In this document: positions 1 to 64,000 of the stretch, in pieces
How the letters are laid out: each line of letters begins with the position of its first letter
How positions within the stretch are numbered: position 1 is the stretch's first letter
Source: Candidatus Poribacteria bacterium
GTDB taxonomy: Bacteria > Poribacteria > WGA-4E > WGA-3G
DNA: 64,000 nucleotides
NCBI GenBank assembly: GCA_028821605.1
Contig: JAPPFM010000040.1
Coordinates: 1 to 64,000 of the forward strand
Direction: 5' to 3'
The notes under the pieces: model-generated
What the model was told of the DNA's origin: nothing
Databases searched by the model: none
Seen by the model: only the letters and a program-made list of their open reading frames with translations
Made by a program: the position numbers and the translations under genes

Positions 1-177
1 GGACAGTGGACGGCGACCACGAAACCGTGTTCGGATTGCGGACATAAAAACGATACCCTTTCTCTCTCTGATAGGCAGTGGGCATGCCCCGAATGTGGTT
101 CACACCACGATAGGGACGTAAACGCTGCAATAAACATCTTGAGGGCTGCCTTGGGTCCCTCTGTGGAGACTGCCTAA
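1..177 (+). CDS. tnpB: IS200/IS605-family TnpB (OrfB), 3' end only
   Basis: This is the last 58 codons of a TnpB-type RNA-guided nuclease encoded by an IS200/IS605-family element; the rest lies upstream of the window. The frame is open from base 1 and ends at TAA 175-177. It shows the zinc ribbon as two CxxC pairs (CSDC and CPEC, 16 residues between the pairs), followed directly by DRDVNAAINI, the third RuvC motif with its catalytic Asp. That order is diagnostic of the TnpB C terminus. The element's right-end hairpin lies about 40 bp downstream. Whether the missing part is intact or a tnpA partner exists cannot be seen here. Confidence 0.93.
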   Translation, partial: GQWTATTKPCSDCGHKNDTLSLSDRQWACPECGSHHDRDVNAAINILRAALGPSVETA

Positions 178-180
178 GAC

Positions 181-246
181 GTTTCCTCGGAAACGCTGCG
201 GTCTACGAAGCACAAGCCCCACGCTTTAGCGTGTGGGTGCCTTGAC
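181..246 (+). mobile_element. IS200/IS605 right end with hairpins (possible omega-RNA 3' part)
   Basis: Just after the tnpB stop lie a perfect 6-bp hairpin (181-194, GTTTCC/GGAAAC) and an imperfect hairpin at 217-237 (CCCACGC, loop TTTA, GCGTGTGGG with a 2-nt bulge). A subterminal hairpin of this kind is the usual right end recognised by TnpA in the family. In described TnpB systems the guide RNA scaffold comes from this same stretch and the guide is read from flanking DNA just beyond the end. The exact cleavage point, somewhere near 240-250, is inferred. Confidence 0.6.
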
Positions 247-276
247 TTAAATTCGGTAGGATAGCGAGGTTCTGCT

Positions 277-936
277 ATGTATAATACCAACGGATCTTCC
301 GAATTAACGAAGCTGATATTCAAGAATTCGGCGAACGAAGAAAAACTCAAACAACTTCTGATTTCTAACTATTCGGAAGCCGATCTTACTGCTTATCTTC
401 GTAGCAAGGATCCGTTGCTTGGACGCGCTGCGGGATTTGCACTTCGGTTGATTGGGAGTCCAGAAGTAATTCCTGCATTGGTGGAAGCTCTCAAAGATGC
501 TGACCGTGGGACGCGTTTCAACGCTGAATACGCGTTGTGGGAAATCTGGTCACACTCTGGTGATGACGCTGTTGACGCGATGCTTGAAGATGGAAAAAAC
601 TTACTCAAAAATGAGGCGTATCAGCAAGCCGTTGAATGCTTTACCACCGTAATTGAGACAAATCCGGATTTCGCTGAGGGGTATAATCAACGCGCAATCG
701 CTTATTTCATGCTTGAGGAATGGAGTCAATCCATCCGTGATTGCAAACGGACGGTCGCCCTTAACCCGAATCACTTCGGTGCGTTCGCCGGAATGGGACA
801 TGTTTATGTCAGACTCGGTAAGCTTGACGAGGCACTTGAGGCATACAAGCAAGCGTTGGTTATCAACCCAAATCTTATCTCTATTGCTGAAGCGGTTTTG
901 CGACTCCGGGACCAGATAGAAGGCAAGCGAGGTTAG
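277..936 (+). CDS. HEAT-repeat plus TPR protein
   Basis: A 219-residue soluble protein of unknown specific role, probably a protein-interaction scaffold. Residues about 45-95 form a PBS/HEAT-type repeat (KDPLLGRAAGFALRLIGSPE then VIPALVEALKDADRGTR). Residues about 105-205 form three tetratricopeptide repeats with the usual spacing of Ala, Tyr and Pro (AVECFTTVIETNPDFAEGY, QSIRDCKRTVALNPNH, EALEAYKQALVINPNL). There is no signal peptide. The next gene starts 3 nt after the stop, so the two are likely co-transcribed and this may assist the membrane protein. The start at 277 is preceded by GCGAGGTTCTGCT, a modest ribosome site. Confidence 0.85.
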   Translation: MYNTNGSSELTKLIFKNSANEEKLKQLLISNYSEADLTAYLRSKDPLLGRAAGFALRLIGSPEVIPALVEALKDADRGTRFNAEYALWEIWSHSGDDAVDAMLEDGKNLLKNEAYQQAVECFTTVIETNPDFAEGYNQRAIAYFMLEEWSQSIRDCKRTVALNPNHFGAFAGMGHVYVRLGKLDEALEAYKQALVINPNLISIAEAVLRLRDQIEGKRG

Positions 937-939
937 TAT

Positions 940-1725
940 ATGGATACGGCCATGAGCAATCGAAACGACTTTCTAAAGACACTTGCGATTTGGCTTATCA
1001 TCCCAAGTTTCTTGCTCTTGCCGATCTATCAATTGTTGACGCGAGTGAAACTCGGTTTGCCGATAGAGTGTCTCTTCATGGCGCAAGTGTTCGTTGTGCT
1101 TTTCGTATCACCCTATCTGGCTGCTCGATTGATTCGTTCTGACTTTCTCAGCACTGGTTCGACTTCTACGTCATCGTTGCTTGCACTCAGTCCTATCTCT
1201 TCTTCGGGTGGGTGGCTGTTGAGATTACTCGTGCTGAGTCAGGTCCCGCTGTTATGCTGGGTGTTTTTATCAACAGGTGTCGCTTTGTTCGTTATGGATG
1301 TCCCATTCGTAAAAGCGTTACAGATGTTCGTTATATTGGGAATCTATAGTTTGTCAGCGGGTGCTGTTGGAATGTGCGGCGCGCAGGTCTTCCGAGATGC
1401 ATTCTTTGGCGCAGAGGTTGCTACCTTTTTGTGGTGTGTTTTGATTGGGGGTGCGTTTCTGCTCACTCCTTTAGGACGTTATGTGAATAATCTCCAACCC
1501 TTTATTCCACCCGTCTTGCACCTGAACCCGCTTATCGCTGTGTGCTGTATCTTTGGTTCGGATATCTTTAGAAATCCGCTGCTCTACGAACTAACACTTG
1601 TTCCGTCGTATGATTATAGGTATCCAAACCCGTGGTATCTTGTAGGGGTATGGCAGATAGTGATTGGTGCGTGCTGTTTTTTAGGGGCGTGGCAGATCGG
1701 TAGATCCCGTAGGTTCGCTGTATAA
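940..1725 (+). CDS. polytopic membrane protein, ABC-2 permease-like
   Basis: A 261-residue integral membrane protein. Hydrophobic segments lie near residues 12-30, 45-65, 90-120, 125-150, 155-178 and 235-255, about six in all, and the C terminus is basic (GRSRRFAV). The pattern of a short cytosolic N terminus and six spans resembles ABC-2 permease subunits, but no diagnostic motif is present and no ATPase gene lies beside it. The gene starts 3 nt after the HEAT/TPR gene, behind GCGAGG, so the pair probably forms one transcript. An internal ATG at 952 is a possible alternative start. Confidence 0.7.
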   Translation: MDTAMSNRNDFLKTLAIWLIIPSFLLLPIYQLLTRVKLGLPIECLFMAQVFVVLFVSPYLAARLIRSDFLSTGSTSTSSLLALSPISSSGGWLLRLLVLSQVPLLCWVFLSTGVALFVMDVPFVKALQMFVILGIYSLSAGAVGMCGAQVFRDAFFGAEVATFLWCVLIGGAFLLTPLGRYVNNLQPFIPPVLHLNPLIAVCCIFGSDIFRNPLLYELTLVPSYDYRYPNPWYLVGVWQIVIGACCFLGAWQIGRSRRFAV

Positions 1726-1800
1726 TAAAGAGGCAGGACTTATACAAATTGAGAAGATATCGGATATTCAGACGCAAAAATCGATAATTTCCGTATTTAA

Positions 1801-1830
1801 ACCCCCTAAATCCCCCTTATCAGGGGGACT
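1801..1830 (+). repeat. CCCCCT/AGGGGG intergenic hairpin repeat
   Basis: The intergenic gap holds CCCCCTAAA followed by a perfect stem (1812-1817 CCCCCT, 1822-1827 AGGGGG, loop TATC). The sequence style matches short palindromic interspersed repeats seen in several phyla, notably cyanobacteria as I recall. It sits between the membrane protein and the mutase gene and could stabilise or end the upstream transcript, although no T-run follows. Confidence 0.5.
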
Positions 1831-1866
1831 TTAAGAGGGAATGCGTAAGTCCTAAAAGAGGATGAC

Positions 1867-3261
1867 ATGAGCAAATCAGAAAAACCGATTATTAGTGTTT
1901 CAGGTGTTCGTGGAGAGGTTGGCGTTTCGCTTGATGTTCGTGTCATTACGCAATTCGCAATGGCTTTCGGTACCTTTGTTGGGGGTCGAACGGTCGTCGT
2001 TGGGAGAGATTCTCGCACCTCAAGTCCGGCACTCCGACACGCAGTCCTTTCCGGACTTTTCGCCACAGGGTGTCACGTCATTGACGTGGGACTCTGCCCG
2101 ACACCGACGGTCCTCCTAATGGCAAAGGCACTGAACGCACAGGGGAGTGTTACCATCACAGCTAGTCATAATCCGGTTGAATGGAATGGCATTGAATTTG
2201 CGTCCGCTTCGGGGAACCTCCTGACACAGTCGGAACGCGATGAATTGATGCGGATTTATGAAACAGAGGATTTTACACTTGCCCCTTGGAATGAACAGGG
2301 AACACTTGAAACTCACGAAGCGGCAACGGCATATCACTTGGAACGGATTTTGTGTTCCCCTTGGCTCACACCGGAATCAATTCAAAAGGCTGGGTTGAAG
2401 GTCGTCATTGACTGCGGAAACGGTGCTGGCAGCGCCATAAGTCCGTCGCTCTTACGGAAACTCGGTTGTCGGGTTGTTGAACTTAATTGTGTCGCGGATG
2501 GACACTTCCGCCGTCCTGCTGAACCTACACCTGAGGCGTTAGATGAACTGTGTGAAACGGTTCGCGCCTCTAAGGCAGATATTGGTTTTGCTCACGATGG
2601 CGATGCTGACCGGCTTGTCGTTGTTACCGAACGTGGCGTTCCGTTGAGTGGTGAATGGACACTTGCCTTTGTGGTTGATTTTATCCTGACCCAAACGAAG
2701 GGGGACATCGTTGCGACGGTATCAACGAGTCGAATGTTGGACGATATTGCCGCAAAACACGACATCGCACTTCATCGCACGAAGGTGGGTGTCGGTTGGG
2801 TGGTTGAGAAAATGCATGCGGTCAATGCCGTTATCGGTGGTGAAGGCACCGGGGGTGTTATCTATCCGAATATCCACTACACGACCGATGGGATCGCCTC
2901 TATTGCTGCCATTGCGCAACACCTTGTCGAATTTGGTGGCACAGTAACAGAGCTTGTAGACAGTATGCCGCACTACCAGATGTGTCAAAAGAAATTGGAA
3001 ATCCCATCGCAAGAACACGCAACGCGCCTTGTGGATCTCGCGTTGAAAGGTTATGAAGAGAAAGATGCTACGGGAGTGGAACCTCTGCTTGAGCTAACGG
3101 ACGGGGTCAAACGGGTCTGGGATGACCGATGGGTGAATATCCGTCCGTCCGGGACGGAGCCGGTCATCCGAGTTTTTAGCGAGGCACCAACTTTTGCAGA
3201 GGCGGAGCAATTGTGTGATGAAACGCTTGAAACGCTGAGGATGTTAATGAAACAAATTTAG
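1867..3261 (+). CDS. glmM: phosphohexomutase, probable phosphoglucosamine mutase
   Basis: A 464-residue alpha-D-phosphohexomutase. All four family signatures are visible: the active serine loop TASHNPVEWNG (about residues 98-108), the metal site DGDADR (about 244-249), the sugar-binding loop GEGTGGVIYP (about 326-335) and the phosphate-binding loop RPSGTEPVIRV (about 425-435). Members isomerise glucosamine-, glucose- or mannose-phosphates. The N terminus reads ISVSGVRGEVG instead of the FGTDGIRG of typical GlmM, so a PMM/PGM role is possible. I favour GlmM because yvcK/glmR, tied to UDP-GlcNAc control, follows 199 nt downstream. GAGG lies 6 nt before the ATG. Confidence 0.85.
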   Translation: MSKSEKPIISVSGVRGEVGVSLDVRVITQFAMAFGTFVGGRTVVVGRDSRTSSPALRHAVLSGLFATGCHVIDVGLCPTPTVLLMAKALNAQGSVTITASHNPVEWNGIEFASASGNLLTQSERDELMRIYETEDFTLAPWNEQGTLETHEAATAYHLERILCSPWLTPESIQKAGLKVVIDCGNGAGSAISPSLLRKLGCRVVELNCVADGHFRRPAEPTPEALDELCETVRASKADIGFAHDGDADRLVVVTERGVPLSGEWTLAFVVDFILTQTKGDIVATVSTSRMLDDIAAKHDIALHRTKVGVGWVVEKMHAVNAVIGGEGTGGVIYPNIHYTTDGIASIAAIAQHLVEFGGTVTELVDSMPHYQMCQKKLEIPSQEHATRLVDLALKGYEEKDATGVEPLLELTDGVKRVWDDRWVNIRPSGTEPVIRVFSEAPTFAEAEQLCDETLETLRMLMKQI

Positions 3262-3460
3262 TATTAGATGCGTTATCTATTATGGTGTGTTGTCCAGCCT
3301 TTTTTCTGACTATTAGCTCTGGGCACCATTGCTTTTTATGACACGCGGTTTCAGTTGATGTCAACTGCCGCTAACGTATCATCTGAAATTAATCAGAAAC
3401 CATCGTGAAACGAAGTGGAACGATGACCAGAGTCAATAGTTTAAAAAATTTGGAGAAATT

Positions 3461-4705
3461 ATGGCTTTGAAACTTGCCTGCATCGGAGGCGGAAGTGGTT
3501 TATCCGCTTTACTTAGCGGAATTAAGCACCATGCCGATCTGGAGGTAGGTAAAGATAGTATTATTGATTTGGATAGTTTGGCGGCAATTGTTACCGTTTC
3601 TGATGATGGCGGGAGCTCGGGACGGCTCATTGAAGAATTTGACATGCTGCCTCCGGGGGATATTCGTAGACTGCTGTTTACGCTATCCGATGCTGATGAA
3701 CTCGCAGGGCTTTTTGAACACCGCTTTTCAAGCAATGGTGAACTCGGTGGGCATACCGTCGGTAATCTTCTGCTAACAGCGTTGACAGAAAAATTTGAGG
3801 GAAACTTTCCGAAAGCGATTCAAGCGGCATCACGGTTACTCGCAGTTCGTGGGCAGATTATCCCTGTTACATTGGATTATACTGTCTTATGTGCAGAACT
3901 CGCGGATGGTGAGATTGTTCGAGGCGAATCCACTATACCCGTGAGGGAAAATCGTGAACCGATCAAGCGTGTCTTCTTTGAACAGCGCGAGAATGGAAAG
4001 ACGCATCATTTGTCCGATGAGACCTATGAATGCCAAGCGCATGAAGGGGCTATAGAGGCACTGATGAATGCCGATGTAATTATCATCGGTCCCGGTAGCC
4101 TTTACACCAGCATCATGCCAAATTTGGTTATCAAGGGTATCGTCGAAACGATTCAGCGTTCAGATGCCATTAAAATCTACGTCTGTAACGTTATGACGCA
4201 ACCGGGTGAAACCGACGGTTACGCTGTTACGGATCATGTCAACGCTATCTTGGACCACGCGAAGATCCCTTTACACTACGTCGTTGCTAACAACCAGCCT
4301 GCCCCAACGGAGATCATGCAAGAATACGTTCGTAAGGAATTGGTTTCTCAGCTGACTCGGATTCGTTCGCTTGCTGAGGAAGGGATTTCGATGCTCTATG
4401 AAGATACCGAACATCTTATGGATGTGTTGAACCTTGCGAAAGACATTTCTTCACTGTCTGTTGAGACAATGCAGGTCGCAGATGCTTCAAAAGTGCAGGT
4501 CTCTTATAATCATGAACAGGAGAATCTGGAAGCCAAAGGGATCTCTGTTGTTGAAGCGGACCTCATTCGGGATATGGTTGTCACTGAATTTGGGACATGG
4601 TTGGGCGGCGTTCAAATGAACGTTATCCGCCACGACCCCGAAAAGTTGGTCCGCTCTCTGGTTAAGATCTTTAGGGACCACCCGAAACTTCAAGAATCTG
4701 TCTAA
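3461..4705 (+). CDS. yvcK: YvcK/GlmR-family UDP-GlcNAc-binding regulator
   Basis: A 414-residue member of the CofD/YvcK Rossmann-like family. The N terminus carries GGGSGLSALLSGIK (about residues 8-21), then VTVSDDGGSSGRLIEEF and PPGDIRRLL, the typical YvcK order. HTVGNLLLTAL follows near residue 97, and IIIGPGSLYTSIMPNL near 208. In Bacillus subtilis and Listeria the protein binds UDP-GlcNAc and tunes carbon flow into peptidoglycan precursors. It is somewhat longer than the usual 310-330 residues because of extra segments in the second half. GGAGA lies 8 nt before the ATG. The 199-nt gap from the mutase gene has no clear terminator, so co-transcription is possible. Confidence 0.93.
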   Translation: MALKLACIGGGSGLSALLSGIKHHADLEVGKDSIIDLDSLAAIVTVSDDGGSSGRLIEEFDMLPPGDIRRLLFTLSDADELAGLFEHRFSSNGELGGHTVGNLLLTALTEKFEGNFPKAIQAASRLLAVRGQIIPVTLDYTVLCAELADGEIVRGESTIPVRENREPIKRVFFEQRENGKTHHLSDETYECQAHEGAIEALMNADVIIIGPGSLYTSIMPNLVIKGIVETIQRSDAIKIYVCNVMTQPGETDGYAVTDHVNAILDHAKIPLHYVVANNQPAPTEIMQEYVRKELVSQLTRIRSLAEEGISMLYEDTEHLMDVLNLAKDISSLSVETMQVADASKVQVSYNHEQENLEAKGISVVEADLIRDMVVTEFGTWLGGVQMNVIRHDPEKLVRSLVKIFRDHPKLQESV

Positions 4706-4726
4706 GGAAAGTTCGTAACCTTCGAT

Positions 4727-4945
4727 TTAGCGTTTTGGACCCTTAGAAGGGGTGGTGCCTTTGGCAGCGATCTGGTCGGCGAATGTATCACAAACCTGAG
4801 ACAAATTATCAATGAAAAGTTCCCAACGAAATTCATCTTGGCGCGCTTTCGCTATTGCGATACATAAAGCCGTTTCATATAAGGATAGACGACTCTTGCG
4901 TGCATCTAAGGATGGACGATTCTTACGTACATCAGTGGATTTCAT
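4727..4945 (-). CDS. small hypothetical protein, 72 aa
   Basis: A short basic protein I do not recognise. The supporting evidence is a good ribosome site (AAAGGGG, about 8 nt before the ATG) and a complete frame. Its first 25 residues hold an imperfect internal duplication (RKNRPSLDA then RKSRLSLYE), which at DNA level is two copies of a unit of about 27 bp. The remainder looks helical (ETALCIAIAKARQDEFRWEL). It faces yvcK tail to tail, 21 nt apart. Four-helix 23S-rRNA-IVP-like proteins have similar composition, but I cannot assign it. Confidence 0.5.
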   Translation of the reverse strand: MKSTDVRKNRPSLDARKSRLSLYETALCIAIAKARQDEFRWELFIDNLSQVCDTFADQIAAKGTTPSKGPKR

Positions 4946-5371
4946 AGCTGTTACCCCTTTCTGAGTTTATGATAATAGGATGTATATATTTCCCAACATA
5001 CGCTTAAACGGAGGCTTTAGGAAAAAGGTTACACTTGTTTTTCAAAAAACTATAATTCTAACTTCGTAGCCTAATAAACACGGCATCTTAGGGACCTTTT
5101 TACAAGGTTCTTTCTTTTTTTTTAAACAGTGTGTTGCAAGAACCGTGCCACCTCTACAAATACCCAAATAGTAAATATTATGGCGAAAAAATCTTGAATA
5201 ACACGCGTTTGTGCCTATTTTTTACGCGGTGTCGCGACTTAAACAAACACCGGAAAAGTTGAAAATTAAAGAACCCTGTTATCCTATAGATACAACTTAA
5301 TGGCAAAAAGGTTGCATTTTTTTCAGAATTTTTCAGATAGTTGTCTGAATCAGGATTTGCAGGATTAGAGC

Positions 5372-5491
5372 AGTCAGCAAGAGTCGGGAATCGGAATTCC
5401 CTCCTACAGAGAGGCAGAATGATTTTGGAATAGTCAGCAAGAGTCGGGAATCGGAATTCCCTCCTACAGAGGAGCAAAATGGTTTTGGAAT
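5372..5491. repeat. two tandem 60-bp units containing the GTCGGGAATCGGAATTCCC repeat
   Basis: The 4946-5639 gap has no gene I can support. It holds two nearly identical 60-bp units (5372-5431 and 5432-5491). Each contains GTCGGGAATCGGAATTCCC followed by TCCTACAGA. The same core, reverse complemented and diverged, recurs at 39159-39185, 39203-39229 and 49284-49310, so it is a dispersed family and not a CRISPR. A fragment of a second family (TTGTCTGAATCAGGATTTGCAGGATT) lies just before, at 5341-5366. The stretch 4990-5300 is AT-rich with no signal I can name. Confidence 0.8.
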
Positions 5492-5506
5492 AGCGGACTG
5501 GAAATC

Positions 5507-5535
5507 TTGACTTTATCACATTTTGAGGGTATAAT
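5507..5535 (+). promoter_or_regulatory. sigma70-like promoter of glnS-gltX
   Basis: TTGACT (5507-5512), a 17-nt spacer, then a perfect TATAAT (5530-5535). Transcription should begin near 5542, giving a leader of about 98 nt before glnS. No T-box features (no tRNA-pairing AGGGTGG-type motif) were seen in the leader. Confidence 0.8.
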
Positions 5536-5639
5536 TGTTAACAAGATATTCCAACCCCTATAGATGACCGCTGCATGTGAGTGGAGGTCTCTGTAACACG
5601 CCCGAAATAGGACATATATGGTTAATTACGGTATAAAAT

Positions 5640-7355
5640 ATGAAGCATTCAGATCCCCCTGCAAAAGAAGATACGAATAATCCGACTGACACAAACTTCA
5701 TCCGCCAAGAGATTGATAAGGATCTTGAAGCCAACAGATATGACGGTCGCGTGCATACGCGATTCCCTCCAGAACCGAGTGGATACCTCCATATAGGACA
5801 CGCCAAGGCTATCTGCATTAGTTTCGGCATTTCCGAGGATTATGGTGGACTTTACAATTTGCGGTTTGACGACAGCAACCCGATCACAGAAGAGAGTGAA
5901 TACGTAGAAGCGATTAAGCGGGATGTCCACTGGCTCGGATTTGATTGGAAAGAGCGGGAATATCACGCTTCGGATTATTTTGAGACGCTCTACGAGTATG
6001 CTGTCAAACTCGTAGAGAAAGGAAAGGCGTACGTCTGCGATCTAACACCGGAGGAAACACGAACTTATCGTGGGACCTTGGTCGAACCCGGGAAAAATAG
6101 TCCTTATCGGGACCGATCGGTTGAAGAGAATCTGACGTTGTTCCAAGGAATGCGCGACGGTGAGTTTCCAGACGGTTCGCGCACACTTCGCGCTAAAATT
6201 GATATGTCAAGCCCAAATTTAAACATGCGGGATCCCGTAATGTATCGCATCTTGCGTTCACACCACCATCGTCATGGCGACAAATGGTGCATCTATCCGA
6301 CCTACGATTTCACGCATGGACAATCCGATTCAATTGAGGGGATAACGCATTCGTTATGTGATGTCCAGTTTGAGGACCACCGTCCCCTCTACGATTGGTT
6401 TTTAGAGGAACTGGAAATTTATCAGCCTCGCCAAATTGAATTTGCCCGTTTGAATCTTACTTATACCGTCCTCGGTAAGCGGAACCTTCGGATGTTGGTG
6501 CAAGGTGGGCACGTCAGCGGTTGGGATGATCCAAGAATGCCGACACTCTCTGGAATGCGTCGCCGTGGATATACACCTGAATCTATCCGAGATTTTTGCA
6601 ACCGTATCGGTGTGTCAAAAGCTGATAATCTCATTGAGATGGGGCAGCTTGAGTATTCTATCCGCAACGATCTGAATCGCCGGGCACCACGTGTTATGGC
6701 AATTCTCAATCCGGTGAAGGTGATTATCGACAACTACCCGGAGGGTCAGGTCGAAATGCTTGACGCTGAAAATAACCCGGAAGATGAAAACGCAGGGATG
6801 CGGCAAGTCCCGTTTTCGCGAGAAATCTACATTGAGCGTGAGGATTTCATGGAGGATCCGCCACGGAAATTCTTCAGATTGGCACCCGGGCGAGAGGTGA
6901 GGCTTAAGCACGCCTATTATGTGCAGTGTGAACGGGTCGTTAAAGACGAAAACACCGGTGAGATCGTTGAGATTCACTGTACTTATGATCCAGAAACACG
7001 CGGTGGTTGGTCGGAAGATGGGCGCAAGGTCCGAGGCACATTACATTGGGTGTCTGCTGAACACGCTGTTGATGCTGAGGTGCGTCTCTATGAGCCCCTC
7101 TTTACAGAACGTGAACCGGAAAGTGCGGCAGAGGGCGCAGATTGGATGCAATTCCTCAATCCGAACTCTTTAGAGGTGCTAAATAACTGCAAGGTTGAAC
7201 CGAGTCTCGCTGACGCACCGCCTGAAAGCCGGTATCAGTTCCTGAGAATGGGATATTTTTGCGTAGATTCAGATACAACATCAGAGAAGTTGGTATTCAA
7301 TCGCACAGTACCGCTGAGGGATAGCTGGGCGAAGATTCAAAGAGGACAGAAATGA
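5640..7355 (+). CDS. glnS: glutaminyl-tRNA synthetase
   Basis: A 571-residue class Ib aminoacyl-tRNA synthetase that charges tRNA-Gln directly; E. coli GlnRS is 554 residues. The catalytic HIGH box is perfect ([19 protein letters not shown] at residues 51-54), followed by NLRFDDSNP. The second ATP loop reads [11 protein letters not shown] where E. coli has VMSKRKL, keeping only the KR core. [20 protein letters not shown] and the two C-terminal beta-barrel regions ([12 protein letters not shown]) are typical. gltX starts inside its stop codon (ATGA overlap), so the two are translationally coupled. The ribosome site is weak. Having GlnRS means Gln-tRNA need not be made through GatCAB. Confidence 0.96.
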
Positions 7356-8830
7356 ACGACACACCAAGCAGGACATCGGTTTCCGCTGTGAAAGATCAAA
7401 TCCGGGTTCGGATGGCACCGTCACCGACCGGTTACTTACACATCGGAGGCGCGCGAACGGCTCTGTTTAATTGGCTGTTTGCTAAACACCACAACGGCAA
7501 CTTCATCCTTCGTATCGACGATACGGACACGGCACGTTCCACTGATGCGTCCATGCACGAGATTTACGATGCGCTGAAGTGGTTGGGCATTAATTGGGAC
7601 GAGCAATATGTCCAGTCAGAACGGAAAAGCATCTACGAGGGGTACGTCGAGCAATTGCTTGAAAGTGGCAATGCATATCACTGTTATTGCACACCTGAAG
7701 AGCTGGAAGAGATCCGCGCGCAGGCTCGTGCCGATAAGCAGACCCGTTCCTACGATGGAAGGCATCGGCACCTGACATCGGAAGACGTAGAACGCTTTGT
7801 CGCCGAGGGCAGAAAGCCGGCCGTGCGCATAAAGATGCCTGACACACCGATCCTTGTTGAGGACATCGTACTCGGTTCACGCAGTATCGATCCCGATACC
7901 TTAGAAGACGAAGTGATCGTCCGTTCAAACGGGATGCCGAACTACAATCTCACCTCAATTATCGACGATGCGGAGATGCAGATAACACACGTGATTCGGG
8001 GAACAGAGCATCTGAATAACACACCGAAGCAGATTGCGATTGCGAATGCCCTCGGTTTAGCGGTACCACAGTTTGCACATATTCCATTGGTGCTGGATAG
8101 TGGTGGCAGGAAAATGAGCAAACGTCATCACGGTGATCTCGTCGCTGTGAACCGCTACCGTGAGCAGGGGTATTTGCCTGAAGCGGTGCTGAACTTCGTT
8201 GTCCGGCTCGGCTGGTCCTACGACGACAAGCAGGAAATCTTTTCCGTTGATGAACTCATCGAAAAATTTGATCTTGCGCGGGTTGGGAAGAGTGGCAGTG
8301 TCTTTGATATTAAGAAACTGGAGTGGCTCAATTCCCACTATATTAATCAACTCGATGTGGCGGCACGGACGGATGCTGTAATCCCGTTCTGGCAGGAAGA
8401 GGGTTTATTGGATTCGACCAAGGATCGCGACTGGCTGGAGAGTATTGTAGAAGCAGTGGGAGAACGTCTCACAACGCTACAGGACATTATCCCTCAGACT
8501 CGCTATTTCTTTACGGATGAATTCGAGTATGAACCGAAATCGGTCAAGAAATGGTGGGGAAATTCAGAAGAAAAGAGAAATAATACGCGAAACATTCTGA
8601 CGAATGTTTCACAGATTGTAGAAGAGATTCCTACGTTTGACATAGAAACGATTGAAGCGGCAATTTGGAAGTATACAGATGAGAACAACATCAAACGCGT
8701 CGCGGCGATGCAGGCGTTGCGGATCGCGCTGACGGGGACATCGTTCGGACCGAGTCTCTTTGATATTGTTGTGCTGCTCGGCAGAAACGAAGTTTTAAAG
8801 CGGATCCCAAAGGCGATAGCGCATCTATAA
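7352..8830 (+). CDS. gltX: glutamyl-tRNA synthetase
   Basis: A 492-residue GluRS, close to the usual 470-500. The HIGH-type motif is [20 protein letters not shown] (about residues 21-40), and the KMSKS loop is KMSKRHHG (about 254-261). [11 protein letters not shown] and [13 protein letters not shown] are standard family segments, and the C terminus forms the helical anticodon-binding domain. It charges tRNA-Glu for protein synthesis and also supplies tetrapyrrole synthesis where that uses Glu-tRNA. The start codon overlaps the glnS stop by 4 nt, with AGAGGA just upstream inside glnS. This close glnS-gltX pairing is notable because the enzymes are paralogues. Confidence 0.97.
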
Positions 8831-8887
8831 GGTACTGCAGGATCCTCGGTGGAAATTGTTAGACGAGATCGCCTTAAACAGTAAACT

Positions 8888-9202
8888 ATGGTTCCCAAAA
8901 CAGAAGATACGCTGGATGTATCTACACTTGAATCACCTATCGCCTTTCATTCGCGCAGCAAAAGCAAATTGCAACCTTCTATCAAAACGTTATGCGATTT
9001 TATTGACACTATAAGCCAAAGCGAAACGCATATACCTATCCTATTGACAAAAACCGAATATGAGGAGCTCGCAGCACGGTTAGACGATTTGCTTGATATA
9101 GTAGGGGAGGGAGATCATCCCTTGGCTCCCTTGCTGCATTTCGTTGGTACGCTTATTAAAAATTATGAGGACGAATGTGTTCCAAGACTCATAGAACACT
9201 AA
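8888..9202 (+). CDS. small protein resembling the N terminus of HigA antitoxins, no HTH
   Basis: A 104-residue protein. Residues 48-100 (PILLTKTEYEELAARLDDLL, then EGDHPLAPLLHFVGTLIKNY and EDE) follow the pattern that begins many HigA-type antitoxins: TEAEYEAALARIEELMD, then EGDELELLVTLVEAYEDEHYP. The helix-turn-helix normally found after this segment is absent, because the gene stops 5 residues later. The first 45 residues are unlike any family I know. No toxin gene is adjacent. It may be a decayed or free-standing neutralising domain. The ribosome site is weak. The resemblance is by eye only. Confidence 0.5.
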   Translation: MVPKTEDTLDVSTLESPIAFHSRSKSKLQPSIKTLCDFIDTISQSETHIPILLTKTEYEELAARLDDLLDIVGEGDHPLAPLLHFVGTLIKNYEDECVPRLIEH

Positions 9203-9272
9203 ACGTTTTTGACGATAAATTCTTAATCTTCATCACGCTCCCAGCGGAAGTCCACCGCAAAGGAGGTCCCTC

Positions 9273-10562
9273 ATGACAGCAAAACTCGCTATATCTGGTG
9301 GAAAAAAGACTGTCCCTGATGGGTTAATTCAACCGTGGCCAGAGGTTACCCAAGATGACAGGGACGCGATTGCCGAGGTTATCGCCTCCGAAAGAATTAC
9401 CGAACAGCAACGGATTCAATCCGAAGGTCTCGCGAAGGAATGGGCGGAATACATGGATGTTGAGTATTGTATTCCCGTCAACAGCGGGACGGCTGCGTTG
9501 CATCTGTGTGTCGCAGGTGTCGGTATTGAGCCGGGCGATGAGGTCATTGTTCCCGCCTTCACTTTCTGGGCAACGGCAGCAGCCGTTCTCCATCACAACG
9601 CTATTCCTGTCTTCGTTGATATTGACCCCGTAACCTACTGTATTGATCCGAATGAAATTGAGGCGAAAATCACCGAGCGGACTCGCGCGATTCTGCCGGT
9701 TCATATTCACGGTATGCCCGCCGATATGGATCCGATTTTAGCGATTGCGAAAAAGCATAACCTGAAAGTCATTGAGGATGTCGCGCAGGCGCACGGGGCG
9801 TACTATAAAGGCAAGCTTTGTGGTGCTTTTGGCGATGCCGCGGGGTATAGCACGCAGGCATCGAAAACGTTAAGTAGCGGTTGTCAAGGCGGTTTGTTCA
9901 CGACGAATGATGCGCAAATTTACGAACGTGCAGCGTTGTTGCAGTATTTCGGGGAAATCGTCGTGCCGGGTAGGGAACGCGAGGAACAGGAATACAACGC
10001 GTATGGACTCGGTTGGATGTATCGTGGTGATATGTTCAGTCAGGCATTCATCCGTAGTCAACTCAGGCGGCTTGATGTGAACAACGCGATGCGGATCCGA
10101 AACTGCCACTATCTCACGGGACATTTGGATGAAATTGATGGCATCGAAACGCCTGTTACCCCAAAAGAATGCGAACCGGTTTATTACAACTACGTCATCG
10201 GTTTTGATCCAGAAGCGTTGGGATTGGACATTTCCGCACGAACCTTGCGTGAGAAGGTGCAAGCGGCACTACGCGCTGAGGGTGTACCGACCGGTCAGTG
10301 GCAACGGCTTCCCGTCCCATCTCAAGAGATTTTCCAGAACCAGATCGGCTACGGTACAGGGTGTCCGTGGCGATGCAATAATTCGACGGTTGAATACAAG
10401 ACTGAGGACTACCCTAAATCCGTTGAATTCATTGATTCTCACTGCTACATCTTTGATGTCAATCCCCCCAACGACCTTGAGTTGATGTCGTATTATGTTG
10501 AAGCATTTGATAAGGTGATGGGTCAGATGGATGCCGTGCTTGAACATTCGGATACGCCCTAA
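9273..10562 (+). CDS. DegT/DnrJ/EryC1/StrS aminotransferase
   Basis: A 429-residue PLP-dependent sugar aminotransferase-fold enzyme. NSGTAALHLCVAGVGIEPGDEVIVP (residues about 70-94) is the classic start of the family. VIEDVAQAHGAYYKGKLCGAFGD carries the PLP-ring Asp and Gln region, and the Schiff-base Lys lies in QASKTLSSG (about residue 198). Members transfer an amino group onto keto-sugars for surface glycans or act as dehydratases; the substrate is unknown here because no nucleotide-sugar genes lie beside it. An ideal AAAGGAGG precedes the ATG by 7 nt. The first residues (KLAISGGKKTVPDG) are typical of AHBA-synthase-like members common in marine bacteria. Confidence 0.92.
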   Translation: MTAKLAISGGKKTVPDGLIQPWPEVTQDDRDAIAEVIASERITEQQRIQSEGLAKEWAEYMDVEYCIPVNSGTAALHLCVAGVGIEPGDEVIVPAFTFWATAAAVLHHNAIPVFVDIDPVTYCIDPNEIEAKITERTRAILPVHIHGMPADMDPILAIAKKHNLKVIEDVAQAHGAYYKGKLCGAFGDAAGYSTQASKTLSSGCQGGLFTTNDAQIYERAALLQYFGEIVVPGREREEQEYNAYGLGWMYRGDMFSQAFIRSQLRRLDVNNAMRIRNCHYLTGHLDEIDGIETPVTPKECEPVYYNYVIGFDPEALGLDISARTLREKVQAALRAEGVPTGQWQRLPVPSQEIFQNQIGYGTGCPWRCNNSTVEYKTEDYPKSVEFIDSHCYIFDVNPPNDLELMSYYVEAFDKVMGQMDAVLEHSDTP

Positions 10563-10583
10563 GTTTTAGGTCTCTTGTAAATC

Positions 10584-10670
10584 ATGAATCCAGCATTGGA
10601 AACCGAACGACTTTCTCTTTCCATATCCACGGTTGATGAGGTAGCGATACACTCGCTCATGCATAACTGA
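10584..10670 (+). pseudogene. remnant of a GNAT-type acetyltransferase N terminus
   Basis: A 28-codon frame (MNPALETERLSLSISTVDEV...) matches the opening pattern of RimJ-type GNAT acetyltransferases (LETERLxLRxLTxxDA). It stops at TGA 10668-10670, and the same frame continues with DIFRV and another stop. Nothing further of the domain is visible before the next gene. I read it as a decayed fragment; a chance match is possible given its length. Confidence 0.35.
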
Positions 10671-10730
10671 GATATCTTTCGGGTCTAAGAGCAAACCAAA
10701 GGACAAAAGTTTCCAATTAGGAGAAGTCAG

Positions 10731-12323
10731 ATGCTTCATGCCCTGGAATTAGAGAATTTCAAAGCGTTTGGAAAACGTGCTCGTATTCCGTTTGCACCGA
10801 TAACGCTCATTTTTGGTGAAAATAGTGCTGGAAAGAGTTCAATCCTTCAAGCACTCAATCTGCTCAAACAGACGCTGGAAAGTCGAAACCCAACTGAGGC
10901 TCCGCTGCTTCCAAAAACCGAAAATGGGATCGTCGATCTTGGCAGCTTTCAAGAAATGCTTTTCGACCATGACTTGGAGCGGACGCTCTCAATCCGTGTT
11001 GAAACTACATTAGATAGCCTATATTCCCTTCGATTTCCATTGTATAGAAAAAACAAAATAGCTATTGAGTTCAGTTTCAAGCGACCTTCCCTTGAGGCAG
11101 AAGTCTACTTGGATCAAATTGGCATTTATTATGCGGAATCCGGTGAGTGTATTGCCAAGTTTCAGCGATTGGATACAACTGAAGAATCTGAGGCATTTCT
11201 GAGAGGAATGAGCTTTTCCCGTCCTCTGTCTGGCATTCTGTCTTCAAGGTTAACTGCCCTGAAGTGTGTTTGGCTAACAGCGGAACCAGAGTACTGGAAA
11301 TGGGAGTTTGAGTGGCATAAAGAGAAGAAAGAGGGGATCCTCAACGAGCTCAGAGAAATGTTAACTGCGCTACAGCACGCTAACGACGAACACAAGGAAG
11401 ACAATAAGAGGTTGCAGCAAGAATGCAGATCCTTAAACGATGGTATTGAGTTTTTCTCATCAGATTTTGATTTGAAAACCTACATATCCAAGAGGCACGA
11501 TAAAGAAGTGAACGGTGGGATAGGCGTGTACGGTTTCCTTCCAATTGGTGGCATGGGACCTCCTCATAGGAGAAAATTCCGCCCGTTATTGCACCGGCTG
11601 TCTGATGATATAATATTTAGTGCTCCTAAATTGGCAATAGCAGCAGGTGGAGCGTTAGAATTAGATTTAGTCTATCTTTTTCCGATGAGTTCTTTTCGGA
11701 GGCCGCCGGAAAGATTATATATTTTTACAGGGACCAGTCCGGAAGATGTCGGATATCGAGGAGATTTGCTCCCAGATTTGCTCCTCCGTCGCCCCGAATT
11801 GGTAAAAGACACGAACGAATGGTTAAACCGACTCAATATGGACTATGAGCTTGAGGTAAAACCGGTAGGGACCGATACAGGCGATTTATTTGAGGTAAGG
11901 CTCATAGATACACGTCGAAAAGAAGGTGTAAGCGTAGCACTAACAGATGTCGGTTTCGGTATCAGTCAACTCCTACCTTTTATTGTCCAGAGCTTGGTTT
12001 CAGAGGAACGAATTATCTCTATTGAACAGCCCGAAGTTCACGTACATCCGAAATTGCAGGCGGATCTCGGTGACCTTTTAGCGGAAGCCATTAAAGAACC
12101 GCGTCAGAATCGATTCATTATTGAAACTCACAGCGAGCATTTAATTTTACGTTTGCAACGTTTGATCCGTAACAAGCTCCTTGAACCAGAGGATGTCTCG
12201 GTTATCTATGTCAGTCGTGGGCCTGAGGGAGCGAAAGCACTACGTTTACACCTTGACGAAGATGGCGATTTTATTGATGAATGGCCCAACGGGTTTTTCT
12301 TGGAACGCCTTCGTGAACTTTGA
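10731..12323 (+). CDS. AAA ATPase, DUF3696/OLD-like, first gene of a possible defence pair
   Basis: A 530-residue P-loop ATPase. It opens with ALELENFKAFG and Walker A GENSAGKSS (residues 29-37), as in the AAA_15/AAA_21 group. A charged helical insert spans about 205-250. The C-terminal half has the signature loop TDVGFGISQLLPF (about 405), Walker B region IEQPEVHVHP (about 428) and the switch FIIETHSEHLI (about 463). It closes with a DUF3696-like end (IDEWPNGFFLERLREL). There is no TOPRIM nuclease domain, unlike OLD or GajA, so any effector activity must lie in a partner. The next gene begins 21 nt downstream. An AGGAG site precedes the ATG. Related ATPases are frequent in phage-defence and toxin loci. 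Confidence 0.85.
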   Translation: MLHALELENFKAFGKRARIPFAPITLIFGENSAGKSSILQALNLLKQTLESRNPTEAPLLPKTENGIVDLGSFQEMLFDHDLERTLSIRVETTLDSLYSLRFPLYRKNKIAIEFSFKRPSLEAEVYLDQIGIYYAESGECIAKFQRLDTTEESEAFLRGMSFSRPLSGILSSRLTALKCVWLTAEPEYWKWEFEWHKEKKEGILNELREMLTALQHANDEHKEDNKRLQQECRSLNDGIEFFSSDFDLKTYISKRHDKEVNGGIGVYGFLPIGGMGPPHRRKFRPLLHRLSDDIIFSAPKLAIAAGGALELDLVYLFPMSSFRRPPERLYIFTGTSPEDVGYRGDLLPDLLLRRPELVKDTNEWLNRLNMDYELEVKPVGTDTGDLFEVRLIDTRRKEGVSVALTDVGFGISQLLPFIVQSLVSEERIISIEQPEVHVHPKLQADLGDLLAEAIKEPRQNRFIIETHSEHLILRLQRLIRNKLLEPEDVSVIYVSRGPEGAKALRLHLDEDGDFIDEWPNGFFLERLREL

Positions 12324-12344
12324 TAATAAACGGGAGTTGTGTAG

Positions 12345-13361
12345 ATGTTAGTGAGTGCGGTTCTTGATCCCTCAGCGTTTGATGCTGAGGATTTTGATGA
12401 TCTTTATGCGATTCATGCTGAGGATTTTTTGCAGGGAATTTGGAGAAACGGAGTATTAATTGTTGATGCGGAAAGAAAATTACAAGAGGAGCTCTTCAAA
12501 AAGGCTGAAGCCCTTCCAATTAAGGGCAATCGATTGAGAACTTTACTCACCGACCTCCTAAAGGAGAAATCAAAACGAGTCGCTGTGCCTTCTGTTTCGC
12601 CAAGTAATGCCTCATCAAGCAGTATTTTGGACTTAACGTGTCATCTGAAAAAAGATACCGAACCAGATGGCTTGCTTGTGGGGGACAAAAACTTTGAAAA
12701 ACTAAGATTTGACCCAGAACATAGGCATGGCATTGTTCCTTTATCTGAATACCGCGATAGCAATTTTGAGAAAGAGCGTCAAAGGTATTGCGATGGATTC
12801 GGCCCAATAGATACGCTCTCCAGATCGGAAGTGGATGAGATCGTCATCCGTTCCGTCCGTTTCTCAAAATGGTTGCGGTTTTATGATGCATACATTGGAA
12901 CAGGAGACAATACCAGCCATTTCCGAAAAGGTATTGAATACATTTTATCTCTCTGGCGTGAACACGGTTTTTTCGCATCTCAACAAGGCATCGGAGACGT
13001 TAAAATATTTACGTGTAGTGCTGAGCAGATTCGGGACGATGAGACAGATTCTGCCAAAGAAAGTAAGGCGGAGCGGAATCATGAGAGTTACCAAAAAGTC
13101 GTCCGAGAACTCATAGAGCCATTAGATGAAGACTTTCCTTGGCCGATACGATTGTTTGTAAAGAATGATTCTGATGGTATGTTTCATGCCAGGTATTTGG
13201 AAACCCAACACGCGATTATCCGAGTCGATCGAGGCTTTGATCTCTTCAAGCAAAACGCTGGGTTTCGGCGTAACTTCTTTACGTTGAATATGGCCGAAAG
13301 TTCTCATTTGAGAGAATGTCGTGATCTGCCGGGGATACCTCCGTTTGATGTCGTGTCCTAA
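12345..13361 (+). CDS. unknown 338-aa partner of the DUF3696 ATPase, candidate effector
   Basis: A soluble 338-residue protein without signal peptide. By eye the first 125 residues (VLDPSAFDAEDFDDLYAIHA, NGVLIVDAERKLQEEL, LLVGDKNFEKL) have spaced acidic residues in a hydrophobic strand pattern that could fit a PIN-like fold. The C-terminal half has SKWLRFYDAYIGTG, FRKGIEYILSLWREHG and FHARYLETQHAIIRVDRGFD, where a His-x-Arg pair in a strand recalls phospholipase-D-like or MIT-C-like domains. Both assignments are speculative. The 21-nt gap after the ATPase and a GGGAG site indicate one operon. A role as nuclease effector under ATPase control is an inference from context. Confidence 0.6.
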   Translation: MLVSAVLDPSAFDAEDFDDLYAIHAEDFLQGIWRNGVLIVDAERKLQEELFKKAEALPIKGNRLRTLLTDLLKEKSKRVAVPSVSPSNASSSSILDLTCHLKKDTEPDGLLVGDKNFEKLRFDPEHRHGIVPLSEYRDSNFEKERQRYCDGFGPIDTLSRSEVDEIVIRSVRFSKWLRFYDAYIGTGDNTSHFRKGIEYILSLWREHGFFASQQGIGDVKIFTCSAEQIRDDETDSAKESKAERNHESYQKVVRELIEPLDEDFPWPIRLFVKNDSDGMFHARYLETQHAIIRVDRGFDLFKQNAGFRRNFFTLNMAESSHLRECRDLPGIPPFDVVS

Positions 13362-13410
13362 CAATGCGCTTAGAAATTATACGTGATTTAACATTGCCGC
13401 TGAGATAAAG

Positions 13411-14157
13411 GTGAACCCAGTGACACCAAATATTACAAAAATAACCTCCCAACAGTTCCGAGACTGGGTCGCGTCTATTGTCAACGGAGATATATTCACA
13501 TCCCGTGAACGACTCACAGCACTGCTTGCAAAGGAGGCTCCTCACGAGGAACTTGAAGAAGAGTTCCGTGAGTTCTTTAACGGTTACTACGTGCTTGCTT
13601 TGGACTTGGAGGAGTACGAGGACTCTGTACTTAAGGATATAAGTGGAAACCACGCATTTTCACACTTGAGACACCGTGTGTCAACGGTTGAAACCCAGCG
13701 TAAAAGCTCACCACTTGGGCGAGAGGCCCGGCGGATGGGATTATCCGTACATGGTGATCCTGTGCCACAGATAAAGGTAACAGAATTATCCGCTGATGAA
13801 TTTCAAAGGTTGATGCATACCCTCGGAAATTGGCAAATTTTTGTATCGCGAGAACGCCTTGTTAAGTTGATGGAAACAGAAAAGTCTATTGAAATAGCGG
13901 AACGTCTAAGTGCTGAATTCTACGAGTTTTTCGTCTGTTATTTAGAATTGGAATTGTTCCTTGAGAATTATGATTACGACCCGGACGACGGATTGGAATT
14001 ACGCTCAGAATTCGACGACGGATTGGAATTACGCTCAGAATTCATTGAAGAATTAGAACGCGAAGGCGAATATATCCGGTCTGGTGGCAAAATGTATACA
14101 CTTGAGGAGGTTGTTGAAGTCTCCCGAATTCGGCATCGCTCATCCGTCTATGAATAA
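13411..14157 (+). CDS. hypothetical protein with two copies of an unknown ~65-aa module
   Basis: A 248-residue protein starting at GTG, 49 nt after the ATPase partner, so possibly the third gene of that operon. Residues 8-70 and about 128-190 are two copies of one module: F-x(n)-IF-x-SRERL-x2-L, then E-x3-E, EF-x2-FF-x2-Y and L-x-LE-x-Y. Both look all-helical and acidic. I do not recognise the module. Residues near 192-211 are an exact tandem duplication (FDDGLELRSE twice) from a recent 30-bp DNA duplication. It could be an immunity or regulatory partner, but there is no direct evidence of function. A second GTG at 13420 is an alternative start. Confidence 0.6.
   Translation: MNPVTPNITKITSQQFRDWVASIVNGDIFTSRERLTALLAKEAPHEELEEEFREFFNGYYVLALDLEEYEDSVLKDISGNHAFSHLRHRVSTVETQRKSSPLGREARRMGLSVHGDPVPQIKVTELSADEFQRLMHTLGNWQIFVSRERLVKLMETEKSIEIAERLSAEFYEFFVCYLELELFLENYDYDPDDGLELRSEFDDGLELRSEFIEELEREGEYIRSGGKMYTLEEVVEVSRIRHRSSVYE
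13984..14043 (+). repeat. exact 30-bp in-frame tandem duplication
   Basis: The unit at 13984-14013 is repeated without any mismatch at 14014-14043, adding ten residues to the protein. Perfect identity implies a recent slippage event or active length variation. Confidence 0.95.
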
Positions 14158-14190
14158 ATCTAATATTTTTCTAACGCTAAAAGAAAAAAA

Positions 14191-15372
14191 ATGCATCTAC
14201 CCTCAACGAATACGAAGATAGTATTTATGTTTGTGTTAGCTTTTATTGTGCTAATTGCGAGTTTTATCGGCTGCGAACGGGTCCAGCAGGTTGTACAACC
14301 GACTGTTCCTCAGATGGAAGGCGATAGGGAGGAGATTTTAATTGGTGCTGTCTACCCTATCACAGGGCCATCCAGTTTGGCAGGGCCTTCGGTGGAATAC
14401 GGTATTGACCTCGCTGTTAGGGAAATTAACACCTCACAACACAGCAGTGTGAAGATCAGACTCATTACGGAGAACGGTCGGAGTACCGTAGAGGGCGCGG
14501 TTGAAGCTTTCAACAAACTGATTCATCAAGACAAGGTTCCCGTCATCCTCGGTCCGGGATCCTCAACTCAGGCACAGGAGGCTTTTCCAATCGCGCACCA
14601 GAATCAAGTTGTGGCGATGAGTCCTTCCTCATCTGCCTCTGGCTTGAGTGCAATTAGCGATTTTGTTTTCCGCACCAATCTCACCACAGATGTGCTTATT
14701 CCGAACGGCGTCAGGGTGACTCAAGAGAAACTCGGATACCAAAAAGTGGCTACGCTGTTTGATGATATTGATCTTTTTTCCCAGACGAGTGATAAAGAAT
14801 TGAGGAAAGTGCTCACGAATGGTGGTGTTGAGATTCTCACAGCAGAAAGTTTCCAAACCGGGGAGACTGACTTGTCTGCCCAATTTACTCACATCAAAGC
14901 ATTGAATCCGGATGTTATCTTTATCTCATCTACAGTGGGGGACATTTCCAATATTCTGATTCAAGGACGTGCCCTCGGTGTTCCTTCTGATATTCCGTTC
15001 ATTGTCAATCTCACGCTGTCCAGAGATTTAGTAGATGCTGCGGAAGGCGCTGCCGACGGAACGATCACTTTTACGAGTTGGGATAGCACAGCAGATACAC
15101 CGGGCAATCAAGCCTTTGTTCAGAACTACAGCACTAAGTACGGAATTGAACCGAATGTTTGGGCAGCGCAATTTTACGCTGCTGTTCATATTCTCGCCAA
15201 AGGAATAGCAGAGGCTCAATCAACGGATTCAGAGGCGATTGCTGCTGCGCTCGCGGAGATTCGAGATTTTGACACGATCCTGGGTAAGTTCTCTTTTAAT
15301 GATGTTGGGGATGCGATCTACGACCCGATTGTCTTGATAGTCAAGGATGGTAAATTTGAGGTTTTCGAGTAG
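14191..15372 (+). CDS. lipoprotein, branched-chain-amino-acid-type substrate-binding protein
   Basis: A 393-residue periplasmic binding protein of the LivJ/Peripla_BP_6 group. A hydrophobic N-terminal segment (residues 10-27) ends in IASFIGC, a lipobox with Cys28, so the protein is probably lipid-anchored. The mature part begins ILIGAVYPITGPSSLAGPSV, the canonical opening of the family, followed by GIDLAVREIN and VILGPGSSTQAQ. Such proteins deliver amino acids, amides or urea to an ABC transporter, but no permease or ATPase is nearby, so it may be a receptor or serve a distant transporter. A strong terminator follows. The ribosome site (AAAAGAAAAAAA) is poor. Confidence 0.92.
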   Translation: MHLPSTNTKIVFMFVLAFIVLIASFIGCERVQQVVQPTVPQMEGDREEILIGAVYPITGPSSLAGPSVEYGIDLAVREINTSQHSSVKIRLITENGRSTVEGAVEAFNKLIHQDKVPVILGPGSSTQAQEAFPIAHQNQVVAMSPSSSASGLSAISDFVFRTNLTTDVLIPNGVRVTQEKLGYQKVATLFDDIDLFSQTSDKELRKVLTNGGVEILTAESFQTGETDLSAQFTHIKALNPDVIFISSTVGDISNILIQGRALGVPSDIPFIVNLTLSRDLVDAAEGAADGTITFTSWDSTADTPGNQAFVQNYSTKYGIEPNVWAAQFYAAVHILAKGIAEAQSTDSEAIAAALAEIRDFDTILGKFSFNDVGDAIYDPIVLIVKDGKFEVFE

Positions 15373-15406
15373 GTGTATCTCGGTTGAGCCAATCCTGACG
15401 ATATGC

Positions 15407-15447
15407 AAAGAGGCTTTAGGTTGTCTTTACCTAAAGCCTCTTTTCTG
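15407..15447 (+). terminator. intrinsic terminator after the substrate-binding protein
   Basis: A perfect 15-bp stem (15407-15421 with 15429-15443, AAAGAGGCTTTAGGT paired to its complement), a 7-nt loop, and a short T-run. The A-run on the other side could let it work in both directions. Confidence 0.93.
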
Positions 15448-15509
15448 AAGATTCGTGTTCTGAAATACAAGGATAGTAATTTGAAGTTGATTGGATTCAG
15501 CGTACTATG

Positions 15510-15531
15510 TATGATACTATATAGTATCATA
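15510..15531. promoter_or_regulatory. perfect 22-bp palindrome TATGATACTATATAGTATCATA
   Basis: The two 11-nt halves (15510-15520 and 15521-15531) are exact reverse complements with no spacer. The site lies between the terminator and the transposase remnant, with no adjacent intact gene. It could be an operator left from a lost gene, a cruciform-forming site or an element end. Confidence 0.6.
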
Positions 15532-15639
15532 ATTATATCATGAGTGTTGTAGGATTCTTGGGAAAAGTTTAGGATAAATGGAGATTTTGACATATAAAAA
15601 AATCAACTTCTGGCATGAATGCTAAACTTCATGTTCGGA

Positions 15640-15925
15640 CTGAGGGTGTCAGTTTGTCTACAGAAAAAGAGCAAATCTCCTGTGCCTGCGAAACCCGGAC
15701 GCATCGCCCGCAGAGATTACGAGTATAAGCGCAGCTGAGATTGAGTTGAGTATCTTCTCTCGGCAGTGTCTGAATCGCCGGATCCCTGACCTACAGACGC
15801 TTCGGTCAGAAGTAGAAACTTAGCAGAAACATCGCAACCAGAACGCAGGTCGCGTCGACTGGCGGTTTACAACGGATGACGCACACATCAAACTAAAAAG
15901 ACTATACCCTAAAACTCAAAGTTGA
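15640..15925 (+). pseudogene. decayed IS630-family transposase
   Basis: Two blocks in different frames match IS630-type transposases. The first (about 15667-15732) reads PVPAKPGRIARRDYEYKR, the typical central segment. The second (15728-15925) reads SAAEIELSIFSRQCLNRRIP, then VDWRFTTDDAHIKLKRLYP, the C-terminal end, closing at TGA 15923-15925. Between the blocks the family normally has roughly 60 more residues, so there is an internal deletion. The second block also has an in-frame TAG at 15821-15823. The element is therefore dead. No clear terminal inverted repeats were found. Confidence 0.8.
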
Positions 15926-16076
15926 TGCAATATTAGTGCATGAGATGGTTCGTCTCTTGGAGCGGAAGCATAACGACCGGTTTCGTGAGTTGATGGACAA
16001 GTTCCTACCGCAATGGCGAACATATAGAGACACGCTCAACCGTGCGCCGCTGGCACATGAAGATTGGCGATATTGA
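15921..16076 (+). pseudogene. C-terminal fragment of a YgjP-like zinc metallopeptidase
   Basis: The frame 15921-16076 encodes VDAILVHEMVRLLERKHNDR, then FRELMDKFLPQWRTYRDTLN and PLAHEDWRY before TGA. This matches the end of YgjP/DUF45-type metallopeptidases: a VxHEhxH helix followed by H-N-x-x-F and the LAHEDW tail. The second His of HExxH is Arg here (HEMVR), and everything upstream is missing. It directly abuts the IS630 remnant, so insertion and deletion probably destroyed a host gene. Confidence 0.75.
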
Positions 16077-16103
16077 GAAAACAGCAATTTGACAATCCCG
16101 CGT

Positions 16104-16190
16104 CTATCCTGTCCATCCTTAAATCCTGAAAATCCTGATTCAGACAATTAACACCGCATATTACCCAATTAAATTCTGAATCTTCATAAA
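16104..16190 (-). repeat. dispersed ~85-bp intergenic repeat, copy 1
   Basis: Read on the minus strand this matches 49336-49415 over about 80 bp with scattered differences (TGAAGATTCAGAATTTAATT against TGAAGATTAAGAATTGAATT, then GGGTAAT, and TTGTCTGAATCAGGATTTTC against TTGTCTGAAGCAGGATTTAC). A shorter piece recurs at 5341-5366. It has no coding capacity. Confidence 0.8.
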
Positions 16191-16213
16191 GATTGCGCTA
16201 CAAGGGAGATCTG

Positions 16214-17299
16214 ATGATGTTCAAAACGCTTCAGCATCTACGATGGCTTGTTGTGAGTTTGGCTGCTTTTGTTCTATTCCATGGAACCATAGAAAACATT
16301 GCGGCGAAAAAATGGGAAGTTGTCTCTCAACTTCCAACGGGAAGATCGGCATTCTCGACGGCAGTCGTTGACGGTAAAATTTATCTCATCGGCGGCCTCC
16401 TCTTTGAAAGCGAGAAAGGGAATACCTTTGGGCTTTCAACCGTGGAAGTCTACGACACGAAAAACAACAGTTGGCAGCGACTCGCAGATATGCCAACGCC
16501 TCGATTATATGCAGAGGCAGCAGTCGTGGATGGAAAAATCTATGTCGTCGGTGGCTATAGCGTAATAGACAGACGCATGAAGATACTGAAAGTCGTTGAG
16601 GTGTACGACCCGCAGACCGACACGTGGGTCAGAAAACAGGACATGTCTGTTCCTCGTAGACAGTTCGGTATCGGTGCAGTTGCTGGCAAAATCTATACCA
16701 TTGGCGGCGAGAATTTCTTTGCATTTGAGAAGCCACAGCGACTCGATCATGTGGAAGTCTATGACCCTGTCAGCGATACTTGGGCAAAGCGAGCCGACCT
16801 GCCATCAAGACGCGATGAGGTTAAGGTAGCGGTTGTTCGAGACACCATTTATGTCATCGGCGGGTTTGGATGGCCCCCATTTGGTTTGGGTGCCGTTCTT
16901 GATACCATTGAAGCGTATCACCCCAAAACGAATCGCTGGCGCGAGAAAGCAAACATGCCGAATCTCAAAGCTAACTTTTCGACGGTCGTCCTTGATGATA
17001 AAATCTATCTCATTGGAGGTTATGGTATTGCGCTTGAAAGGTTTGACGGGTACTTAAAGACAGTGGAAGTCTATGATCCAGAGACAGAGAAATGGAACGA
17101 GAGTCCGCCGATGCCAACGAAAAATAGCCCGTTTGGTGCTGCAGCGGTCAAGGACAAGATTTATATCCTTGGCAGCGACAGAGAAAACGAAGAACGTTCT
17201 CTGGATGTTGAGGTATTTAATGCCGGTGGCATCACAGCAATCGGCAAATTGCCGGTGCGTTGGGGTGAACTCAAAGCAGAACAGGCAACCCAACCTTAG
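16214..17299 (+). CDS. secreted Kelch-repeat beta-propeller with W-x-x-L-K tail
   Basis: A 361-residue exported protein. The longest frame opens at a TTG 21 nt upstream, but the ATG at 16214 has GGGAG 5-9 nt before it and is preferred. Residues 1-33 form a signal peptide (LRWLVVSLAAFVLFHG core). Six Kelch blades follow, each with a KIYLIGG-type strand (KIYLIGG, KIYVVGG, KIYTIGG, TIYVIGG, KIYLIGG, KIYILG) and VEVYDP. Kelch propellers bind proteins or, in the galactose-oxidase and NanM groups, sugars; no catalytic residues are evident. The C terminus reads GKLPVRWGELKAEQ, close to the tails of three other secreted proteins in this window, and could be a sorting tag. Confidence 0.9.
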   Translation: MMFKTLQHLRWLVVSLAAFVLFHGTIENIAAKKWEVVSQLPTGRSAFSTAVVDGKIYLIGGLLFESEKGNTFGLSTVEVYDTKNNSWQRLADMPTPRLYAEAAVVDGKIYVVGGYSVIDRRMKILKVVEVYDPQTDTWVRKQDMSVPRRQFGIGAVAGKIYTIGGENFFAFEKPQRLDHVEVYDPVSDTWAKRADLPSRRDEVKVAVVRDTIYVIGGFGWPPFGLGAVLDTIEAYHPKTNRWREKANMPNLKANFSTVVLDDKIYLIGGYGIALERFDGYLKTVEVYDPETEKWNESPPMPTKNSPFGAAAVKDKIYILGSDRENEERSLDVEVFNAGGITAIGKLPVRWGELKAEQATQP

Positions 17300-17353
17300 T
17301 GTCAAATTTTGCAAATGCTGATAAGCAGGTTTAGGTTTTATTTTAAAGAAAAC

Positions 17354-17368
17354 TTGTACGTAGTACAA
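17354..17368. promoter_or_regulatory. palindrome TTGTAC-GTA-GTACAA, candidate operator
   Basis: A perfect 6-bp inverted repeat with a 3-nt spacer, 58 nt before the membrane-protein gene at 17427. The size suits a dimeric repressor site. No regulator gene is adjacent. Confidence 0.45.
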
Positions 17369-17426
17369 CAAAGTCTCAAATACTAACCCCCATGGAAACA
17401 GCGTACGTTCGTAGGGAGCACATACC

Positions 17427-18227
17427 ATGAAAATCCGAAAAACGCTGCTACTCATGCTTTGGAATCCGATCCCTCTCATTGTTCATTTGACATGGTGGTT
17501 CTTGTTTGCTGCTTGGGGAGTCGTGTCAGACGATCCATTCATAGAGGGGACGTGGCCCCATATTGTTCAGATTGTCCAACCGCCTTCATCAATTGGGAAT
17601 TTTGTCACAGCCGCATCGATTGTTCTTGACGAAATCGTTGAAGATATAGGAAGAAATGGATTTTGGATCCTTGTTGTCATACCACCTCTTCTTATCTGTT
17701 ACCGAGAAGCAGTCGGCAACCTAAAAGGCATTGCCAGCGAACATCAGGTATGGATGGAATGGTATCATCAAAAACAAGAAGCGATGGCAGAAGGAGACAC
17801 TTTTGAGAAATCCACGCCACCAGCAGAAAACGGACGAGCCAACTCCTATTTCAGGAAAGCACAAAAGACATTCCTATTGATGATTTGCAACCCGAAAATA
17901 CTCCTCATTCATTTTCTATGTTGGATTCCCACTTACTTTTTCCTGATTCTCATAACGGAATTCCCAGCCCTTGCTGACATGGTTCGGACAGCAGGTAACT
18001 TCGCTGACAATTTTTCCCGGGCTGTAGTTTTTCTTGCGATAGTTGCTGGGATATTTTCTCTCATTTCCAGTTACCAAGAAACAAGAGGCACCGTGAAAGG
18101 GGTAGTCAAAGTGCAACGGGCATGGACAGAGTGGTATGGCAGACAACAAGAAGCAAAAGCACAAGGCTACACGCTTGCGGAGGTGCCACCAGCAATAAAT
18201 GAAATGGCGGATAACCACTCCACATAA
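17427..18227 (+). CDS. membrane protein with internal duplication, four spans
   Basis: A 266-residue integral membrane protein made of two similar halves. Each half starts with RKT(L/F)LLM-x-x-NP (residues about 4-14 and 149-160), has a long hydrophobic hairpin, then ICYREAVGNLKG or LISSYQETRGTVKG, and ends with WMEWYHQKQEAMAEG or WTEWYGRQQEAKAQG. The repeat therefore has two membrane spans plus an amphipathic Trp/Gln-rich tail. I do not recognise the family. A GGGAG lies about 11 nt before the ATG, and the operator-like palindrome lies upstream. It stands alone, with a weak terminator after it. Confidence 0.75.
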   Translation: MKIRKTLLLMLWNPIPLIVHLTWWFLFAAWGVVSDDPFIEGTWPHIVQIVQPPSSIGNFVTAASIVLDEIVEDIGRNGFWILVVIPPLLICYREAVGNLKGIASEHQVWMEWYHQKQEAMAEGDTFEKSTPPAENGRANSYFRKAQKTFLLMICNPKILLIHFLCWIPTYFFLILITEFPALADMVRTAGNFADNFSRAVVFLAIVAGIFSLISSYQETRGTVKGVVKVQRAWTEWYGRQQEAKAQGYTLAEVPPAINEMADNHST

Positions 18228-18263
18228 GAATCATCATAACCACAAATACTGCCACTCCTGATC

Positions 18264-18297
18264 GCACCAGATTAACTTCTGGTGCATTTGTTTTGTT
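18264..18297 (+). terminator. hairpin terminator after the duplicated membrane protein
   Basis: An 8-bp perfect stem GCACCAGA/TCTGGTGC (18264-18271 and 18278-18285) followed by ATTTGTTTTGTTAAT. The tail is T-rich but interrupted, so strength is moderate. Confidence 0.65.
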
Positions 18298-18364
18298 AAT
18301 ATTCCGACAACTGAAAGGTTTTCGTAAAAAGCCGTACTAATAACCGACAACTTCCGAAAAAAGA

Positions 18365-18393
18365 TTGACTTCTCATAAGGAATAGGATATGAT
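18365..18393 (+). promoter_or_regulatory. sigma70-like promoter of the sulfatase gene
   Basis: TTGACT (18365-18370), 17-nt spacer, TATGAT (18388-18393). The first in-frame ATG of the sulfatase frame (18389) lies inside this -10 box, so it cannot be the start; the TTG at 18425 with AAAGGAG upstream can. Confidence 0.75.
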
Positions 18394-18424
18394 ATGGCAA
18401 ATTGTAAACTTAAAGGAGTCACAA

Positions 18425-19822
18425 TTGAGCAGACCTAATATCCTATTCATCATGTCCGATGACCACGCATCACATGCTATCAGCAGCTACGGGAGTCGGA
18501 TTAACCAAACACCAAATCTTGATCGTATCGCAGATGGCGGTATGATTCTTCAAAATTGTTTCTGTGTGAACTCGATTTGCACACCGAGTCGTGCGAACAT
18601 TTTAACCGGTAAACACAGCCACCTCAACGGTGTCAAAACATTGTCGGATCCTATTGATGGCAGAAAACCGAATGTCGCGAAGATGCTTCAAGGGGATGGC
18701 TATCAAACAGCGATGGTCGGCAAATGGCACCTTGGGCATGGCGGTAACGCTGACCCAACCGGTTTCGATTACTGGAACGTGCTCCCCGGACAAGGACTCT
18801 ATCATGACCCAGTGATGCTCGAGCCGGATGGTAGAAAGACACACAAAGGCTACACTACAGACATCATCACCGATTTCTCATTAGAATGGCTACAGAATCG
18901 GGACAAAGAACGTCCGTTCTTTATGATGTGTCACCACAAGGCACCACACCGACCCTGGGATTCCGATGAGAAGCACGCCGACATGTTCGAGGACGCAGAT
19001 GTTCCGATGCCGGACAATTTCTTCGACAATTACGCGAACCGTTCAAACGCCGCAAAGGATGCAAAAATGCGTGTCTTCGGTCACATGAGTGAAAGGGATC
19101 TCAAGATCGACACACTCGGTCCACCACCAGAGGGATTATCTGAGAAGGAGTTGGCAAACTGGCAGTATCAGCGGTACATCAAGGAGTATCTCCGCTGTGT
19201 CGCCTCGATTGATGATAACGTCGGTCGGATGCTTGACTATCTCGACGAAGAAGGTATTGCAGATAATACTCTTGTCATCTATACCTCTGATCAAGGCTTC
19301 TTTTTAGGCGACCACGGTTGGTATGACAAGCGGTTCATGTACGAAGAATCCTTACGGATGCCCTTCCTCGTCCGCTATCCGCGTGAGATTCAACCCGGCA
19401 GTTCATCCGACGCAATGGCGTTGAACATCGACTTCGCAGAGACCTGGCTCGACTACGCAGGATTGTCGATTCCAGATGACATGCAAGGCACCAGCCTACG
19501 TCCAATTCTCAACGGTGAAACCCCGGACGACTGGCGAACCTCAATGTATTACCGCTACTGGATGCACCTCACGCATCACTATGTTCCCGCCCACTACGGG
19601 ATACGGACACATCGCTATAAACTCATCTATTACTACGGCGAGGCACTCGGCACAACAGGCTCGATTGATGAGCCGAAAGAACCGGAATGGGAACTCTTCG
19701 ATCTTGAAAAAGATCCGAATGAGATGTGCAGTGTCTACGACGATCCAGCTTATGCAGATATCGTCACCGAATTGACAGCAGAGTTATACCGACTCAAAGC
19801 AGAAGCAGGAGACGAGGAGTAG
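18425..19822 (+). CDS. sulfatase (arylsulfatase-type, formylglycine-dependent)
   Basis: A 465-residue alkaline-phosphatase-superfamily sulfatase. The start is TTG with AAAGGAG 8 nt upstream; the earlier ATG at 18389 falls within the promoter -10 box. RPNILFIMSDDH gives the metal-binding Asp pair (12-13). ICTPSRANILTG has Cys52 in the CxPSR signature that is converted to formylglycine. GKWHLGHG and YTSDQGFFLGDHGWYDKR are the remaining active-site segments. There is no signal peptide, so it is probably cytoplasmic, unlike many sulfatases. The substrate is unknown; the following mannonate-dehydratase-like gene suggests a sulfated sugar or uronate. Maturation needs an FGE or anSME; the SUMF1-like gene at 24.7 kb lacks one key Cys. 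Confidence 0.95.
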   Translation: MSRPNILFIMSDDHASHAISSYGSRINQTPNLDRIADGGMILQNCFCVNSICTPSRANILTGKHSHLNGVKTLSDPIDGRKPNVAKMLQGDGYQTAMVGKWHLGHGGNADPTGFDYWNVLPGQGLYHDPVMLEPDGRKTHKGYTTDIITDFSLEWLQNRDKERPFFMMCHHKAPHRPWDSDEKHADMFEDADVPMPDNFFDNYANRSNAAKDAKMRVFGHMSERDLKIDTLGPPPEGLSEKELANWQYQRYIKEYLRCVASIDDNVGRMLDYLDEEGIADNTLVIYTSDQGFFLGDHGWYDKRFMYEESLRMPFLVRYPREIQPGSSSDAMALNIDFAETWLDYAGLSIPDDMQGTSLRPILNGETPDDWRTSMYYRYWMHLTHHYVPAHYGIRTHRYKLIYYYGEALGTTGSIDEPKEPEWELFDLEKDPNEMCSVYDDPAYADIVTELTAELYRLKAEAGDEE

Positions 19823-19921
19823 TTCCCGGTTATCGGTTAAGAAAGATTTAGTTAAGTCAAAAACCTTTTACTGATAACTGAAAACCGATGATCGAAAACC
19901 TTTAACAAATGGAGGTAGAAA

Positions 19922-20941
19922 ATGGCAAACCAAAGTCCATTGCGTAAAATTGCACCCGGTATGAAAGTTACGGCGCAGATGTCACCGGAACCGAGTGAGG
20001 CAGACCTGCAGCTCGCTAAGCAGATGGATGTCGAATATGTTGTCCTCTGGACAAACGGCGAAAATGCGAATTACGACTATTTCATGAGTCGCCGCGAGAT
20101 TTTCGAGAACGCGGGCCTCAAAATCTACGGGTTTGGCAACAGCGATGTTCATAATCAGGACGGGATCGTGCTGAACTTAGAAAACCGCGACGCGAAGATT
20201 GAACAGTACAAGCGGTATATCCGAGACCTCGGTAGAGCGGGAATTCCGTACACGACCTACGCGCACATGGGTAACGGCATCTGGAGTACTGAACGTGAGA
20301 CAACCCGTGGCGGAGCGGATGCGAGAGCATTCAACCTTGAGGCTGCACAAGAAGGACACTGGGGAGGCAAACTGTATCCGATGCCGCTCTCACACGGTCG
20401 TGAATACAGTGAGGAGGAGATTTGGGATAATTACGCGTACTTTATCAAGCAGGCAGCACCCGTCGCTGAGGAAGCCGGTGTAATGATCGGGATTCATCCA
20501 GATGACCCACCGGCAGTGCATCTCGCCGGAATTCCAAGATGTATTTTCAGCAGCTTTGAAGGCTACAAGCGCGCCCTCGAAATCGCTGATAGCCCGAATG
20601 TTGGGATGTGTTTTTGTGTCGGATGTTGGCTGGAGGGTGGCGAACTCATGGGCAAAGATGTGATTGAGTCTATTCGCTATTTCGGGGAACGGAACAAGAT
20701 TTTCAAAGTTCATTTCCGCAACGTCGATCAGCCACTCCCGCACTTCGTTGAAACCTTCGTTGACAACGGCTATCAGGATATGTATCAAGTCGCAAAAGCA
20801 CTCCGCGAAGTGGATTTCAACGGTGTGCTGATTCCCGACCATATCCCATCAATGGGCGGTGATGGTCGTATCGGAACAGCCTATACAATCGCCTACATGA
20901 ACGCTCTGGTGAAGCGAGCCAATGAGGAGGTCGCTGCGTGA
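19922..20941 (+). CDS. uxuA: mannonate dehydratase (UxuA-like)
   Basis: A 339-residue TIM-barrel enzyme of the xylose-isomerase-like group closest to UxuA, which dehydrates D-mannonate to 2-keto-3-deoxygluconate in hexuronate breakdown. The family segment GIHPDDPPAVHLAGIPRCIF (about residues 196-215) with SSFEGYKRALEIADSPNVGMCFCVG is typical; FKVHFRNV and LIPDHIPSMGGDG carry metal-binding His and Asp residues. It is shorter than E. coli UxuA (394), as in many environmental relatives, so a related sugar-acid substrate is possible. GGAGG lies 8 nt before the ATG. Its stop overlaps the GTG start of the next gene, so the two are coupled. Confidence 0.85.
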   Translation: MANQSPLRKIAPGMKVTAQMSPEPSEADLQLAKQMDVEYVVLWTNGENANYDYFMSRREIFENAGLKIYGFGNSDVHNQDGIVLNLENRDAKIEQYKRYIRDLGRAGIPYTTYAHMGNGIWSTERETTRGGADARAFNLEAAQEGHWGGKLYPMPLSHGREYSEEEIWDNYAYFIKQAAPVAEEAGVMIGIHPDDPPAVHLAGIPRCIFSSFEGYKRALEIADSPNVGMCFCVGCWLEGGELMGKDVIESIRYFGERNKIFKVHFRNVDQPLPHFVETFVDNGYQDMYQVAKALREVDFNGVLIPDHIPSMGGDGRIGTAYTIAYMNALVKRANEEVAA

Positions 20942-22275
20942 GGGCATCTGCAGGAATCGTTTCGCTCCTACTCAGTCTACTGCTGATTGTGCTGGCAGAC
21001 ACGCTTGCTTCCGACTGGAACGATTTTCTCGGTCCAGAGCGAAACGGTAAATCCCAAGAAAAGATAGACATCGTCCCATGGGGAAAAACGGGTCCCCTGG
21101 TCGTCTGGCACAAGAGGATTGGTGTTAGCTACGGCGCACCTGTCGTCGCAGACGGACGACTTTTCATGTTCGCGCGTCATGGCAACATGGCGCGCCTCAC
21201 CTGCATGGAAAGCGACACTGGGACTGAACAATGGAGATTTGAGTATCCAACGGACTATGAAGATATGTACGGCTACAACAACGGACCGCGCTCGTGTCCT
21301 GTTGTTGATGAAGAACGCGTTTATATCTTCGGTGCCGAAGGAATGTTGCACTGCCTTCGTGTTTCGGATGGGGAGTTGTTATGGAAGATAGACACAGCAG
21401 CACGTTTCAACGTGGTCCAAAACTTTTTCGGTGCCGCCTCAACGCCGGTTGTTGAAGGAGAATTACTCATTGCCCAAATCGGCGGCTCTCCACCCGGAAC
21501 TCCAAAGGATCCCTGGGCATCAAATGGCAAACCACCGCCGAACGGCACCGGTATCGTTGCTTTCAACAAAAAGACAGGCGAAGTGGTTTACGAAATCAGC
21601 AACGAATTAGCGAGCTACGCCAGTCCCATCATGGCAACAATCGACGGACGGCGTTGGGGATTTATGTTTGCTCGCGGTGGACTCGTCGGTTTTGAACCGG
21701 CAACAGGAAAACTCGACTTTTATTATCCGTGGCGCTGCTCGAAGGTTGAATCTGTCAATGCTTCGTCTCCAGTTGTTGCTGACGACCTCGTTTTTATCAG
21801 TGAATCTTATGAGATTGGCAGCTCTGTCCTCCAAGTGTATCCAGGTGGCTACGAAGTCATTTGGAAAGACTCACCGCGCAGCCGAAACAAATCAATGCGG
21901 TTGCACTGGAACACCGCTATCCACCACGAGGGCTATCTCTACGGCTGTAGCGCAAGACATTCCAGTGGTGCGGATATTCGGTGCGTGGAACTCAAGACGG
22001 GTAAAGTCTTATGGGCACAACGTGTTAATGAACGCGCGTCGCTACTCTGGGTGAACGACCACTTCATCTACCTCGGTGAGCGCGGACGTTTGATGCTGCT
22101 CAAATGCACACCGGAGAAGATGGACATCCTTTCGGAGACAGTCCCAAGGGACAAAAATGGAAGACAATTTATAGAATATCCTGCCTGGGCGGGACCTGTG
22201 ATGTCAAACGGACTGTTATACGTCCGAGGCGATGATAGGGTAATCTGCTTTTCTCTTACTGCTCAAAAAGACTGA
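20938..22275 (+). CDS. exported PQQ-type beta-propeller protein
   Basis: A 445-residue protein with a signal peptide (AGIVSLLLSLLLIVLADTLA, cut near residue 25). The mature part begins DWNDFLGPERNGKSQ, the usual opening of the large PQQ-like (quinoprotein-fold) group in environmental bacteria. Propeller strands recur with W at strand ends (GTEQWRFEYP, GELLWKID, GKVLWAQRV). Quinoprotein dehydrogenase active-site residues are not evident, so a binding or assembly role is as likely as catalysis. It begins at GTG inside the uxuA stop codon (GTGA), with GAGGAGG upstream, so it is co-translated with the dehydratase. It converges with the sialidase gene, 2 nt apart. Confidence 0.88.
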   Translation: MRASAGIVSLLLSLLLIVLADTLASDWNDFLGPERNGKSQEKIDIVPWGKTGPLVVWHKRIGVSYGAPVVADGRLFMFARHGNMARLTCMESDTGTEQWRFEYPTDYEDMYGYNNGPRSCPVVDEERVYIFGAEGMLHCLRVSDGELLWKIDTAARFNVVQNFFGAASTPVVEGELLIAQIGGSPPGTPKDPWASNGKPPPNGTGIVAFNKKTGEVVYEISNELASYASPIMATIDGRRWGFMFARGGLVGFEPATGKLDFYYPWRCSKVESVNASSPVVADDLVFISESYEIGSSVLQVYPGGYEVIWKDSPRSRNKSMRLHWNTAIHHEGYLYGCSARHSSGADIRCVELKTGKVLWAQRVNERASLLWVNDHFIYLGERGRLMLLKCTPEKMDILSETVPRDKNGRQFIEYPAWAGPVMSNGLLYVRGDDRVICFSLTAQKD

Positions 22276-22277
22276 GG

Positions 22278-23363
22278 CTAAGGCTTCCACAATGTCGCCT
22301 CAATGAACCGTTCCCCATCGGGTTCCTCATCAAAATAGTAGGCGGTCACTATGGTTCCATCGGGACGTTGAATCGTGCGAGGATACCCGACATCGTGATC
22401 TCCGCCATTATCGCGCAAGACGATCTCTTCGCTCCACGTTTCCCCGGCATCACTGCTTAACTTCGCACACATCCGATGAGGCGCGTCCCGATACCCGTAA
22501 ATAAGACACAACCGTCCATCGTGAAGAAGAGTGAGCGTCGGTGGATTCCCACCGCGGCCCGTATTCTCTACAGGTCGATTCATGTAATCCCACGTCTGTC
22601 CGTTATCATCTGAGGCGTAGAGATCAATCCAGTTCTCCCATTTCTCCCAGTCGGATGGGGAATCACCACCGGCGCGGCAGCGAACCGCCACCAGAATCTT
22701 TGAATCAGATAACCGAACACTTGCTGGCATAATCGCGAAGCCTTCGGGTTCCGGTCCAATCTGAGACAGCAATGAAAAGGATTCACCACCATCGGTTGTC
22801 TGTGCACAGAATATCAACCCCTCCTCACCGTCCGCTTTCGATGCAGTGAGAAACAGTATACATTTGTCTGGTCCTGAAACGAGGTAATCCGTTCGTGCCG
22901 CAATACCTGTATAACCGAACATCGGGATCCGAAACGGACCGTCCCAACTTTTGCACCGATCTGGGGAGGTATAGAACCATGAGTAGGCTCCCGCTCTTAA
23001 CCCAGATCTGCTGCACATCATTGCGAAATCGGGATGTGAAAAATCGACGCGACCCGGTGTCTGGAATGAAGCGTCCGCTTCCAGTCTGTGTCGTTCTTCG
23101 ACATGTTCATCTGCGGAGAGTGTGCCTCTTGCCGGGAGGCGACAGGGGGTTTCTGAGATGTGCCATGTTTCACCGCCATCTAAACTTCGTGCCTGCATCC
23201 CGGTAAACGGCTTATCGCGGTCGCGGCGATGGAACCCCGCATCCGATTTATGATACCCCACAGTAAAACCGACAACGATCTCGTTATCCCACGCCCAAAT
23301 TCCGTAATTCGCTGGCCAGCCAGCATAGCGGCCCGGCTCACGATAGATTGTAATCTGTCTCAT
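22278..23363 (-). CDS. sialidase-fold (BNR/Asp-box) protein
   Basis: A 361-residue six-bladed propeller with four Asp boxes: SLDGGETWH, TTDGGESFS, SDDNGQTWD and SSDAGETWS. It starts MRQITIYREPGRYAGWPANY; the longer frame opening at 23438 lacks a ribosome site, while GGGGGAA precedes the chosen ATG. No signal peptide is evident. True sialidases need an Arg triad, a Tyr and an Asp; the GRYAGWPANYG opening could supply part of a site, but the RIP motif appears only as FRIPMFGY. The family in these organisms is often annotated as exo-alpha-sialidase; the real substrate is uncertain. It converges with the PQQ gene and lies head to head with the TPR gene. Confidence 0.85.
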   Translation of the reverse strand: MRQITIYREPGRYAGWPANYGIWAWDNEIVVGFTVGYHKSDAGFHRRDRDKPFTGMQARSLDGGETWHISETPCRLPARGTLSADEHVEERHRLEADASFQTPGRVDFSHPDFAMMCSRSGLRAGAYSWFYTSPDRCKSWDGPFRIPMFGYTGIAARTDYLVSGPDKCILFLTASKADGEEGLIFCAQTTDGGESFSLLSQIGPEPEGFAIMPASVRLSDSKILVAVRCRAGGDSPSDWEKWENWIDLYASDDNGQTWDYMNRPVENTGRGGNPPTLTLLHDGRLCLIYGYRDAPHRMCAKLSSDAGETWSEEIVLRDNGGDHDVGYPRTIQRPDGTIVTAYYFDEEPDGERFIEATLWKP

Positions 23364-23465
23364 TCTCGTGTTAATTCCCCCATCTTCATGATATAGATTT
23401 GTAAGCAATACCTTAAAAGATTCACACAAGTATAACACCGATACACCTTTTTCACTACGAAAAAC

Positions 23466-23494
23466 TTGACGTTTTTCGGTATTACGGTTAAAAT
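23466..23494 (+). promoter_or_regulatory. sigma70-like promoter of the TPR-SUMF1-FG-GAP operon
   Basis: TTGACG (23466-23471), 17-nt spacer, TAAAAT (23489-23494), 100 nt before the TPR start at 23594. Confidence 0.65.
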
Positions 23495-23593
23495 TTAATA
23501 TAGGAAAAAGTAAGCATAAGCAACGCGTCGTGCTGGATATACATAATGGATCTTTTTTGATAAACCTTCCTGACTGAACCGTAAGGGGAAAAA

Positions 23594-24760
23594 ATGCGAA
23601 ACTGGTTGAAAGTTATCATCATCCTCTGGCTCTGTTCGCCCCTGTTGGGGATCACCGCTGAAAAATCCGGTGACCACAGTACTTATGTCCAACATATAGA
23701 GCAAGCCTTTATTCTCATGTTCCAAGGCGATAATCAAGGAGCCATCTCTGAATTTGAAGCCGCGCTCGCGATCGAACCTGATCACTTTGAAATTCTGCAC
23801 TACCTCGGTATGGCACATGCCCAAGAGGAATTCTGGAAAAAAGCCGCCGAAAGCTGCCAACGCTCCTTAGCACTGATGCCTGACAACATTGAGGCACTCT
23901 ATTCACTCGGTGTCGTTTATTTCAAACTCGATCAGTGGGCAGACGCAGTAGCAACACTCGAAAGGGTTATAGAACTTTCACCGCAACACGCACGCGGGTA
24001 TGAAATGCTCGGCAAATCACTCGTAAAACTGCGTCGGTATACAGAAGCTATTCCAATTTTGCTGCAAGCACTCGCGCTGACTCCGCAGTTTCCAGGTCTC
24101 TATTATGAACTCGGCATGGCACACCTCAATTTAAAGGCATACCCAGAGGCGATAGAAAACTTCAAACAGGCGATAGCGTATGGTCCAACAGGTTACGCTG
24201 AGCCACACCATGGACTCGGTACCGCGTATTTTCGGTTAGGCGACCGAGAGAAAAGCAGAGCCGAAATGAAAATCTATCAACAGCTTCAAAAGGAATTTGC
24301 TGAATATGAACGCCTCACACGTCTTACACAAGCGGAACCGAATAATCTTCAGGCGTGGACAGAGTTAGCCACACTCCTCATGAACCAAAAGAACTATGCC
24401 AAGGCAGTCCAAGTCTTTCATAAATGTATCGAACTCGCGCCCAACAACGCCAACTTTCACCACGGGCTGAGCCAAGCCTTCATGAATCTCAACTATCCGA
24501 AGCATGCAGCAGAAGCCGTCAGAAAAGCCATCAACTTGATGCCCAATCAAGCAATTCTCTATAATACCCTCGGTAGTGCCTATGCGATGCAAGGCGACTC
24601 ACAGGAAGCAATTGGTGCATTCCGAAAAGCGGTTGAACTTGATGGCGAGCAGCCTTACTACCATCTCAACCTTTCAAGACTTTATCAAGGTATCGGCAAC
24701 CAAAAACTCGCACAGGAGCATTATCGCGTCTATGAACACCTTTTGTCCAAACAAAAGTAA
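23594..24760 (+). CDS. exported TPR protein
   Basis: A 388-residue protein with an N-terminal signal sequence (residues 1-22, VIIILWLCSPLLGITA). The rest is a run of about ten tetratricopeptide repeats, for example AISEFEAALAIEPDHFEILH, AAESCQRSLALMPDNIEALY and AVATLERVIELSPQHARGYE. A less regular linker lies near residues 230-260. It probably scaffolds complexes in the periplasm. AGGGGA precedes the ATG by 6 nt. The next gene (SUMF1-like) starts 29 nt before this one ends, so translation is probably coupled, and the FG-GAP gene follows in the same direction. Confidence 0.92.
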   Translation: MRNWLKVIIILWLCSPLLGITAEKSGDHSTYVQHIEQAFILMFQGDNQGAISEFEAALAIEPDHFEILHYLGMAHAQEEFWKKAAESCQRSLALMPDNIEALYSLGVVYFKLDQWADAVATLERVIELSPQHARGYEMLGKSLVKLRRYTEAIPILLQALALTPQFPGLYYELGMAHLNLKAYPEAIENFKQAIAYGPTGYAEPHHGLGTAYFRLGDREKSRAEMKIYQQLQKEFAEYERLTRLTQAEPNNLQAWTELATLLMNQKNYAKAVQVFHKCIELAPNNANFHHGLSQAFMNLNYPKHAAEAVRKAINLMPNQAILYNTLGSAYAMQGDSQEAIGAFRKAVELDGEQPYYHLNLSRLYQGIGNQKLAQEHYRVYEHLLSKQK

Positions 24761-25589
24761 CCTCTTCAGCGTTATTATCCTGATTTTCAGTCTCAGCATC
24801 TGTTTTAGGGCATTCGCGCAGGACACCGAGAATCTCATATTAATCTCTGCAGGCACCTTTACGATGGGCAGCGATACCCGCGCCGCCGATGAAAAACCGA
24901 TGCATAAAGTCTACCTTGACACTTATTACATCAGCAAATATGAGGTTACGAACGCCGAGTACTATGAATTTTGGAAACATCAATTAAAAACCGCCTCTCC
25001 GCAACAAACGCCGCCGCACACACCCGAAAATTTCACACATCTCCCGCAGATCGGCGACTGGCCCGCACGCGCGAAACAGTTCCCGAATCATCCTGTCGTT
25101 GGTGTGTCATGGCACGATGCAAACGCTTATGCCATTTGGAAAGGCATGCGGCTTCCGACAGAGGCGGAGTGGGAAAAAGCCGCACGCGGCTATACCAACA
25201 GAACATGGCCCTGGGGTAGTGCCTTAGAACCGTATGCGAATACCGCTGCCAAGGATGACGGCTATGAGAACAGTCTTGCGCCTGTCGGAAGCTTCCCGAA
25301 AGGCAAAAGTTACTATGGTGCAATGGATATGGCGGGAAACGTCTGGGAGTGGACAGCCGATTGGTACAGCGATGTCTATTATTGGCACACTTCCCAAGCC
25401 GTGACGAAAAGCCCTAAGCGGAATCCGACGGGACCGGCTGTCGGCAGCTGGCGCGTTATCCGCGGTGGTTCATGGATTGATACGATCGCTCGATGTAGCA
25501 CAACGTTCCGGTTCTATCTCTATCCTAACCTAAAAACCTCCTTTGTCGGTTTCCGATTGGCAAAAACTGCCGAAAAAACCGCAAAGTAA
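24732..25589 (+). CDS. SUMF1/formylglycine-generating-enzyme-like secreted protein
   Basis: A 285-residue protein whose start (ATG 24732) overlaps the TPR gene by 29 nt; the longer frame runs through TPR coding DNA and is rejected. Residues 1-31 are a signal peptide (LFSVIILIFSLSICFRAFA). The FGE-sulfatase fold follows: GTFTMGSD, YYISKYEVTNAEY, VVGVSWHDANAYAIWKGMRL, PTEAEWEKAARG, DMAGNVWEWTADWY and RVIRGGSW. In true FGE the GGS strand is followed by two catalytic cysteines (336 and 341, human). Here the aligned residues are Asp and Cys (GGSWIDTIARC), so sulfatase activation is doubtful. Many such domains have other roles (for example ergothioneine-type chemistry or surface binding). Confidence 0.88.
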   Translation: MNTFCPNKSNLFSVIILIFSLSICFRAFAQDTENLILISAGTFTMGSDTRAADEKPMHKVYLDTYYISKYEVTNAEYYEFWKHQLKTASPQQTPPHTPENFTHLPQIGDWPARAKQFPNHPVVGVSWHDANAYAIWKGMRLPTEAEWEKAARGYTNRTWPWGSALEPYANTAAKDDGYENSLAPVGSFPKGKSYYGAMDMAGNVWEWTADWYSDVYYWHTSQAVTKSPKRNPTGPAVGSWRVIRGGSWIDTIARCSTTFRFYLYPNLKTSFVGFRLAKTAEKTAK

Positions 25590-25615
25590 ACCATGAAACC
25601 TTGTCCAGTGATACA

Positions 25616-27271
25616 ATGCGAATAAATCAGAAACTAAAGTCGTTTTTACCGATCCTCTCACTCTTTCTACTAACGGCAGGTAGTGCCGCCTCGCAATCCC
25701 CTATCTTTGTGGATGTCACCGAAGAAGCAGGTATCCACTTCAAACACAGCAACGGTGCGACTGAACACAAGCATATCATCGAGACAATGGGTTCTGGTGC
25801 AGTCTTCTTCGATTACGACACCGATGGCGATCCGGATCTCTATTTGGTTAACAGTGGTAACGTTCCTCAAGGGCACCAACAAACACTCGGTAACGTCCTC
25901 TATCGAAACGAAGGCGATGGACGTTTCACGGATGTTACCGAAATCTCAGGAACAGGAGATACAAGTTATGGGATGGCGGCATCTGCGGGGGATATTGACA
26001 ACGACGGTGATCTCGACCTTTATGTTGCCAACTTTGGACCGGATAAACTCTACCAAAATAATGGAGACGGTACTTTTACCGACATCACCGAAGCTGCGGG
26101 TATTGATAACACACTCTGGGGTATTGGCGCAGCTTATCTGGATTTCGATGTTGATGGGGATTTGGACATCTTCATCGTCAATTATCTGGCGTATGCGTTG
26201 TCAATGCCGGTATCAGTCTACAAAGGCATTGTCGGCTACGGGCATCCGCGCAGCTACGAGGGAACCCCGGATGTGCTTTACCGAAATAACGGCGATGGCA
26301 CCTTCACGAATATCGCAGAGACAGCGGGCGTAACAAATTCTGTCGAGGGACGAGGTATGGGAGTCGTCGCCTGGGACTACGATCAAGATGGATTGCCTGA
26401 TATTTACGTCGCCAACGATACCAACAGAAACTTCCTGTATCATAACAACGGTGATGGCACCTTCACCGATGAAAGTACTTTCATCGGCGTAGGGTATGAT
26501 GAGAGAGGGGTCGCCGAAGGTTCTATGGGGGTAGACTGCGCAGACTATAACGGCGATGGATGGCTCGATCTGATCGTTGCGAATTCGGAGAAGGCGACCC
26601 TGTATAAAAATGAGGAAGGACTTTTCTTCGTCGATGCTACCGCGGACAGCCGGTTGGAACAACCAACACTGCCCTTCATCGGTTTCAGTCCGCTTTTTCT
26701 GGACTACGATAACGACGGACACCTTGACATGTTCTGTGCAAATGGAAACCCACAAGATGCCGATGTTGTTGAGATTTTAATGAACCACGAAACCTACGCC
26801 CAACGCGACCAGATGTTCCAAAATAACGGCGACGGCACCTACAGCGATATATCCGAAACAGCAGGGGATTACTTCTCAGAGGAACTCGTTGGGAGAGCCG
26901 CCGCGACTGCCGACTACGACAACGACGGCGATATGGATATCGTCATCATGAATTCCAATCAACGCGCTGTCCTGCTTCGGAATGAGGGTGGAAACAACAA
27001 AAACTGGTTGAGCATTAAACTGGTCGGCACGCGAAGCAATCGCGACGGCATCGGAGCGAAGGTCACACTTACAACAGAGGACACAACACAGATAAGGGAA
27101 GTAAAGAGCGGTTCGAGTTACGCCTCGGGAAGTGATACGCGACTGTTATTCGGTTTAGGCGAGAATCAGCGCGTTAAGAAGGTGAGCATTATCTGGCAAA
27201 GCGGCACTCTACAGGAATTGACAGACATATCCGCCAACCAGATATTGAGGATTGTGGAATCGCAAGAGTAA
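25616..27271 (+). CDS. FG-GAP/VCBS repeat protein with ASPIC/UnbV C terminus
   Basis: A 551-residue exported protein. After a signal peptide (LKSFLPILSLFLLTAGSAAS) comes a seven-bladed FG-GAP propeller with calcium-binding loops DxDxDGDxDL seen many times (YDTDGDPDLY, IDNDGDLDLYVANF, FDVDGDLDIF, YDQDGLPDIY, YNGDGWLDL, YDNDGHLDMF, YDNDGDMDIV). The last 90 residues match ASPIC/UnbV (NKNWLSIKLVGTRSNRDGIG, KVSIIWQSG). Such proteins are abundant and secreted in Planctomycetes and Poribacteria; their role is unclear, probably adhesion or glycan binding. An upstream TTG (25601) is an alternative start. It ends the operon at a strong hairpin. Confidence 0.93.
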   Translation: MRINQKLKSFLPILSLFLLTAGSAASQSPIFVDVTEEAGIHFKHSNGATEHKHIIETMGSGAVFFDYDTDGDPDLYLVNSGNVPQGHQQTLGNVLYRNEGDGRFTDVTEISGTGDTSYGMAASAGDIDNDGDLDLYVANFGPDKLYQNNGDGTFTDITEAAGIDNTLWGIGAAYLDFDVDGDLDIFIVNYLAYALSMPVSVYKGIVGYGHPRSYEGTPDVLYRNNGDGTFTNIAETAGVTNSVEGRGMGVVAWDYDQDGLPDIYVANDTNRNFLYHNNGDGTFTDESTFIGVGYDERGVAEGSMGVDCADYNGDGWLDLIVANSEKATLYKNEEGLFFVDATADSRLEQPTLPFIGFSPLFLDYDNDGHLDMFCANGNPQDADVVEILMNHETYAQRDQMFQNNGDGTYSDISETAGDYFSEELVGRAAATADYDNDGDMDIVIMNSNQRAVLLRNEGGNNKNWLSIKLVGTRSNRDGIGAKVTLTTEDTTQIREVKSGSSYASGSDTRLLFGLGENQRVKKVSIIWQSGTLQELTDISANQILRIVESQE

Positions 27272-27310
27272 AAGGATTTCAAAACACACTGAGAAATAAA
27301 CGAAGACAAC

Positions 27311-27345
27311 AAAAAACCCGCATCCACATCCGGATACGGGTTTTT
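27311..27345. terminator. bidirectional intrinsic terminator
   Basis: Stem AAAAACCCGCATCC/GGATACGGGTTTTT with one mismatch and a 6-nt loop. It has T-runs on both strands, and it lies between the converging FG-GAP and 27361 genes, so it can serve both. Confidence 0.9.
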
Positions 27346-27360
27346 CGTTAAAAATAAAAA

Positions 27361-28083
27361 TTACTGACGTTTGAGATCCGCCCACCGAACCGCCAGTTTG
27401 CCTTTCGGTTCAACCGGTGTAAGGACATCCAAGAACTGGTTATCCAACGTGGGGGCAATGAGAAGGTCGGTATCTGTAGCCTCAAATCGGAGGTTGAGAT
27501 AATCAGCACCGCCCGATTCACCACATTTGTAGTGCAAGAAATTCTCGCCCTTCTTGAAGTTAATCTCTGTCGGTGTAAGGACTTCGCGAACCCCGCCTGT
27601 CCAATCGGGGTTGTCATAGACCTGTTCACCGTTGAGCCAGATCTGGGCATAATCATCGTGTGCGGGATGCATTGTTGTCGTCCGGTCATCCGGTGAAATA
27701 ACGACGATGATACCGTGCCATGTAACGTTTGTTCCATCAGGAAGCCCGTGGCTTGTGGATATGTTGAACTGATCTTCGGTGTTGATATCAACAATCGACC
27801 AAGCGAGTGCGCCGCCGTTGTCTGGAAGATTAACTACGGCATGCGCTGTCTTTCCAGCACCGTCGCGTGTAGAGACGGACGCATTTGAAATCAAACCGCT
27901 GCTGCCTTCAGCGAGGTAGTCAACACCTGCCGATGTGTTAAAACCACCTGTATCGGTGACGAGGTCGAGTCCCCACCATTTTCCAATCCAATTATCACCC
28001 GCCGGTTGCCAATTCTGCGCGAATGCCATCGGCGAAATCATGACAACGCAAGCAAGTGTGATAAAGATTGCGAATTTCTTCAT
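27361..28083 (-). CDS. secreted protein of unknown function with W-x-x-L-K tail
   Basis: A 240-residue protein starting MKKFAIFITLACVVMISPMA, a clear signal peptide cut after AFA. The ATG at 28083 has AAGGAG about 11 nt upstream and is preferred to the frame opening at 28116. The mature part is beta-rich and looks like a galactose-binding or jelly-roll domain: HGIIVVISPDDRTTTMHP, YAQIWLNGEQVYDNPDW, INFKKGENFLHYKCGE. This layout (imposed phrase about a tangible object, then a held-together strand) is common in extracellular carbohydrate-binding proteins. It ends EPKGKLAVRWADLKRQ, matching the tails of the Kelch and the two PD40 proteins. A 250-nt structured leader precedes it. Confidence 0.75.
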   Translation of the reverse strand: MKKFAIFITLACVVMISPMAFAQNWQPAGDNWIGKWWGLDLVTDTGGFNTSAGVDYLAEGSSGLISNASVSTRDGAGKTAHAVVNLPDNGGALAWSIVDINTEDQFNISTSHGLPDGTNVTWHGIIVVISPDDRTTTMHPAHDDYAQIWLNGEQVYDNPDWTGGVREVLTPTEINFKKGENFLHYKCGESGGADYLNLRFEATDTDLLIAPTLDNQFLDVLTPVEPKGKLAVRWADLKRQ

Positions 28084-28182
28084 AGCTATGAAATCTCCTT
28101 CTTTAAATATACACAAGGTTCAGAGTTTTTGAGCAAGAAGCGCGCTTCCCAAAATCCCATCACCTCATCAAATTTTACTTTT

Positions 28183-28312
28183 GGTGATAGCAGTACTGCG
28201 TGCTAATCACGCATTTTAAGGCTGACATCCCATCGGTAAACCGATACCGATGACGGTTTTCGCCAGCGGTGCAATTCTTCTTTTGATCTTCTGCGAGGTA
28301 GTATACGTCACC
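28183..28312 (-). ncRNA. candidate structured 5' leader (possible riboswitch-like element)
   Basis: In the minus-strand leader of the 27361-28083 gene an outer stem (28183-28187 with 28308-28312, GGTGA/TCACC) encloses several helices. They are 28221-28226 with 28262-28267 (6 bp), 28231-28238 with 28245-28252 (8 bp, perfect), 28198-28202 with 28208-28212 (5 bp, GCGTG/CACGC), and the palindrome 28190-28199, an alternative to the latter. The motif GGCGAAAACC joins two helices. It lies between a strong promoter and a distant ribosome site. It does not fit a class I know; c-di-GMP-I was considered but lacks ACGCAAAGC. Confidence 0.4.
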
Positions 28313-28343
28313 CCGAAAAGTCGATAGAATGCACTTTAAATAA

Positions 28344-28373
28344 ATTATAGCACTTTTCACATATAAATTGCAA
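28344..28373 (-). promoter_or_regulatory. sigma70-like promoter of the 27361-28083 gene
   Basis: On the minus strand: TTGCAA (28368-28373), 18-nt spacer, perfect TATAAT (28344-28349). Transcription from about 28337 gives a leader of roughly 250 nt. Confidence 0.65.
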
Positions 28374-28441
28374 GAAAAAAGTGCAAAGCAACCGATTTTT
28401 TGTAAAGTTTAGCAAAAAACACTAATTCCGTCAACTTTAAT

Positions 28442-28470
28442 TTGATCAACGTCGTTATGTATGATATAAT
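28442..28470 (+). promoter_or_regulatory. sigma70-like promoter of the PD40 gene pair
   Basis: TTGATC (28442-28447), 17-nt spacer, perfect TATAAT (28465-28470), 88 nt before the start at 28558. The rest of the 28084-28557 gap is AT-rich and holds the divergent promoter and leader described separately. Confidence 0.75.
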
Positions 28471-28557
28471 AACTCGAATTCTGGAAAACACTAATTATCC
28501 CTTTCTCCAACATATATTATGGAAACGCATTTTTTTTGATCGCTTGAGTTACGTTTT

Positions 28558-29559
28558 ATGAAAACGATACGGTTGTTAATTTTTGCTATATCTATCCTAT
28601 TTGTGCACAAAGTAAGTGTTTCTCTGCTCTTTGCAAAAGCACCGACGACCCCCAAAATTCTGTTTACTTCTACACGGGATGGGGGTCAGCGCGATGTTTA
28701 CATCATGAACCCGGATGGCACTGAACAGGTGAACTTGACACAACATCCCGCAGAGGACCTCGAAGCCGTCTGGTCTCCAACAGGCGAGAAGATTCTTTTT
28801 ACCTCCGATCGTCGCGGTGTGCGAGATCTGTACGTGATGAATCCAGATGGCTCTAATGTCCGACGCGTCTTCAAGTTTAAGACAACGGAGTGGAGAACAT
28901 ACCCAACTTGGTCACCCGACAGCAAACAGTTCGCTTATGAATCTATAGATTGGGGTCGTTTAAAGATCACTCTCCACATTGCCACCCTTGGGGAACAAGA
29001 TTCAAAAACTCTTGTGGATGGTAGTTTTCCGGCATGGTCGCCGGATGGAACGGAAATCGCCTGTTCTGTAAGGGAACGACTCACATTAATTAATGTCCGT
29101 ACAGGCGCGCAAAAACAACTCCTACCCAAGAATGTGGAGTCTTTTCAACGCTTCCCATCTTGGTCTGCTGCGGGTGACAAACTCGCCTTCGCTTGGAATA
29201 AACACCGGGTGCCGCCTCCTGATGCGGATAGGGCTGTGCACGCGGAATGGAAGGATAAAATAACAATCTATATTGTTAATCGCGATGGCACGGGACTCCA
29301 GCAGCTTATCGAGGAAGCCGGTCCCTATGCCCAATATCCAGCACTATCGCCGGATGGAAATGAAGTCCTCTATACACAAGAAATTAAAGGTAATTTCCAA
29401 ATTTTCAAACTTGATTTAAACAGCGGAATTCGGACGCAGTTGACACATATCGTCGGGTGGAATACTGGCGGCGATTGGTTTGATCCGGCATACGCATTGC
29501 CCGTAGAGCCGCAACCAGATTTGCTAACAACGACCTGGGCAAAAGTGAAAAAGCAATAG
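28558..29559 (+). CDS. exported TolB-like PD40 propeller, paralogue 1
   Basis: A 333-residue secreted beta-propeller. Residues 1-27 form a signal peptide (LLIFAISILFVHKVSVSLLF). Repeats of the PD40/TolB type follow: DVYIMNPDGTEQVNLTQHP, AVWSPTGEKILFTSDR, DLYVMNPDGSNVRRVF, TWSPDSKQFAYES, AWSPDGTEIACS and ALSPDGNEVLYTQE. TolB relatives bind peptides or partners in the periplasm; this one lacks the TolB N-terminal domain and tol genes are not near. The C terminus is VEPQPDLLTTTWAKVKKQ, one of the four W-x-x-(L/V)-K tails. The next gene is a close paralogue 56 nt downstream, so the pair arose by tandem duplication. Confidence 0.9.
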   Translation: MKTIRLLIFAISILFVHKVSVSLLFAKAPTTPKILFTSTRDGGQRDVYIMNPDGTEQVNLTQHPAEDLEAVWSPTGEKILFTSDRRGVRDLYVMNPDGSNVRRVFKFKTTEWRTYPTWSPDSKQFAYESIDWGRLKITLHIATLGEQDSKTLVDGSFPAWSPDGTEIACSVRERLTLINVRTGAQKQLLPKNVESFQRFPSWSAAGDKLAFAWNKHRVPPPDADRAVHAEWKDKITIYIVNRDGTGLQQLIEEAGPYAQYPALSPDGNEVLYTQEIKGNFQIFKLDLNSGIRTQLTHIVGWNTGGDWFDPAYALPVEPQPDLLTTTWAKVKKQ

Positions 29560-29615
29560 ACGTAAATAATTTGTAGGGGTAAGCCTTGTGCCTACTCCTT
29601 TACGAAGGATGTCGT

Positions 29616-30614
29616 ATGAAAATAACGCGATTGTTATGTTTCGTCATACTGAATCTGTTCGTGCTGACCGTAAGCGTTTCCCCGCTTTTCGCAAAAGCAC
29701 CGACAACCCCCAAAATCCTGTTTACCGCTGTCCCAGACGATAATTATGAAGTCTACATCATGAATCCGGACGGCAGCGAACAGGTGAATCTAACGCAGCA
29801 TCCCGGAGCAGATTTGAGTGCTGTCTGGTCACCAACGGGTGAACAGATTCTTTTTATCTCCGATCGCGATGGTGTTCGAGACCTATATCTCATGGATCCC
29901 GATGGTGCCAATGTGCGCCGCGTTTTTAAGAAGGAAGCTTATAGAGGCAGACCGGCGTGGTCACCCGATGGCAAAAAGATTGCTTACATGCACCTACGTT
30001 GGGACCTTAACGAGTATCCTATCTACACCGCTACGCTCGGAGAAGAAAAAGAGAAAGAACTCATCATGAATGCTCATGATCCATCGTGGTCTCCGGATGG
30101 GACTGAAATCCTCTGCTCTTATTTTGCCCGACTTACTATTATCAACGTCCGCACAGGAAAACAAAAACAACCCTTATCAAGGAAGGTAGCGGATTGGCAA
30201 CTCCAACCGTCTTGGTCAACTACGGGTGACAAAATCGCTTTTACGGGACATAAGGATCCTCCATTACCACCGGACCGCAAGCCGGGTGATCCCTTCCCTC
30301 CCGGATGGGAGGAACCGCAGACAATTTACATCGTCAACCGCGACGGCACTGGATTCCGACAACTCGTTGATGAAGCGGGTCCGAAGGCAACACACCCCGC
30401 GATATCGCCAAATGGAGAAGAAGTCCTTTATACACAAGCAGTTAATGGCTTTCTACAAATCTTCAAAGTAGATGTAAACACCGGCGTTCGGACACAGTTG
30501 ACGATTGGGCAAAGGAATCTTGGTGGGGACTGGTTCGACCCGGAATATGCGTTACCTGTAGAGCCACAACCACATTTGCTAACAACAACGTGGGCAAAAG
30601 TAAAAATTAAATAG
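29616..30614 (+). CDS. exported TolB-like PD40 propeller, paralogue 2
   Basis: A 332-residue tandem paralogue of the preceding protein. The ATG at 29616, with GAAGGA 7 nt upstream, is chosen over the GTG at 29586. The signal peptide (LLCFVILNLFVLTVSVSPLF) is followed by the same repeats (EVYIMNPDGSEQVNLTQHPG, AVWSPTGEQILFISDRD, DLYLMDPDGANVRRVF, AWSPDGKKIAYM, SWSPDGTEILCS, AISPNGEEVLYTQA). The copies share AKAPTTPKILFT at the mature start and the final segment VEPQPHLLTTTWAKVKIK. The shared tail is conserved better than some loops, which suggests it matters. It is probably co-transcribed with paralogue 1 and with the VWA gene 37 nt on. Confidence 0.9.
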   Translation: MKITRLLCFVILNLFVLTVSVSPLFAKAPTTPKILFTAVPDDNYEVYIMNPDGSEQVNLTQHPGADLSAVWSPTGEQILFISDRDGVRDLYLMDPDGANVRRVFKKEAYRGRPAWSPDGKKIAYMHLRWDLNEYPIYTATLGEEKEKELIMNAHDPSWSPDGTEILCSYFARLTIINVRTGKQKQPLSRKVADWQLQPSWSTTGDKIAFTGHKDPPLPPDRKPGDPFPPGWEEPQTIYIVNRDGTGFRQLVDEAGPKATHPAISPNGEEVLYTQAVNGFLQIFKVDVNTGVRTQLTIGQRNLGGDWFDPEYALPVEPQPHLLTTTWAKVKIK

Positions 30615-30651
30615 AATACCCAATAATGCGAATCGGATTGAGGGATAAACA

Positions 30652-32892
30652 GTGCTAAATCACAACAGAAAAAACATCATGAACCGTTCCTACAGACGAC
30701 AACGTTCCATGCGCGCGCTGCTCTTTGCAGCCGTTATTCATCTCTGCCTCGCCATCGTTTTCACGTTTTCATTCTATACACAGCGGCAGCATAGAAACGA
30801 AGACATACTGGCAGTGGAGTTAATCGATCCGAAAGATGCGCCGGAAAAACGTCGCACCCTCAAACCGCCACCACCCAAAAAACTACGGACACCACAGCAG
30901 ACAGATCCCTCTACCGAGTCAAGCCAGCGACATCTTGACCTGATGGCTTCCGCGAATTTAATCGATGAAACCCTGCGCCAATCCGAGGAGAAACTCCTCC
31001 ATAGCACAACCAGATCCGTGTCCGACACCGAGACAACACTTCCCGATGTGACGACAGAGGCAAAACAGTACAATAGCCGAACAACACCGATTTCAGAAGA
31101 GGTCACAAGTCCTTTTGAAACCACTGCAGGTGCCGGTGTAGATAGTCCACGGCAACGCGTCAAAGGGGACGGTAGTGGTGGATTTCACAAACTGGAATCC
31201 ACGGGCACTTCTGAAATCGGCGCGATTGGCGACGGAGATGGCACCGGCGACGGGGAAGGAACCGGTAAAGGTGATTCTACCAACCCCTTCGCTGAGGCAC
31301 TCAAACGTGTCGCTGACCATATCATTGGAACACGAGAACTCGACAAGGTGAACGTCGTCTTTGTTCTCGATACGAGCGCGAGCATGCGGGATAACATACA
31401 GCAAGTTGCAGCAAACCTGTACGCCATGACCGATGAGTTCGATCTCGTCAATTTAGAGTACCATCTCGGCATGTCAGAATTCAGTGTCCGACGGCAGGGT
31501 CAAAATCTGGAGATTCGCTCTCTGCTTCCCGATGTTGGCATGCTCCGCAGACGGATGCAAAAAGCCACGCTCAGCGGGGACGAGCACGCGCTTGACGCAC
31601 TCACAGATACCCCCTATCGTATAGACTTCCATGCCGATGCGGACAAATACATCATCCTTGTAACCGACGAACCCGCAACCACCGCTTTTAAAAAGGATGG
31701 TGCTTATGAGACGATGCGGGAAAAGGTCATAAAGGAATATCAATTGCAGGAGGTCCGCGTCAACGTCCTTGGAGTTCCAGAACCCTTCCAGCAAGAGTTA
31801 GCGGAGGTGACAGGTGGTCTCTGGCAGCCGATTCCGGGAGGTTTAGGCAGTGCAACGACGCTGCCAAGTGATCGGGTCGCCAACGCAGGATTTCTCAAGG
31901 TATTTCGGGATATTGTCACCGACCTGCGCCGAAACAGCGGCAAATTACTCTTTAGCATGGAGTCTCAATTCGAGGTGCTACTTGAGGACGGCGATATCCC
32001 AATGCAAAAGTTGCTTCGCGAATTCAAGCGAAACGGTATCTCTTTATCCAACGGTGGAAGTCTGTTTAATAATGCCAAAGTCTGGGAGAAAGAAAAGGGA
32101 GATCTGTGGGTAATCACTGATTATGTAAATGGTCGTACTTACACCATCCGCAAAGCTGGTGACAAATTGAACGTCTATGCCGGTGTCTTTCCTGAAAGTT
32201 GGAATCTTTCTGAGAATCTCACCGCAATGCCACAACGACACGGCAGGCGATGGCTCATAAACGACCAGCACAACAAACGTATGTACACCATCCGAAGCGA
32301 AAAGAACCGATTGAACATCTACGATGGCGCAGCACTCAGCGCATCACCGGACAGTGCAGTGAGAGGATTTGAACCGATTGTGGACATCGTCGTTATGCTC
32401 GACTATAGCCGAAGTATGGGCGGCAAATCGCAAGCAATCATGCTCGGCTTGAGCACACTCATCGGTAGGTTAGACATCCTACCCATTAAGTATCGGATCG
32501 GACTCATCCGTTTCGCAGAAGCGAAAGATGCCATCAAGGTTATCAACGGTGCGGTCGTGACGCAGATGCCGCTCAACGAATCCATGCTGGAAAGTTACAT
32601 GGAGGACCCATTTGGTGGAGACGAGCATCTCATCGACGCAATTGTGGAAGGTGTCCCGAAAGTGAAATTCAGTCCGTATGCAAGCCGATTCCTGCTCATC
32701 TTGACAGACGAACCGACGACAGGCAAATATCCACCTGAACGCGCGATTCGTCTATGTCAATCGTTAGGTATTCGTGCCTACATTATCGGGCATCCGCGGG
32801 CTACGGATTTCCAGAAAGCCCTCGTCGAACAGACAGGTGGACGTTTCTTCACAATGCCGAAACATCTAAGCAAAACATATCCAAATCAATAG
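30652..32892 (+). CDS. TonB-like anchored protein with two VWA domains
   Basis: A 746-residue envelope protein. GTG 30652 is preceded by GAGGGATAAACA; ATG 30679 is the alternative. One N-terminal membrane span (about residues 20-40) is followed by ILAVELIDPKDAPEKRRTLK and PPPPKK, exactly the layout of TonB N termini. A disordered region with a Gly/Asp run (GDGDGTGDGEGTGKGD) leads to a first VWA domain (VVFVLDTSASM, MIDAS near 239) and a second near 583 (IVVMLDYSRSMGG). Between them lies a stretch with a duplicated segment (WVITDYVNGRTYTIRKAGDK and WLINDQHNKRMYTIRSEKNR). VWA domains with intact DxSxS bind ligands through a metal. It may tie surface adhesion to a TonB-type inner-membrane anchor. 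Confidence 0.88.
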   Translation: MLNHNRKNIMNRSYRRQRSMRALLFAAVIHLCLAIVFTFSFYTQRQHRNEDILAVELIDPKDAPEKRRTLKPPPPKKLRTPQQTDPSTESSQRHLDLMASANLIDETLRQSEEKLLHSTTRSVSDTETTLPDVTTEAKQYNSRTTPISEEVTSPFETTAGAGVDSPRQRVKGDGSGGFHKLESTGTSEIGAIGDGDGTGDGEGTGKGDSTNPFAEALKRVADHIIGTRELDKVNVVFVLDTSASMRDNIQQVAANLYAMTDEFDLVNLEYHLGMSEFSVRRQGQNLEIRSLLPDVGMLRRRMQKATLSGDEHALDALTDTPYRIDFHADADKYIILVTDEPATTAFKKDGAYETMREKVIKEYQLQEVRVNVLGVPEPFQQELAEVTGGLWQPIPGGLGSATTLPSDRVANAGFLKVFRDIVTDLRRNSGKLLFSMESQFEVLLEDGDIPMQKLLREFKRNGISLSNGGSLFNNAKVWEKEKGDLWVITDYVNGRTYTIRKAGDKLNVYAGVFPESWNLSENLTAMPQRHGRRWLINDQHNKRMYTIRSEKNRLNIYDGAALSASPDSAVRGFEPIVDIVVMLDYSRSMGGKSQAIMLGLSTLIGRLDILPIKYRIGLIRFAEAKDAIKVINGAVVTQMPLNESMLESYMEDPFGGDEHLIDAIVEGVPKVKFSPYASRFLLILTDEPTTGKYPPERAIRLCQSLGIRAYIIGHPRATDFQKALVEQTGGRFFTMPKHLSKTYPNQ

Positions 32893-32931
32893 TTATCAGT
32901 CGTCAGTTGTCAGTTATCAGTTAAAGAGAAT
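32890..32931. repeat. iterated TCAGTTATCAGTT heptamer repeat
   Basis: Right after the VWA stop, AGTTATC/AGTCGTC/AGTTGTC/AGTTATC/AGTT units recur with a 7-nt period. The same style follows or lies near stops at 19829, 34827, 47882, 54773 and 56038. Confidence 0.8.
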
Positions 32932-32952
32932 GTTGATGTCGTCAAAACCACT

Positions 32953-34137
32953 ATGAACACAACAATCCACACACACATAGAACACCTATCCAACCAACTG
33001 ATAAAACGATCCGATCTCCAACCCAACACCGATTGGGTGAAACAGGCACTCTTCAATGTGCCGCGTCACTACTTCATCGAACAATACTACGACGACGGGG
33101 CACCCGATGGAATCGTTCAGGTTGGATCACCAACCCCCACACCAGAACAACTGGAACAAATCTACTCCGATAGAGGCATGATGATCCGAGAGGAACCACA
33201 CAGCGCAGCCTCCCAACCCAATCTTATCTTCGGCATGCTAAGGGATCTCCAACTGACCCATGGACACAAAGTTTTAGAAGTTGGAACAGGAAGCGGCTGG
33301 AACGCAGGACTGATTGCGTTCACTGTAGGAGACGACAGCCTCGTCCACTCCATCGACCTCCAAGCGGACTTGGTGGAGAAAGCGCGACACCATCTGAACT
33401 CCGTCGGATTTAATCGTGTCAACCTGAAAGCCGGTGATGGTGGACTTGGATGGGACGGAGAGACCTTCGATCGAATAATCGTTACAGTCGGTTCCGCCGA
33501 TATTCCACCAGCGTGGATTCAATCCTTGACAGACGATGGGATTTTGGTGATGCCACTTAAGACAAAGGGGGTGGGCGACCCAATCCTTCAGCTCCACAAA
33601 CAGGGTAACAAATTGACAGGAAAATTCACGCAAGGGGCGGGTTTCATGAACCTACAAGGCAACTTCAAGTCTGATTCCGAGAACGCGCTGGAGCCATCTT
33701 CGGATCCAGTTGTAGAAGCCTTATTGCAAGAGGAACCGACAACCGTTCCATTTTCGACAGTTTTTGGAACCGATTGTGCCTTTTGGCTCCGCCTAAACGG
33801 AGTACCGATGCAAACGCTTTGGGAATACAAAGGGCAACGCGGAATGTATCCTGTCCTGCTGGATAAAGAATTGCCTGCCTTATATGTTCCCCAATCCGTA
33901 TACTCCACTAAGACCGGAAAGCGTATGGATGTCTACGGCAATCCACAACTTGTGGACCGCTTCATCGAAGGAATAGAGGAATGGGTGAGTGTTGGAAGCC
34001 CTAAACTCACAGATTATCACATCGAACTCATTAATTCTGCCGAGTTAAACGACACGACACTTTATCATTATATCGACCAGAGACCGAATGCAACACTGCG
34101 GTTCTCTTTGAAGGATGCTTCAACATCACGGGATTAA
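32953..34137 (+). CDS. PCMT-like methyltransferase with C-terminal extension
   Basis: A 394-residue protein. Residues about 20-235 match protein-L-isoaspartate O-methyltransferase: VPRHYFIEQYYDD, SDRGMMIRE, SAASQPNLIFGML, and the SAM loop VLEVGTGSGWNAGLIA with AGDGGLGWDGETFDRIIVTV. Classic PCMT is about 210 residues and repairs isoaspartyl residues; here about 160 extra residues follow with no recognised domain (FSTVFGTDCAFWLRLNG, WVSVGSPKLTDYHIEL). Similar extended PCMTs occur in actinobacteria and in some RiPP clusters, so a role in damage repair or in modifying another protein are both possible. No precursor peptide was found nearby. The ribosome site is weak. Confidence 0.85.
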   Translation: MNTTIHTHIEHLSNQLIKRSDLQPNTDWVKQALFNVPRHYFIEQYYDDGAPDGIVQVGSPTPTPEQLEQIYSDRGMMIREEPHSAASQPNLIFGMLRDLQLTHGHKVLEVGTGSGWNAGLIAFTVGDDSLVHSIDLQADLVEKARHHLNSVGFNRVNLKAGDGGLGWDGETFDRIIVTVGSADIPPAWIQSLTDDGILVMPLKTKGVGDPILQLHKQGNKLTGKFTQGAGFMNLQGNFKSDSENALEPSSDPVVEALLQEEPTTVPFSTVFGTDCAFWLRLNGVPMQTLWEYKGQRGMYPVLLDKELPALYVPQSVYSTKTGKRMDVYGNPQLVDRFIEGIEEWVSVGSPKLTDYHIELINSAELNDTTLYHYIDQRPNATLRFSLKDASTSRD

Positions 34138-34151
34138 AACCGATCCAACAG

Positions 34152-34270
34152 TCATGGTAAAGTTCACAATTATTTCAACATTACGGGAAGGCGAGGATAC
34201 AATCCTCGCCAGCGGCAGTGAGAGTTTCCTTTACTGGAAGACTGCCTACATATTTTCGACTCTACTATAA
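34152..34270. mobile_element. MITE copy 1 (119 bp)
   Basis: This stretch shares its order and sequence with 63040-63181: GTAAAGTTCACAATTATTTC-type left end, GGCGAGGATAC, and a right end CTACATATTTTCG...CTACTATAATAAC. The ends are imperfect inverted repeats. An internal perfect 9-bp hairpin (34190-34198 with 34202-34210, GGCGAGGAT/ATCCTCGCC) is present. It has no coding frame. Its right end lies 24 nt before moaB and may influence it. Confidence 0.75.
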
Positions 34271-34294
34271 TAACCGAAAGGAGATGACATTATA

Positions 34295-34816
34295 ATGTCA
34301 ACAACTTCTACAAGTACACAACAACACCGAGAAATGGCAACCGAAGAGGGACCTGTCGCCGTGGCGATCGTCACCGTCAGCGACACACGCACCCCCGAAA
34401 CTGACAAAAACGCAGCATTCCTACGCGAACAACTCGCCGCAGAGGGAAACAGCGTCACCGCGTATCAAATCATTAAAGACGAACCCGACCAAGTGGCATC
34501 GGTATTAGATGAAATGGCGGAAAGCGATGCCCAGGTCATCCTTTTCAACGGTGGCACCGGCATCGCCCCGCGCGACACCACATTCGATATTCTCAATCGG
34601 AAGTTGGAAAAGACGCTCCCTGGATTTGGCGAACTCTTTCGGATGTTCAGTTACGATCAAGTCGGCGCAGCAGCGATGCTTTCACGAGCGACCGCGGGTG
34701 TCTACCGCGGGAAAGTGGTTATTTCTACACCCGGCTCAACCGCTGCGGTGCAATTGGCATGGGAAAAACTGATTGGACCAGAATTGCAACATCTGGCATG
34801 GGAAGTCGGACGCTAA
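34295..34816 (+). CDS. moaB: MoaB/MogA-family molybdenum cofactor protein
   Basis: A 173-residue single-domain MoCF-fold protein. [17 protein letters not shown] (residues about 24-40) opens the domain. [17 protein letters not shown] (about 88-104) is the MPT-binding loop with its conserved Gly-Gly-Thr-Gly and Asp, and [27 protein letters not shown] follows as in MoaB. Family members adenylate molybdopterin before molybdenum insertion. The trimer-sized length fits MoaB. No other moa or moe genes are in the window. AAAGGAG lies 11 nt before the ATG. The gene starts just past the right end of a MITE. Confidence 0.92.
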
Positions 34817-34925
34817 AAATGTTATCGGTTTTCAGTTATCAGTTTATTGCCAACAACTGATAACTTTAACCATCAACTCGTCTACAGATACTTTTGCTAA
34901 GGCACGAGTTGATGGTTAAAACTAT

Positions 34926-35783
34926 TCACAATATTTCGCGCGTAAATGTATAAACCTCCCGCAACCACGACGCATAATAGATACCGTTCGCATAACAGAA
35001 ATAGAGCAGCTTCAATCCGACGATACCAACCAAACAGGCAGATAAAACAGCGAGCAGTCCAAAATCCAACGCCCCCATCTTCAAAGCCCGCAACGATGTC
35101 CGTTGCACCGCTGCTTCCGGCGAAAACCCTCGACTTTCAACAGATTCACCGAGATGTGTCGCGTGCCGGATATTGCCCGCCAAGATCGGTCGGAAACTAT
35201 TGAGAACCCCCCGACAGGTCGCCAACAAATTCAATCGGAGATACCGGAACCCTCTGAGCCTTTGAGAACGGAAGACAGCCGCTGCCTCATTTGCAATCAC
35301 CGGAATGAAATGTAGGGCAGTCGTCACCATAAAAGCGAGGGTCGCTGGCACCCGTAACTGTGCTAACGCGAGGAGCAGATCCCGCGGTTGCGTCGTCCAG
35401 ACGATGAAACATCCGATCACAAGCGTTGTGTTAAAACGAAGGGATTGGACAATCCCGTGAAAGAGTCCCTCCCGATAGACGCGAATACCGCCCGTCATCT
35501 TCCCGAAGACCGGAAATTCCGCTGGCACGAGCGTAAACAGTACTGTGCGCGGAAACTCGTTATAGAAGATCGCCTGACTGTAAATTAATCCCCACGTCGT
35601 GAAAAAGAGAAAGACGCAAAGCAACCCGATCTGTCGCCATGTCGGGATGGATAACGCTACAAGCGCGAGGCTCCCCAAAAAACAGACGAACAGTGCCGTT
35701 GGACTGTCCAGCAAAATGACGAGACATCCACCTATCAGCATCATCAATATTTTCGTGCGGGGTTCCAGTTTAGTATTCTGCAT
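34926..35783 (-). CDS. ECF transporter T component (EcfT/CbiQ-like), orphan
   Basis: A 285-residue membrane protein starting MQNTKLEPRTKI; the longer frame at 35837 lacks a better site. About six hydrophobic segments are present. The coupling helices carry the two Ala/Ser-Arg-Gly signatures that touch the ATPases: FRSQRLRGFR (about residue 170) and VESRGFSPE (about 215). The protein transduces ATP hydrolysis to an S component in vitamin or metal uptake. Neither ecfA ATPase nor S-component genes are beside it, so it must pair with distant genes. It converges with moaB. Confidence 0.88.
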   Translation of the reverse strand: MQNTKLEPRTKILMMLIGGCLVILLDSPTALFVCFLGSLALVALSIPTWRQIGLLCVFLFFTTWGLIYSQAIFYNEFPRTVLFTLVPAEFPVFGKMTGGIRVYREGLFHGIVQSLRFNTTLVIGCFIVWTTQPRDLLLALAQLRVPATLAFMVTTALHFIPVIANEAAAVFRSQRLRGFRYLRLNLLATCRGVLNSFRPILAGNIRHATHLGESVESRGFSPEAAVQRTSLRALKMGALDFGLLAVLSACLVGIVGLKLLYFCYANGIYYASWLREVYTFTREIL

Positions 35784-35849
35784 TGTATGATTTTCCGTTT
35801 GATCTCCCAGACAAGTATAGCAGCCCCATTCCCTCATTTACCAATTAAT

Positions 35850-35878
35850 TTGACTGAGAAACCGGATTCGAGTATAAT
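35850..35878 (+). promoter_or_regulatory. sigma70-like promoter of the STAS gene
   Basis: TTGACT (35850-35855), 17-nt spacer, perfect TATAAT (35873-35878), 100 nt before the chosen ATG at 35978. Confidence 0.8.
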
Positions 35879-35977
35879 CCGTATTAGGGCAAATTTATTC
35901 TATGAGAATATGTCCCAACCCCAATTTCTATGATTGAATCTATATTTTTGTTCAGGGTAAAACAAAAGGAGAAAATA

Positions 35978-36319
35978 ATGGCAACAGAAATTCGTGAGCA
36001 AGACGGTGTTACGGTTATAGAACCCAGCGGAAGGATAATGGGTGCCGCGGTATCAGAACTTCGGGAAACAATCTCGCAACAGATAGAGGCTGCCGATACA
36101 CCGCGCATCCTCATTAATTTTGCGGATGTCAATCAGGTCGACAGTGGAGGACTCGGTGCCCTTATGGAGGCACGTGCCTTGGCAAACCAAAAGCAAGGAC
36201 GCATCGGTGTCATCAATGTCGGGGAAAACATCAAAAACCTACTCGTTCTGAGTCGAATCGTGAGTCAGTTCGAACATTTTGATAACGAGGATGCCGCAAT
36301 TTCGGAACTATCCGCTTAG
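35978..36319 (+). CDS. STAS-domain protein, anti-sigma factor antagonist type
   Basis: A 113-residue single STAS domain like SpoIIAA/RsbV. The start at 35978 has AAAGGAG 8 nt upstream; the frame opening at 35930 is not supported. The layout REQDGVTVIEPSGRIMGAAV, LINFADVNQVDSGGLGAL and GVINVGENIKNLLVLSRI is standard. The phosphorylation loop reads DSGG where SpoIIAA has DSSG, so one of the two serines is glycine. If the lost residue is the phosphosite, the protein would be locked in its active form or use another switch. No anti-sigma kinase gene is adjacent. It has its own strong promoter and terminator. Confidence 0.92.
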   Translation: MATEIREQDGVTVIEPSGRIMGAAVSELRETISQQIEAADTPRILINFADVNQVDSGGLGALMEARALANQKQGRIGVINVGENIKNLLVLSRIVSQFEHFDNEDAAISELSA

Positions 36320-36344
36320 AATCCAATAGTCATGTCAAACAACA

Positions 36345-36373
36345 GGGGCTGGTCCAACCAGTCCCTTTTTTTA
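36345..36373 (+). terminator. intrinsic terminator after the STAS gene
   Basis: A 9-bp stem GGGGCTGGT/ACCAGTCCC (one G-T pair) with a 3-nt loop (36345-36365), followed by seven T. Confidence 0.92.
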
Positions 36374-36415
36374 TTTGTAAGCAGGGTTTTCACAAGAAAA
36401 CAAGACGCAAACCAG

Positions 36416-39085
36416 TTAGCAAACCAACGTTACGACAACAGATTCCTGACCCTCCGCATAAGGCACGACCCACTCAAGCTGCTCACCACACGTGACATGC
36501 CCCGCACTACACTCGTAGGAACCCGCTGCCATCCCCCGGATAGAGATATGCACACATTCTGCATGCTTGGACGGCTTCGACAAAACCAGCTTCAACCGCC
36601 GCAAATCCTTCGTAAGTGTCGCCTTCTCAATACGCGCCTTCACCGTCTCCAACGCCACGCCGAGCGGCACAAAAGAAGCCCTGACACCTAAACCATCTTG
36701 CGGGACCAGCGTGTAATCGTTCGCCGTTTCAGCGACAGCACACCCGTAGCCGACAAGCCCAAAATCCGGATCCTGAACGAGAGAGGATTTCAGCATACTC
36801 AAGTTGCCGTAGAGTCCCATACCCACCTCACCGGAGAAACAGCCGTTCCGGTAGTAGTTATATTCCGGCGACCCCTTCTCCGGCGGATTGAACCGCCACT
36901 CCCGACCGTTGTACCCCTTACCTGACGGGTCCACACAACTCCAGACCGCTAAAGTAGCACCGTAAGCCTTCTGTAGGAAATGCAAATCTCCCGTCTGTTC
37001 GTATTGATCGAAAAGCGGGCGCGCCAGCAGCGGTGTCGGGTAGCACCCAATATACCGCATATTCGTGCAGTAGGAGAACCACATCGGGGTGGCATCGCGA
37101 CTTGCGAGGATTGTAGCCACAGTCCGCTTCTTCAGGGGTTCATCGTCAGCAACCTGCGCCAAGTAGTATAACGCCGCCTTCGAGGCGTGATCGAAACAAT
37201 ACTCCGATGCGAACGGATATTCCTCCTCAAGAAAAAACGGGAGACACCCCTCAATAGCGTCTCGGAGCGTCTGGTATTCAGCCTCCATCCCCTCCATCTT
37301 CAACGATCTCAGGAGATGTGCCAGAATCGGCGATCCCATCGGTGCATGCGTTTTCGACATATTGCCGCGATGGTAATCGATGTAATTCTTCGTCTCATAG
37401 ACACTCTCGTAGGTAGAATCGAGATAGGAAGCGAGCGCAGTGTTATAGGCGAGATCGAGATACTCCAACGGCGGACGGCTCGTCTGTATCCCATGCAACG
37501 TGGTGATCCGATACATCTGATAATAGATGTTGTAGACGTGCGGATAGTTATAGATACGCCAGACGTAATCCCATCGCCGCCACGAACCCTCCCGCAGCCC
37601 GATGAGCGAGTTCAGCACCTGATAGTTGTCTTTGCCCTGCAGTTTGCCGTAGAGGAAATTCTCAATAAATTCATCAAGGGCATGAATTTCCCGTTCGTCA
37701 GGATAATAGGCGTTTTTCCCAGCGAGGAATACAGGTGGTGCGAAACACCGGTCATCGCTGCCTCCCATATCAATCGAACCACAGGGTGCCTCCTCTTCCA
37801 CAATGAGCCTCTCAGCCTCGTTGTTCCAGATACGAAAACTATATTGACAGAGGTCGTCCGGATCCTCAACCCGCTGATTCTCGACAATGAATTTCGCACG
37901 CGCTTTCATCAAATCTTCTATCGCTGCAATCCCGTTGAACAGCAGGTGTGTCCATTCACCATTTCCGTAACGGATTGTCACCTTCTGCTCTCCCATCGAA
38001 GTGAGACGAACGGTATACGTATGGCGGTCGCCCATCATTGCGACAGGTTCAACGTCGATGCCCCCGTCCGTCTCAATAGCCGTAATCCGTTTTTGGCATC
38101 GGAGCAGAAGATGCGCTGTCGTGTTTATCGGTAGTACCATTCCCGGCACGATCTTCACAGCAATGTTCCCATTCTGATACAACGTCTCGTTGACATCGGC
38201 GTAGTTCTTAATACGACACAGCCTAAATGCGAAAGTCTGTTTTTCTCCCGGTGCCAAAGTAAGCGAGCGATGTCCGTTATACCAAGGCTCAACCGCTGTC
38301 GCCTCGGAAAACAGGTAAAACATGGAACCCTCACCCCTCATCATCTCGGTGTTTGGGAATAATCCATACCCTGAAATTGCCTCAAGCGCAGTGTCACCCT
38401 GCGGAATAAAGAGTAAATGGTCGCCTTTACCGCTCGCACGGGTTGCAAGGATATAGGACGAATGCCCGGAAACAAACGAACTCTCAATCACGCGTTGCTC
38501 AAAGACATACTTCGTAGACTCAATTGACCTGTGGTTGAATCCCTGCTTCTCATCACCGATGTTGTAATTCGTATTCAGCGTGATCGGCAATCCCAACTCA
38601 CCAATTTCGACCCGTGCCTGCGTCCTGTTCTCAAGCGTGATCGTCCACAGAATCGCATCGTCGCCAAATTCATAACGTTGCTCAATATTGAGATGCTGAA
38701 GCCCACCTCGGTTGACAGAATCGCCTGCATAACGGGTCGTTATCGAATCGTCGTCATAAGTCACCGTGCGGACATCGTCGCTGAGGAAGGTGTGCATCGC
38801 GCACCATTCTGTCTGATCCTCAAGGCGTGCTTTCAGTACAATATCGCCAGTCCAGCAGTGCATCGGGATGCGCTGTGCCTTTTCTGGGACGTGCCGTTGC
38901 TTCCACCAGATATTGAGGCGCATGTTCTGTTCATTCCCGAAGAAGTTCGTGTCTTGCGTGTCCTCTGTCAGGTATAAGCCTTTGATAACACCGCTCCGTC
39001 TGTCCACATCGAGGATGTAATGTTCATTTGTTAAACGGAGATAGGCATCGTGGGGGGTATAGCGTGCGTATCGGACCTGTAGCAT
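36416..39085 (-). CDS. large DUF5695-like protein, probable glycan-active fold
   Basis: An 889-residue soluble protein without signal peptide. The first third looks like a beta-sandwich of the galactose-mutarotase/glycosidase N-terminal type (NEHYILDVDRRSGVIKGLYL, IEQRYEFGDDAILWTITLEN, GLPITLNTNYNIG). The last half (about 480-790) is helical with Trp/Tyr-rich turns like an (alpha/alpha)6 barrel (GSWRRWDYVWRIYNYPHVYN, HRGNMSKTHAPMGSPIL, FASEYCFDHASKAALYYLAQ). I match this by memory to DUF5695 proteins in similar bacteria. No catalytic pair can be named. It has its own promoter, with only about 20 nt of leader, and probably acts on a plant or algal glycan or on a cell-wall polymer. Confidence 0.75.
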   Translation of the reverse strand: MLQVRYARYTPHDAYLRLTNEHYILDVDRRSGVIKGLYLTEDTQDTNFFGNEQNMRLNIWWKQRHVPEKAQRIPMHCWTGDIVLKARLEDQTEWCAMHTFLSDDVRTVTYDDDSITTRYAGDSVNRGGLQHLNIEQRYEFGDDAILWTITLENRTQARVEIGELGLPITLNTNYNIGDEKQGFNHRSIESTKYVFEQRVIESSFVSGHSSYILATRASGKGDHLLFIPQGDTALEAISGYGLFPNTEMMRGEGSMFYLFSEATAVEPWYNGHRSLTLAPGEKQTFAFRLCRIKNYADVNETLYQNGNIAVKIVPGMVLPINTTAHLLLRCQKRITAIETDGGIDVEPVAMMGDRHTYTVRLTSMGEQKVTIRYGNGEWTHLLFNGIAAIEDLMKARAKFIVENQRVEDPDDLCQYSFRIWNNEAERLIVEEEAPCGSIDMGGSDDRCFAPPVFLAGKNAYYPDEREIHALDEFIENFLYGKLQGKDNYQVLNSLIGLREGSWRRWDYVWRIYNYPHVYNIYYQMYRITTLHGIQTSRPPLEYLDLAYNTALASYLDSTYESVYETKNYIDYHRGNMSKTHAPMGSPILAHLLRSLKMEGMEAEYQTLRDAIEGCLPFFLEEEYPFASEYCFDHASKAALYYLAQVADDEPLKKRTVATILASRDATPMWFSYCTNMRYIGCYPTPLLARPLFDQYEQTGDLHFLQKAYGATLAVWSCVDPSGKGYNGREWRFNPPEKGSPEYNYYRNGCFSGEVGMGLYGNLSMLKSSLVQDPDFGLVGYGCAVAETANDYTLVPQDGLGVRASFVPLGVALETVKARIEKATLTKDLRRLKLVLSKPSKHAECVHISIRGMAAGSYECSAGHVTCGEQLEWVVPYAEGQESVVVTLVC

Positions 39086-39114
39086 AGTATTTGCTCACTT
39101 TCGGTTTTAACTTG

Positions 39115-39143
39115 AGAATACCCGCTCCGATAGAATCTGTCAA
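39115..39143 (-). promoter_or_regulatory. sigma70-like promoter of the DUF5695-like gene
   Basis: On the minus strand TTGACA (39138-39143), 17-nt spacer, TATTCT (39115-39120). It places transcription start some 20 nt before the ATG. Confidence 0.7.
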
Positions 39144-39158
39144 GAAAAAACAAATCTC

Positions 39159-39229
39159 CTGTAGGAGGTATCTCCGAATCCCGACGCTTCAAAACCCTCT
39201 TCTTGTAGGAGGGATCTCCCGATCGCGAC
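39159..39229 (-). repeat. pair of TGTAGGAGG-type dispersed repeats
   Basis: Two diverged copies at 39159-39185 (CTGTAGGAGGTATCTCCGAA and TCCCGAC) and 39203-39229, with a 44-nt period. They are the reverse complement of the 5383 and 5443 cores. This covers most of what the 39086-39423 gap holds besides two promoters. Confidence 0.75.
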
Positions 39230-39341
39230 TCTACACAAATACCGCCCTTCCAAGACTGAAAACACCGAAATACAAACAGCCAGCAAAATCCGCGCAATCC
39301 ACGGCATCCGTGATAATCCGCGATTCAGATAAATGTTTCTA

Positions 39342-39370
39342 TTGACATCCTCCGCGATTCATGATAAACT
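39342..39370 (+). promoter_or_regulatory. sigma70-like promoter of the hydroxyacid dehydrogenase
   Basis: TTGACA (39342-39347), 17-nt spacer, TAAACT (39365-39370), 54 nt before the ATG at 39424, which also has AAGGAGA upstream. Confidence 0.75.
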
Positions 39371-39423
39371 TCGGCGTATCCAAACGACTCTCACAGAAAA
39401 TTCTATAACGAAGGAGACGATCA

Positions 39424-40371
39424 ATGGCAAAAGTCAAAGTCCTGATTGCCAGTGGAATTAGCCAAGAAATCGCAGATATGCTGCAGAATGCCCCACCGGA
39501 GATGGACATCCATTTTTTACCGAAAGACGAATCACTTAGCGACCACCTTTCAGACGTTGAAATCCTCTACGGAACAGTGCCAGAGGCGGCATTCCCACAT
39601 GCGACATCCCTTCAGTGGGTGATGCAGCCGTTCGTAGGGGTGGAAGGTTCAATGTATCCCGCCTTTAAAGAGAGTGCTATCACACTCGTGAACAGCAAAC
39701 GGTTGTATGGACCGCAACTCGCTGAACACGCGTTCGCGCTGCTCCTCGCGCTGACACGCGGCATCAACACACAACTCAACCTGATGCGGGAGAAAAAATG
39801 GGAGTGGCTGCCCTGTGTTGAGGTATCAGGAATGACGATGGGAGTTCTCGGACTCGGCGGTATCGGCAGAGCCGTCGCGCAACGCGCCAAAGCATTCGAT
39901 TTCAACGTGATTGCTGCAGACCCTGAACCGATGGACAAGCCAGACACCGTTGATGAATTGGGACAACTCGATTGGTTGCCGGAGTTCCTATCCCGCTCTG
40001 AAGTCCTGACGGTCTGCTGTCCAATAACACCGCAGACCCACAAACTCCTATCCCATGCAGAGTTCGATGCGCTGCCAGAGGGCAGCTTCTTCATCAACGT
40101 CAGTCGCGGTAAGGTAGTTGACGAAGAGGCATTGATCGCCGCACTGGAAAGTGGAAAATTGGCGGGTGCAGGCTTAGACGTAACCTATACCGAACCGTGT
40201 CCACCCGACAATCCATTATGGACACTCCCAAATGTGATTTTAACGTCCCATACTGCTGGTGCATCACAGAATATCGCTAAACGCGCGATGGAACTATTCA
40301 TCGACAACATGTACAAATACGTGAATGGCGAACCGCTCACCAACGTTGTGGACAAGGACAAAGGCTATTAG
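39424..40371 (+). CDS. D-2-hydroxyacid dehydrogenase (NAD-dependent)
   Basis: A 315-residue oxidoreductase of the D-isomer 2-hydroxyacid family. The Rossmann loop is GVLGLGGIGRAVAQ (about residues 141-154) with an acidic strand end (AADPEP) that favours NAD. Catalytic residues are visible as Arg in NVSRGKVVDEEAL, Glu in VTYTEPCPPDNPLW and His in ILTSHTAGAS. The substrate could be glyoxylate, hydroxypyruvate, phosphoglycerate or a sugar acid. AAGGAGA lies 8 nt before the ATG. Its stop overlaps by 4 nt the stop of the convergent enolase-superfamily gene, an arrangement hinting at related sugar-acid chemistry. Confidence 0.93.
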   Translation: MAKVKVLIASGISQEIADMLQNAPPEMDIHFLPKDESLSDHLSDVEILYGTVPEAAFPHATSLQWVMQPFVGVEGSMYPAFKESAITLVNSKRLYGPQLAEHAFALLLALTRGINTQLNLMREKKWEWLPCVEVSGMTMGVLGLGGIGRAVAQRAKAFDFNVIAADPEPMDKPDTVDELGQLDWLPEFLSRSEVLTVCCPITPQTHKLLSHAEFDALPEGSFFINVSRGKVVDEEALIAALESGKLAGAGLDVTYTEPCPPDNPLWTLPNVILTSHTAGASQNIAKRAMELFIDNMYKYVNGEPLTNVVDKDKGY

Positions 40372-41510
40372 GCATCTATCGCAAAGGCTTCTAACGCTTC
40401 CGTATCGATATCAACACCGATTCCGGGCATATCATCAAGGACGAAAGCCCCGTCTTCAACCCGCGGCTTTCGCGTGGTGATCTGCCCTTTCATTTCATAC
40501 GCCTCAGGGGAATGTTCCATAATCAAGAAGTTTGGAATTGTCGCGGAAAATTGGACTGTTGCGGCAATCGACAAGATACCACCACCACCGATGTGTGGTG
40601 TCACCGGAATGTTATAAGTATCCGCGAGGCTCGCAATCCGTTTTCCCTCTGTGAGTCCAGTGCGTGCAATGTCCGGCATCGTGATGTCGCATGCGCGACG
40701 CTCAAACACCTCCCGCAACTCAAAGCGGGTGCGTGTCCATTCGCCAATAGCGACCGACATATCTAATGCTTGTGCCAATGCTGCCTGTCCAGGGATATCC
40801 TCCGGCACTGTCGGCGACTCCAACCACATCACATCCAGTTCTTCAAGCCCGCGTCCGAGCAGAATTGCATCTGGGATGCTGTATTGGGTATGGACATCCA
40901 CCATCAACTTGACCTTTGGACCCACACGCTCACGCACGGCTGCAACGATCTCCAAAATCTCCTCACGGCTGCTGGTCGCGTGAATCTTCAATCCACCATA
41001 ACCTTGTGCGACATATCCCGATGCCTTGGATGCCGCTGCTTCGGGTGTGCTGCCGCCGACACCAGCATACAGAGGAATGGTATCCCGATACCTGCCGCCA
41101 AGCACTTTGTGTACCGGTTTCCCCGTCGCTTGCCCGATGATGTCCCACAGCGCAATATCACATCCAGCGAGCGCATCAATAAAGAAACCGGTATAGTGTC
41201 CGCGCTCCCGCATCGCCGTGAACATGCGTTGCCAAAGGTATTCCACATCAAACGGGTCTTTCTCCATCAGTATCGGACGACACAAATCCTCGACGATTGT
41301 TTTTGAGGTGCGCGGCGAGACCGGACTTTGCCCTTCGCCATACCCCACGATTCCGTCTGACGTAGTGATTCGGACAACCATCGTTTCATGGTGCCGTGCA
41401 TAGATACAACGCCATCCCTCATCTGGCAAGTAATAATTGTCGGTTCGCTGTTCGGATGACCTGTCGGTTTGGAATCTGAGCGCGAACGCTTCAACGTGTG
41501 TAATTTTCAT
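40368..41510 (-). CDS. mandelate racemase/muconate lactonizing-type enolase superfamily enzyme
   Basis: A 380-residue TIM-barrel enzyme starting MKITHVEAFALRFQT; the longer frame at 41612 has no site. AGGGGA lies 9 nt upstream. Metal ligands and acid-base residues appear in order: LKIHATSSREE (general-base region near residue 155), LMVDVHTQYS (Asp), LESPTVPED (Glu), IGEWTRTRFE (Glu) and PHIGGGGI (His). The His near the seventh strand places it in the mandelate-racemase group, which often dehydrates sugar acids. The usual KxK is KIH here, so the base differs. It is divergent from the DUF6785-like gene across a palindrome, and convergent with the dehydrogenase. Confidence 0.93.
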   Translation of the reverse strand: MKITHVEAFALRFQTDRSSEQRTDNYYLPDEGWRCIYARHHETMVVRITTSDGIVGYGEGQSPVSPRTSKTIVEDLCRPILMEKDPFDVEYLWQRMFTAMRERGHYTGFFIDALAGCDIALWDIIGQATGKPVHKVLGGRYRDTIPLYAGVGGSTPEAAASKASGYVAQGYGGLKIHATSSREEILEIVAAVRERVGPKVKLMVDVHTQYSIPDAILLGRGLEELDVMWLESPTVPEDIPGQAALAQALDMSVAIGEWTRTRFELREVFERRACDITMPDIARTGLTEGKRIASLADTYNIPVTPHIGGGGILSIAATVQFSATIPNFLIMEHSPEAYEMKGQITTRKPRVEDGAFVLDDMPGIGVDIDTEALEAFAIDA

Positions 41511-41551
41511 AACTAAATATCCCCTGATGCTCACAACGGATTTTCTTGAAC

Positions 41552-41573
41552 TTTTACGTGAATAAACGTAAAA
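41552..41573. promoter_or_regulatory. inverted repeat TTTTACGT-N6-ACGTAAAA, candidate operator
   Basis: A perfect 8-bp inverted repeat with spacer GAATAA in the divergent region between the enolase-superfamily gene (minus) and the membrane-protein gene (plus). Size and spacing suit a dimeric repressor controlling both. Confidence 0.5.
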
Positions 41574-41679
41574 TACAAGGAGAAGGTTCACATTTCTGTG
41601 AGAACACACCAAGACTTTTCACCGACTACATATTCATTCGCCAACGCTCACAACGCCTCGTTTAAGTCCACCGACAGGT

Positions 41680-43593
41680 ATGCCGATGCCCGAAAAAATC
41701 ACCTTGCGCACCATCTTCATATCGCTGCTACTCCTGCCGTTCATTTATAAATGGCATATTGAATGTGAGGCATTGCGATACACCTTCCCAACGTTGATGG
41801 CACCCTTCTACAGTGTTGTTTTCACACTGCTGGTCATCGCGGTGTTCAACATCGTGTTAAAAAAATACGCATCGAAACACGCCCTGACAGGTGGTGAACT
41901 TATTAGCCTCTATGTGCTGATGTCAATAACATTACTGTTCATGTCTTATGACATGTTCCTTCCCCTCGTCTCAATTATCGTCCACGCCTTCTATTTCGGT
42001 ACACCTGAAAACGAATGGCGCGAGTTGTTCTGGGACTATCTACCGGATTGGTTGACAATCAACGATCCAAGAGTGCTCCGTGCGTTCTACCTCGGCGATG
42101 AACCGCTTTTTCAAACCCATTATATAACGAAATGGATGATCCCAACCTTCTGGTGGTGCATATTTACTTTCGTGCTTATCTTTGTGATGCAGTGTATTAA
42201 CGTTATCATCCGTAAGCAGTGGACGGAACAGGAACGTCTCGTGTATCCGATTGTTGAACTCCCGTACCAACTCTCCTACAACACAAATCGATTCTTACGG
42301 AGCCGAGCAATGTGGTGGGGATTCGGCATCGCGGCTATTATTAGTCTCGCCAACGGACTTAACATCTTTTTTCCGTCAATTCCGGCTTTTCCGAATAAAT
42401 ACATACCGCTCGGTGGGTTATTCACTGAAAGACCGTGGACAGCCCTTCTCCGTGGTGGGAATGCGATCATCGTCTATCCGTTCGCTGTTGGACTGGGTTT
42501 CCTGATGCCGCTTGAGTTGCTTACATCGTGTCTACTCTTTTTCTTTTTATATAAGGTGCAATATTTCGTCGCTATCCTAACTGGACTGGAGAACGTTCCG
42601 GGTTTTCCTTATCCTTATGAGCAGAACATCGGTGCGTATATCGGTATCTGCGCGGTTGCCCTGTGGAGCACACGCAAGCAGATCTGGCAGGCATTTCGTA
42701 CAGCATTTATCCAACGAACAACAACGGATGAGAAAGAACCGATGCGCTATCGAACTGCATTTTTGGGAATCGTTTTCGGTGGAATATTCATCATCGGATT
42801 TGCGATGCGTGGTGGAATGGCGATGTGGATTGCTGTGCTATTCTTTGCTGCGCATTTTGCTACAATTGCGATCCCATTGACGCGTATTCGTGCGCAAATC
42901 GGTTTTCCTATTCACTCAACGACCTTTATCGGACCGCACCACAGTCTTGTTAGCATGCTCGGCACACGGCGCATCGGCGCACGAAACTTGACATGGTTCT
43001 CGCTCTTTTTCTGGTTTAATAGAGACAATCGGAGCCATCCAATGCCACACCAACTTGAGGCGTTTAAGCTTGCTGAACGGGGTAACCTCGACGTAAAGGG
43101 TCTATCTCGTTTGATGCTTATGCTGACAGTCATCGCGATGCCGTTGTGCATCTTCATGCTGGTGGATACCTTCTTTGAACTTGGCGTTAATTCCGGCAAG
43201 GTAGGCGGGCAGATTAACAGCTTTGGCGGACGTGCTTATCGCTTTCTTGAGGGTTGGCTTACTTCGCCCCAAGATGCAAACCCAGGGCATATCGCTGCGA
43301 TAACGATCGGTTTCTGTGTTACGATCCTGCTTTCCGCTGTACGCAGTCGCCTGTTCTGGTGGCCGATTCATCCACTCGGTTATGGTGTATCTTTCCATCT
43401 CCATCTCTTCTGGGCGGCGTTTATCATCAGTGCCCTCGCCAAATGGAGCGTGCTAAAATATGGTGGACTCGGTCTCTACCGGAAAACAGTGCCACTTTTT
43501 CTCGGACTCGTATTAGGGGATTTTGTCATCGGGAGTTTTTGGAATATCTTAAGCATTTTCCTTGATAGACCGACGTATACCTTTTATTATTAA
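41680..43593 (+). CDS. large polytopic membrane protein, DUF6785/DUF6784-like
   Basis: A 637-residue integral membrane protein with roughly 13 hydrophobic segments, the first at residues 9-22 and the last near 605-625. The architecture (N-terminal HALTGGELISLYVLMSITLL, a Trp-rich outer loop ENEWRELFWDYLPDW, QWTEQERLVYPIVELPYQL, and C-terminal FHLHLFWAAFIISALAKWSV) matches proteins I recall as DUF6785 plus DUF6784 in Poribacteria and Planctomycetes. The fold resembles oligopeptide or metal transporters, but function is unknown. It diverges from the enolase-superfamily gene. No good ribosome site is seen before the ATG at 41680. Confidence 0.8.
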   Translation: MPMPEKITLRTIFISLLLLPFIYKWHIECEALRYTFPTLMAPFYSVVFTLLVIAVFNIVLKKYASKHALTGGELISLYVLMSITLLFMSYDMFLPLVSIIVHAFYFGTPENEWRELFWDYLPDWLTINDPRVLRAFYLGDEPLFQTHYITKWMIPTFWWCIFTFVLIFVMQCINVIIRKQWTEQERLVYPIVELPYQLSYNTNRFLRSRAMWWGFGIAAIISLANGLNIFFPSIPAFPNKYIPLGGLFTERPWTALLRGGNAIIVYPFAVGLGFLMPLELLTSCLLFFFLYKVQYFVAILTGLENVPGFPYPYEQNIGAYIGICAVALWSTRKQIWQAFRTAFIQRTTTDEKEPMRYRTAFLGIVFGGIFIIGFAMRGGMAMWIAVLFFAAHFATIAIPLTRIRAQIGFPIHSTTFIGPHHSLVSMLGTRRIGARNLTWFSLFFWFNRDNRSHPMPHQLEAFKLAERGNLDVKGLSRLMLMLTVIAMPLCIFMLVDTFFELGVNSGKVGGQINSFGGRAYRFLEGWLTSPQDANPGHIAAITIGFCVTILLSAVRSRLFWWPIHPLGYGVSFHLHLFWAAFIISALAKWSVLKYGGLGLYRKTVPLFLGLVLGDFVIGSFWNILSIFLDRPTYTFYY

Positions 43594-43622
43594 ACGGAAT
43601 TAGTCGTTTTGAATGATTTCTG

Positions 43623-43652
43623 TTGGCATTCGCGGGTAAATCGTGTTATCCT
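43623..43652 (+). promoter_or_regulatory. probable promoter of the Rpn-family gene
   Basis: TTGGCA (43623-43628), 18-nt spacer, TATCCT (43647-43652), a moderate match 27 nt before the ATG at 43679. Confidence 0.45.
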
Positions 43653-43678
43653 ATAACATATCGGCGAAAGGAGAGCTC

Positions 43679-44740
43679 ATGCTCGAAGATACAGATATAC
43701 GCAGTTTTTTTGATATTTCTATCACACATTTTCCCGATAGGAGTGCCAGATGGCTCCTGCAATACATGGAATACGTCCAAGGATTGTTAGAAATCGTTGC
43801 CCCCAGTGAATTCGTCCATCGCATTGATTTTAGTCAACTCACTCAACTCAATAGGAGTTTAGTTGCCGACACCCTTCGTGAGCAGGAAGCAGATCTTCTT
43901 TTTCGGGTGCCCTATAAGCGTGGAGCTGAAGCAGACGACCTACTTATCTATATCCTGATTGAACACCAATCGAGTGTTGACGTTTCGATGGGTTTGCGTG
44001 TGATGTCTTACATGATGGATATTTGGACTGCGCAGCGTCGGGAGTGGGTGTCCAACGCTATTCCAGAGCGGTCATGGCGTTTGCGTCCGATTCTTCCGAT
44101 AGTCTTTTACAGCGGGGATCGGGCGTGGAATGTCCCGTTGACGCTTGATGCGATAATGGATATTCCAGAAGGTATGTCTCAATTTGTTCCGATGTGTGAA
44201 ATTCTGTTTTTAGATGTCAAGAGAACAGCGGTATCGGATTTAACGAAAACGAATCATCCGTTTGGCTGGTTGCTAACGGTTCTTCAAAAGGAGCGTGCGA
44301 GTAAGTCTTCGTTAGTGGATGCGCTTGTAGAGGCGATGTCTCACCTGAATGCACTTGGGACGGAACAATCTGGGCAGTGGGAGCGTGCTATTAAGTATAT
44401 GATTCTATTGATCCTGCATCGTCGGCCTGCTGAAGAACATCAAGAGTTGGTAGAGTTAGTGGGTGAACATACACACGAGTTGGAGGTAGAAACGATGGCA
44501 AAATCGATGGCAGATGTTCTGAGAGAACAAGGTATTGAACAAGGTATTGAACAAGGTGAGACCCGGGCAAAACGGGCAGCGGTGCTCAAGCTGCTGCAGT
44601 TCCGATTTAATGATGTCCCAGAATCGGTTGCAAATCAAGTCGCCTCCATACGGAGCGTCTCACGTCTTGATTCGCTCTTTGAAGAGGTCTGGGAAGCAGC
44701 TACACTTGATGAGATTGATTGGCAGAACAGCAACAACTAA
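43679..44740 (+). CDS. Rpn/YhgA-like PD-(D/E)XK nuclease (putative transposase family)
   Basis: A 353-residue protein of the recombination-promoting nuclease family. The ATG at 43679 has AAAGGAGA 5 nt upstream; the earlier ATG at 43643 is not supported. The nuclease core shows ADLLFRVPYKRG (Asp) and LLIYILIEHQSSVD (ExQ), then MDIWTAQRRE and LRPILPIVFYSGD, the standard order. The C-terminal part holds REQGIEQGIEQGE, a three-fold EQGI repeat encoded by 15-bp units that often varies in length in this family. Rpn proteins are DNA endonucleases linked to horizontal transfer and, in some cases, phage defence. A broken sorting-domain fragment follows at once. Confidence 0.93.
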   Translation: MLEDTDIRSFFDISITHFPDRSARWLLQYMEYVQGLLEIVAPSEFVHRIDFSQLTQLNRSLVADTLREQEADLLFRVPYKRGAEADDLLIYILIEHQSSVDVSMGLRVMSYMMDIWTAQRREWVSNAIPERSWRLRPILPIVFYSGDRAWNVPLTLDAIMDIPEGMSQFVPMCEILFLDVKRTAVSDLTKTNHPFGWLLTVLQKERASKSSLVDALVEAMSHLNALGTEQSGQWERAIKYMILLILHRRPAEEHQELVELVGEHTHELEVETMAKSMADVLREQGIEQGIEQGETRAKRAAVLKLLQFRFNDVPESVANQVASIRSVSRLDSLFEEVWEAATLDEIDWQNSNN

Positions 44741-44741
44741 A

Positions 44742-44921
44742 AAGATCTGGATACCGTATCAGTTGGCGGAGCCTGTGGATGTTACACTGACGATTTATGA
44801 CATCCAAGGGCACATGGTGTGTACGTTAGATTTGGGGTATCAACGTGCCGGGTTGTATCAAAACTACAGCCGCGCCGCGTATTGGGATGGCAAAAACGCA
44901 CTCCACACACTTCCACCATAA
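44742..44921 (+). pseudogene. orphan fragment of a FlgD-like C-terminal sorting domain
   Basis: In a frame different from rpn, bases 44742-44921 encode KIWIPYQLAEPVDVTLTIYD, then IQGHMVCTLDLGYQRAGLYQ and AAYWDGKNALHTLPP. This is the central part of the FlgD-Ig-like C-terminal domain attached to many secreted proteins in Poribacteria-like genomes (normally continuing with VASGVYFYTL). It has no start of its own and its upstream protein is missing, so it is a remnant left by rearrangement next to the Rpn nuclease gene. Confidence 0.75.
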
Positions 44922-44928
44922 GGAAACC

Positions 44929-46350
44929 ATGAAATTACTCGTCTGCTCCCTTCTTATCGCTTTGCTCATATTTTCACGCGCCTTCGCAGCGGACGACAAA
45001 CTCACCTCTGGTGCCGCCAGTCTCTATCACCTTGCCAGTATCTTGGATATTGAGGTATCGCGTGAGCGGGTCGAAAACATCGTCGTGGAAAGATCTCGGG
45101 GAGCTTATGTCGTCAATTTTGTCATCATTGACACTGCAGGGAGAATCGGAATTGAGTTGCTGGAACGCAACCTCAACTATGATCAGTTACAGGCACTTGA
45201 AACACCTGTTATTGCCTGTCTTAAAACTACACTTGATGACGAAAACGATTCGGAAGCAGATACCACTGTTATAGCAGACTTTATCGTCGTTGAATCCGCA
45301 ACTGAGAAAGCGGTACGTGTGTTTGGTGCCCCCCGGAAATCCTCACGCGCGGCAGCAACATTCATTTCCCGCGACCACTTTTTGGAGCACTGGACGGGAC
45401 AAGTCTTAACGTTAAGACCCGCTCTCTCCGAAGAGGCGACACAACTTCTCCAAGATATCATAACTGGAACGTCTGCCTATAACGCCAAACTTAAAAGCGG
45501 CGAGGTCGAATTCTCAATTACGTTGAGTGAACGAATCCGACAAGAGAAGAATTTCCTTGAACGTCTTTTCGGATGGGGTCGGAACCTCTTGATGCCATCG
45601 GAAAAAGAAAAGGAAGAAGCCTTGTATGAAGAGCAGGGGTATTGGCACATCACCTACCGATTTGATGGCGATCGCCACTTTTACGACGTTAAAGCCCGTA
45701 AAAAGACGGAACTGAATGGGGCACCCCTCCCGAACTGGAAAGAGACTCACTATCAATATAGGAGACTTGGTAAAACGCTGTATTACCGAGCAAACACCGA
45801 CACAGAATGGAAACAACACCCACCCCGAACGCTAGCAAGGACTTTTGAAGCACAGTTCGACCCTCGCTGGTGGAGTTGGCCACCGTGGGGATTTGAACTC
45901 GAAAAACTGATTCGCATCTTTAAACCTATCAATGTTCAACAAGTTAACGTTGAGGGAATCCAGCACAACTTCCTGACACTGCAACGCACAGACCCTGATG
46001 TGACTCGGACCTTTGAAATTTGGCTGGATCCGCAGAAAGCGTACCGATCGACCCGGATTTTAACACACCGCAAATCCATTCTCAAATTAGTCGAAGCAAG
46101 ACCTGACGGTAAACTTATACCATTACCACCAGAAGGAGAGTATAGACTCACCAGCTACACATATCAACTCGCACAATTTGAACCCAACATCTGGTTCCCG
46201 AAAACTGGCACCATGGAAAACTCGTATGTCATAGGTGATGAAGATAAACAACCGCCACCGGTACATCGCAGGACAACCATGCAAGTGCATCGCGCTGTTT
46301 TTAATATGCCGATTTCGGAAAAAGAATTGGGCATAATACCAGACAGATAG
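44929..46350 (+). CDS. exported protein with degenerate C39-peptidase-like domain
   Basis: A 473-residue protein. The ATG at 44929 (AAGGAAACC just upstream) gives a clean signal peptide (LLVCSLLIALLIFSRAFA, cut after AFA). Residues 24-165 follow the layout of C39 cysteine peptidase domains: GAASLYHLASILDIEVS, TPVIACLKT, ADFIVVESATEKAVRVFGAP, then FISRDHFLEHWTGQVLTL. The catalytic Cys of the CGxASL motif is Ser (TSGAAS), and the His of HFVVV is Asp, so it should be inactive. Residues about 200-460 form a LolA-like beta-rich region (YWHITYRFDGDRHFYDVKAR, FEIWLDPQKAYRSTRI). Perhaps it binds peptides or lipids at the envelope. Confidence 0.75.
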   Translation: MKLLVCSLLIALLIFSRAFAADDKLTSGAASLYHLASILDIEVSRERVENIVVERSRGAYVVNFVIIDTAGRIGIELLERNLNYDQLQALETPVIACLKTTLDDENDSEADTTVIADFIVVESATEKAVRVFGAPRKSSRAAATFISRDHFLEHWTGQVLTLRPALSEEATQLLQDIITGTSAYNAKLKSGEVEFSITLSERIRQEKNFLERLFGWGRNLLMPSEKEKEEALYEEQGYWHITYRFDGDRHFYDVKARKKTELNGAPLPNWKETHYQYRRLGKTLYYRANTDTEWKQHPPRTLARTFEAQFDPRWWSWPPWGFELEKLIRIFKPINVQQVNVEGIQHNFLTLQRTDPDVTRTFEIWLDPQKAYRSTRILTHRKSILKLVEARPDGKLIPLPPEGEYRLTSYTYQLAQFEPNIWFPKTGTMENSYVIGDEDKQPPPVHRRTTMQVHRAVFNMPISEKELGIIPDR

Positions 46351-46391
46351 TCCTACAAAACGAATGGCTGGAAAATATATCTGAAACACGC

Positions 46392-46420
46392 TTGACTTCA
46401 CCAAGGGTATATGTTAATCT
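46392..46420 (+). promoter_or_regulatory. sigma70-like promoter of the CaCA exchanger
   Basis: TTGACT (46392-46397), 17-nt spacer, TAATCT (46415-46420), 45 nt before the ATG at 46465. Confidence 0.7.
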
Positions 46421-46464
46421 ATTCTCAAGTAAAAGTGGACTACGTTAAAAATGAGGAGGGGTTA

Positions 46465-47883
46465 ATGAAAAAACAAACGATTATTTGTTGTCTAATTATT
46501 ACGTTCTGTGTTTTTCATAGTTTAGTTCCGCACGCTGTTTTCGGCGATGAGGATTCCACTGCCGAAAAGGTGTTTGAAAAGCATAAAGCAACATTTCAGA
46601 AAACTGATATTCAAAATGTCCTATATATTTTCAATAAATCAGAGGTCCAAACACGTTTGACCTCGGCAAATATGAGTCGCGTCGGGGCAAATCCCGAATT
46701 CTTAAAAGAGTTAGTCCCTGAAGTAGAAGATTCATTCATAACTCTACTCAAAGAGGATATAGAGGTCCAAGCATTATTTAACGATGCTGATTTTCAGGCT
46801 TTGGTCGAGAACCCGGAAGCACTTACCGAACTCACCGAACTTGCCAAGGCAGGCTGGTTTGAACTTCTCATTAGAAAATTACCCAGTCTAGCTCTTTTTG
46901 TGATAATTGCCGTGATGCTTTACACACTCGGCAAAGGTGCGGACTGGCTTGTTGATGAAGCGGTAATTCTTTCAACCCGATGGGGCTTAGGAAAAGCGGT
47001 TATCGGTGCAACAGTTGTGAGCGTCGGCACAACAACACCAGAGGCGGCTGTCTCCGTCCTCTCGGCAATACAAGGAGAACCGGGGCTTGCGCTTGGAAAC
47101 GCCGTCGGTTCAATCATCTGCGACACAGGACTCATCCTCGGATTAGCATCCCTCATCGCTCCGTTACCTCTCAATCGCCAATTGGCTTCACGGTTGTCAA
47201 ATGTACAGGTAGGGGCTGGTATTCTCTTGGTGGTAGGCTGCTTCCCGTGGGCATCTCCGGCGAAAGTTTTCAGTCAAGGCGGCGTTCTACCTCAACTCGT
47301 AGGTGTTGTCTTCGTTATCCTTCTGGCATTGTATATTTGGCAGTCCATCCGATGGGCAAGTGCTACAGGCGCAAATCCTGATAATGGAGAAGAAACAGAT
47401 ACAGAAGAAACAAATACATTCGGGACGCTCGCTAAACTCATCGGAGCAATTGCTATCATTGTCGTCTCAGCCCAAATTCTGATTCCAAGCGTGAAAGTGA
47501 TGGCGATCCGAATTGGCGTGCCGGAACACATTATTTCAGCGACACTTGTTGCGTTTGGTACATCGCTTCCAGAACTGGTGACAGCGATAACGGCAGTTAG
47601 ACGTGGACACGGCGAATTGGCAGTCGGAAACATTATCGGTGCGGATATCCTCAATGTGCTTTTTGTCGCCGGTGTCTCTGCTTCCGCAACACAAGGTGGT
47701 TTACAGGCAGACGGACAGTTCTTCCAGTTCCTATTCCCAGCGATGCTGTTCATCTTGATCGTCTTCCGATGCGGTATCTTCGTGTCAGGCGACCAACTGA
47801 AACGTCCGTTCGGTGTCGTGCTGGTTGCGACATGGCTTTTGGTGACGATTCTGAGTTATGTGCTGTCAATTGAAATGCATTAA
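46465..47883 (+). CDS. calcium/cation antiporter of the CaCA family
   Basis: A 472-residue exchanger starting at 46465 with GAGGAGG 9 nt upstream. A signal-like segment (residues 5-24) and about 115 mostly polar residues precede the membrane domain, an unusual exported N-terminal extension (AEKVFEKHKATFQKTDIQNV). Two Na_Ca_ex alpha-repeats follow: VIGATVVSVGTTTPEAAVSV with GNAVGSIICDTGLILGLASL, and IISATLVAFGTSLPELVTAI with GNIIGADILNVLFVAG. The GT(S/T)xPE acids bind the ion. It should exchange Ca2+ (or K+) for Na+ or H+. The extension may be a regulatory domain; it has no close motif. Heptamer repeats follow the stop. Confidence 0.93.
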   Translation: MKKQTIICCLIITFCVFHSLVPHAVFGDEDSTAEKVFEKHKATFQKTDIQNVLYIFNKSEVQTRLTSANMSRVGANPEFLKELVPEVEDSFITLLKEDIEVQALFNDADFQALVENPEALTELTELAKAGWFELLIRKLPSLALFVIIAVMLYTLGKGADWLVDEAVILSTRWGLGKAVIGATVVSVGTTTPEAAVSVLSAIQGEPGLALGNAVGSIICDTGLILGLASLIAPLPLNRQLASRLSNVQVGAGILLVVGCFPWASPAKVFSQGGVLPQLVGVVFVILLALYIWQSIRWASATGANPDNGEETDTEETNTFGTLAKLIGAIAIIVVSAQILIPSVKVMAIRIGVPEHIISATLVAFGTSLPELVTAITAVRRGHGELAVGNIIGADILNVLFVAGVSASATQGGLQADGQFFQFLFPAMLFILIVFRCGIFVSGDQLKRPFGVVLVATWLLVTILSYVLSIEMH

Positions 47884-47919
47884 TAGTTGTCAGTTATCAG
47901 TTGTCAGTTGTCAGTTAAA
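47884..47919. repeat. iterated AGTTGTCAGTTATC heptamer repeat
   Basis: Five units of AGTTNTC lie directly after the exchanger stop, matching the run after the VWA gene at 32890. Confidence 0.8.
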
Positions 47920-48036
47920 AGGATCAAATGGCTTTGATCACCGGATTGTGATTTTTGATAAATTTGTGCAAGTATGTGATAGTATAATTCTAAGTTTTGA
48001 CGAGTGTTCAAAAGTTTCTTCAAAGGAGGCACGGCA

Positions 48037-49215
48037 ATGAACAACGATCAATCACCTGAGAAAGAAGTCTATCGCGCCCCGGCTTTTGCTGATTTCAAAC
48101 CGGAACTCGCGGCACCCGGATCCACACCGGAACGGTTAGCGCACTTGAAGGAGCACGGTTTCGTTATCATCAACGACTTTGTTGATAATCCGTGGATCCC
48201 ACTTCTCCGAGAGGCGGGCAGACGGGTTACACAAGCGTGTGCGCCAGAAAACGGCTATGACATCATCGATTGTTCAAAGGGATACGTTCACCGCGGCGGC
48301 GAGAGCGAACCTTGGGCAATCCGAGGCATAATTCATCCAGCTTTTAAAGAACCCGCTTTCGCTGAATTTTACGGGTCGCCAGATTTCACTGGCTTTGTCC
48401 AGTCTTGGTGTGGCGCGGCACCTGAAGACCTTGTCATGACGAATATACTCCTCTGGTGCAATCCGCGCAAAAACGAACATAAACTCGGTTGGCACAGAGA
48501 TACGACATGGTGGGGTACTGGAGAGGGTTACTTCTCACAAGAAAGTCGCACAGAAGGTCCCGAAGCCTACTCCGAGGAGGTTGAGCGGATCCGCTGGAAA
48601 GAAATTCAGGAAGAAAATGAGAAGCGGATTACCGAACCGAAAGGTGTGGGTATGTTCTTAGCACTCGCAGATGATGAATGCCATGAACTCGTTGTAGGAA
48701 GCCACAGCCGGTGGCGAACTCCTCTTGAGCATGACGTGCTACTGCCAAAATCCATGAAGGATCAGGGTATTCCCTATACACCGAGTTGGAACGGTACGGA
48801 TCCACTTCCTGGACAGGTCGCGATTCGGCTCAAGGCTGGCCAAGCACTCATCCGTAACGGCACGACGATTCATACGGGACACACCGTACCTGAGCGTGAA
48901 CGCAATACGCTCTCAATCGGTTGGTCGAAGTGGCAAGGTCCCTCCGACGAGGAGCCAAAGGTCGTTGATGCGCGATTCGCGTGGCAACTCGACCCTGCCG
49001 TTCGTGAAGCACTTCCTCACGAATGGATGAAGACAGCGTGGGATCGCTGGGCAGCAAACATCAAACTCGGCGATAGGCTTGAAGACCGCTACGCAGGTTT
49101 TGATATCGAACGCATCAAAGCGGGCGAAGTGGTCGGATGGCGAACTGAATTGGAACGTCAAGCCGCTGCTGCAGGCGATAAGTGGGAACGCTACCAGACG
49201 GTGTCCGAATCCTAA
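48037..49215 (+). CDS. phytanoyl-CoA dioxygenase (PhyH) family protein 1
   Basis: A 392-residue Fe(II)/2-oxoglutarate-dependent oxygenase. The ATG at 48037 has AAAGGAGG 8 nt upstream. LKEHGFVIINDFVD is the family opening; the iron ligands appear as HRD in GWHRDTTWWG (about 156) and a distal His in TTIHTGHTVPE, with Arg in RERNTLSIGW for 2-oxoglutarate. It is longer than simple PhyH proteins (about 280). The substrate is unknown; large PhyH expansions are typical of Poribacteria. It ends at an excellent terminator. Confidence 0.92.
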   Translation: MNNDQSPEKEVYRAPAFADFKPELAAPGSTPERLAHLKEHGFVIINDFVDNPWIPLLREAGRRVTQACAPENGYDIIDCSKGYVHRGGESEPWAIRGIIHPAFKEPAFAEFYGSPDFTGFVQSWCGAAPEDLVMTNILLWCNPRKNEHKLGWHRDTTWWGTGEGYFSQESRTEGPEAYSEEVERIRWKEIQEENEKRITEPKGVGMFLALADDECHELVVGSHSRWRTPLEHDVLLPKSMKDQGIPYTPSWNGTDPLPGQVAIRLKAGQALIRNGTTIHTGHTVPERERNTLSIGWSKWQGPSDEEPKVVDARFAWQLDPAVREALPHEWMKTAWDRWAANIKLGDRLEDRYAGFDIERIKAGEVVGWRTELERQAAAAGDKWERYQTVSES

Positions 49216-49228
49216 AAGCACAAAATTT

Positions 49229-49263
49229 AGAGGCGGATCTTCAAATCCGCCTCTTTCTTTTTT
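49229..49263 (+). terminator. intrinsic terminator after PhyH 1
   Basis: A perfect 10-bp stem AGAGGCGGAT/ATCCGCCTCT (49229-49238 and 49245-49254), 6-nt loop, then TTCTTTTTT. Confidence 0.95.
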
Positions 49264-49283
49264 AAGCCGACCCCCGATGTTCT

Positions 49284-49415
49284 TCTGTAGGAGCGAGATA
49301 CAACTCACGACACTTACCGACTGCTGATGGCTGAATGAAGATTAAGAATTGAATTGGGTAATGTATGTGTTCATTGTCTGAAGCAGGATTTACAGGATTC
49401 TAAGGATTCGCTGGA
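49284..49415 (+). repeat. two dispersed repeats side by side
   Basis: 49284-49310 (CTGTAGGAGCGAGATACAAC and TCACGAC) is a diverged copy of the TGTAGGAGG family. 49336-49415 is the second copy of the ~85-bp family seen inverted at 16104-16190. The remaining bases to 49488 show nothing further. Confidence 0.75.
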
Positions 49416-49488
49416 TTATGGAGCCTTCTTGATTGAAAACTGTGCTTTATAGAATTACCCAAATATTTTATTAAACCTCATATAGCCA

Positions 49489-50475
49489 TTAAGCTGGTGG
49501 GGCAATTAGACGGACAAATGAACGCGAAACCTCATCCAATTCCTCTCGAACTTCTGCATCAAGCTCCCAACCGACACCGCCAAGCGTATCGTCAAGTTGT
49601 TCAATCGTATCGCTGCCACTAATTGCGACAGTGACTTCCGGATGCGATAATACCCACGCCACGGCGAGTTGGGCGGGTGTTTTACCTAACTCCGCTGCGA
49701 GCCGTTTGAGGGTTATGATTACCTGTCCGGTCGGACCACTCATCCGTTGCGCGAATTCCTCGCGTAATCGCGTTCCCCATAAAGTGCCAGCGGGTGGTGG
49801 TTCATCGGGTGAATAGACACCGCTCAATAAACCGACCGCTAACGGACTATAAGCCATAACGCCTAACCCTTCCTCACGTACCAAACCGAACAACTCAGTC
49901 TCCATATCCCGATTCAGTAGGTTATACATGTTCTGAATGCACATATAGGGTGTTGCGTTAATTCTATCAGCGATCCAGAGTGCCTTACACGCCTGCCACG
50001 CTTGATGATTGCAGCAACCGATATAGCGCACCTTACCCGAACGCACGAGATCATCCATTGCGCGAACCGTCTCTTCCTGTGGGGTCCCTTCATCATACGC
50101 ATGAATGAGGTAGACATCAATATGGTCGGTGTTGAGTCGCTTCAAGGAACGCTCGACCTCACGCATGATATGGTATCTTGACAATCCTTGATCGTTCGGA
50201 CCTGGACCGATCTGGCTGAAAACCTTTGACGTAATTACAACGTCATCGCGTTTGCCCTGAATCGCTTTACCCAGAACCTCCTCAGAACGACCAATGTTGG
50301 CGCGATCGTCCATAAGCCCATAGATATTGGCGCAATCAATGAAGTTGATGCCAGAATCGATGGCGTGTTCAATGAGTCTTTGGGCTTCATTCGCGTCGCC
50401 TTGTCCTCTGAGTCCCAAGCCCAATGCGAGCGGACTCACTTTAACGCCTGCTTTTCCAAAATTGACATATTCCAT
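49489..50475 (-). CDS. aldo/keto reductase
   Basis: A 328-residue NADPH-dependent TIM-barrel reductase. The tetrad is visible: Asp and Tyr in NFIDCANIYG, Lys in VVITSKVF and His in YLIHAYDEG. VNFGKAGVKVSPLALGLGLR opens the protein, and AWVLSHPEVTVAISGSDTIE near the C terminus binds the cofactor. It resembles the YajO/Tas-type group; the substrate is unknown. It lies 44 nt after the rluD-like gene on the same strand, so it is the second gene of that transcript. AGGAAA lies 9 nt before the ATG. Confidence 0.93.
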   Translation of the reverse strand: MEYVNFGKAGVKVSPLALGLGLRGQGDANEAQRLIEHAIDSGINFIDCANIYGLMDDRANIGRSEEVLGKAIQGKRDDVVITSKVFSQIGPGPNDQGLSRYHIMREVERSLKRLNTDHIDVYLIHAYDEGTPQEETVRAMDDLVRSGKVRYIGCCNHQAWQACKALWIADRINATPYMCIQNMYNLLNRDMETELFGLVREEGLGVMAYSPLAVGLLSGVYSPDEPPPAGTLWGTRLREEFAQRMSGPTGQVIITLKRLAAELGKTPAQLAVAWVLSHPEVTVAISGSDTIEQLDDTLGGVGWELDAEVREELDEVSRSFVRLIAPPA

Positions 50476-50519
50476 AGATAGATTTCCTGAACCTCTCGTG
50501 AATTGATTTAGTTTATTTT

Positions 50520-51512
50520 CTAATCACCGCTTTTACGGGCATCTGTCTGCATTCGCAAGGCATTTACAACCCGTTGCATATTTTTCGGGATCGGTGCCGA
50601 AAAAGTCAAGTTTTCGCCTGTCGCTGGATGTTCAAAGCCGAGCAGGCGCGCATGCAACGCCTGACGTTTCAACTGAGCGAGTGCGCGTTTCAGTTCGGTT
50701 GTATCGGCATCATTCAAAGCACGCTGTTCGCCCCCATAAATCGCGTCACCAACCACTGGGTGACCGATGTGCTGCAGATGTACTCGAATCTGATGGAGCC
50801 TTCCAGTTTCCAATGTCAGCTGAACAAGCGCAAATTGAGAGTAGGTTTCTAAAACCTCATAATGTGTGATAGCGTGTCGTCCCCCGGTTTCAACTGTCGT
50901 CATTCGCCGTCTATCTCTTCGACTTCGAGCAATTCGAGCGTCAATCGTTCCTGTGGCTTTCGCAGGGGTCCCACACACGATAGCGACATATTGGCGCGTA
51001 ATGCTATGTTGTTCAAACTGCGCGGAAAGCCCGCGATGCACGACATCCGTTTTCGCGACAACGAGAACACCCGACGTATCCTTATCCAGTCTGTGAACAA
51101 TTCCTGGACGCTCCACACCGCCGATGCCAGAAAGGTCTGTCGGACAGTGCGCGAGCAACGCATTGACAAGTGTGCCGACATTCACACCGTTCGCAGGATG
51201 AACAAGCATGCCTGCGGGCTTATTGAGCACAATCAAGTCGCTATCCTCGTGAAGAATGTCAAGCGGAATTCGCTCAGGTTGAAGCGTTTCCAGAGGACGT
51301 GGCGGCGGAAGCGTCAAGGACACGCGGTCGCCGTCCCGGAGCGCATAACTCGGTTGTTTAGCCACTTTACCGTTAATGGTGGCATCACCATTACGAATCA
51401 GGCGTTGAAGATAGGTTCGAGATACCCCCTCCGTTGCGTTGAGAAGAAAGCGATCCAACCGCTCACCAGACTGATTCGTTTGGATGTCGTAAACCCGGGT
51501 TTCATTTTTCAT
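50520..51512 (-). CDS. RluD-family 23S rRNA pseudouridine synthase
   Basis: A 330-residue protein, close to E. coli RluD (326). An S4 RNA-binding domain (GERLDRFLLNATEGVSRTYL, then QRLIRNGDATINGK) precedes the synthase core. The catalytic Asp lies in GIVHRLDKDTSGVLVVAKT (about residue 141), and HQIRVHLQHIGHPVVGDAIY is the second signature. The family modifies 1911, 1915 and 1917 in helix 69. The start at 51512 (MKNETRVYDIQ) has GGAA 8 nt upstream; ATG 51530 is the alternative. A strong promoter lies 107 nt upstream. The aldo/keto reductase gene follows. Confidence 0.93.
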   Translation of the reverse strand: MKNETRVYDIQTNQSGERLDRFLLNATEGVSRTYLQRLIRNGDATINGKVAKQPSYALRDGDRVSLTLPPPRPLETLQPERIPLDILHEDSDLIVLNKPAGMLVHPANGVNVGTLVNALLAHCPTDLSGIGGVERPGIVHRLDKDTSGVLVVAKTDVVHRGLSAQFEQHSITRQYVAIVCGTPAKATGTIDARIARSRRDRRRMTTVETGGRHAITHYEVLETYSQFALVQLTLETGRLHQIRVHLQHIGHPVVGDAIYGGEQRALNDADTTELKRALAQLKRQALHARLLGFEHPATGENLTFSAPIPKNMQRVVNALRMQTDARKSGD

Positions 51513-51618
51513 TGCGGAATTCCGCCGCATCCATCGGTGGATGTTCTGGCTGCCAAGCGTTGATACACGAAAAATCTTTCCTTTTGTCTCAAATCAACTC
51601 GGATTTGAACTTCAAGGC

Positions 51619-51647
51619 ATTATACACGCTCGGCTCATATTTGTCAA
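51619..51647 (-). promoter_or_regulatory. sigma70-like promoter of the rluD-like gene
   Basis: On the minus strand a perfect TTGACA (51642-51647), 17-nt spacer and a perfect TATAAT (51619-51624). This is the best consensus match in the window. Confidence 0.85.
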
Positions 51648-51757
51648 TCGCTTCGATCACGGCATTCGAGTCATTCCTCGCCGTATAATTTTGATTTGAC
51701 ACTTAACACGGAATATGATACCCTTTATTTATCTTACTTCATAAGTGCCCAACAATA

Positions 51758-51959
51758 GGGTGACATCATGCGAAATATCCATAAGTCAATTTAGGCTGCT
51801 ATAAACATTCCGTCCCTACGGGACTAAAGAGGGAGCTTAGGGTATACAAGGTTTTCTGTCTAAAATCCTGCGCAGTTGCAAACTGCACCTACCAGATATG
51901 GAAGTCGAGGCTGTTATTTTCCTTAAATTGATACCTATGGTGACGTCATGCGAAACATC
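51758..51959 (+). repeat. duplicated truA start region flanking a ~180-bp insert
   Basis: GGTGACATCATGCGAAATATC (starting about 51758) recurs at 51939-51959 with two mismatches, the second being the real truA start. The first copy codes MRNIHKSI then stop. The insert between them contains a GTCCC/GGGAC hairpin (51812-51824). Other bases of the 51513-51947 gap hold only the rluD promoter. Confidence 0.7.
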
Positions 51960-52742
51960 AAACTCGTGCTTGAATATGATGGCACGAATTACCATGGATG
52001 GCAAACACAGCCGAACCTCCCAACTGTCCAAGAGACAGTTGAAAAGTCCTTAGCAAAACTAACCAAAAGCCCAATACAAATTATCGGGGCGGGGAGGACC
52101 GACAGTGGTGTCCACGCGGAGGGACAGGTCGCAAACTTCTATACAGATTCAGAGATACCCCTTGTTGCATTCGAGAAAGGACTCAACTCCATTTTGCCAC
52201 GGGATATTGTCGTCTGTGCTGCGACAGATGTGCCATCGGAATTTCACGCCCGCTTCAGTGCCACAAGCCGGCGTTACCGATACACGATTTTGAATCGGGC
52301 ATACCCCGCCGCACTTTTCCGACACACAAGCCACCTCTTCCCGAAAGCAATTGATATCTCGCGAACGAATGACCTCTGCCAAATTCTGGTTGGAAAACAG
52401 GATTTCTCCTCTTTCCAAAAGACAGGAAGCGATCGGCTAAATCCTGTGTGTGAAATCTATGAGGCTCACTGGTGGAAGAAAGAGCCGTATATCTACTTTG
52501 AAATCGAAGCGGACGCGTTTTTACGAGGCATGGTGCGTGCGATCACCGGTACCATCCTAACTCTTAATAGCACGTTTTGGAAACCTACACGCTGCACCAA
52601 ACATACGAAATGCCAAGATGCGGAGATGGAGCTCCGCTGTATTTTGGAGGCAAAGAATAGAGATGCAGCAGGGGTATCGGTACCCGCACACGGACTATCC
52701 CTCATTGAAGTTAAATATAACGACTCACAACTTTTACGGTGA
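51948..52742 (+). CDS. truA: tRNA pseudouridine synthase A
   Basis: A 264-residue enzyme, near the 250-270 typical of TruA, which converts uridines 38-40 of the anticodon arm. The catalytic Asp lies in GAGRTDSGVHAEGQVANF (about residues 47-64). LEYDGTNYHGWQTQPNLPTV opens the protein, and FHARFSATSRRYRYTI and VRAITGTILTL are typical. No clear ribosome site precedes the ATG, because the upstream 20 bp are the duplicated segment described separately. Heptamer-type repeats follow the stop. Confidence 0.95.
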   Translation: MRNIKLVLEYDGTNYHGWQTQPNLPTVQETVEKSLAKLTKSPIQIIGAGRTDSGVHAEGQVANFYTDSEIPLVAFEKGLNSILPRDIVVCAATDVPSEFHARFSATSRRYRYTILNRAYPAALFRHTSHLFPKAIDISRTNDLCQILVGKQDFSSFQKTGSDRLNPVCEIYEAHWWKKEPYIYFEIEADAFLRGMVRAITGTILTLNSTFWKPTRCTKHTKCQDAEMELRCILEAKNRDAAGVSVPAHGLSLIEVKYNDSQLLR

Positions 52743-52867
52743 ATAGTCGTCAGCAATCAGCGGTCAGTCAAGAGCGTATTAAGGGTATTACAAACAATGG
52801 CAATCGCCACAAGCACATGCTGAAAGCGAATAGCCGACAACCGAAAACTACCTAAAAGGAGTTCTTC

Positions 52868-53881
52868 ATGAACTATGCCCAGGTCTTGAATGAATTGGAA
52901 ACTTTAGTCAATGAAACCTTCGCACTTTGGGAGCACAACCGCGTCGGCTTCCAATGGCGACATTATACATGGAATCACAGCATGCGTGTGCGTGCGACGA
53001 GTATGGAACTCGGTAGACGGGAAGGCGGCGACGTGAAACTGCTTGAGGTTGCTGGCACGCTGCACGACATCACTAAACGATATGACGGTGATTTTAAGAC
53101 CGACAAGGAAGGAAAACGTGTCTTCAACCCTGAAGGTTTCTGGTTAAACGAGACGCTTACACCAGCAGGTCAGAACATCGTTACGGAACTTTACGACAAG
53201 CATAACCTCCACGGTAAGGTCCATCACGAATCTGGGGCAGTTATTACTGAGAATATTTTGGCGATGTACGACTTTGAACCGGATTTCGTAGAAGCTGCGA
53301 CAGCTGTTGTCTTCGCACATCTAAAGCCTACGAACCTCACAGAGGAGAACTTTAAACTGCTCTACAACAGGATTGAAAACCAGATCCTCTATGATGCAGA
53401 CACTATGGATCCGAACGTCGGCTATACCGGTTTTTTCCGAAACATTCACATTCACGCCTATTTCGCACTCCAACGCGGAAGTTTCGATTTAGAGGATTAT
53501 GTGCGGAACCTGCCGCGCTGGATTAACTCCAAGCAGGAATTCGTTGACAAACTTCTAACCGAATCCTCTCGTGAACTTGCCCAAGGGCGACAGGACAGGA
53601 ATCAGCGGCTTTTCTTGCAAATGGTAGATGAATTAGACGATATGGAGATCAATCGGAAATACGGGCTGCTCGGTATCATCGAATATTTTGTGAGCGAAAA
53701 TGAGGACCCGCACTTCTTGAACCAACTTAACCACCTGACAAATGAGTGGCTGCCACAAAGGAAACAGTGGTTGGCAGAAGAGGAGAAAGACGCATCAGCA
53801 CGTGACCGCGCCCAAGCGGCTATTGATCGGGTTGACGATTTCCTGACGCTAATGACCCGCGAAAGCAAGGGAGAGGTTTAA
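52868..53881 (+). CDS. HD-domain phosphohydrolase-like protein
   Basis: A 337-residue soluble protein. The metal ligands of an HD domain are in order: His in YTWNHSMRV (about 38), HD in GTLHDITKRYDG (about 67-68), two His/Asp positions in KVHHESG and ILYDADTMDP (about 176). Such enzymes cleave phosphate from nucleotides or related esters. The last 130 residues are helical and acidic with no recognised domain. An AAAAGGAG site precedes the ATG. PhyH 2 begins 27 nt downstream and is likely co-transcribed, although a functional link is not obvious. Confidence 0.85.
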   Translation: MNYAQVLNELETLVNETFALWEHNRVGFQWRHYTWNHSMRVRATSMELGRREGGDVKLLEVAGTLHDITKRYDGDFKTDKEGKRVFNPEGFWLNETLTPAGQNIVTELYDKHNLHGKVHHESGAVITENILAMYDFEPDFVEAATAVVFAHLKPTNLTEENFKLLYNRIENQILYDADTMDPNVGYTGFFRNIHIHAYFALQRGSFDLEDYVRNLPRWINSKQEFVDKLLTESSRELAQGRQDRNQRLFLQMVDELDDMEINRKYGLLGIIEYFVSENEDPHFLNQLNHLTNEWLPQRKQWLAEEEKDASARDRAQAAIDRVDDFLTLMTRESKGEV

Positions 53882-53908
53882 GGCAAACTTGCCAAGAAGG
53901 AGTTTTTT

Positions 53909-54772
53909 ATGAATAACGTAGCAACGGGAGCACATACAGACGCTGTTCAATTTCCGTATCCAGTAGACCTTTATCGTTTTGACACGAGTGCGAAGGGAAT
54001 CTCTGGTGGATTTCCAGCCGTAACCGAGGCAGACATCGAATACTTCCATCAATATGGTTACCTCGTCATCAATGATGCCTTCAGTCCGACCGAAGTCGAA
54101 GATGCATTGGCAGGGATGGTTCATCTGATGGATGGGAAATGCCCCGATTTCCGAGCGATTCAATTTGAACCGAAACTCGCCAAGCAGAAAAACGAAATGG
54201 AAGTTCAAGAACGTCGGGACGCTATCAGAAAAATCTTCCGTTTCGTAGACTATGAACCGCGTCTGAATGCGCTGGCAGCCCATTCAGGTCTTCTCGGTGT
54301 GCTTGAACAAATTATGGGGGATACACCTGAACTGTTTCAAGACATGGCACTTGTTAAACCCCCACGTCACGGGTCGGAAAAACCGTGGCATCAGGATTGC
54401 GCCTACTTCAACTTACCGGAAGGAACAACGGTTGTTGGCGTATGGATCGCCTTAGACGAAGCCACCCCCGAAAACGGATGCTTACACGTGATACCTGGCT
54501 CAAATAATGAGGGCCCGATGATCCATTTCAAACGGCGGGATTGGCAGATTTGCGATACAGATGTACCAGTAGGACGTGATACAATGGTTCCGCTTAAGCC
54601 GGGCGGTTGTCTCTTCTGGCACGGGTTGACGCATCACGGTAGTCCTGTCAATCAATCGGAGCAACGGCGCCGCGCGCTACAGTTCCATTATAAACCGGCG
54701 AGCTGCGAAGAAATTACAACGCAGGAACGGATGGAAGTTTATGGAAGTGAAGGGAAAGACGTAGATTGCTGA
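53909..54772 (+). CDS. phytanoyl-CoA dioxygenase (PhyH) family protein 2
   Basis: A 287-residue Fe(II)/2-oxoglutarate oxygenase of normal family length. YFHQYGYLVINDAFSPTEVE opens the fold. The ligands are His and Asp in KPWHQDCAYFNL, and the distal His lies in FWHGLTHHGSPVN with Arg in QRRRALQFHY. GVWIALDEATPENGCLHVIP is a textbook PhyH strand. It is only distantly similar to PhyH 1 at 48 kb. AGAAGGAG lies 8 nt before the ATG; it follows the HD gene by 27 nt. The substrate is unknown. Confidence 0.94.
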   Translation: MNNVATGAHTDAVQFPYPVDLYRFDTSAKGISGGFPAVTEADIEYFHQYGYLVINDAFSPTEVEDALAGMVHLMDGKCPDFRAIQFEPKLAKQKNEMEVQERRDAIRKIFRFVDYEPRLNALAAHSGLLGVLEQIMGDTPELFQDMALVKPPRHGSEKPWHQDCAYFNLPEGTTVVGVWIALDEATPENGCLHVIPGSNNEGPMIHFKRRDWQICDTDVPVGRDTMVPLKPGGCLFWHGLTHHGSPVNQSEQRRRALQFHYKPASCEEITTQERMEVYGSEGKDVDC

Positions 54773-54774
54773 GT

Positions 54775-54865
54775 ATTAGTTATCGGTTATCGGTTGATTG
54801 ACTGTCAGCCATCGGCTATCGGAGGAATGGCAAAGAGGCTATCGGCTGTCGGCGGTCAGCAAAGA
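54775..54865. repeat. TTATCGGTT-type heptamer repeats
   Basis: ATTAGTTATCGGTTATCGGT and later GCTATCGGCTGTCGGCGGTC units show the same 7-nt period as the runs at 32890 and 47884, with more drift. The rest of the gap to 54968 has nothing further. Confidence 0.7.
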
Positions 54866-54968
54866 GGTGTATTTGTAACAATCGAATCTCATTTGGAATA
54901 TTCGAGGCATGGGTGAATTGTTACCGAAACTCCTCTTTACCGATTGCTGACTGCTGATAGCCACTATG

Positions 54969-56021
54969 CTACTTCGTCTGTTCAGGGAAGGGTGCACGGA
55001 TATCGTAACGTCCTTCAACAAATACCGGTAACTTTCCACCTTCAACCAAAAGGTCAAGCGGGTTTGGGCGCGTTTTTAAGGGGAAGGTTACAACGTCTTG
55101 GAGGCGCAACGATTCATAAATCGCCATCAGGATTTCTATGGTGCAAAGCCCATGTCTGCCAGCATTGCGATGTTCCTCAACATCACCTTCAATCCAGGCT
55201 AACATCTCATCAAATTGATTGGGTTCGCTTTGGCGGGGTTCAATAACCTGCCAGCCAGCGGCTTTGCTGTTGAGCAATTCAATTGTGCCGTTTTCACCGC
55301 GACGGAGCTGCCCATCGTCTCCATAGACGACATCGCCTCGGAGTCCGGGTTCGGGTAAATCGCTTTCATAGATTCCGCGGATCCCGCCTTCAAAGCAGAT
55401 TTCCGCCATGCAGAGATCTTCGGTCCTCACCCGGCGTTCCCAGCGATCGGTTTTGCGTGCGACCTGACCGATAAGCCATTTGGGTTCAGGGTCACCAAGG
55501 ATGTAGCGCATTTCGTCGATCTCGTGTGTGCCACGGTTCAGCAATCCGTGTCCATCGCGCCGGAGCATCGCTTGGGATTGACCAATTGCTCCCTCTTGGA
55601 TCAGGCGACGAGCCTCACAGTTTTGACCACTAAAACGCCGTTGATGTCCGACCACTAACTTGACATTGTGTTTCTCACAGGCATCCATCATGTCCTGTGC
55701 ATCGCCGACGGAAGCTGCCATAGGTTTTTCGGTAATAACACCCAACACCCCGTTTTCAGCAGCAGCGATTGTCGGTTCAGCGCGGACACTCTGCCACGTG
55801 GTGATACTAACGATGTCCAAGTCCTCTTTCTCGCACATTTCACCGAAATCGGTATAGTGGGTTGGAAGTGCGAATTCTTCAGCGAATTTCGCGGCGGATG
55901 CTTCACTGATGTCGGAAGCCGTGACCACTTCGGCACGCCCCGTATTGGTCCAATTATTTGCGTGGGAACGTCCCATACCACCGCACCCAATAATTCCAAC
56001 ACGATATGTTTTATCTGCCAT
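54969..56021 (-). CDS. Gfo/Idh/MocA-family oxidoreductase
   Basis: A 350-residue NAD(P)-dependent sugar or inositol dehydrogenase-type enzyme. The Rossmann loop is VGIIGCGGMGRSHA (residues 7-20), and the catalytic Lys is in ITEKPMAAS (about 100). HQRRFSG and HEIDEMRYILGD (about 165-176) carry the usual His/Asp pair region. The substrate cannot be predicted. A run AAAAGG lies 9 nt before the ATG. It converges with PhyH 2 and is divergent from murA across a 466-bp gap. Confidence 0.92.
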   Translation of the reverse strand: MADKTYRVGIIGCGGMGRSHANNWTNTGRAEVVTASDISEASAAKFAEEFALPTHYTDFGEMCEKEDLDIVSITTWQSVRAEPTIAAAENGVLGVITEKPMAASVGDAQDMMDACEKHNVKLVVGHQRRFSGQNCEARRLIQEGAIGQSQAMLRRDGHGLLNRGTHEIDEMRYILGDPEPKWLIGQVARKTDRWERRVRTEDLCMAEICFEGGIRGIYESDLPEPGLRGDVVYGDDGQLRRGENGTIELLNSKAAGWQVIEPRQSEPNQFDEMLAWIEGDVEEHRNAGRHGLCTIEILMAIYESLRLQDVVTFPLKTRPNPLDLLVEGGKLPVFVEGRYDIRAPFPEQTK

Positions 56022-56132
56022 CTGTTATACCTTTTTATGGTTATGGGTTATCAGTTTTCAGTTAAGAGGGAGCTTTGTAACAATTCACCACTTCCCGGAG
56101 CCCCAAATTTCGGCAGCTTGTTACAAAAGGCA

Positions 56133-56199
56133 CAAACTGGAAAGTTCGCGCTACATTTGTGGCATATCTGGCGCAAACTATAAAGTTCGCGCTACATTT
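56133..56199. repeat. direct repeat CAAACTNNAAAGTTCGCGCTACATTT
   Basis: Two copies (56133-56158 and 56174-56199) with a 41-nt period, plus a degenerate third beginning 56202. This is the main content of the 56022-56487 gap; the remainder is AT-rich with a heptamer-type repeat near 56040 and no clear promoter. Confidence 0.8.
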
Positions 56200-56487
56200 A
56201 TCAAACTCACGTTACAAAAGCATTTCTTAACCGACGACTTCTGTCTCACAAGAATCATATATTATCAGAGATTGCCTGTCTATACAAGAAAATTTTCTGA
56301 AAAAGTGCCAATTTATCGTGATATTGACTCTCTCTAAGACAACATGTGTCTTTTTGGACACAACTTCACAAACCGAAAAGCCTTGTAACGCCATAGTTTT
56401 GTAACATATATCTAATTGGCATCGTTTATGCAGGTAGGAATAACACAATCCATATTCCGCGACGAAAATTTGTGAAGGAGTAGGAAA

Positions 56488-57768
56488 ATGCAAAAATTAA
56501 TCGTCAAAGGTGGTACTCGACTTCAAGGGACAATCCCAGTTAGCGGTTGCAAAAACGCAGTTCTGCCTATCGCAGTCGCCGCCGCAATTCTCGGCGACGG
56601 GGTCAGCGTACTCCACAACGTGCCGAACCTAACAGATGTAAAAACACTTAGTGCCGTATTGGAAGGACTTGGTGCCACAATAAAACTCAAAAATTCCACA
56701 CTTTACATTGAACCAATAAACCACTTAGAATATGAAGCCCCTTATGAACTCGTGCGAAAGATGCGTGCATCCATCTATGTTCTGGGACCGCTCGTAACGA
56801 AACTTGGGAAAGCAAAAGTCTCATTCCCGGGCGGATGCGCTATCGGACCCCGACCGATTGATTTACATATTCGAGGGTTGGAGCATTTAGGTGCCGAGGT
56901 CACAGTGGAAAGTGGGTATATCTACGCACAAGCGGAACGCTTGGTGGGTACGGAGATGTATCTCATGGGGCAGCACGGACCGAGCGTGGGTGCAACTGCG
57001 AACATTATGATGGCTGCGACTCTGGCAGAAGGCACTACGGTTATCCGCGGTGCAGCATGCGAACCGCATATTTCCGACCTTGCCCACTTTCTCAACGCCA
57101 TGGGAGGAGATATAGAAGGCATCGGGACTTCCGTCTTGACGATCCGAGGCGTTAAACAACTACGCGGAACAGAACATACTGTCATCTCCGATGATATTGA
57201 GGCAGGCACCTTCATGGTTGCAGGTGCTATCACCAAAAGTGATGTTTATGTCGAAGGCATTACACCACAACAAATTCCTGCTATCTCAGAAAAACTGACT
57301 GAAGCAGGTGTCCAATTGGATTGGGATGACAACGGTGTACGCGTTACAACGCCCCGTGAGTTAAAAGGTATCGATGTAACGACTGCCCCCTTCCCAGGTT
57401 TTCCAACAGATATGCAGGCACAAATTATGGGATTGCTCTGCCTCGCATCGGGGACAAGCGTTATTAACGAAAATGTTCACACAGATCGTTACATCCACGC
57501 AGCCGAACTGAACCGGATGGGTGCGAATATCATGCTCGATGGCACTAAAGCTGTGATTAATGGTGTTTCCAAACTCAGTGGCGCACCTGTGATGGCTTCC
57601 GATTTACGCGCGGGTGCCGTACTCGTTGCGGCTGGAATGGCAGCGGTAGGCGAAACCGTCATATCGCGCGTCTACCACATCGACCGAGGATACGAATCAA
57701 TCGAAAAAAAACTGAACGACATCGGCGCAAACATCACACGAGTTAGCAACAGCGGCGAAGAAGTCTAA
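56488..57768 (+). CDS. murA: UDP-N-acetylglucosamine 1-carboxyvinyltransferase
   Basis: A 426-residue MurA, close to E. coli (419). It transfers enolpyruvate onto UDP-GlcNAc, the first committed step of peptidoglycan synthesis. The substrate Lys lies in VSGCKNAVLPIAVAA (Lys22, where SGAKNAALP is usual), and the catalytic Cys in PGGCAIGPRPIDLHIRG (about residue 116) is the fosfomycin-sensitive Cys. FPTDMQAQIMGLLCLASG is another signature. GGAG lies 9 nt before the ATG. With glmM-like and glmR genes at 2-5 kb, three UDP-GlcNAc-linked functions occur in the window. hisD follows by 77 nt. Confidence 0.96.
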   Translation: MQKLIVKGGTRLQGTIPVSGCKNAVLPIAVAAAILGDGVSVLHNVPNLTDVKTLSAVLEGLGATIKLKNSTLYIEPINHLEYEAPYELVRKMRASIYVLGPLVTKLGKAKVSFPGGCAIGPRPIDLHIRGLEHLGAEVTVESGYIYAQAERLVGTEMYLMGQHGPSVGATANIMMAATLAEGTTVIRGAACEPHISDLAHFLNAMGGDIEGIGTSVLTIRGVKQLRGTEHTVISDDIEAGTFMVAGAITKSDVYVEGITPQQIPAISEKLTEAGVQLDWDDNGVRVTTPRELKGIDVTTAPFPGFPTDMQAQIMGLLCLASGTSVINENVHTDRYIHAAELNRMGANIMLDGTKAVINGVSKLSGAPVMASDLRAGAVLVAAGMAAVGETVISRVYHIDRGYESIEKKLNDIGANITRVSNSGEEV

Positions 57769-57845
57769 TGACTTTTGGTGCCGCTTTTGGATTTTCAAAA
57801 TTTGCTTTACAAAAGTCCGGAACGAAGAGGAAGGATTATTGAAGG

Positions 57846-59144
57846 ATGTTACAAATTGTCGAGACAGGGACCCAAGAGGCTGAGGATTTTCTCTCAAAGT
57901 TGAAGGCGCGGGGGAAACTAACAGATGAAAGTATTTTAAAGACAGTCCGGCGTACTTTGAGTGATGTGCAAGCCGAAGGGGATAAAGCGGTTATTCGATA
58001 TACGCGCAAACTCGACGCACCCCGTATCTCGGCAAAGGAACTAAAGGTATCACGAGAAGAGATTGGGGAAGCGTATTTAGAGGTCCCATCCGAATTTATA
58101 GACGCAATTACGCACGCGAGAACAAACATTGAGAAATTCCATCAGAAGCAGTTACAGACCTCATGGATGTCAACAGAACCCAACGGAGTCCTGCTGGGAC
58201 ATCTGATTCGTCCCTTAAGGCGTGTTGGTGTTCATGTTCCAGCCATCAGCCAACTTCTCGTCTCTTCATTGTTGATGAGCGTCATCCCCGGTACCGTTGC
58301 GGGTGTTGAAGAGATTGCTGTCTGTATTCCGCCCATGCGAAGTCGAGACATTAACCCGTATATGCTGGTCGCCGCCTCGGAATGTGGTATCCGAGAAATT
58401 TACAAATGCGGCGGTGCCCAAGCCGTCGCAGCGATGGCGTACGGTACCCAGACCATCCCCCCTGTAGACAAAATTGTAGGACCGGGGAACCTCTATGTCC
58501 AATTTGCCAAGAAAGAGGTTTATGGACATGTTGATATAGACAAATTAGCGGGTCCCAGCGAAATCCTTGTCATCGCTGACAGCACAGCTGATCCAGATTA
58601 CGTCGCTGCAGATCTGATCTCACAAGCGGAACACAACGTTGACTCCGCCGCAATCCTTATCACCCCTTCACTTGGGTTCGCCGAACAAGTCAAATCAGCT
58701 ATCGAGGTTCAGGGTGAATCCTTACCTCGCTGTGACATCCTTACAGAAGCATTTGTGAACTTCGGTGCCGCGCTTATCACCGCAAATCTATCTGAGGCGT
58801 TCACCCTCGCCAACGAAATTGCCCCCGAACATCTTGAGCTGCACATTGAAAATCCATTTGATCGGCTCGGAGACGTACGTAATGCTGGGGCTATTTTCAT
58901 AGGTCCTTATTCACCGGAAGCTGTTGGTGATTATATTGCTGGAACAAACGCAGTCTTGCCTACAGGGACAGCAGCACGCTATGCCTCTCCACTCAGTGTT
59001 GATGATTTCCTGAAAAAGACAAGCCTCATCTCATACACCAAGGCGGCTTTAGAGGAAGTCACACCAGCAGTTGTTAAACTCGCTGAGGTTGAAGGACTCG
59101 AAGGGCACGCCGCCGCTATGAAAATCCGATTTGAAGACGATTAG
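57846..59144 (+). CDS. hisD: histidinol dehydrogenase
   Basis: A 432-residue zinc enzyme that makes L-histidine from histidinol in the last two steps of the pathway; E. coli HisD is 434. GPGNLYVQFAKKEVYGHVDI, LAGPSEILVIADSTADP and DLISQAEHNVDSAAILIT match the HisD signature; EIAPEHLELHIENP has the catalytic Glu and His. GDYIAGTNAVLPTGTAARY follows, then the C-terminal domain. It lies 77 nt after murA on the same strand, a linkage seen in several phyla, but no other his gene is here. GAAGG precedes the ATG closely. Confidence 0.97.
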   Translation: MLQIVETGTQEAEDFLSKLKARGKLTDESILKTVRRTLSDVQAEGDKAVIRYTRKLDAPRISAKELKVSREEIGEAYLEVPSEFIDAITHARTNIEKFHQKQLQTSWMSTEPNGVLLGHLIRPLRRVGVHVPAISQLLVSSLLMSVIPGTVAGVEEIAVCIPPMRSRDINPYMLVAASECGIREIYKCGGAQAVAAMAYGTQTIPPVDKIVGPGNLYVQFAKKEVYGHVDIDKLAGPSEILVIADSTADPDYVAADLISQAEHNVDSAAILITPSLGFAEQVKSAIEVQGESLPRCDILTEAFVNFGAALITANLSEAFTLANEIAPEHLELHIENPFDRLGDVRNAGAIFIGPYSPEAVGDYIAGTNAVLPTGTAARYASPLSVDDFLKKTSLISYTKAALEEVTPAVVKLAEVEGLEGHAAAMKIRFEDD

Positions 59145-59198
59145 TTTGGGATGTTGCGTCAATAGCTAATCCTGCATATTAACACGGAAAATAATAAA

Positions 59199-59909
59199 AT
59201 GCTTTTCATCCCGCTTAGCCTACTGTTTCACCTTTCTGAACCTGATATATCCACTGCGAAACCCGTTTTACCGCCCGTCGCGACGTTTTCAATTGTCGGA
59301 TACGATGCTGAAACCGGTGCGCTTGGCATTGCTGTGCAATCCAAATTCTTCGCTGTCGGTTCGGTTGTGCCGTGGGCAGAAGCTGGTGTCGGTGCGATTG
59401 CCACACAATCTTGGGCAAACACGACATACGGCCCCAATGGATTGAAACTTCTCAAAAGCGGACTTTCCGCGGAGCAGACCTTAGAACGTCTTGTCGCTGA
59501 TGATTCGGGCAGGGCAACTCGGCAGGTAGGGATCATAGATACGAAAGGCAACGTCGCTAACTATACAGGCGACGAATGCAACGCGTGGGCAGGTGCCGTT
59601 TCAGGTAAACATTACACTGCGCAAGGCAACATTCTCGCGGGTGAAGATGTTGTCAAGGCGATGGGCAAAGCATTTGAGGAAACAGAAGGGGAATTGGCAG
59701 ACAAATTGATGGCAGCACTTTTCGCAGGACAAGAGGCAGGGGGCGATACACGTGGACAACAGTCAGCAGCATTGCTGGTTGTCCAAGAAAATAGTGGCTA
59801 TGGTGGTTTCAATGACCGGTATATCGACTTGCGGGTGGACGATGCTGAGAAACCGATCCAAGAACTTCAGCGGCTATTGAAGATTCATAAGAAATTGGTG
59901 CCTCGATAG
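59199..59909 (+). CDS. DUF1028 Ntn-hydrolase-like protein
   Basis: A 236-residue protein of the DUF1028 family, whose members have an N-terminal-nucleophile hydrolase fold. ATFSIVGYDAETGALGIAVQ, SKFFAVGSVVPWAEAGVG and AIATQSWANTTYGP are near-perfect family segments, followed by QSAALLVVQENSGYGG. The N terminus (LFIPLSLLFHLSEP) is mildly hydrophobic and could be a short export signal. Function is unknown; relatives are annotated as putative secreted or peptidase-like proteins. The ribosome site is weak. It converges with the PGPGW gene. Confidence 0.92.
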   Translation: MLFIPLSLLFHLSEPDISTAKPVLPPVATFSIVGYDAETGALGIAVQSKFFAVGSVVPWAEAGVGAIATQSWANTTYGPNGLKLLKSGLSAEQTLERLVADDSGRATRQVGIIDTKGNVANYTGDECNAWAGAVSGKHYTAQGNILAGEDVVKAMGKAFEETEGELADKLMAALFAGQEAGGDTRGQQSAALLVVQENSGYGGFNDRYIDLRVDDAEKPIQELQRLLKIHKKLVPR

Positions 59910-59965
59910 TCCCACCGCTTCCGACTGCAACAGACGAATTCTGTGCCTTGTTTACACTACCGTGT

Positions 59966-60409
59966 CTATTCCGTTGACTTATCCAACATGAGTAGTGGAC
60001 GCTTAAAACGGGAACGAATGCCGTTTGCAGCGGCTAAGACTACTGGCGAGCGTATAATTCGACGTTCCAACCGCCGCTTGCCTGGAATATCGCTAATAAT
60101 GACTCCTATCAGTACCGTTAAAATACCTGGTCCCGGTAAGGGTATCTGAATAAACCCCACAATAACAAGTACCACTCCGAGCAGATTTTTTAAGCATTTG
60201 AAACCTATTCGCAAAACAGGTTGCTTGATGAGAATTGTACGTTTTTTCGGCAGGAAATAGTCAGAAGGTAAGTACGCGATAACCAGTGTGCAAAAGAGGA
60301 TACTACCGATAAAACTCGTGACAGTAACGATGAGAAGCGTCACTCCATGTGTCTTAATCAACTCAAAGAGAACAAGAACGTAAGTTTTTAATGTGTCAAT
60401 AAACGGCAA
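59966..60409 (-). CDS. PGPGW-type transmembrane protein
   Basis: A 147-residue membrane protein starting at TTG with GGGAG 9 nt before it. Spans lie near residues 20-48 and 75-105. The second is followed by IPLPGPGILTVLIGVIISDI, a variant of the PGPGW motif that names the Pfam family, then PGKRRLERRIIRSPVVL as in relatives. The role is unknown. It lies 20 nt after the SDR gene on the same strand and is probably its co-transcribed partner. Confidence 0.75.
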   Translation of the reverse strand: MPFIDTLKTYVLVLFELIKTHGVTLLIVTVTSFIGSILFCTLVIAYLPSDYFLPKKRTILIKQPVLRIGFKCLKNLLGVVLVIVGFIQIPLPGPGILTVLIGVIISDIPGKRRLERRIIRSPVVLAAANGIRSRFKRPLLMLDKSTE

Positions 60410-60429
60410 GAAAGTCTTCTCCCAACAAC

Positions 60430-61203
60430 TTATCGACGCGAAACCGCGCCTCCGTCAATCGTCATAATATCGCCACTAATATAGGCGGCTTCATCGGATG
60501 CAAGGAACAATACTGCACCAATATAGTCCCATACTGTCGCACCGCGTTCAAGTGGAGGTGCGTCTGGTGAAACAGGCGGTAAATCGGGTAAGGTATCATC
60601 TTCAGGAAGATTCCGAGAAGCATTCATACCGGTTGGTGCGCCGCCTCCCGGTGCTACGGCATTCACAGTGATACCGTGTGGACGAAGTTCCAACGCAAGA
60701 CTCCGCGTGAGCCTATTCAGAGCCGCTTTGCTAACACAATAACTGAGAACGCCAACGTGTGATTCTTCGGCATAAATAGATGAGTTGTTAATAATACGTC
60801 CCTGTATTCCATGTTCTATCATCACTTTAGCGACTGCCTGGGCACAGAGTAGGCATCCCTTCACATTAACGCCCATCACCCTATCAAATTGCTCCGGCGT
60901 TACCTCAAACAAAGATTGCCCACCGAGAATCCCTGCATTATTGAACAGGATATCGATTCGTTTAAAGGTCTCTATCGCTGTATCTACAGCGTCCTGAACC
61001 TGTTCAGGCACAGTGACATCCAAAGGCACAGCAATAGCCTTTCCTCCTTCAGCGAGGACTTCTGCAGCGACAGCATCCGCGCTCCGCCCGCCAGCAACAA
61101 TGACAGATGCTCCTTCACGCGCGAATGCCAAACATGCGGCTCTTCCGATACCTAAAGGTCCACCTCCGCCTGTCACAAATGCGACCTTATTCTCAAAACG
61201 CAT
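60430..61203 (-). CDS. short-chain dehydrogenase/reductase
   Basis: A 257-residue SDR. The start at 61203 has GAGGAG 8 nt upstream; the longer frame at 61224 is not supported. The cofactor loop is FVTGGGGPLGIGRAAC, and NNAG appears in ILFNNAGILGG. The active Ser lies in INNSSIYAEE, and Tyr/Lys in SYCVSKAALNRL. It has the classical length and SGDIMTIDGGAVSRR at the end. It probably oxidises a sugar, steroid or acyl substrate in the cytosol. The loop GGGGPLG is more glycine-rich than the usual TGxxxGIG. Confidence 0.95.
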   Translation of the reverse strand: MRFENKVAFVTGGGGPLGIGRAACLAFAREGASVIVAGGRSADAVAAEVLAEGGKAIAVPLDVTVPEQVQDAVDTAIETFKRIDILFNNAGILGGQSLFEVTPEQFDRVMGVNVKGCLLCAQAVAKVMIEHGIQGRIINNSSIYAEESHVGVLSYCVSKAALNRLTRSLALELRPHGITVNAVAPGGGAPTGMNASRNLPEDDTLPDLPPVSPDAPPLERGATVWDYIGAVLFLASDEAAYISGDIMTIDGGAVSRR

Positions 61204-61346
61204 CCGGTTCTCCTCTCTACGCAATTTCTGCTTCTTGTTCCTCTATGTTAAACTATTTTACCATAACAACCCTTAATTTTGCAAGGTTTCACCCGATTTA
61301 CGACAGAAATAATGTACTCTCTACAGCGTATTCGCCAATTTTTAAC

Positions 61347-61376
61347 TTGACAAACTTTGGTAAAACCTACTATTAT
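61347..61376 (+). promoter_or_regulatory. sigma70-like promoter of the membrane PQQ-type gene
   Basis: TTGACA (61347-61352), 18-nt spacer, TATTAT (61371-61376), 76 nt before the ATG at 61452. Confidence 0.7.
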
Positions 61377-61451
61377 AGTTAGTGAGGCAAGGTAAAACGT
61401 TGAAATTTAGGCACAATTTCACGTTTCATCAATCAAAAAGGAAATCTCATA

Positions 61452-63014
61452 ATGGAACGTCCCCAAAAACCAATCCGGTGGTGGCCTCTTTTTATTGTCA
61501 TCACCCTCGCTATTTTAGGCACTATAGCGACATGGGTCTCGGACGCAGGGCACCGCCAAGACAAAATTCTCCTGACATCCATGATCGTCATTGTCACGAT
61601 CCTTCTGAGCGTATTATGGTTGTTATTTTTCTCCGAATTGAGATGGCGTGCTAAGTTGATTGTCCTTGCCGTTGTTGGACTTGGTGTCTTTCTCGGTGCC
61701 AATCTATACCAATTCAAAGGATTTAGCGGCGACCTCGTCCCTGTTTTTGAAAGGCGTTGGGAAGAAAAACAGAGCACTTTTCGGATGTTCTCTGGCAACG
61801 TGCCAAACCCCCAAATAGCCATAGCGAACTATCCGCAATTTCTTGGACCGAATCGAAACGGTGTCGTGACCACTATCAAACTAAATCTGGATTGGGAAAC
61901 CTACCCCCCTAAACTTGTATGGCGACAACCTGTTGGTGCAGGCTGGTCTGGATTCGCAGTTGTCGGGAATTCCGCAATCACACAGGAACAGGAAGGCGAC
62001 TGGGAAAAAGTTGTGTGTTACGAATTGCACACCGGTGAGATAAAGTGGAGCCACAAAGATCAGGCGAGATACAATACACCTCCTGCTGGTCTCGGACCGC
62101 GAGCAACACCAACAATTTCAGGAAACAAAGTTTACACCGTTGGTTCAACAGGAATCCTTAACTGCTTGGACTTTGAGACCGGAGCACAACTTTGGGCCAC
62201 CAATATCTTTGAAGAGAATAGGGCAAAAGCACCCCCTTGGGGCGTAAGTATTTCGCCACTTGTTTTGGGTGAATTGGTTATTGTCAGTGCTGGTGGAGCA
62301 GTTGCATATCACAGAGAGACGGGTGAAATTGTCTGGACAGGATACAGGACCCAGAGCGGTTACAGCTCACCACTTCTCACGACCTTGGCGGGTGTTGAGC
62401 AAATCGTACTTTTTAACCAAGGGTTAGTCACAGCGCATGAACCCTCGAGTGGTGAACTCCTATGGAAACAACCGTGGCCGATCGTAGAATGTGTAGCGCA
62501 ACCGGTGCCGCTTCCAGATGATAAACTTCTTGTTTCAACAGGCTACGGTGTCGGTGCTAAGTTATTCCAAATTTCTCGTAACCCTGAAGACGAATTCAAC
62601 GTTTCACCTGAAAAGGAATTCAACGTATCAATTGTATGGGAAACTATCTCGTTCAAAGCCAAATTTACTAATATCATTCATTATAACGGGTACCTGTACG
62701 GACTTGATGACGGAATTTTCGCTTGTGTAAATCCGACTGATGGGACACGCCAATGGAAACGCGGCAGATATGGACACGGGCAAACTTTATTAATCTCGGA
62801 TGTCCTGCTCGTGCTGACTGAATCTGGTGAGATCGTACTTGTAGAACCCGATCCAGAAAACCATATAGAGCATGCCCGTTTTGATGCTCTAAAAGGGAGG
62901 ACATGGAACACACCAGCAATCGTTGGTCCCTACCTCCTCGTACGAAATGACCAAGAAGCGGCGTGCTATCAACTACCAGTTATCAGCATGAATACCGATT
63001 TCAACACAAAGTAG
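61452..63014 (+). CDS. membrane-anchored PQQ-type beta-propeller
   Basis: A 520-residue protein. Three membrane spans (about residues 11-29, 40-58 and 66-84) precede a periplasmic propeller that opens NYPQFLGPNRNGVVTTIKLN, as in the 20938 protein. Typical blades are PPKLVWRQPVGAGWSGFAVV, GEIKWSHKDQ, GAQLWATNIF and GTRQWKRGRYGHGQTLLISD. No signal peptidase site is expected; the spans hold it in the membrane. Quinoprotein-fold proteins in these organisms may deliver electrons or act as scaffolds. The ribosome site AAGGAA lies about 8 nt before the ATG. Confidence 0.9.
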   Translation: MERPQKPIRWWPLFIVITLAILGTIATWVSDAGHRQDKILLTSMIVIVTILLSVLWLLFFSELRWRAKLIVLAVVGLGVFLGANLYQFKGFSGDLVPVFERRWEEKQSTFRMFSGNVPNPQIAIANYPQFLGPNRNGVVTTIKLNLDWETYPPKLVWRQPVGAGWSGFAVVGNSAITQEQEGDWEKVVCYELHTGEIKWSHKDQARYNTPPAGLGPRATPTISGNKVYTVGSTGILNCLDFETGAQLWATNIFEENRAKAPPWGVSISPLVLGELVIVSAGGAVAYHRETGEIVWTGYRTQSGYSSPLLTTLAGVEQIVLFNQGLVTAHEPSSGELLWKQPWPIVECVAQPVPLPDDKLLVSTGYGVGAKLFQISRNPEDEFNVSPEKEFNVSIVWETISFKAKFTNIIHYNGYLYGLDDGIFACVNPTDGTRQWKRGRYGHGQTLLISDVLLVLTESGEIVLVEPDPENHIEHARFDALKGRTWNTPAIVGPYLLVRNDQEAACYQLPVISMNTDFNTK

Positions 63015-63039
63015 CTCTTATCACCGACAAATCCTTGCA

Positions 63040-63181
63040 TTATAGTAAAGCCCACAATTACTTGGACATTGTGGGGAGGCGAGGATACTAGCAGAAACAC
63101 CCAAGCAAAACTCCCTCGCGAGCGGCGGTGGGGGGTTGGTTTGCTGACCAACTGTCTACATATTTTCGGGCTTCACTATAA
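63040..63181. mobile_element. MITE copy 2 (142 bp) with TA-flanked inverted ends
   Basis: Left end TTATAGTAAAGCCC (63040-63053) and right end GGGCTTCACTATAA (63168-63181) pair in 13 of 14 positions and both carry TA at the outer edge. The interior holds a hairpin-prone CCCACAAT...ATTGTGGG and GGCGAGGATAC, shared with copy 1 at 34152-34270. No coding frame is present. The TA edges fit a Tc1/IS630-type parent element. Confidence 0.85.
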
Positions 63182-63238
63182 TAACGCAATCCTCATATTG
63201 TTTGAAAACAAAAAAATGAGAAAGGAAAAGACAGTAGA

Positions 63239-64000
63239 ATGCTCAGAGATATCCGAAAGTCAGCTTTATTTTTATTCTGTTGTAGCATCACACTACTGTT
63301 TCCGGCACTTACCGCGTTAGCAGAAAAATATTGGAACATACCGGGTAAATTTCAAGGTACAATTGACTCCCCTTTGGAAGCCAGTTTTGAACTCTATATC
63401 AAACACCGACGGAATCGTCGGATACTGTCAGCAACCGACCGGACCAGTTTCGTCGTCTACGATATTTCAAAAAACAAGAAATTAGTGTCGATCAATGAAG
63501 ATCGACAGATGATGGCTGCCTCACTCATCAAGAATTTTGTTATGCTCGCCTATTTTCACGAAGTCAGATATGGGCGACAAGCACATACGGCTGTTAATAA
63601 GGGGCACCTCAGAGCAATGATTCAGTGGAGCTCAAACCCGTCCACCAACTACTTTATTCGGTTACTTGGTGGACCGGCACGCGTAGATAAGATATTACGC
63701 GCGAATTATCCGTATTTTAAGCAGACCCGGATTGTTGAACAGATCCCCAGAGGCGGACGCACCTATAAGAATATGACATCAGCACGTGATCTCAGCACGT
63801 TCTTTTTGCACTTATGGCACGGAAGACTTCCTCATTCTGAAAAAATGAAGTGGTATTTCAAACTCAAAAACGGAGATTACATCTTTAAAAAGACCTACAT
63901 CCCTTCGTCAGTGACGGTTTACAACAAAACCGGCACCGTCTATGGATTGGTAGGTGATGGTGGTATATTGGTTCTCAAGGATCCACAAGGCAAACCAAGG
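63239..64000 (+). CDS. class-A-beta-lactamase-fold serine hydrolase, 5' part
   Basis: The first 254 codons of a gene that runs past the window end. The N terminus is a signal peptide (ALFLFCCSITLLFPALTALA). The active-site elements of class A beta-lactamase-type enzymes appear: SLIK (nucleophile Ser and Lys, about residues 99-102), SNPSTN (the SxN-like segment) and KTGTVYG (KTG motif near residue 237). There is no clear omega-loop ExxLN, so a D,D-peptidase-like or other serine-hydrolase role is as likely as antibiotic hydrolysis. The frame is open to base 64000. GAAAGGAAAA lies about 14 nt upstream of the ATG; the MITE ends 57 nt before it. Confidence 0.8.
   Translation, partial: MLRDIRKSALFLFCCSITLLFPALTALAEKYWNIPGKFQGTIDSPLEASFELYIKHRRNRRILSATDRTSFVVYDISKNKKLVSINEDRQMMAASLIKNFVMLAYFHEVRYGRQAHTAVNKGHLRAMIQWSSNPSTNYFIRLLGGPARVDKILRANYPYFKQTRIVEQIPRGGRTYKNMTSARDLSTFFLHLWHGRLPHSEKMKWYFKLKNGDYIFKKTYIPSSVTVYNKTGTVYGLVGDGGILVLKDPQGKPR

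Follow-up and report, generated by a model that had tools for sequence, protein, structure and literature searches.

What does a leader RNA of some 250 nt do ahead of the gene for a single secreted protein? The question is raised by a locus in the window studied here, a 64-kb stretch from a Candidatus Poribacteria genome; the loci in the named collection that code for a relative of the protein are Poribacteria MAGs as well (41 of 41). One part of the answer is plain: a conserved structured 5' leader RNA, absent from Rfam, precedes the secreted-protein gene in one family of Poribacteria, and it is real. The other part, its function, has to be argued among several readings of unequal probability.

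Promoter and extent of the leader

The strong minus-strand promoter proposed in the first-pass annotation is borne out by the relatives. It occupies 28344-28373, with TTGCAA at 28368-28373, an 18-nt spacer and TATAAT at 28344-28349; the hexamers match the consensus at 10 of 12 positions, and a TG precedes the -10 (extended -10). A lone match of this kind proves little, as the promoter scan of the 3-kb region returned 7 promoter-like sites, compared with 3.9 (sd 2.3) in shuffles. All 50 orthologue regions of sufficient length have TATAAT ahead of the leader (48 caught by pattern, L040 and L056 recognized by eye); the remaining three of the 53 terminate within the leader and are too short to show it. 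A pattern search of the genome itself finds the promoter once. Transcription is predicted to start at about 28337, which gives, up to the ATG at 28083, the leader length of ~250 nt claimed originally. A weaker minus-strand promoter-like site inside the leader (28240-28213, 9 of 12 matches) could conceivably yield a shorter transcript. At the other end, a terminator scan places the likely intrinsic terminator of the gene at 27307-27350 (minus strand). A small ORF in the leader (28175-28360) was considered and rejected: gaps between relatives are not divisible by three.

An inverted repeat, GCACTTTT-N19-AAAAGTGC (28350-28384, minus strand), surrounds the -35 and reaches the -10. Its pattern occurs nowhere else in the 6.0-Mb genome. 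The 9-nt arms have 0 or 1 mismatch in 31 of 48 upstream regions (mean 3.4 in base shuffles), and both arms are altered together (ACAC/GTGT) in five leaders of a single clade; the repeat is weak or missing in one of the three genera compared below (g3). To judge from these patterns it could be a regulator's site, a possible operator, and constitutes a separate lead. Divergent from the target gene are two similar neighbouring secreted proteins (28558-30614), the first of which matches PD40 WD40-like beta-propeller repeats; for the second there is likeness alone. Positions 28442-28470 hold a promoter-like site on the plus strand.

The structured interval had been placed at 28183-28312. Structure is indeed present there, but the interval is too short: conserved structure extends from ~28334 to the start codon. 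Positions 28170-28335 fold at -51.4 kcal/mol (z -3.84), a value equalled by none of 200 dinucleotide shuffles, and the helices show compensatory change in relatives; the whole leader folds less distinctly (z -2.33, equalled in 7 of 200 shuffles). The judgement by eye that no known riboswitch class is represented agrees with the covariance models of Rfam 15, which give no match at the gathering threshold anywhere in the window. A lax Rfam search (E up to 10) gave five matches, all with E of at least 2 and none of them GEMM, which leaves the suggested link to c-di-GMP-I (RF01051) without a match even at that level. A DNA search of the same genome for a second copy of the leader found none; its five other matches are 16-25 bases long, with E of at least 0.8.

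Relatives and the conserved fold

At E up to 0.001, 79 of 97 genomes contain the protein family, and paralogues are numerous. Upstream DNA was collected for 53 orthologues, including that of the window (L007-L059), from three genera, g1, g2 and g3, of one family. Among 17 loci compared, a convergent FG-GAP/ASPIC gene adjoins the orthologue in all 17 and a divergent TolB-like gene in 11, in one case through a short match only; the six loci that lack the TolB-like neighbour are L102 (no sequence there), L108 and L109 (g2), L111 and L112 (g3) and L113 (g1). A covariance model, R1, was built from 17 g1 leaders and run over the genomes with Infernal's stricter filters. Its matches come from 36 of 97 genomes, among them the 17 that had supplied the model, at one place each and directly ahead of the orthologue: 33 of 38 g1 genomes, two of g2, one of g3 and none outside the family. 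In two of the five g1 genomes without a match the leader is cut by a contig end (G012, G014), and the other three (G003, G022, G025) have no close orthologue. Within the window the sole match is 28183-28343.

Counting covariation depends on the alignment. Thirty-two of 35 g1 leaders were aligned; L015 and L034 are cut by contig ends, and the leader of L025 duplicates that of L026. MAFFT misplaces the register of the first helix (P1) and, in one subclade, a P2 loop that is longer by 2 nt; for this reason a structure model was set by hand from 17 leaders and the sequences were re-aligned to it. A 40-row refit (22 of 35 pairs, 82 cells) was set aside because it contains eight unsuitable rows (L013, L028, L029, L045, L049, L050, L052 and a wrong-strand L038 match); the main counts come from the 32 g1 rows that remain, 31 of them distinct. 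As the refitted alignment leans towards the hand-set structure, unfitted counts are set beside the fitted ones. Default RNAalifold, run on the whole-leader alignment A1, produced a poor consensus with two-sided change at one of 33 pairs.

Across the 31 distinct leaders of the fitted alignment, 93.4% of cells are paired, as against 31.7-56.6% when the structure is slid along the sequence. Two-sided change is seen in 37 cells, where 300 shuffles average 14.3 (maximum 24) and slid structures reach at most 18; these cells count sequences rather than events, and one change inherited by a subclade is counted many times. Counted by pairs the excess is modest, 12 of 35 against a shuffle mean of 7.5 and maximum of 14, and related sequences may exceed shuffles even without structure. 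The unfitted MAFFT alignment of 17 leaders pairs in 87.1% of cells and has 18 two-sided cells (7.3 in shuffles, 0 of 500 as high); by pairs the count is 7, as against 4.7, and 45 of 500 shuffles get that far. The number of further pair types shows no excess, 379 of 500 shuffles having as many. The helices are thus conserved in homologues with two-sided change beyond the controls by cells, as in conserved structured RNA generally, and more weakly by pairs.

The supported fold comprises P1 and P2, P3, P4, P5 and a hairpin at the start codon, and differs from the one first drawn. The 5' strand of P1 (28326-28334, minus strand like all elements of the leader) begins 10 nt past the -10 hexamer, near the predicted transcription start, and its 3' strand is 28269-28278 in the model-fitted alignment. 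There, 3 of its 9 pairs show two-sided change and 85.3% of cells are paired; the unfitted figure is 65.4%, with the register misaligned. P2 (28288-28320), with the loop ACGTATAC at 28301-28308, is the helix that covaries best by these counts: two-sided change affects 8 of its 12 pairs (33 cells) in the fitted alignment and 6 of 12 in the unfitted one. Two lengths of the loop occur in the genus, ACGTATAC and CCGTATACAA, and each goes with a stem that matches it (L007 as against L036). P3 (28221-28267; GCTGGC/GTCAGC), placed by covariance-model alignment, is paired in 98.9% of cells, with two-sided change at 1 of 6 pairs in the genus, and a like stem occurs in L050. It encloses a variable inner helix, CATCGGTA/TACCGATG, in which 28245-28252 pairs with 28231-28238. 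This is the perfect 8-bp helix of the first-pass annotation; it exists, but it is lost in L009, L010, L011, L013, L014 and L020 and shorter in others.

P4 (28184-28210) is a hairpin of the form GTGAT..GCA..TGC.ATCAC around the palindrome GCAGTACTGC. In g1 it is 98.8% paired, with two-sided change at none of 8 pairs and GCAGTACTGC invariant. Its stem recurs across genera, being kept in most g3 leaders with other inner pairs, e.g. GTGATAAA/TTTATCAC or TGTAT/ATGCA; it is weak or doubtful in L046, L048, L051, L053 and L059. An alternative hairpin, TGCGTG/CACGCA (28197-28213), rivals P4 in the window; P4 is preferred because it is kept in other genera. P5 (28112-28165) is a long imperfect hairpin with the core TTTTGGGAAGCGCGCTTCTTGCTCAAAA at 28127-28154 and outer AGGT/ACCT pairs. 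Its motif A(A/G)GCGCGC is found in 48 of 53 leaders; L044 and L047 have a variant unable to pair in that register, L015 differs at one base, and L046 and L048 have no match. One pair goes from G-C to A-U in L054 and L056-L058 (L054 and L057 are near-duplicates). Together, P5 and the start-codon hairpin show two-sided change at 3 of 20 pairs, in 4 cells (32 rows, unfitted; shuffles 0.9 and 1.3). The same structure slid by +3 has 10 two-sided cells, more than the 4 in true register; P5 therefore rests more on recurrence across genera, and within g1 and g2 the covariation suggesting it is weak. The P5 loop (CUUCUU) might also pair with the Shine-Dalgarno region, but by eye this is inconsistent across relatives.

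The outer stem GGTGA/TCACC (28308-28312 with 28183-28187), which framed the original fold, is not supported. Although 88.4% of its cells are paired, none of its five pairs shows two-sided change in 31 leaders, the innermost pair is broken in 9 of the 31 distinct genus leaders, and the stem competes with better helices that claim both halves, the 5' half belonging to P2 and the 3' half to P4.

In g2, P1-P3 are gone; L029 pairs over a longer stretch that starts at nt 1, and L028 forms a small hairpin at nt 9. Between P4 and P5 the g3 leaders (L044-L059) have an additional hairpin, TTTCGGC-ATAGCTAGCAA-GCCGAAA in type, and TAGCTA, known from the start-codon hairpin, recurs in its loop.

One could suppose that conservation acts mainly on the DNA, on operator, promoter and palindromic sites, the RNA fold being incidental. 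Several of the conserved elements are palindromic, the inverted repeat overlaps the promoter, and P4 and P5 show little covariation inside g1. Compensatory changes in 8 of 12 P2 pairs argue against this, however, as do the paired cells (93.4%, where slid structures have 31.7-56.6%) and the 37 two-sided cells that slid structures, at 18 or fewer, do not approach; the supposition is highly improbable.

Output side and function

The gene (27364-28083, minus strand) encodes a 240-aa protein whose start looks, by eye, like a signal peptide. Pfam gives no family above cut-off for it, with a PA14 hint below cut-off; NCBIfam gives no match, and a sequence search of the PDB returns only matches with E of at least 1. 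AlphaFold2, run with 29 orthologues, predicts a beta-sandwich resembling a GH2 enzyme domain, with a mean pLDDT of 77.6 in the best model (48.4 to 77.6 over five models). The best Foldseek matches in the PDB are mostly GH2 enzymes (E ~1e-4, TM-score ~0.3), and VIA-align 2 superposes 135 residues (Z 10.9, rmsd 3.0) on residues 35-197 of the GH2 beta-glucuronidase 6d89_B, which we take to be its N-terminal sugar-binding domain. The modelled fold suggests that the secreted protein may possibly bind carbohydrate, a shared fold alone showing no function. Orthologues also share a C-terminal stretch, KLAT-WADxKR-like (27364-27420), possibly a sorting or structural signal.

Codon usage hints at high expression. 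When codon weights are taken from 18 ORFs around the L2 match, chosen by eye in the EF-Tu/S10 region, the gene has a CAI of 0.811; the 18 reference ORFs span 0.723-0.799 (mean ~0.77), and 45 hand-picked other ORFs of the window average 0.762 and reach at most 0.796, all below the gene. None of 368 same-length segments from 40 of these window ORFs reaches 0.811, and 12 of 2000 synonymous versions drawn at window codon usage do. This bias, the highest among the genes compared, would lend mild support to high expression; it is only mild because the reference genes hardly differ from those of the window (~0.77 against 0.762).

What could a leader in this position control? The Shine-Dalgarno sequence AAGGAG is at 28095-28100, and a palindromic hairpin, TTTCATAGCTATGAAG (28078-28093), holds the ATG. 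The combined Shine-Dalgarno and start pattern is single in the genome, and 46 of 53 leaders have TTCATAGCT unaltered before the ATG, with the largest deviation in L054, L057 and L058 (CTCTTAACT). Computed over 49 of the 53 leaders, the Shine-Dalgarno is unpaired with probability 0.38, as against 0.33 when the upstream leader is mononucleotide-shuffled, so it is not specially hidden; the value exceeds 0.5 in 9 of the 49. For the AUG that probability is 0.22; it is paired for the most part, an argument for translation being restrained. No intrinsic-terminator-like site was found on the minus strand inside the leader.

A metabolite riboswitch of a new class would account for a long multi-helix leader with conserved unpaired bases. 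The output side speaks against it: with neither a terminator nor a special block of the Shine-Dalgarno in view, a classical riboswitch is unlikely, as far as can be said when ligand-bound folds are not predictable. Rfam has no match, the leader occupies one place per genome and paralogues use other leaders; a new class of this kind is very unlikely. Of the two kinds of control originally proposed, by a ligand or by a protein, that by a ligand is the less probable. Nor does the A/U-rich hairpin enclosing the ATG readily make an RNA thermometer, as its exposure is computed to be nearly equal at 37 and 20 C (AUG 0.22 and 0.19; Shine-Dalgarno 0.38 and 0.35) and a start-codon hairpin would have no need of P1-P4; a thermometer is extremely unlikely.

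Another account places the leader at the 5' end of a protected message. Transcription usually starts ~7 nt past the -10. Of 31 g1 leaders, 24 have their first stable pairing 8-11 nt past the -10, six have it earlier and one has it at nt 15 (the start site itself being predicted), and P1 would thus stand within a few nt of the 5' end. By nt 11 pairing has begun in 30 of the 31 genus leaders; in g3 a stem is present by nt 11 in 9 of 15 leaders and first at 16-22 nt in the other six. Together, the position of the stem, the absence of a terminator or Shine-Dalgarno block, the codon bias and the leaders of paralogues suggest an mRNA-protecting 5' leader like that of ompA, the reading preferred here at a probability of about 0.4. 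The transcript would begin just ahead of P1, which would tie the 5' end into a stem; P1 and the hairpins downstream would slow attack on that end, as the ompA leader does in E. coli, and a long-lived mRNA would then yield much secreted protein from one gene.

Plain protection may not be the whole story: near-invariant loops are not needed for it, and a mostly paired AUG counts against it. Among the 32 aligned g1 leaders, CGTATAC in P2 is unchanged bar a deletion in L013, and GCAGTACTGC in P4 and GCGCGC in P5 are unchanged throughout. Each of four conserved elements, P2, P4, P5 and the start-codon sequence, contains a self-complementary hexamer. On top of protection, then, a second and regulated layer is probable, in which a small RNA or a protein would bind the near-invariant loops and the start-codon hairpin.

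The main rival makes such binding the whole function. An sRNA or RNA-binding protein would read the loops (ACGTATAC in P2, GCAGTAC in P4, CGCGCUU in P5) and the start hairpin, and would set translation or decay. The constancy of the loop sequences across the genus, the pre-start sequence kept in 46 of 53 leaders and the low exposure of the AUG would all fit. Still, GCAGTACTGC is lost in g3, the P5 core is lost in L046 and L048, and the start sequence differs in 7 of 53 leaders; control in trans alone, by a putative partner RNA or protein, is a possible account, if a rather unlikely one. More speculatively, and quite improbably, this could be a lineage-specific class of leader whose self-complementary loops (GTATAC in P2, AGTACT in P4, GCGCGC in P5, TAGCTA at the start) dock a symmetric partner that tunes output of the secreted protein, each paralogue having evolved its own version. 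The partner proposed for such docking is either a second copy of the same mRNA, in a kissing interaction, or a dimeric RNA-binding protein.

Paralogue leaders and known systems

Paralogues of the protein (33-44% identity, several in tandem; L138-L157, L143:1777-1897) carry structured leaders of their own. One set, class A, comprises 16 leaders selected for their pattern and by eye, with an early hairpin, H1, and a second, H2, before the Shine-Dalgarno; L140_2383 and L147_2796 resemble them but were left out, as the promoter pattern is missing there. In the unfitted alignment of class A, two-sided change affects 23 cells, where shuffles give 9.1 and none of 500 comes as high, and slid versions give 5 or fewer; the pairs affected number 7, as against 4.4, and 23 of 500 shuffles attain this. 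A covariance model of class A, R2, was run over 36 g1 genomes, of which 29 have one or two places; in 24 more distant genomes, a sample without g2 or g3, it finds none at E up to 1. Run on the window leader and three g3 leaders, R2 gives no match. Other paralogue leaders have, by eye, GCAGGTTCCTAAAACCTGC-like hairpins before TATAAGGAGG.

Poribacteria are partners of marine sponges and are uncultured; descriptions of their regulatory RNAs seem few: a literature search, judged from its listings, found nothing on a Poribacteria leader or on structured regulatory RNAs there. Poribacteria transcription has been reported (PMC5087111), and the accessible part of that paper does not name the gene for the 240-aa protein. 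The conserved RNA described here is well defined, and its target gene is clear. It points to a secreted, possibly sugar-binding protein family, at least two classes of which carry leaders with conserved structure. Should the leader serve high expression, the protein would be a candidate major product of the symbiont in the sponge.

Four kinds of leader invite comparison. The class A leaders are distinct from the window leader yet similar in plan: in common are an early hairpin followed by another (TTAGG/CCTAA type) and by the Shine-Dalgarno, and a paralogous protein, but they are shorter (111-132 nt) and R2 does not match the window leader. The c-di-GMP-I riboswitch (GEMM, RF01051) resembles it in being a structured leader and in nothing more; the window leader has no covariance-model match at E up to 10, occupies one place per genome, and has no expression platform in view. 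With leaders under sRNA or protein control it shares structure, conserved exposed loops and a conserved start-codon sequence; those have a known trans partner, whereas here the partner is putative. Examples described in PMC7509114 are ompA with MicA and the rne leader.

The closest likeness under the preferred reading is to ompA. Its 5' untranslated region is an mRNA stabilizer in E. coli, and papA and aprE have comparable 5' stem-loops. The mRNA of ompA is very stable in fast growth, with stem-loops and 5' UTRs among the protective features (PMC7509114); primary papers on the 5' regions of ompA, papA and aprE are cited in PMC3997798. At ~250 nt the window leader is longer than that of ompA; it also has more helices, a hairpin that covers the start codon, and loops that are near-invariant, and is likened to it by plan and by a predicted 5' end. 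Both are long leaders of exported proteins in which one stem lies close to the 5' end (the predicted one, in the window leader) and others precede the Shine-Dalgarno.
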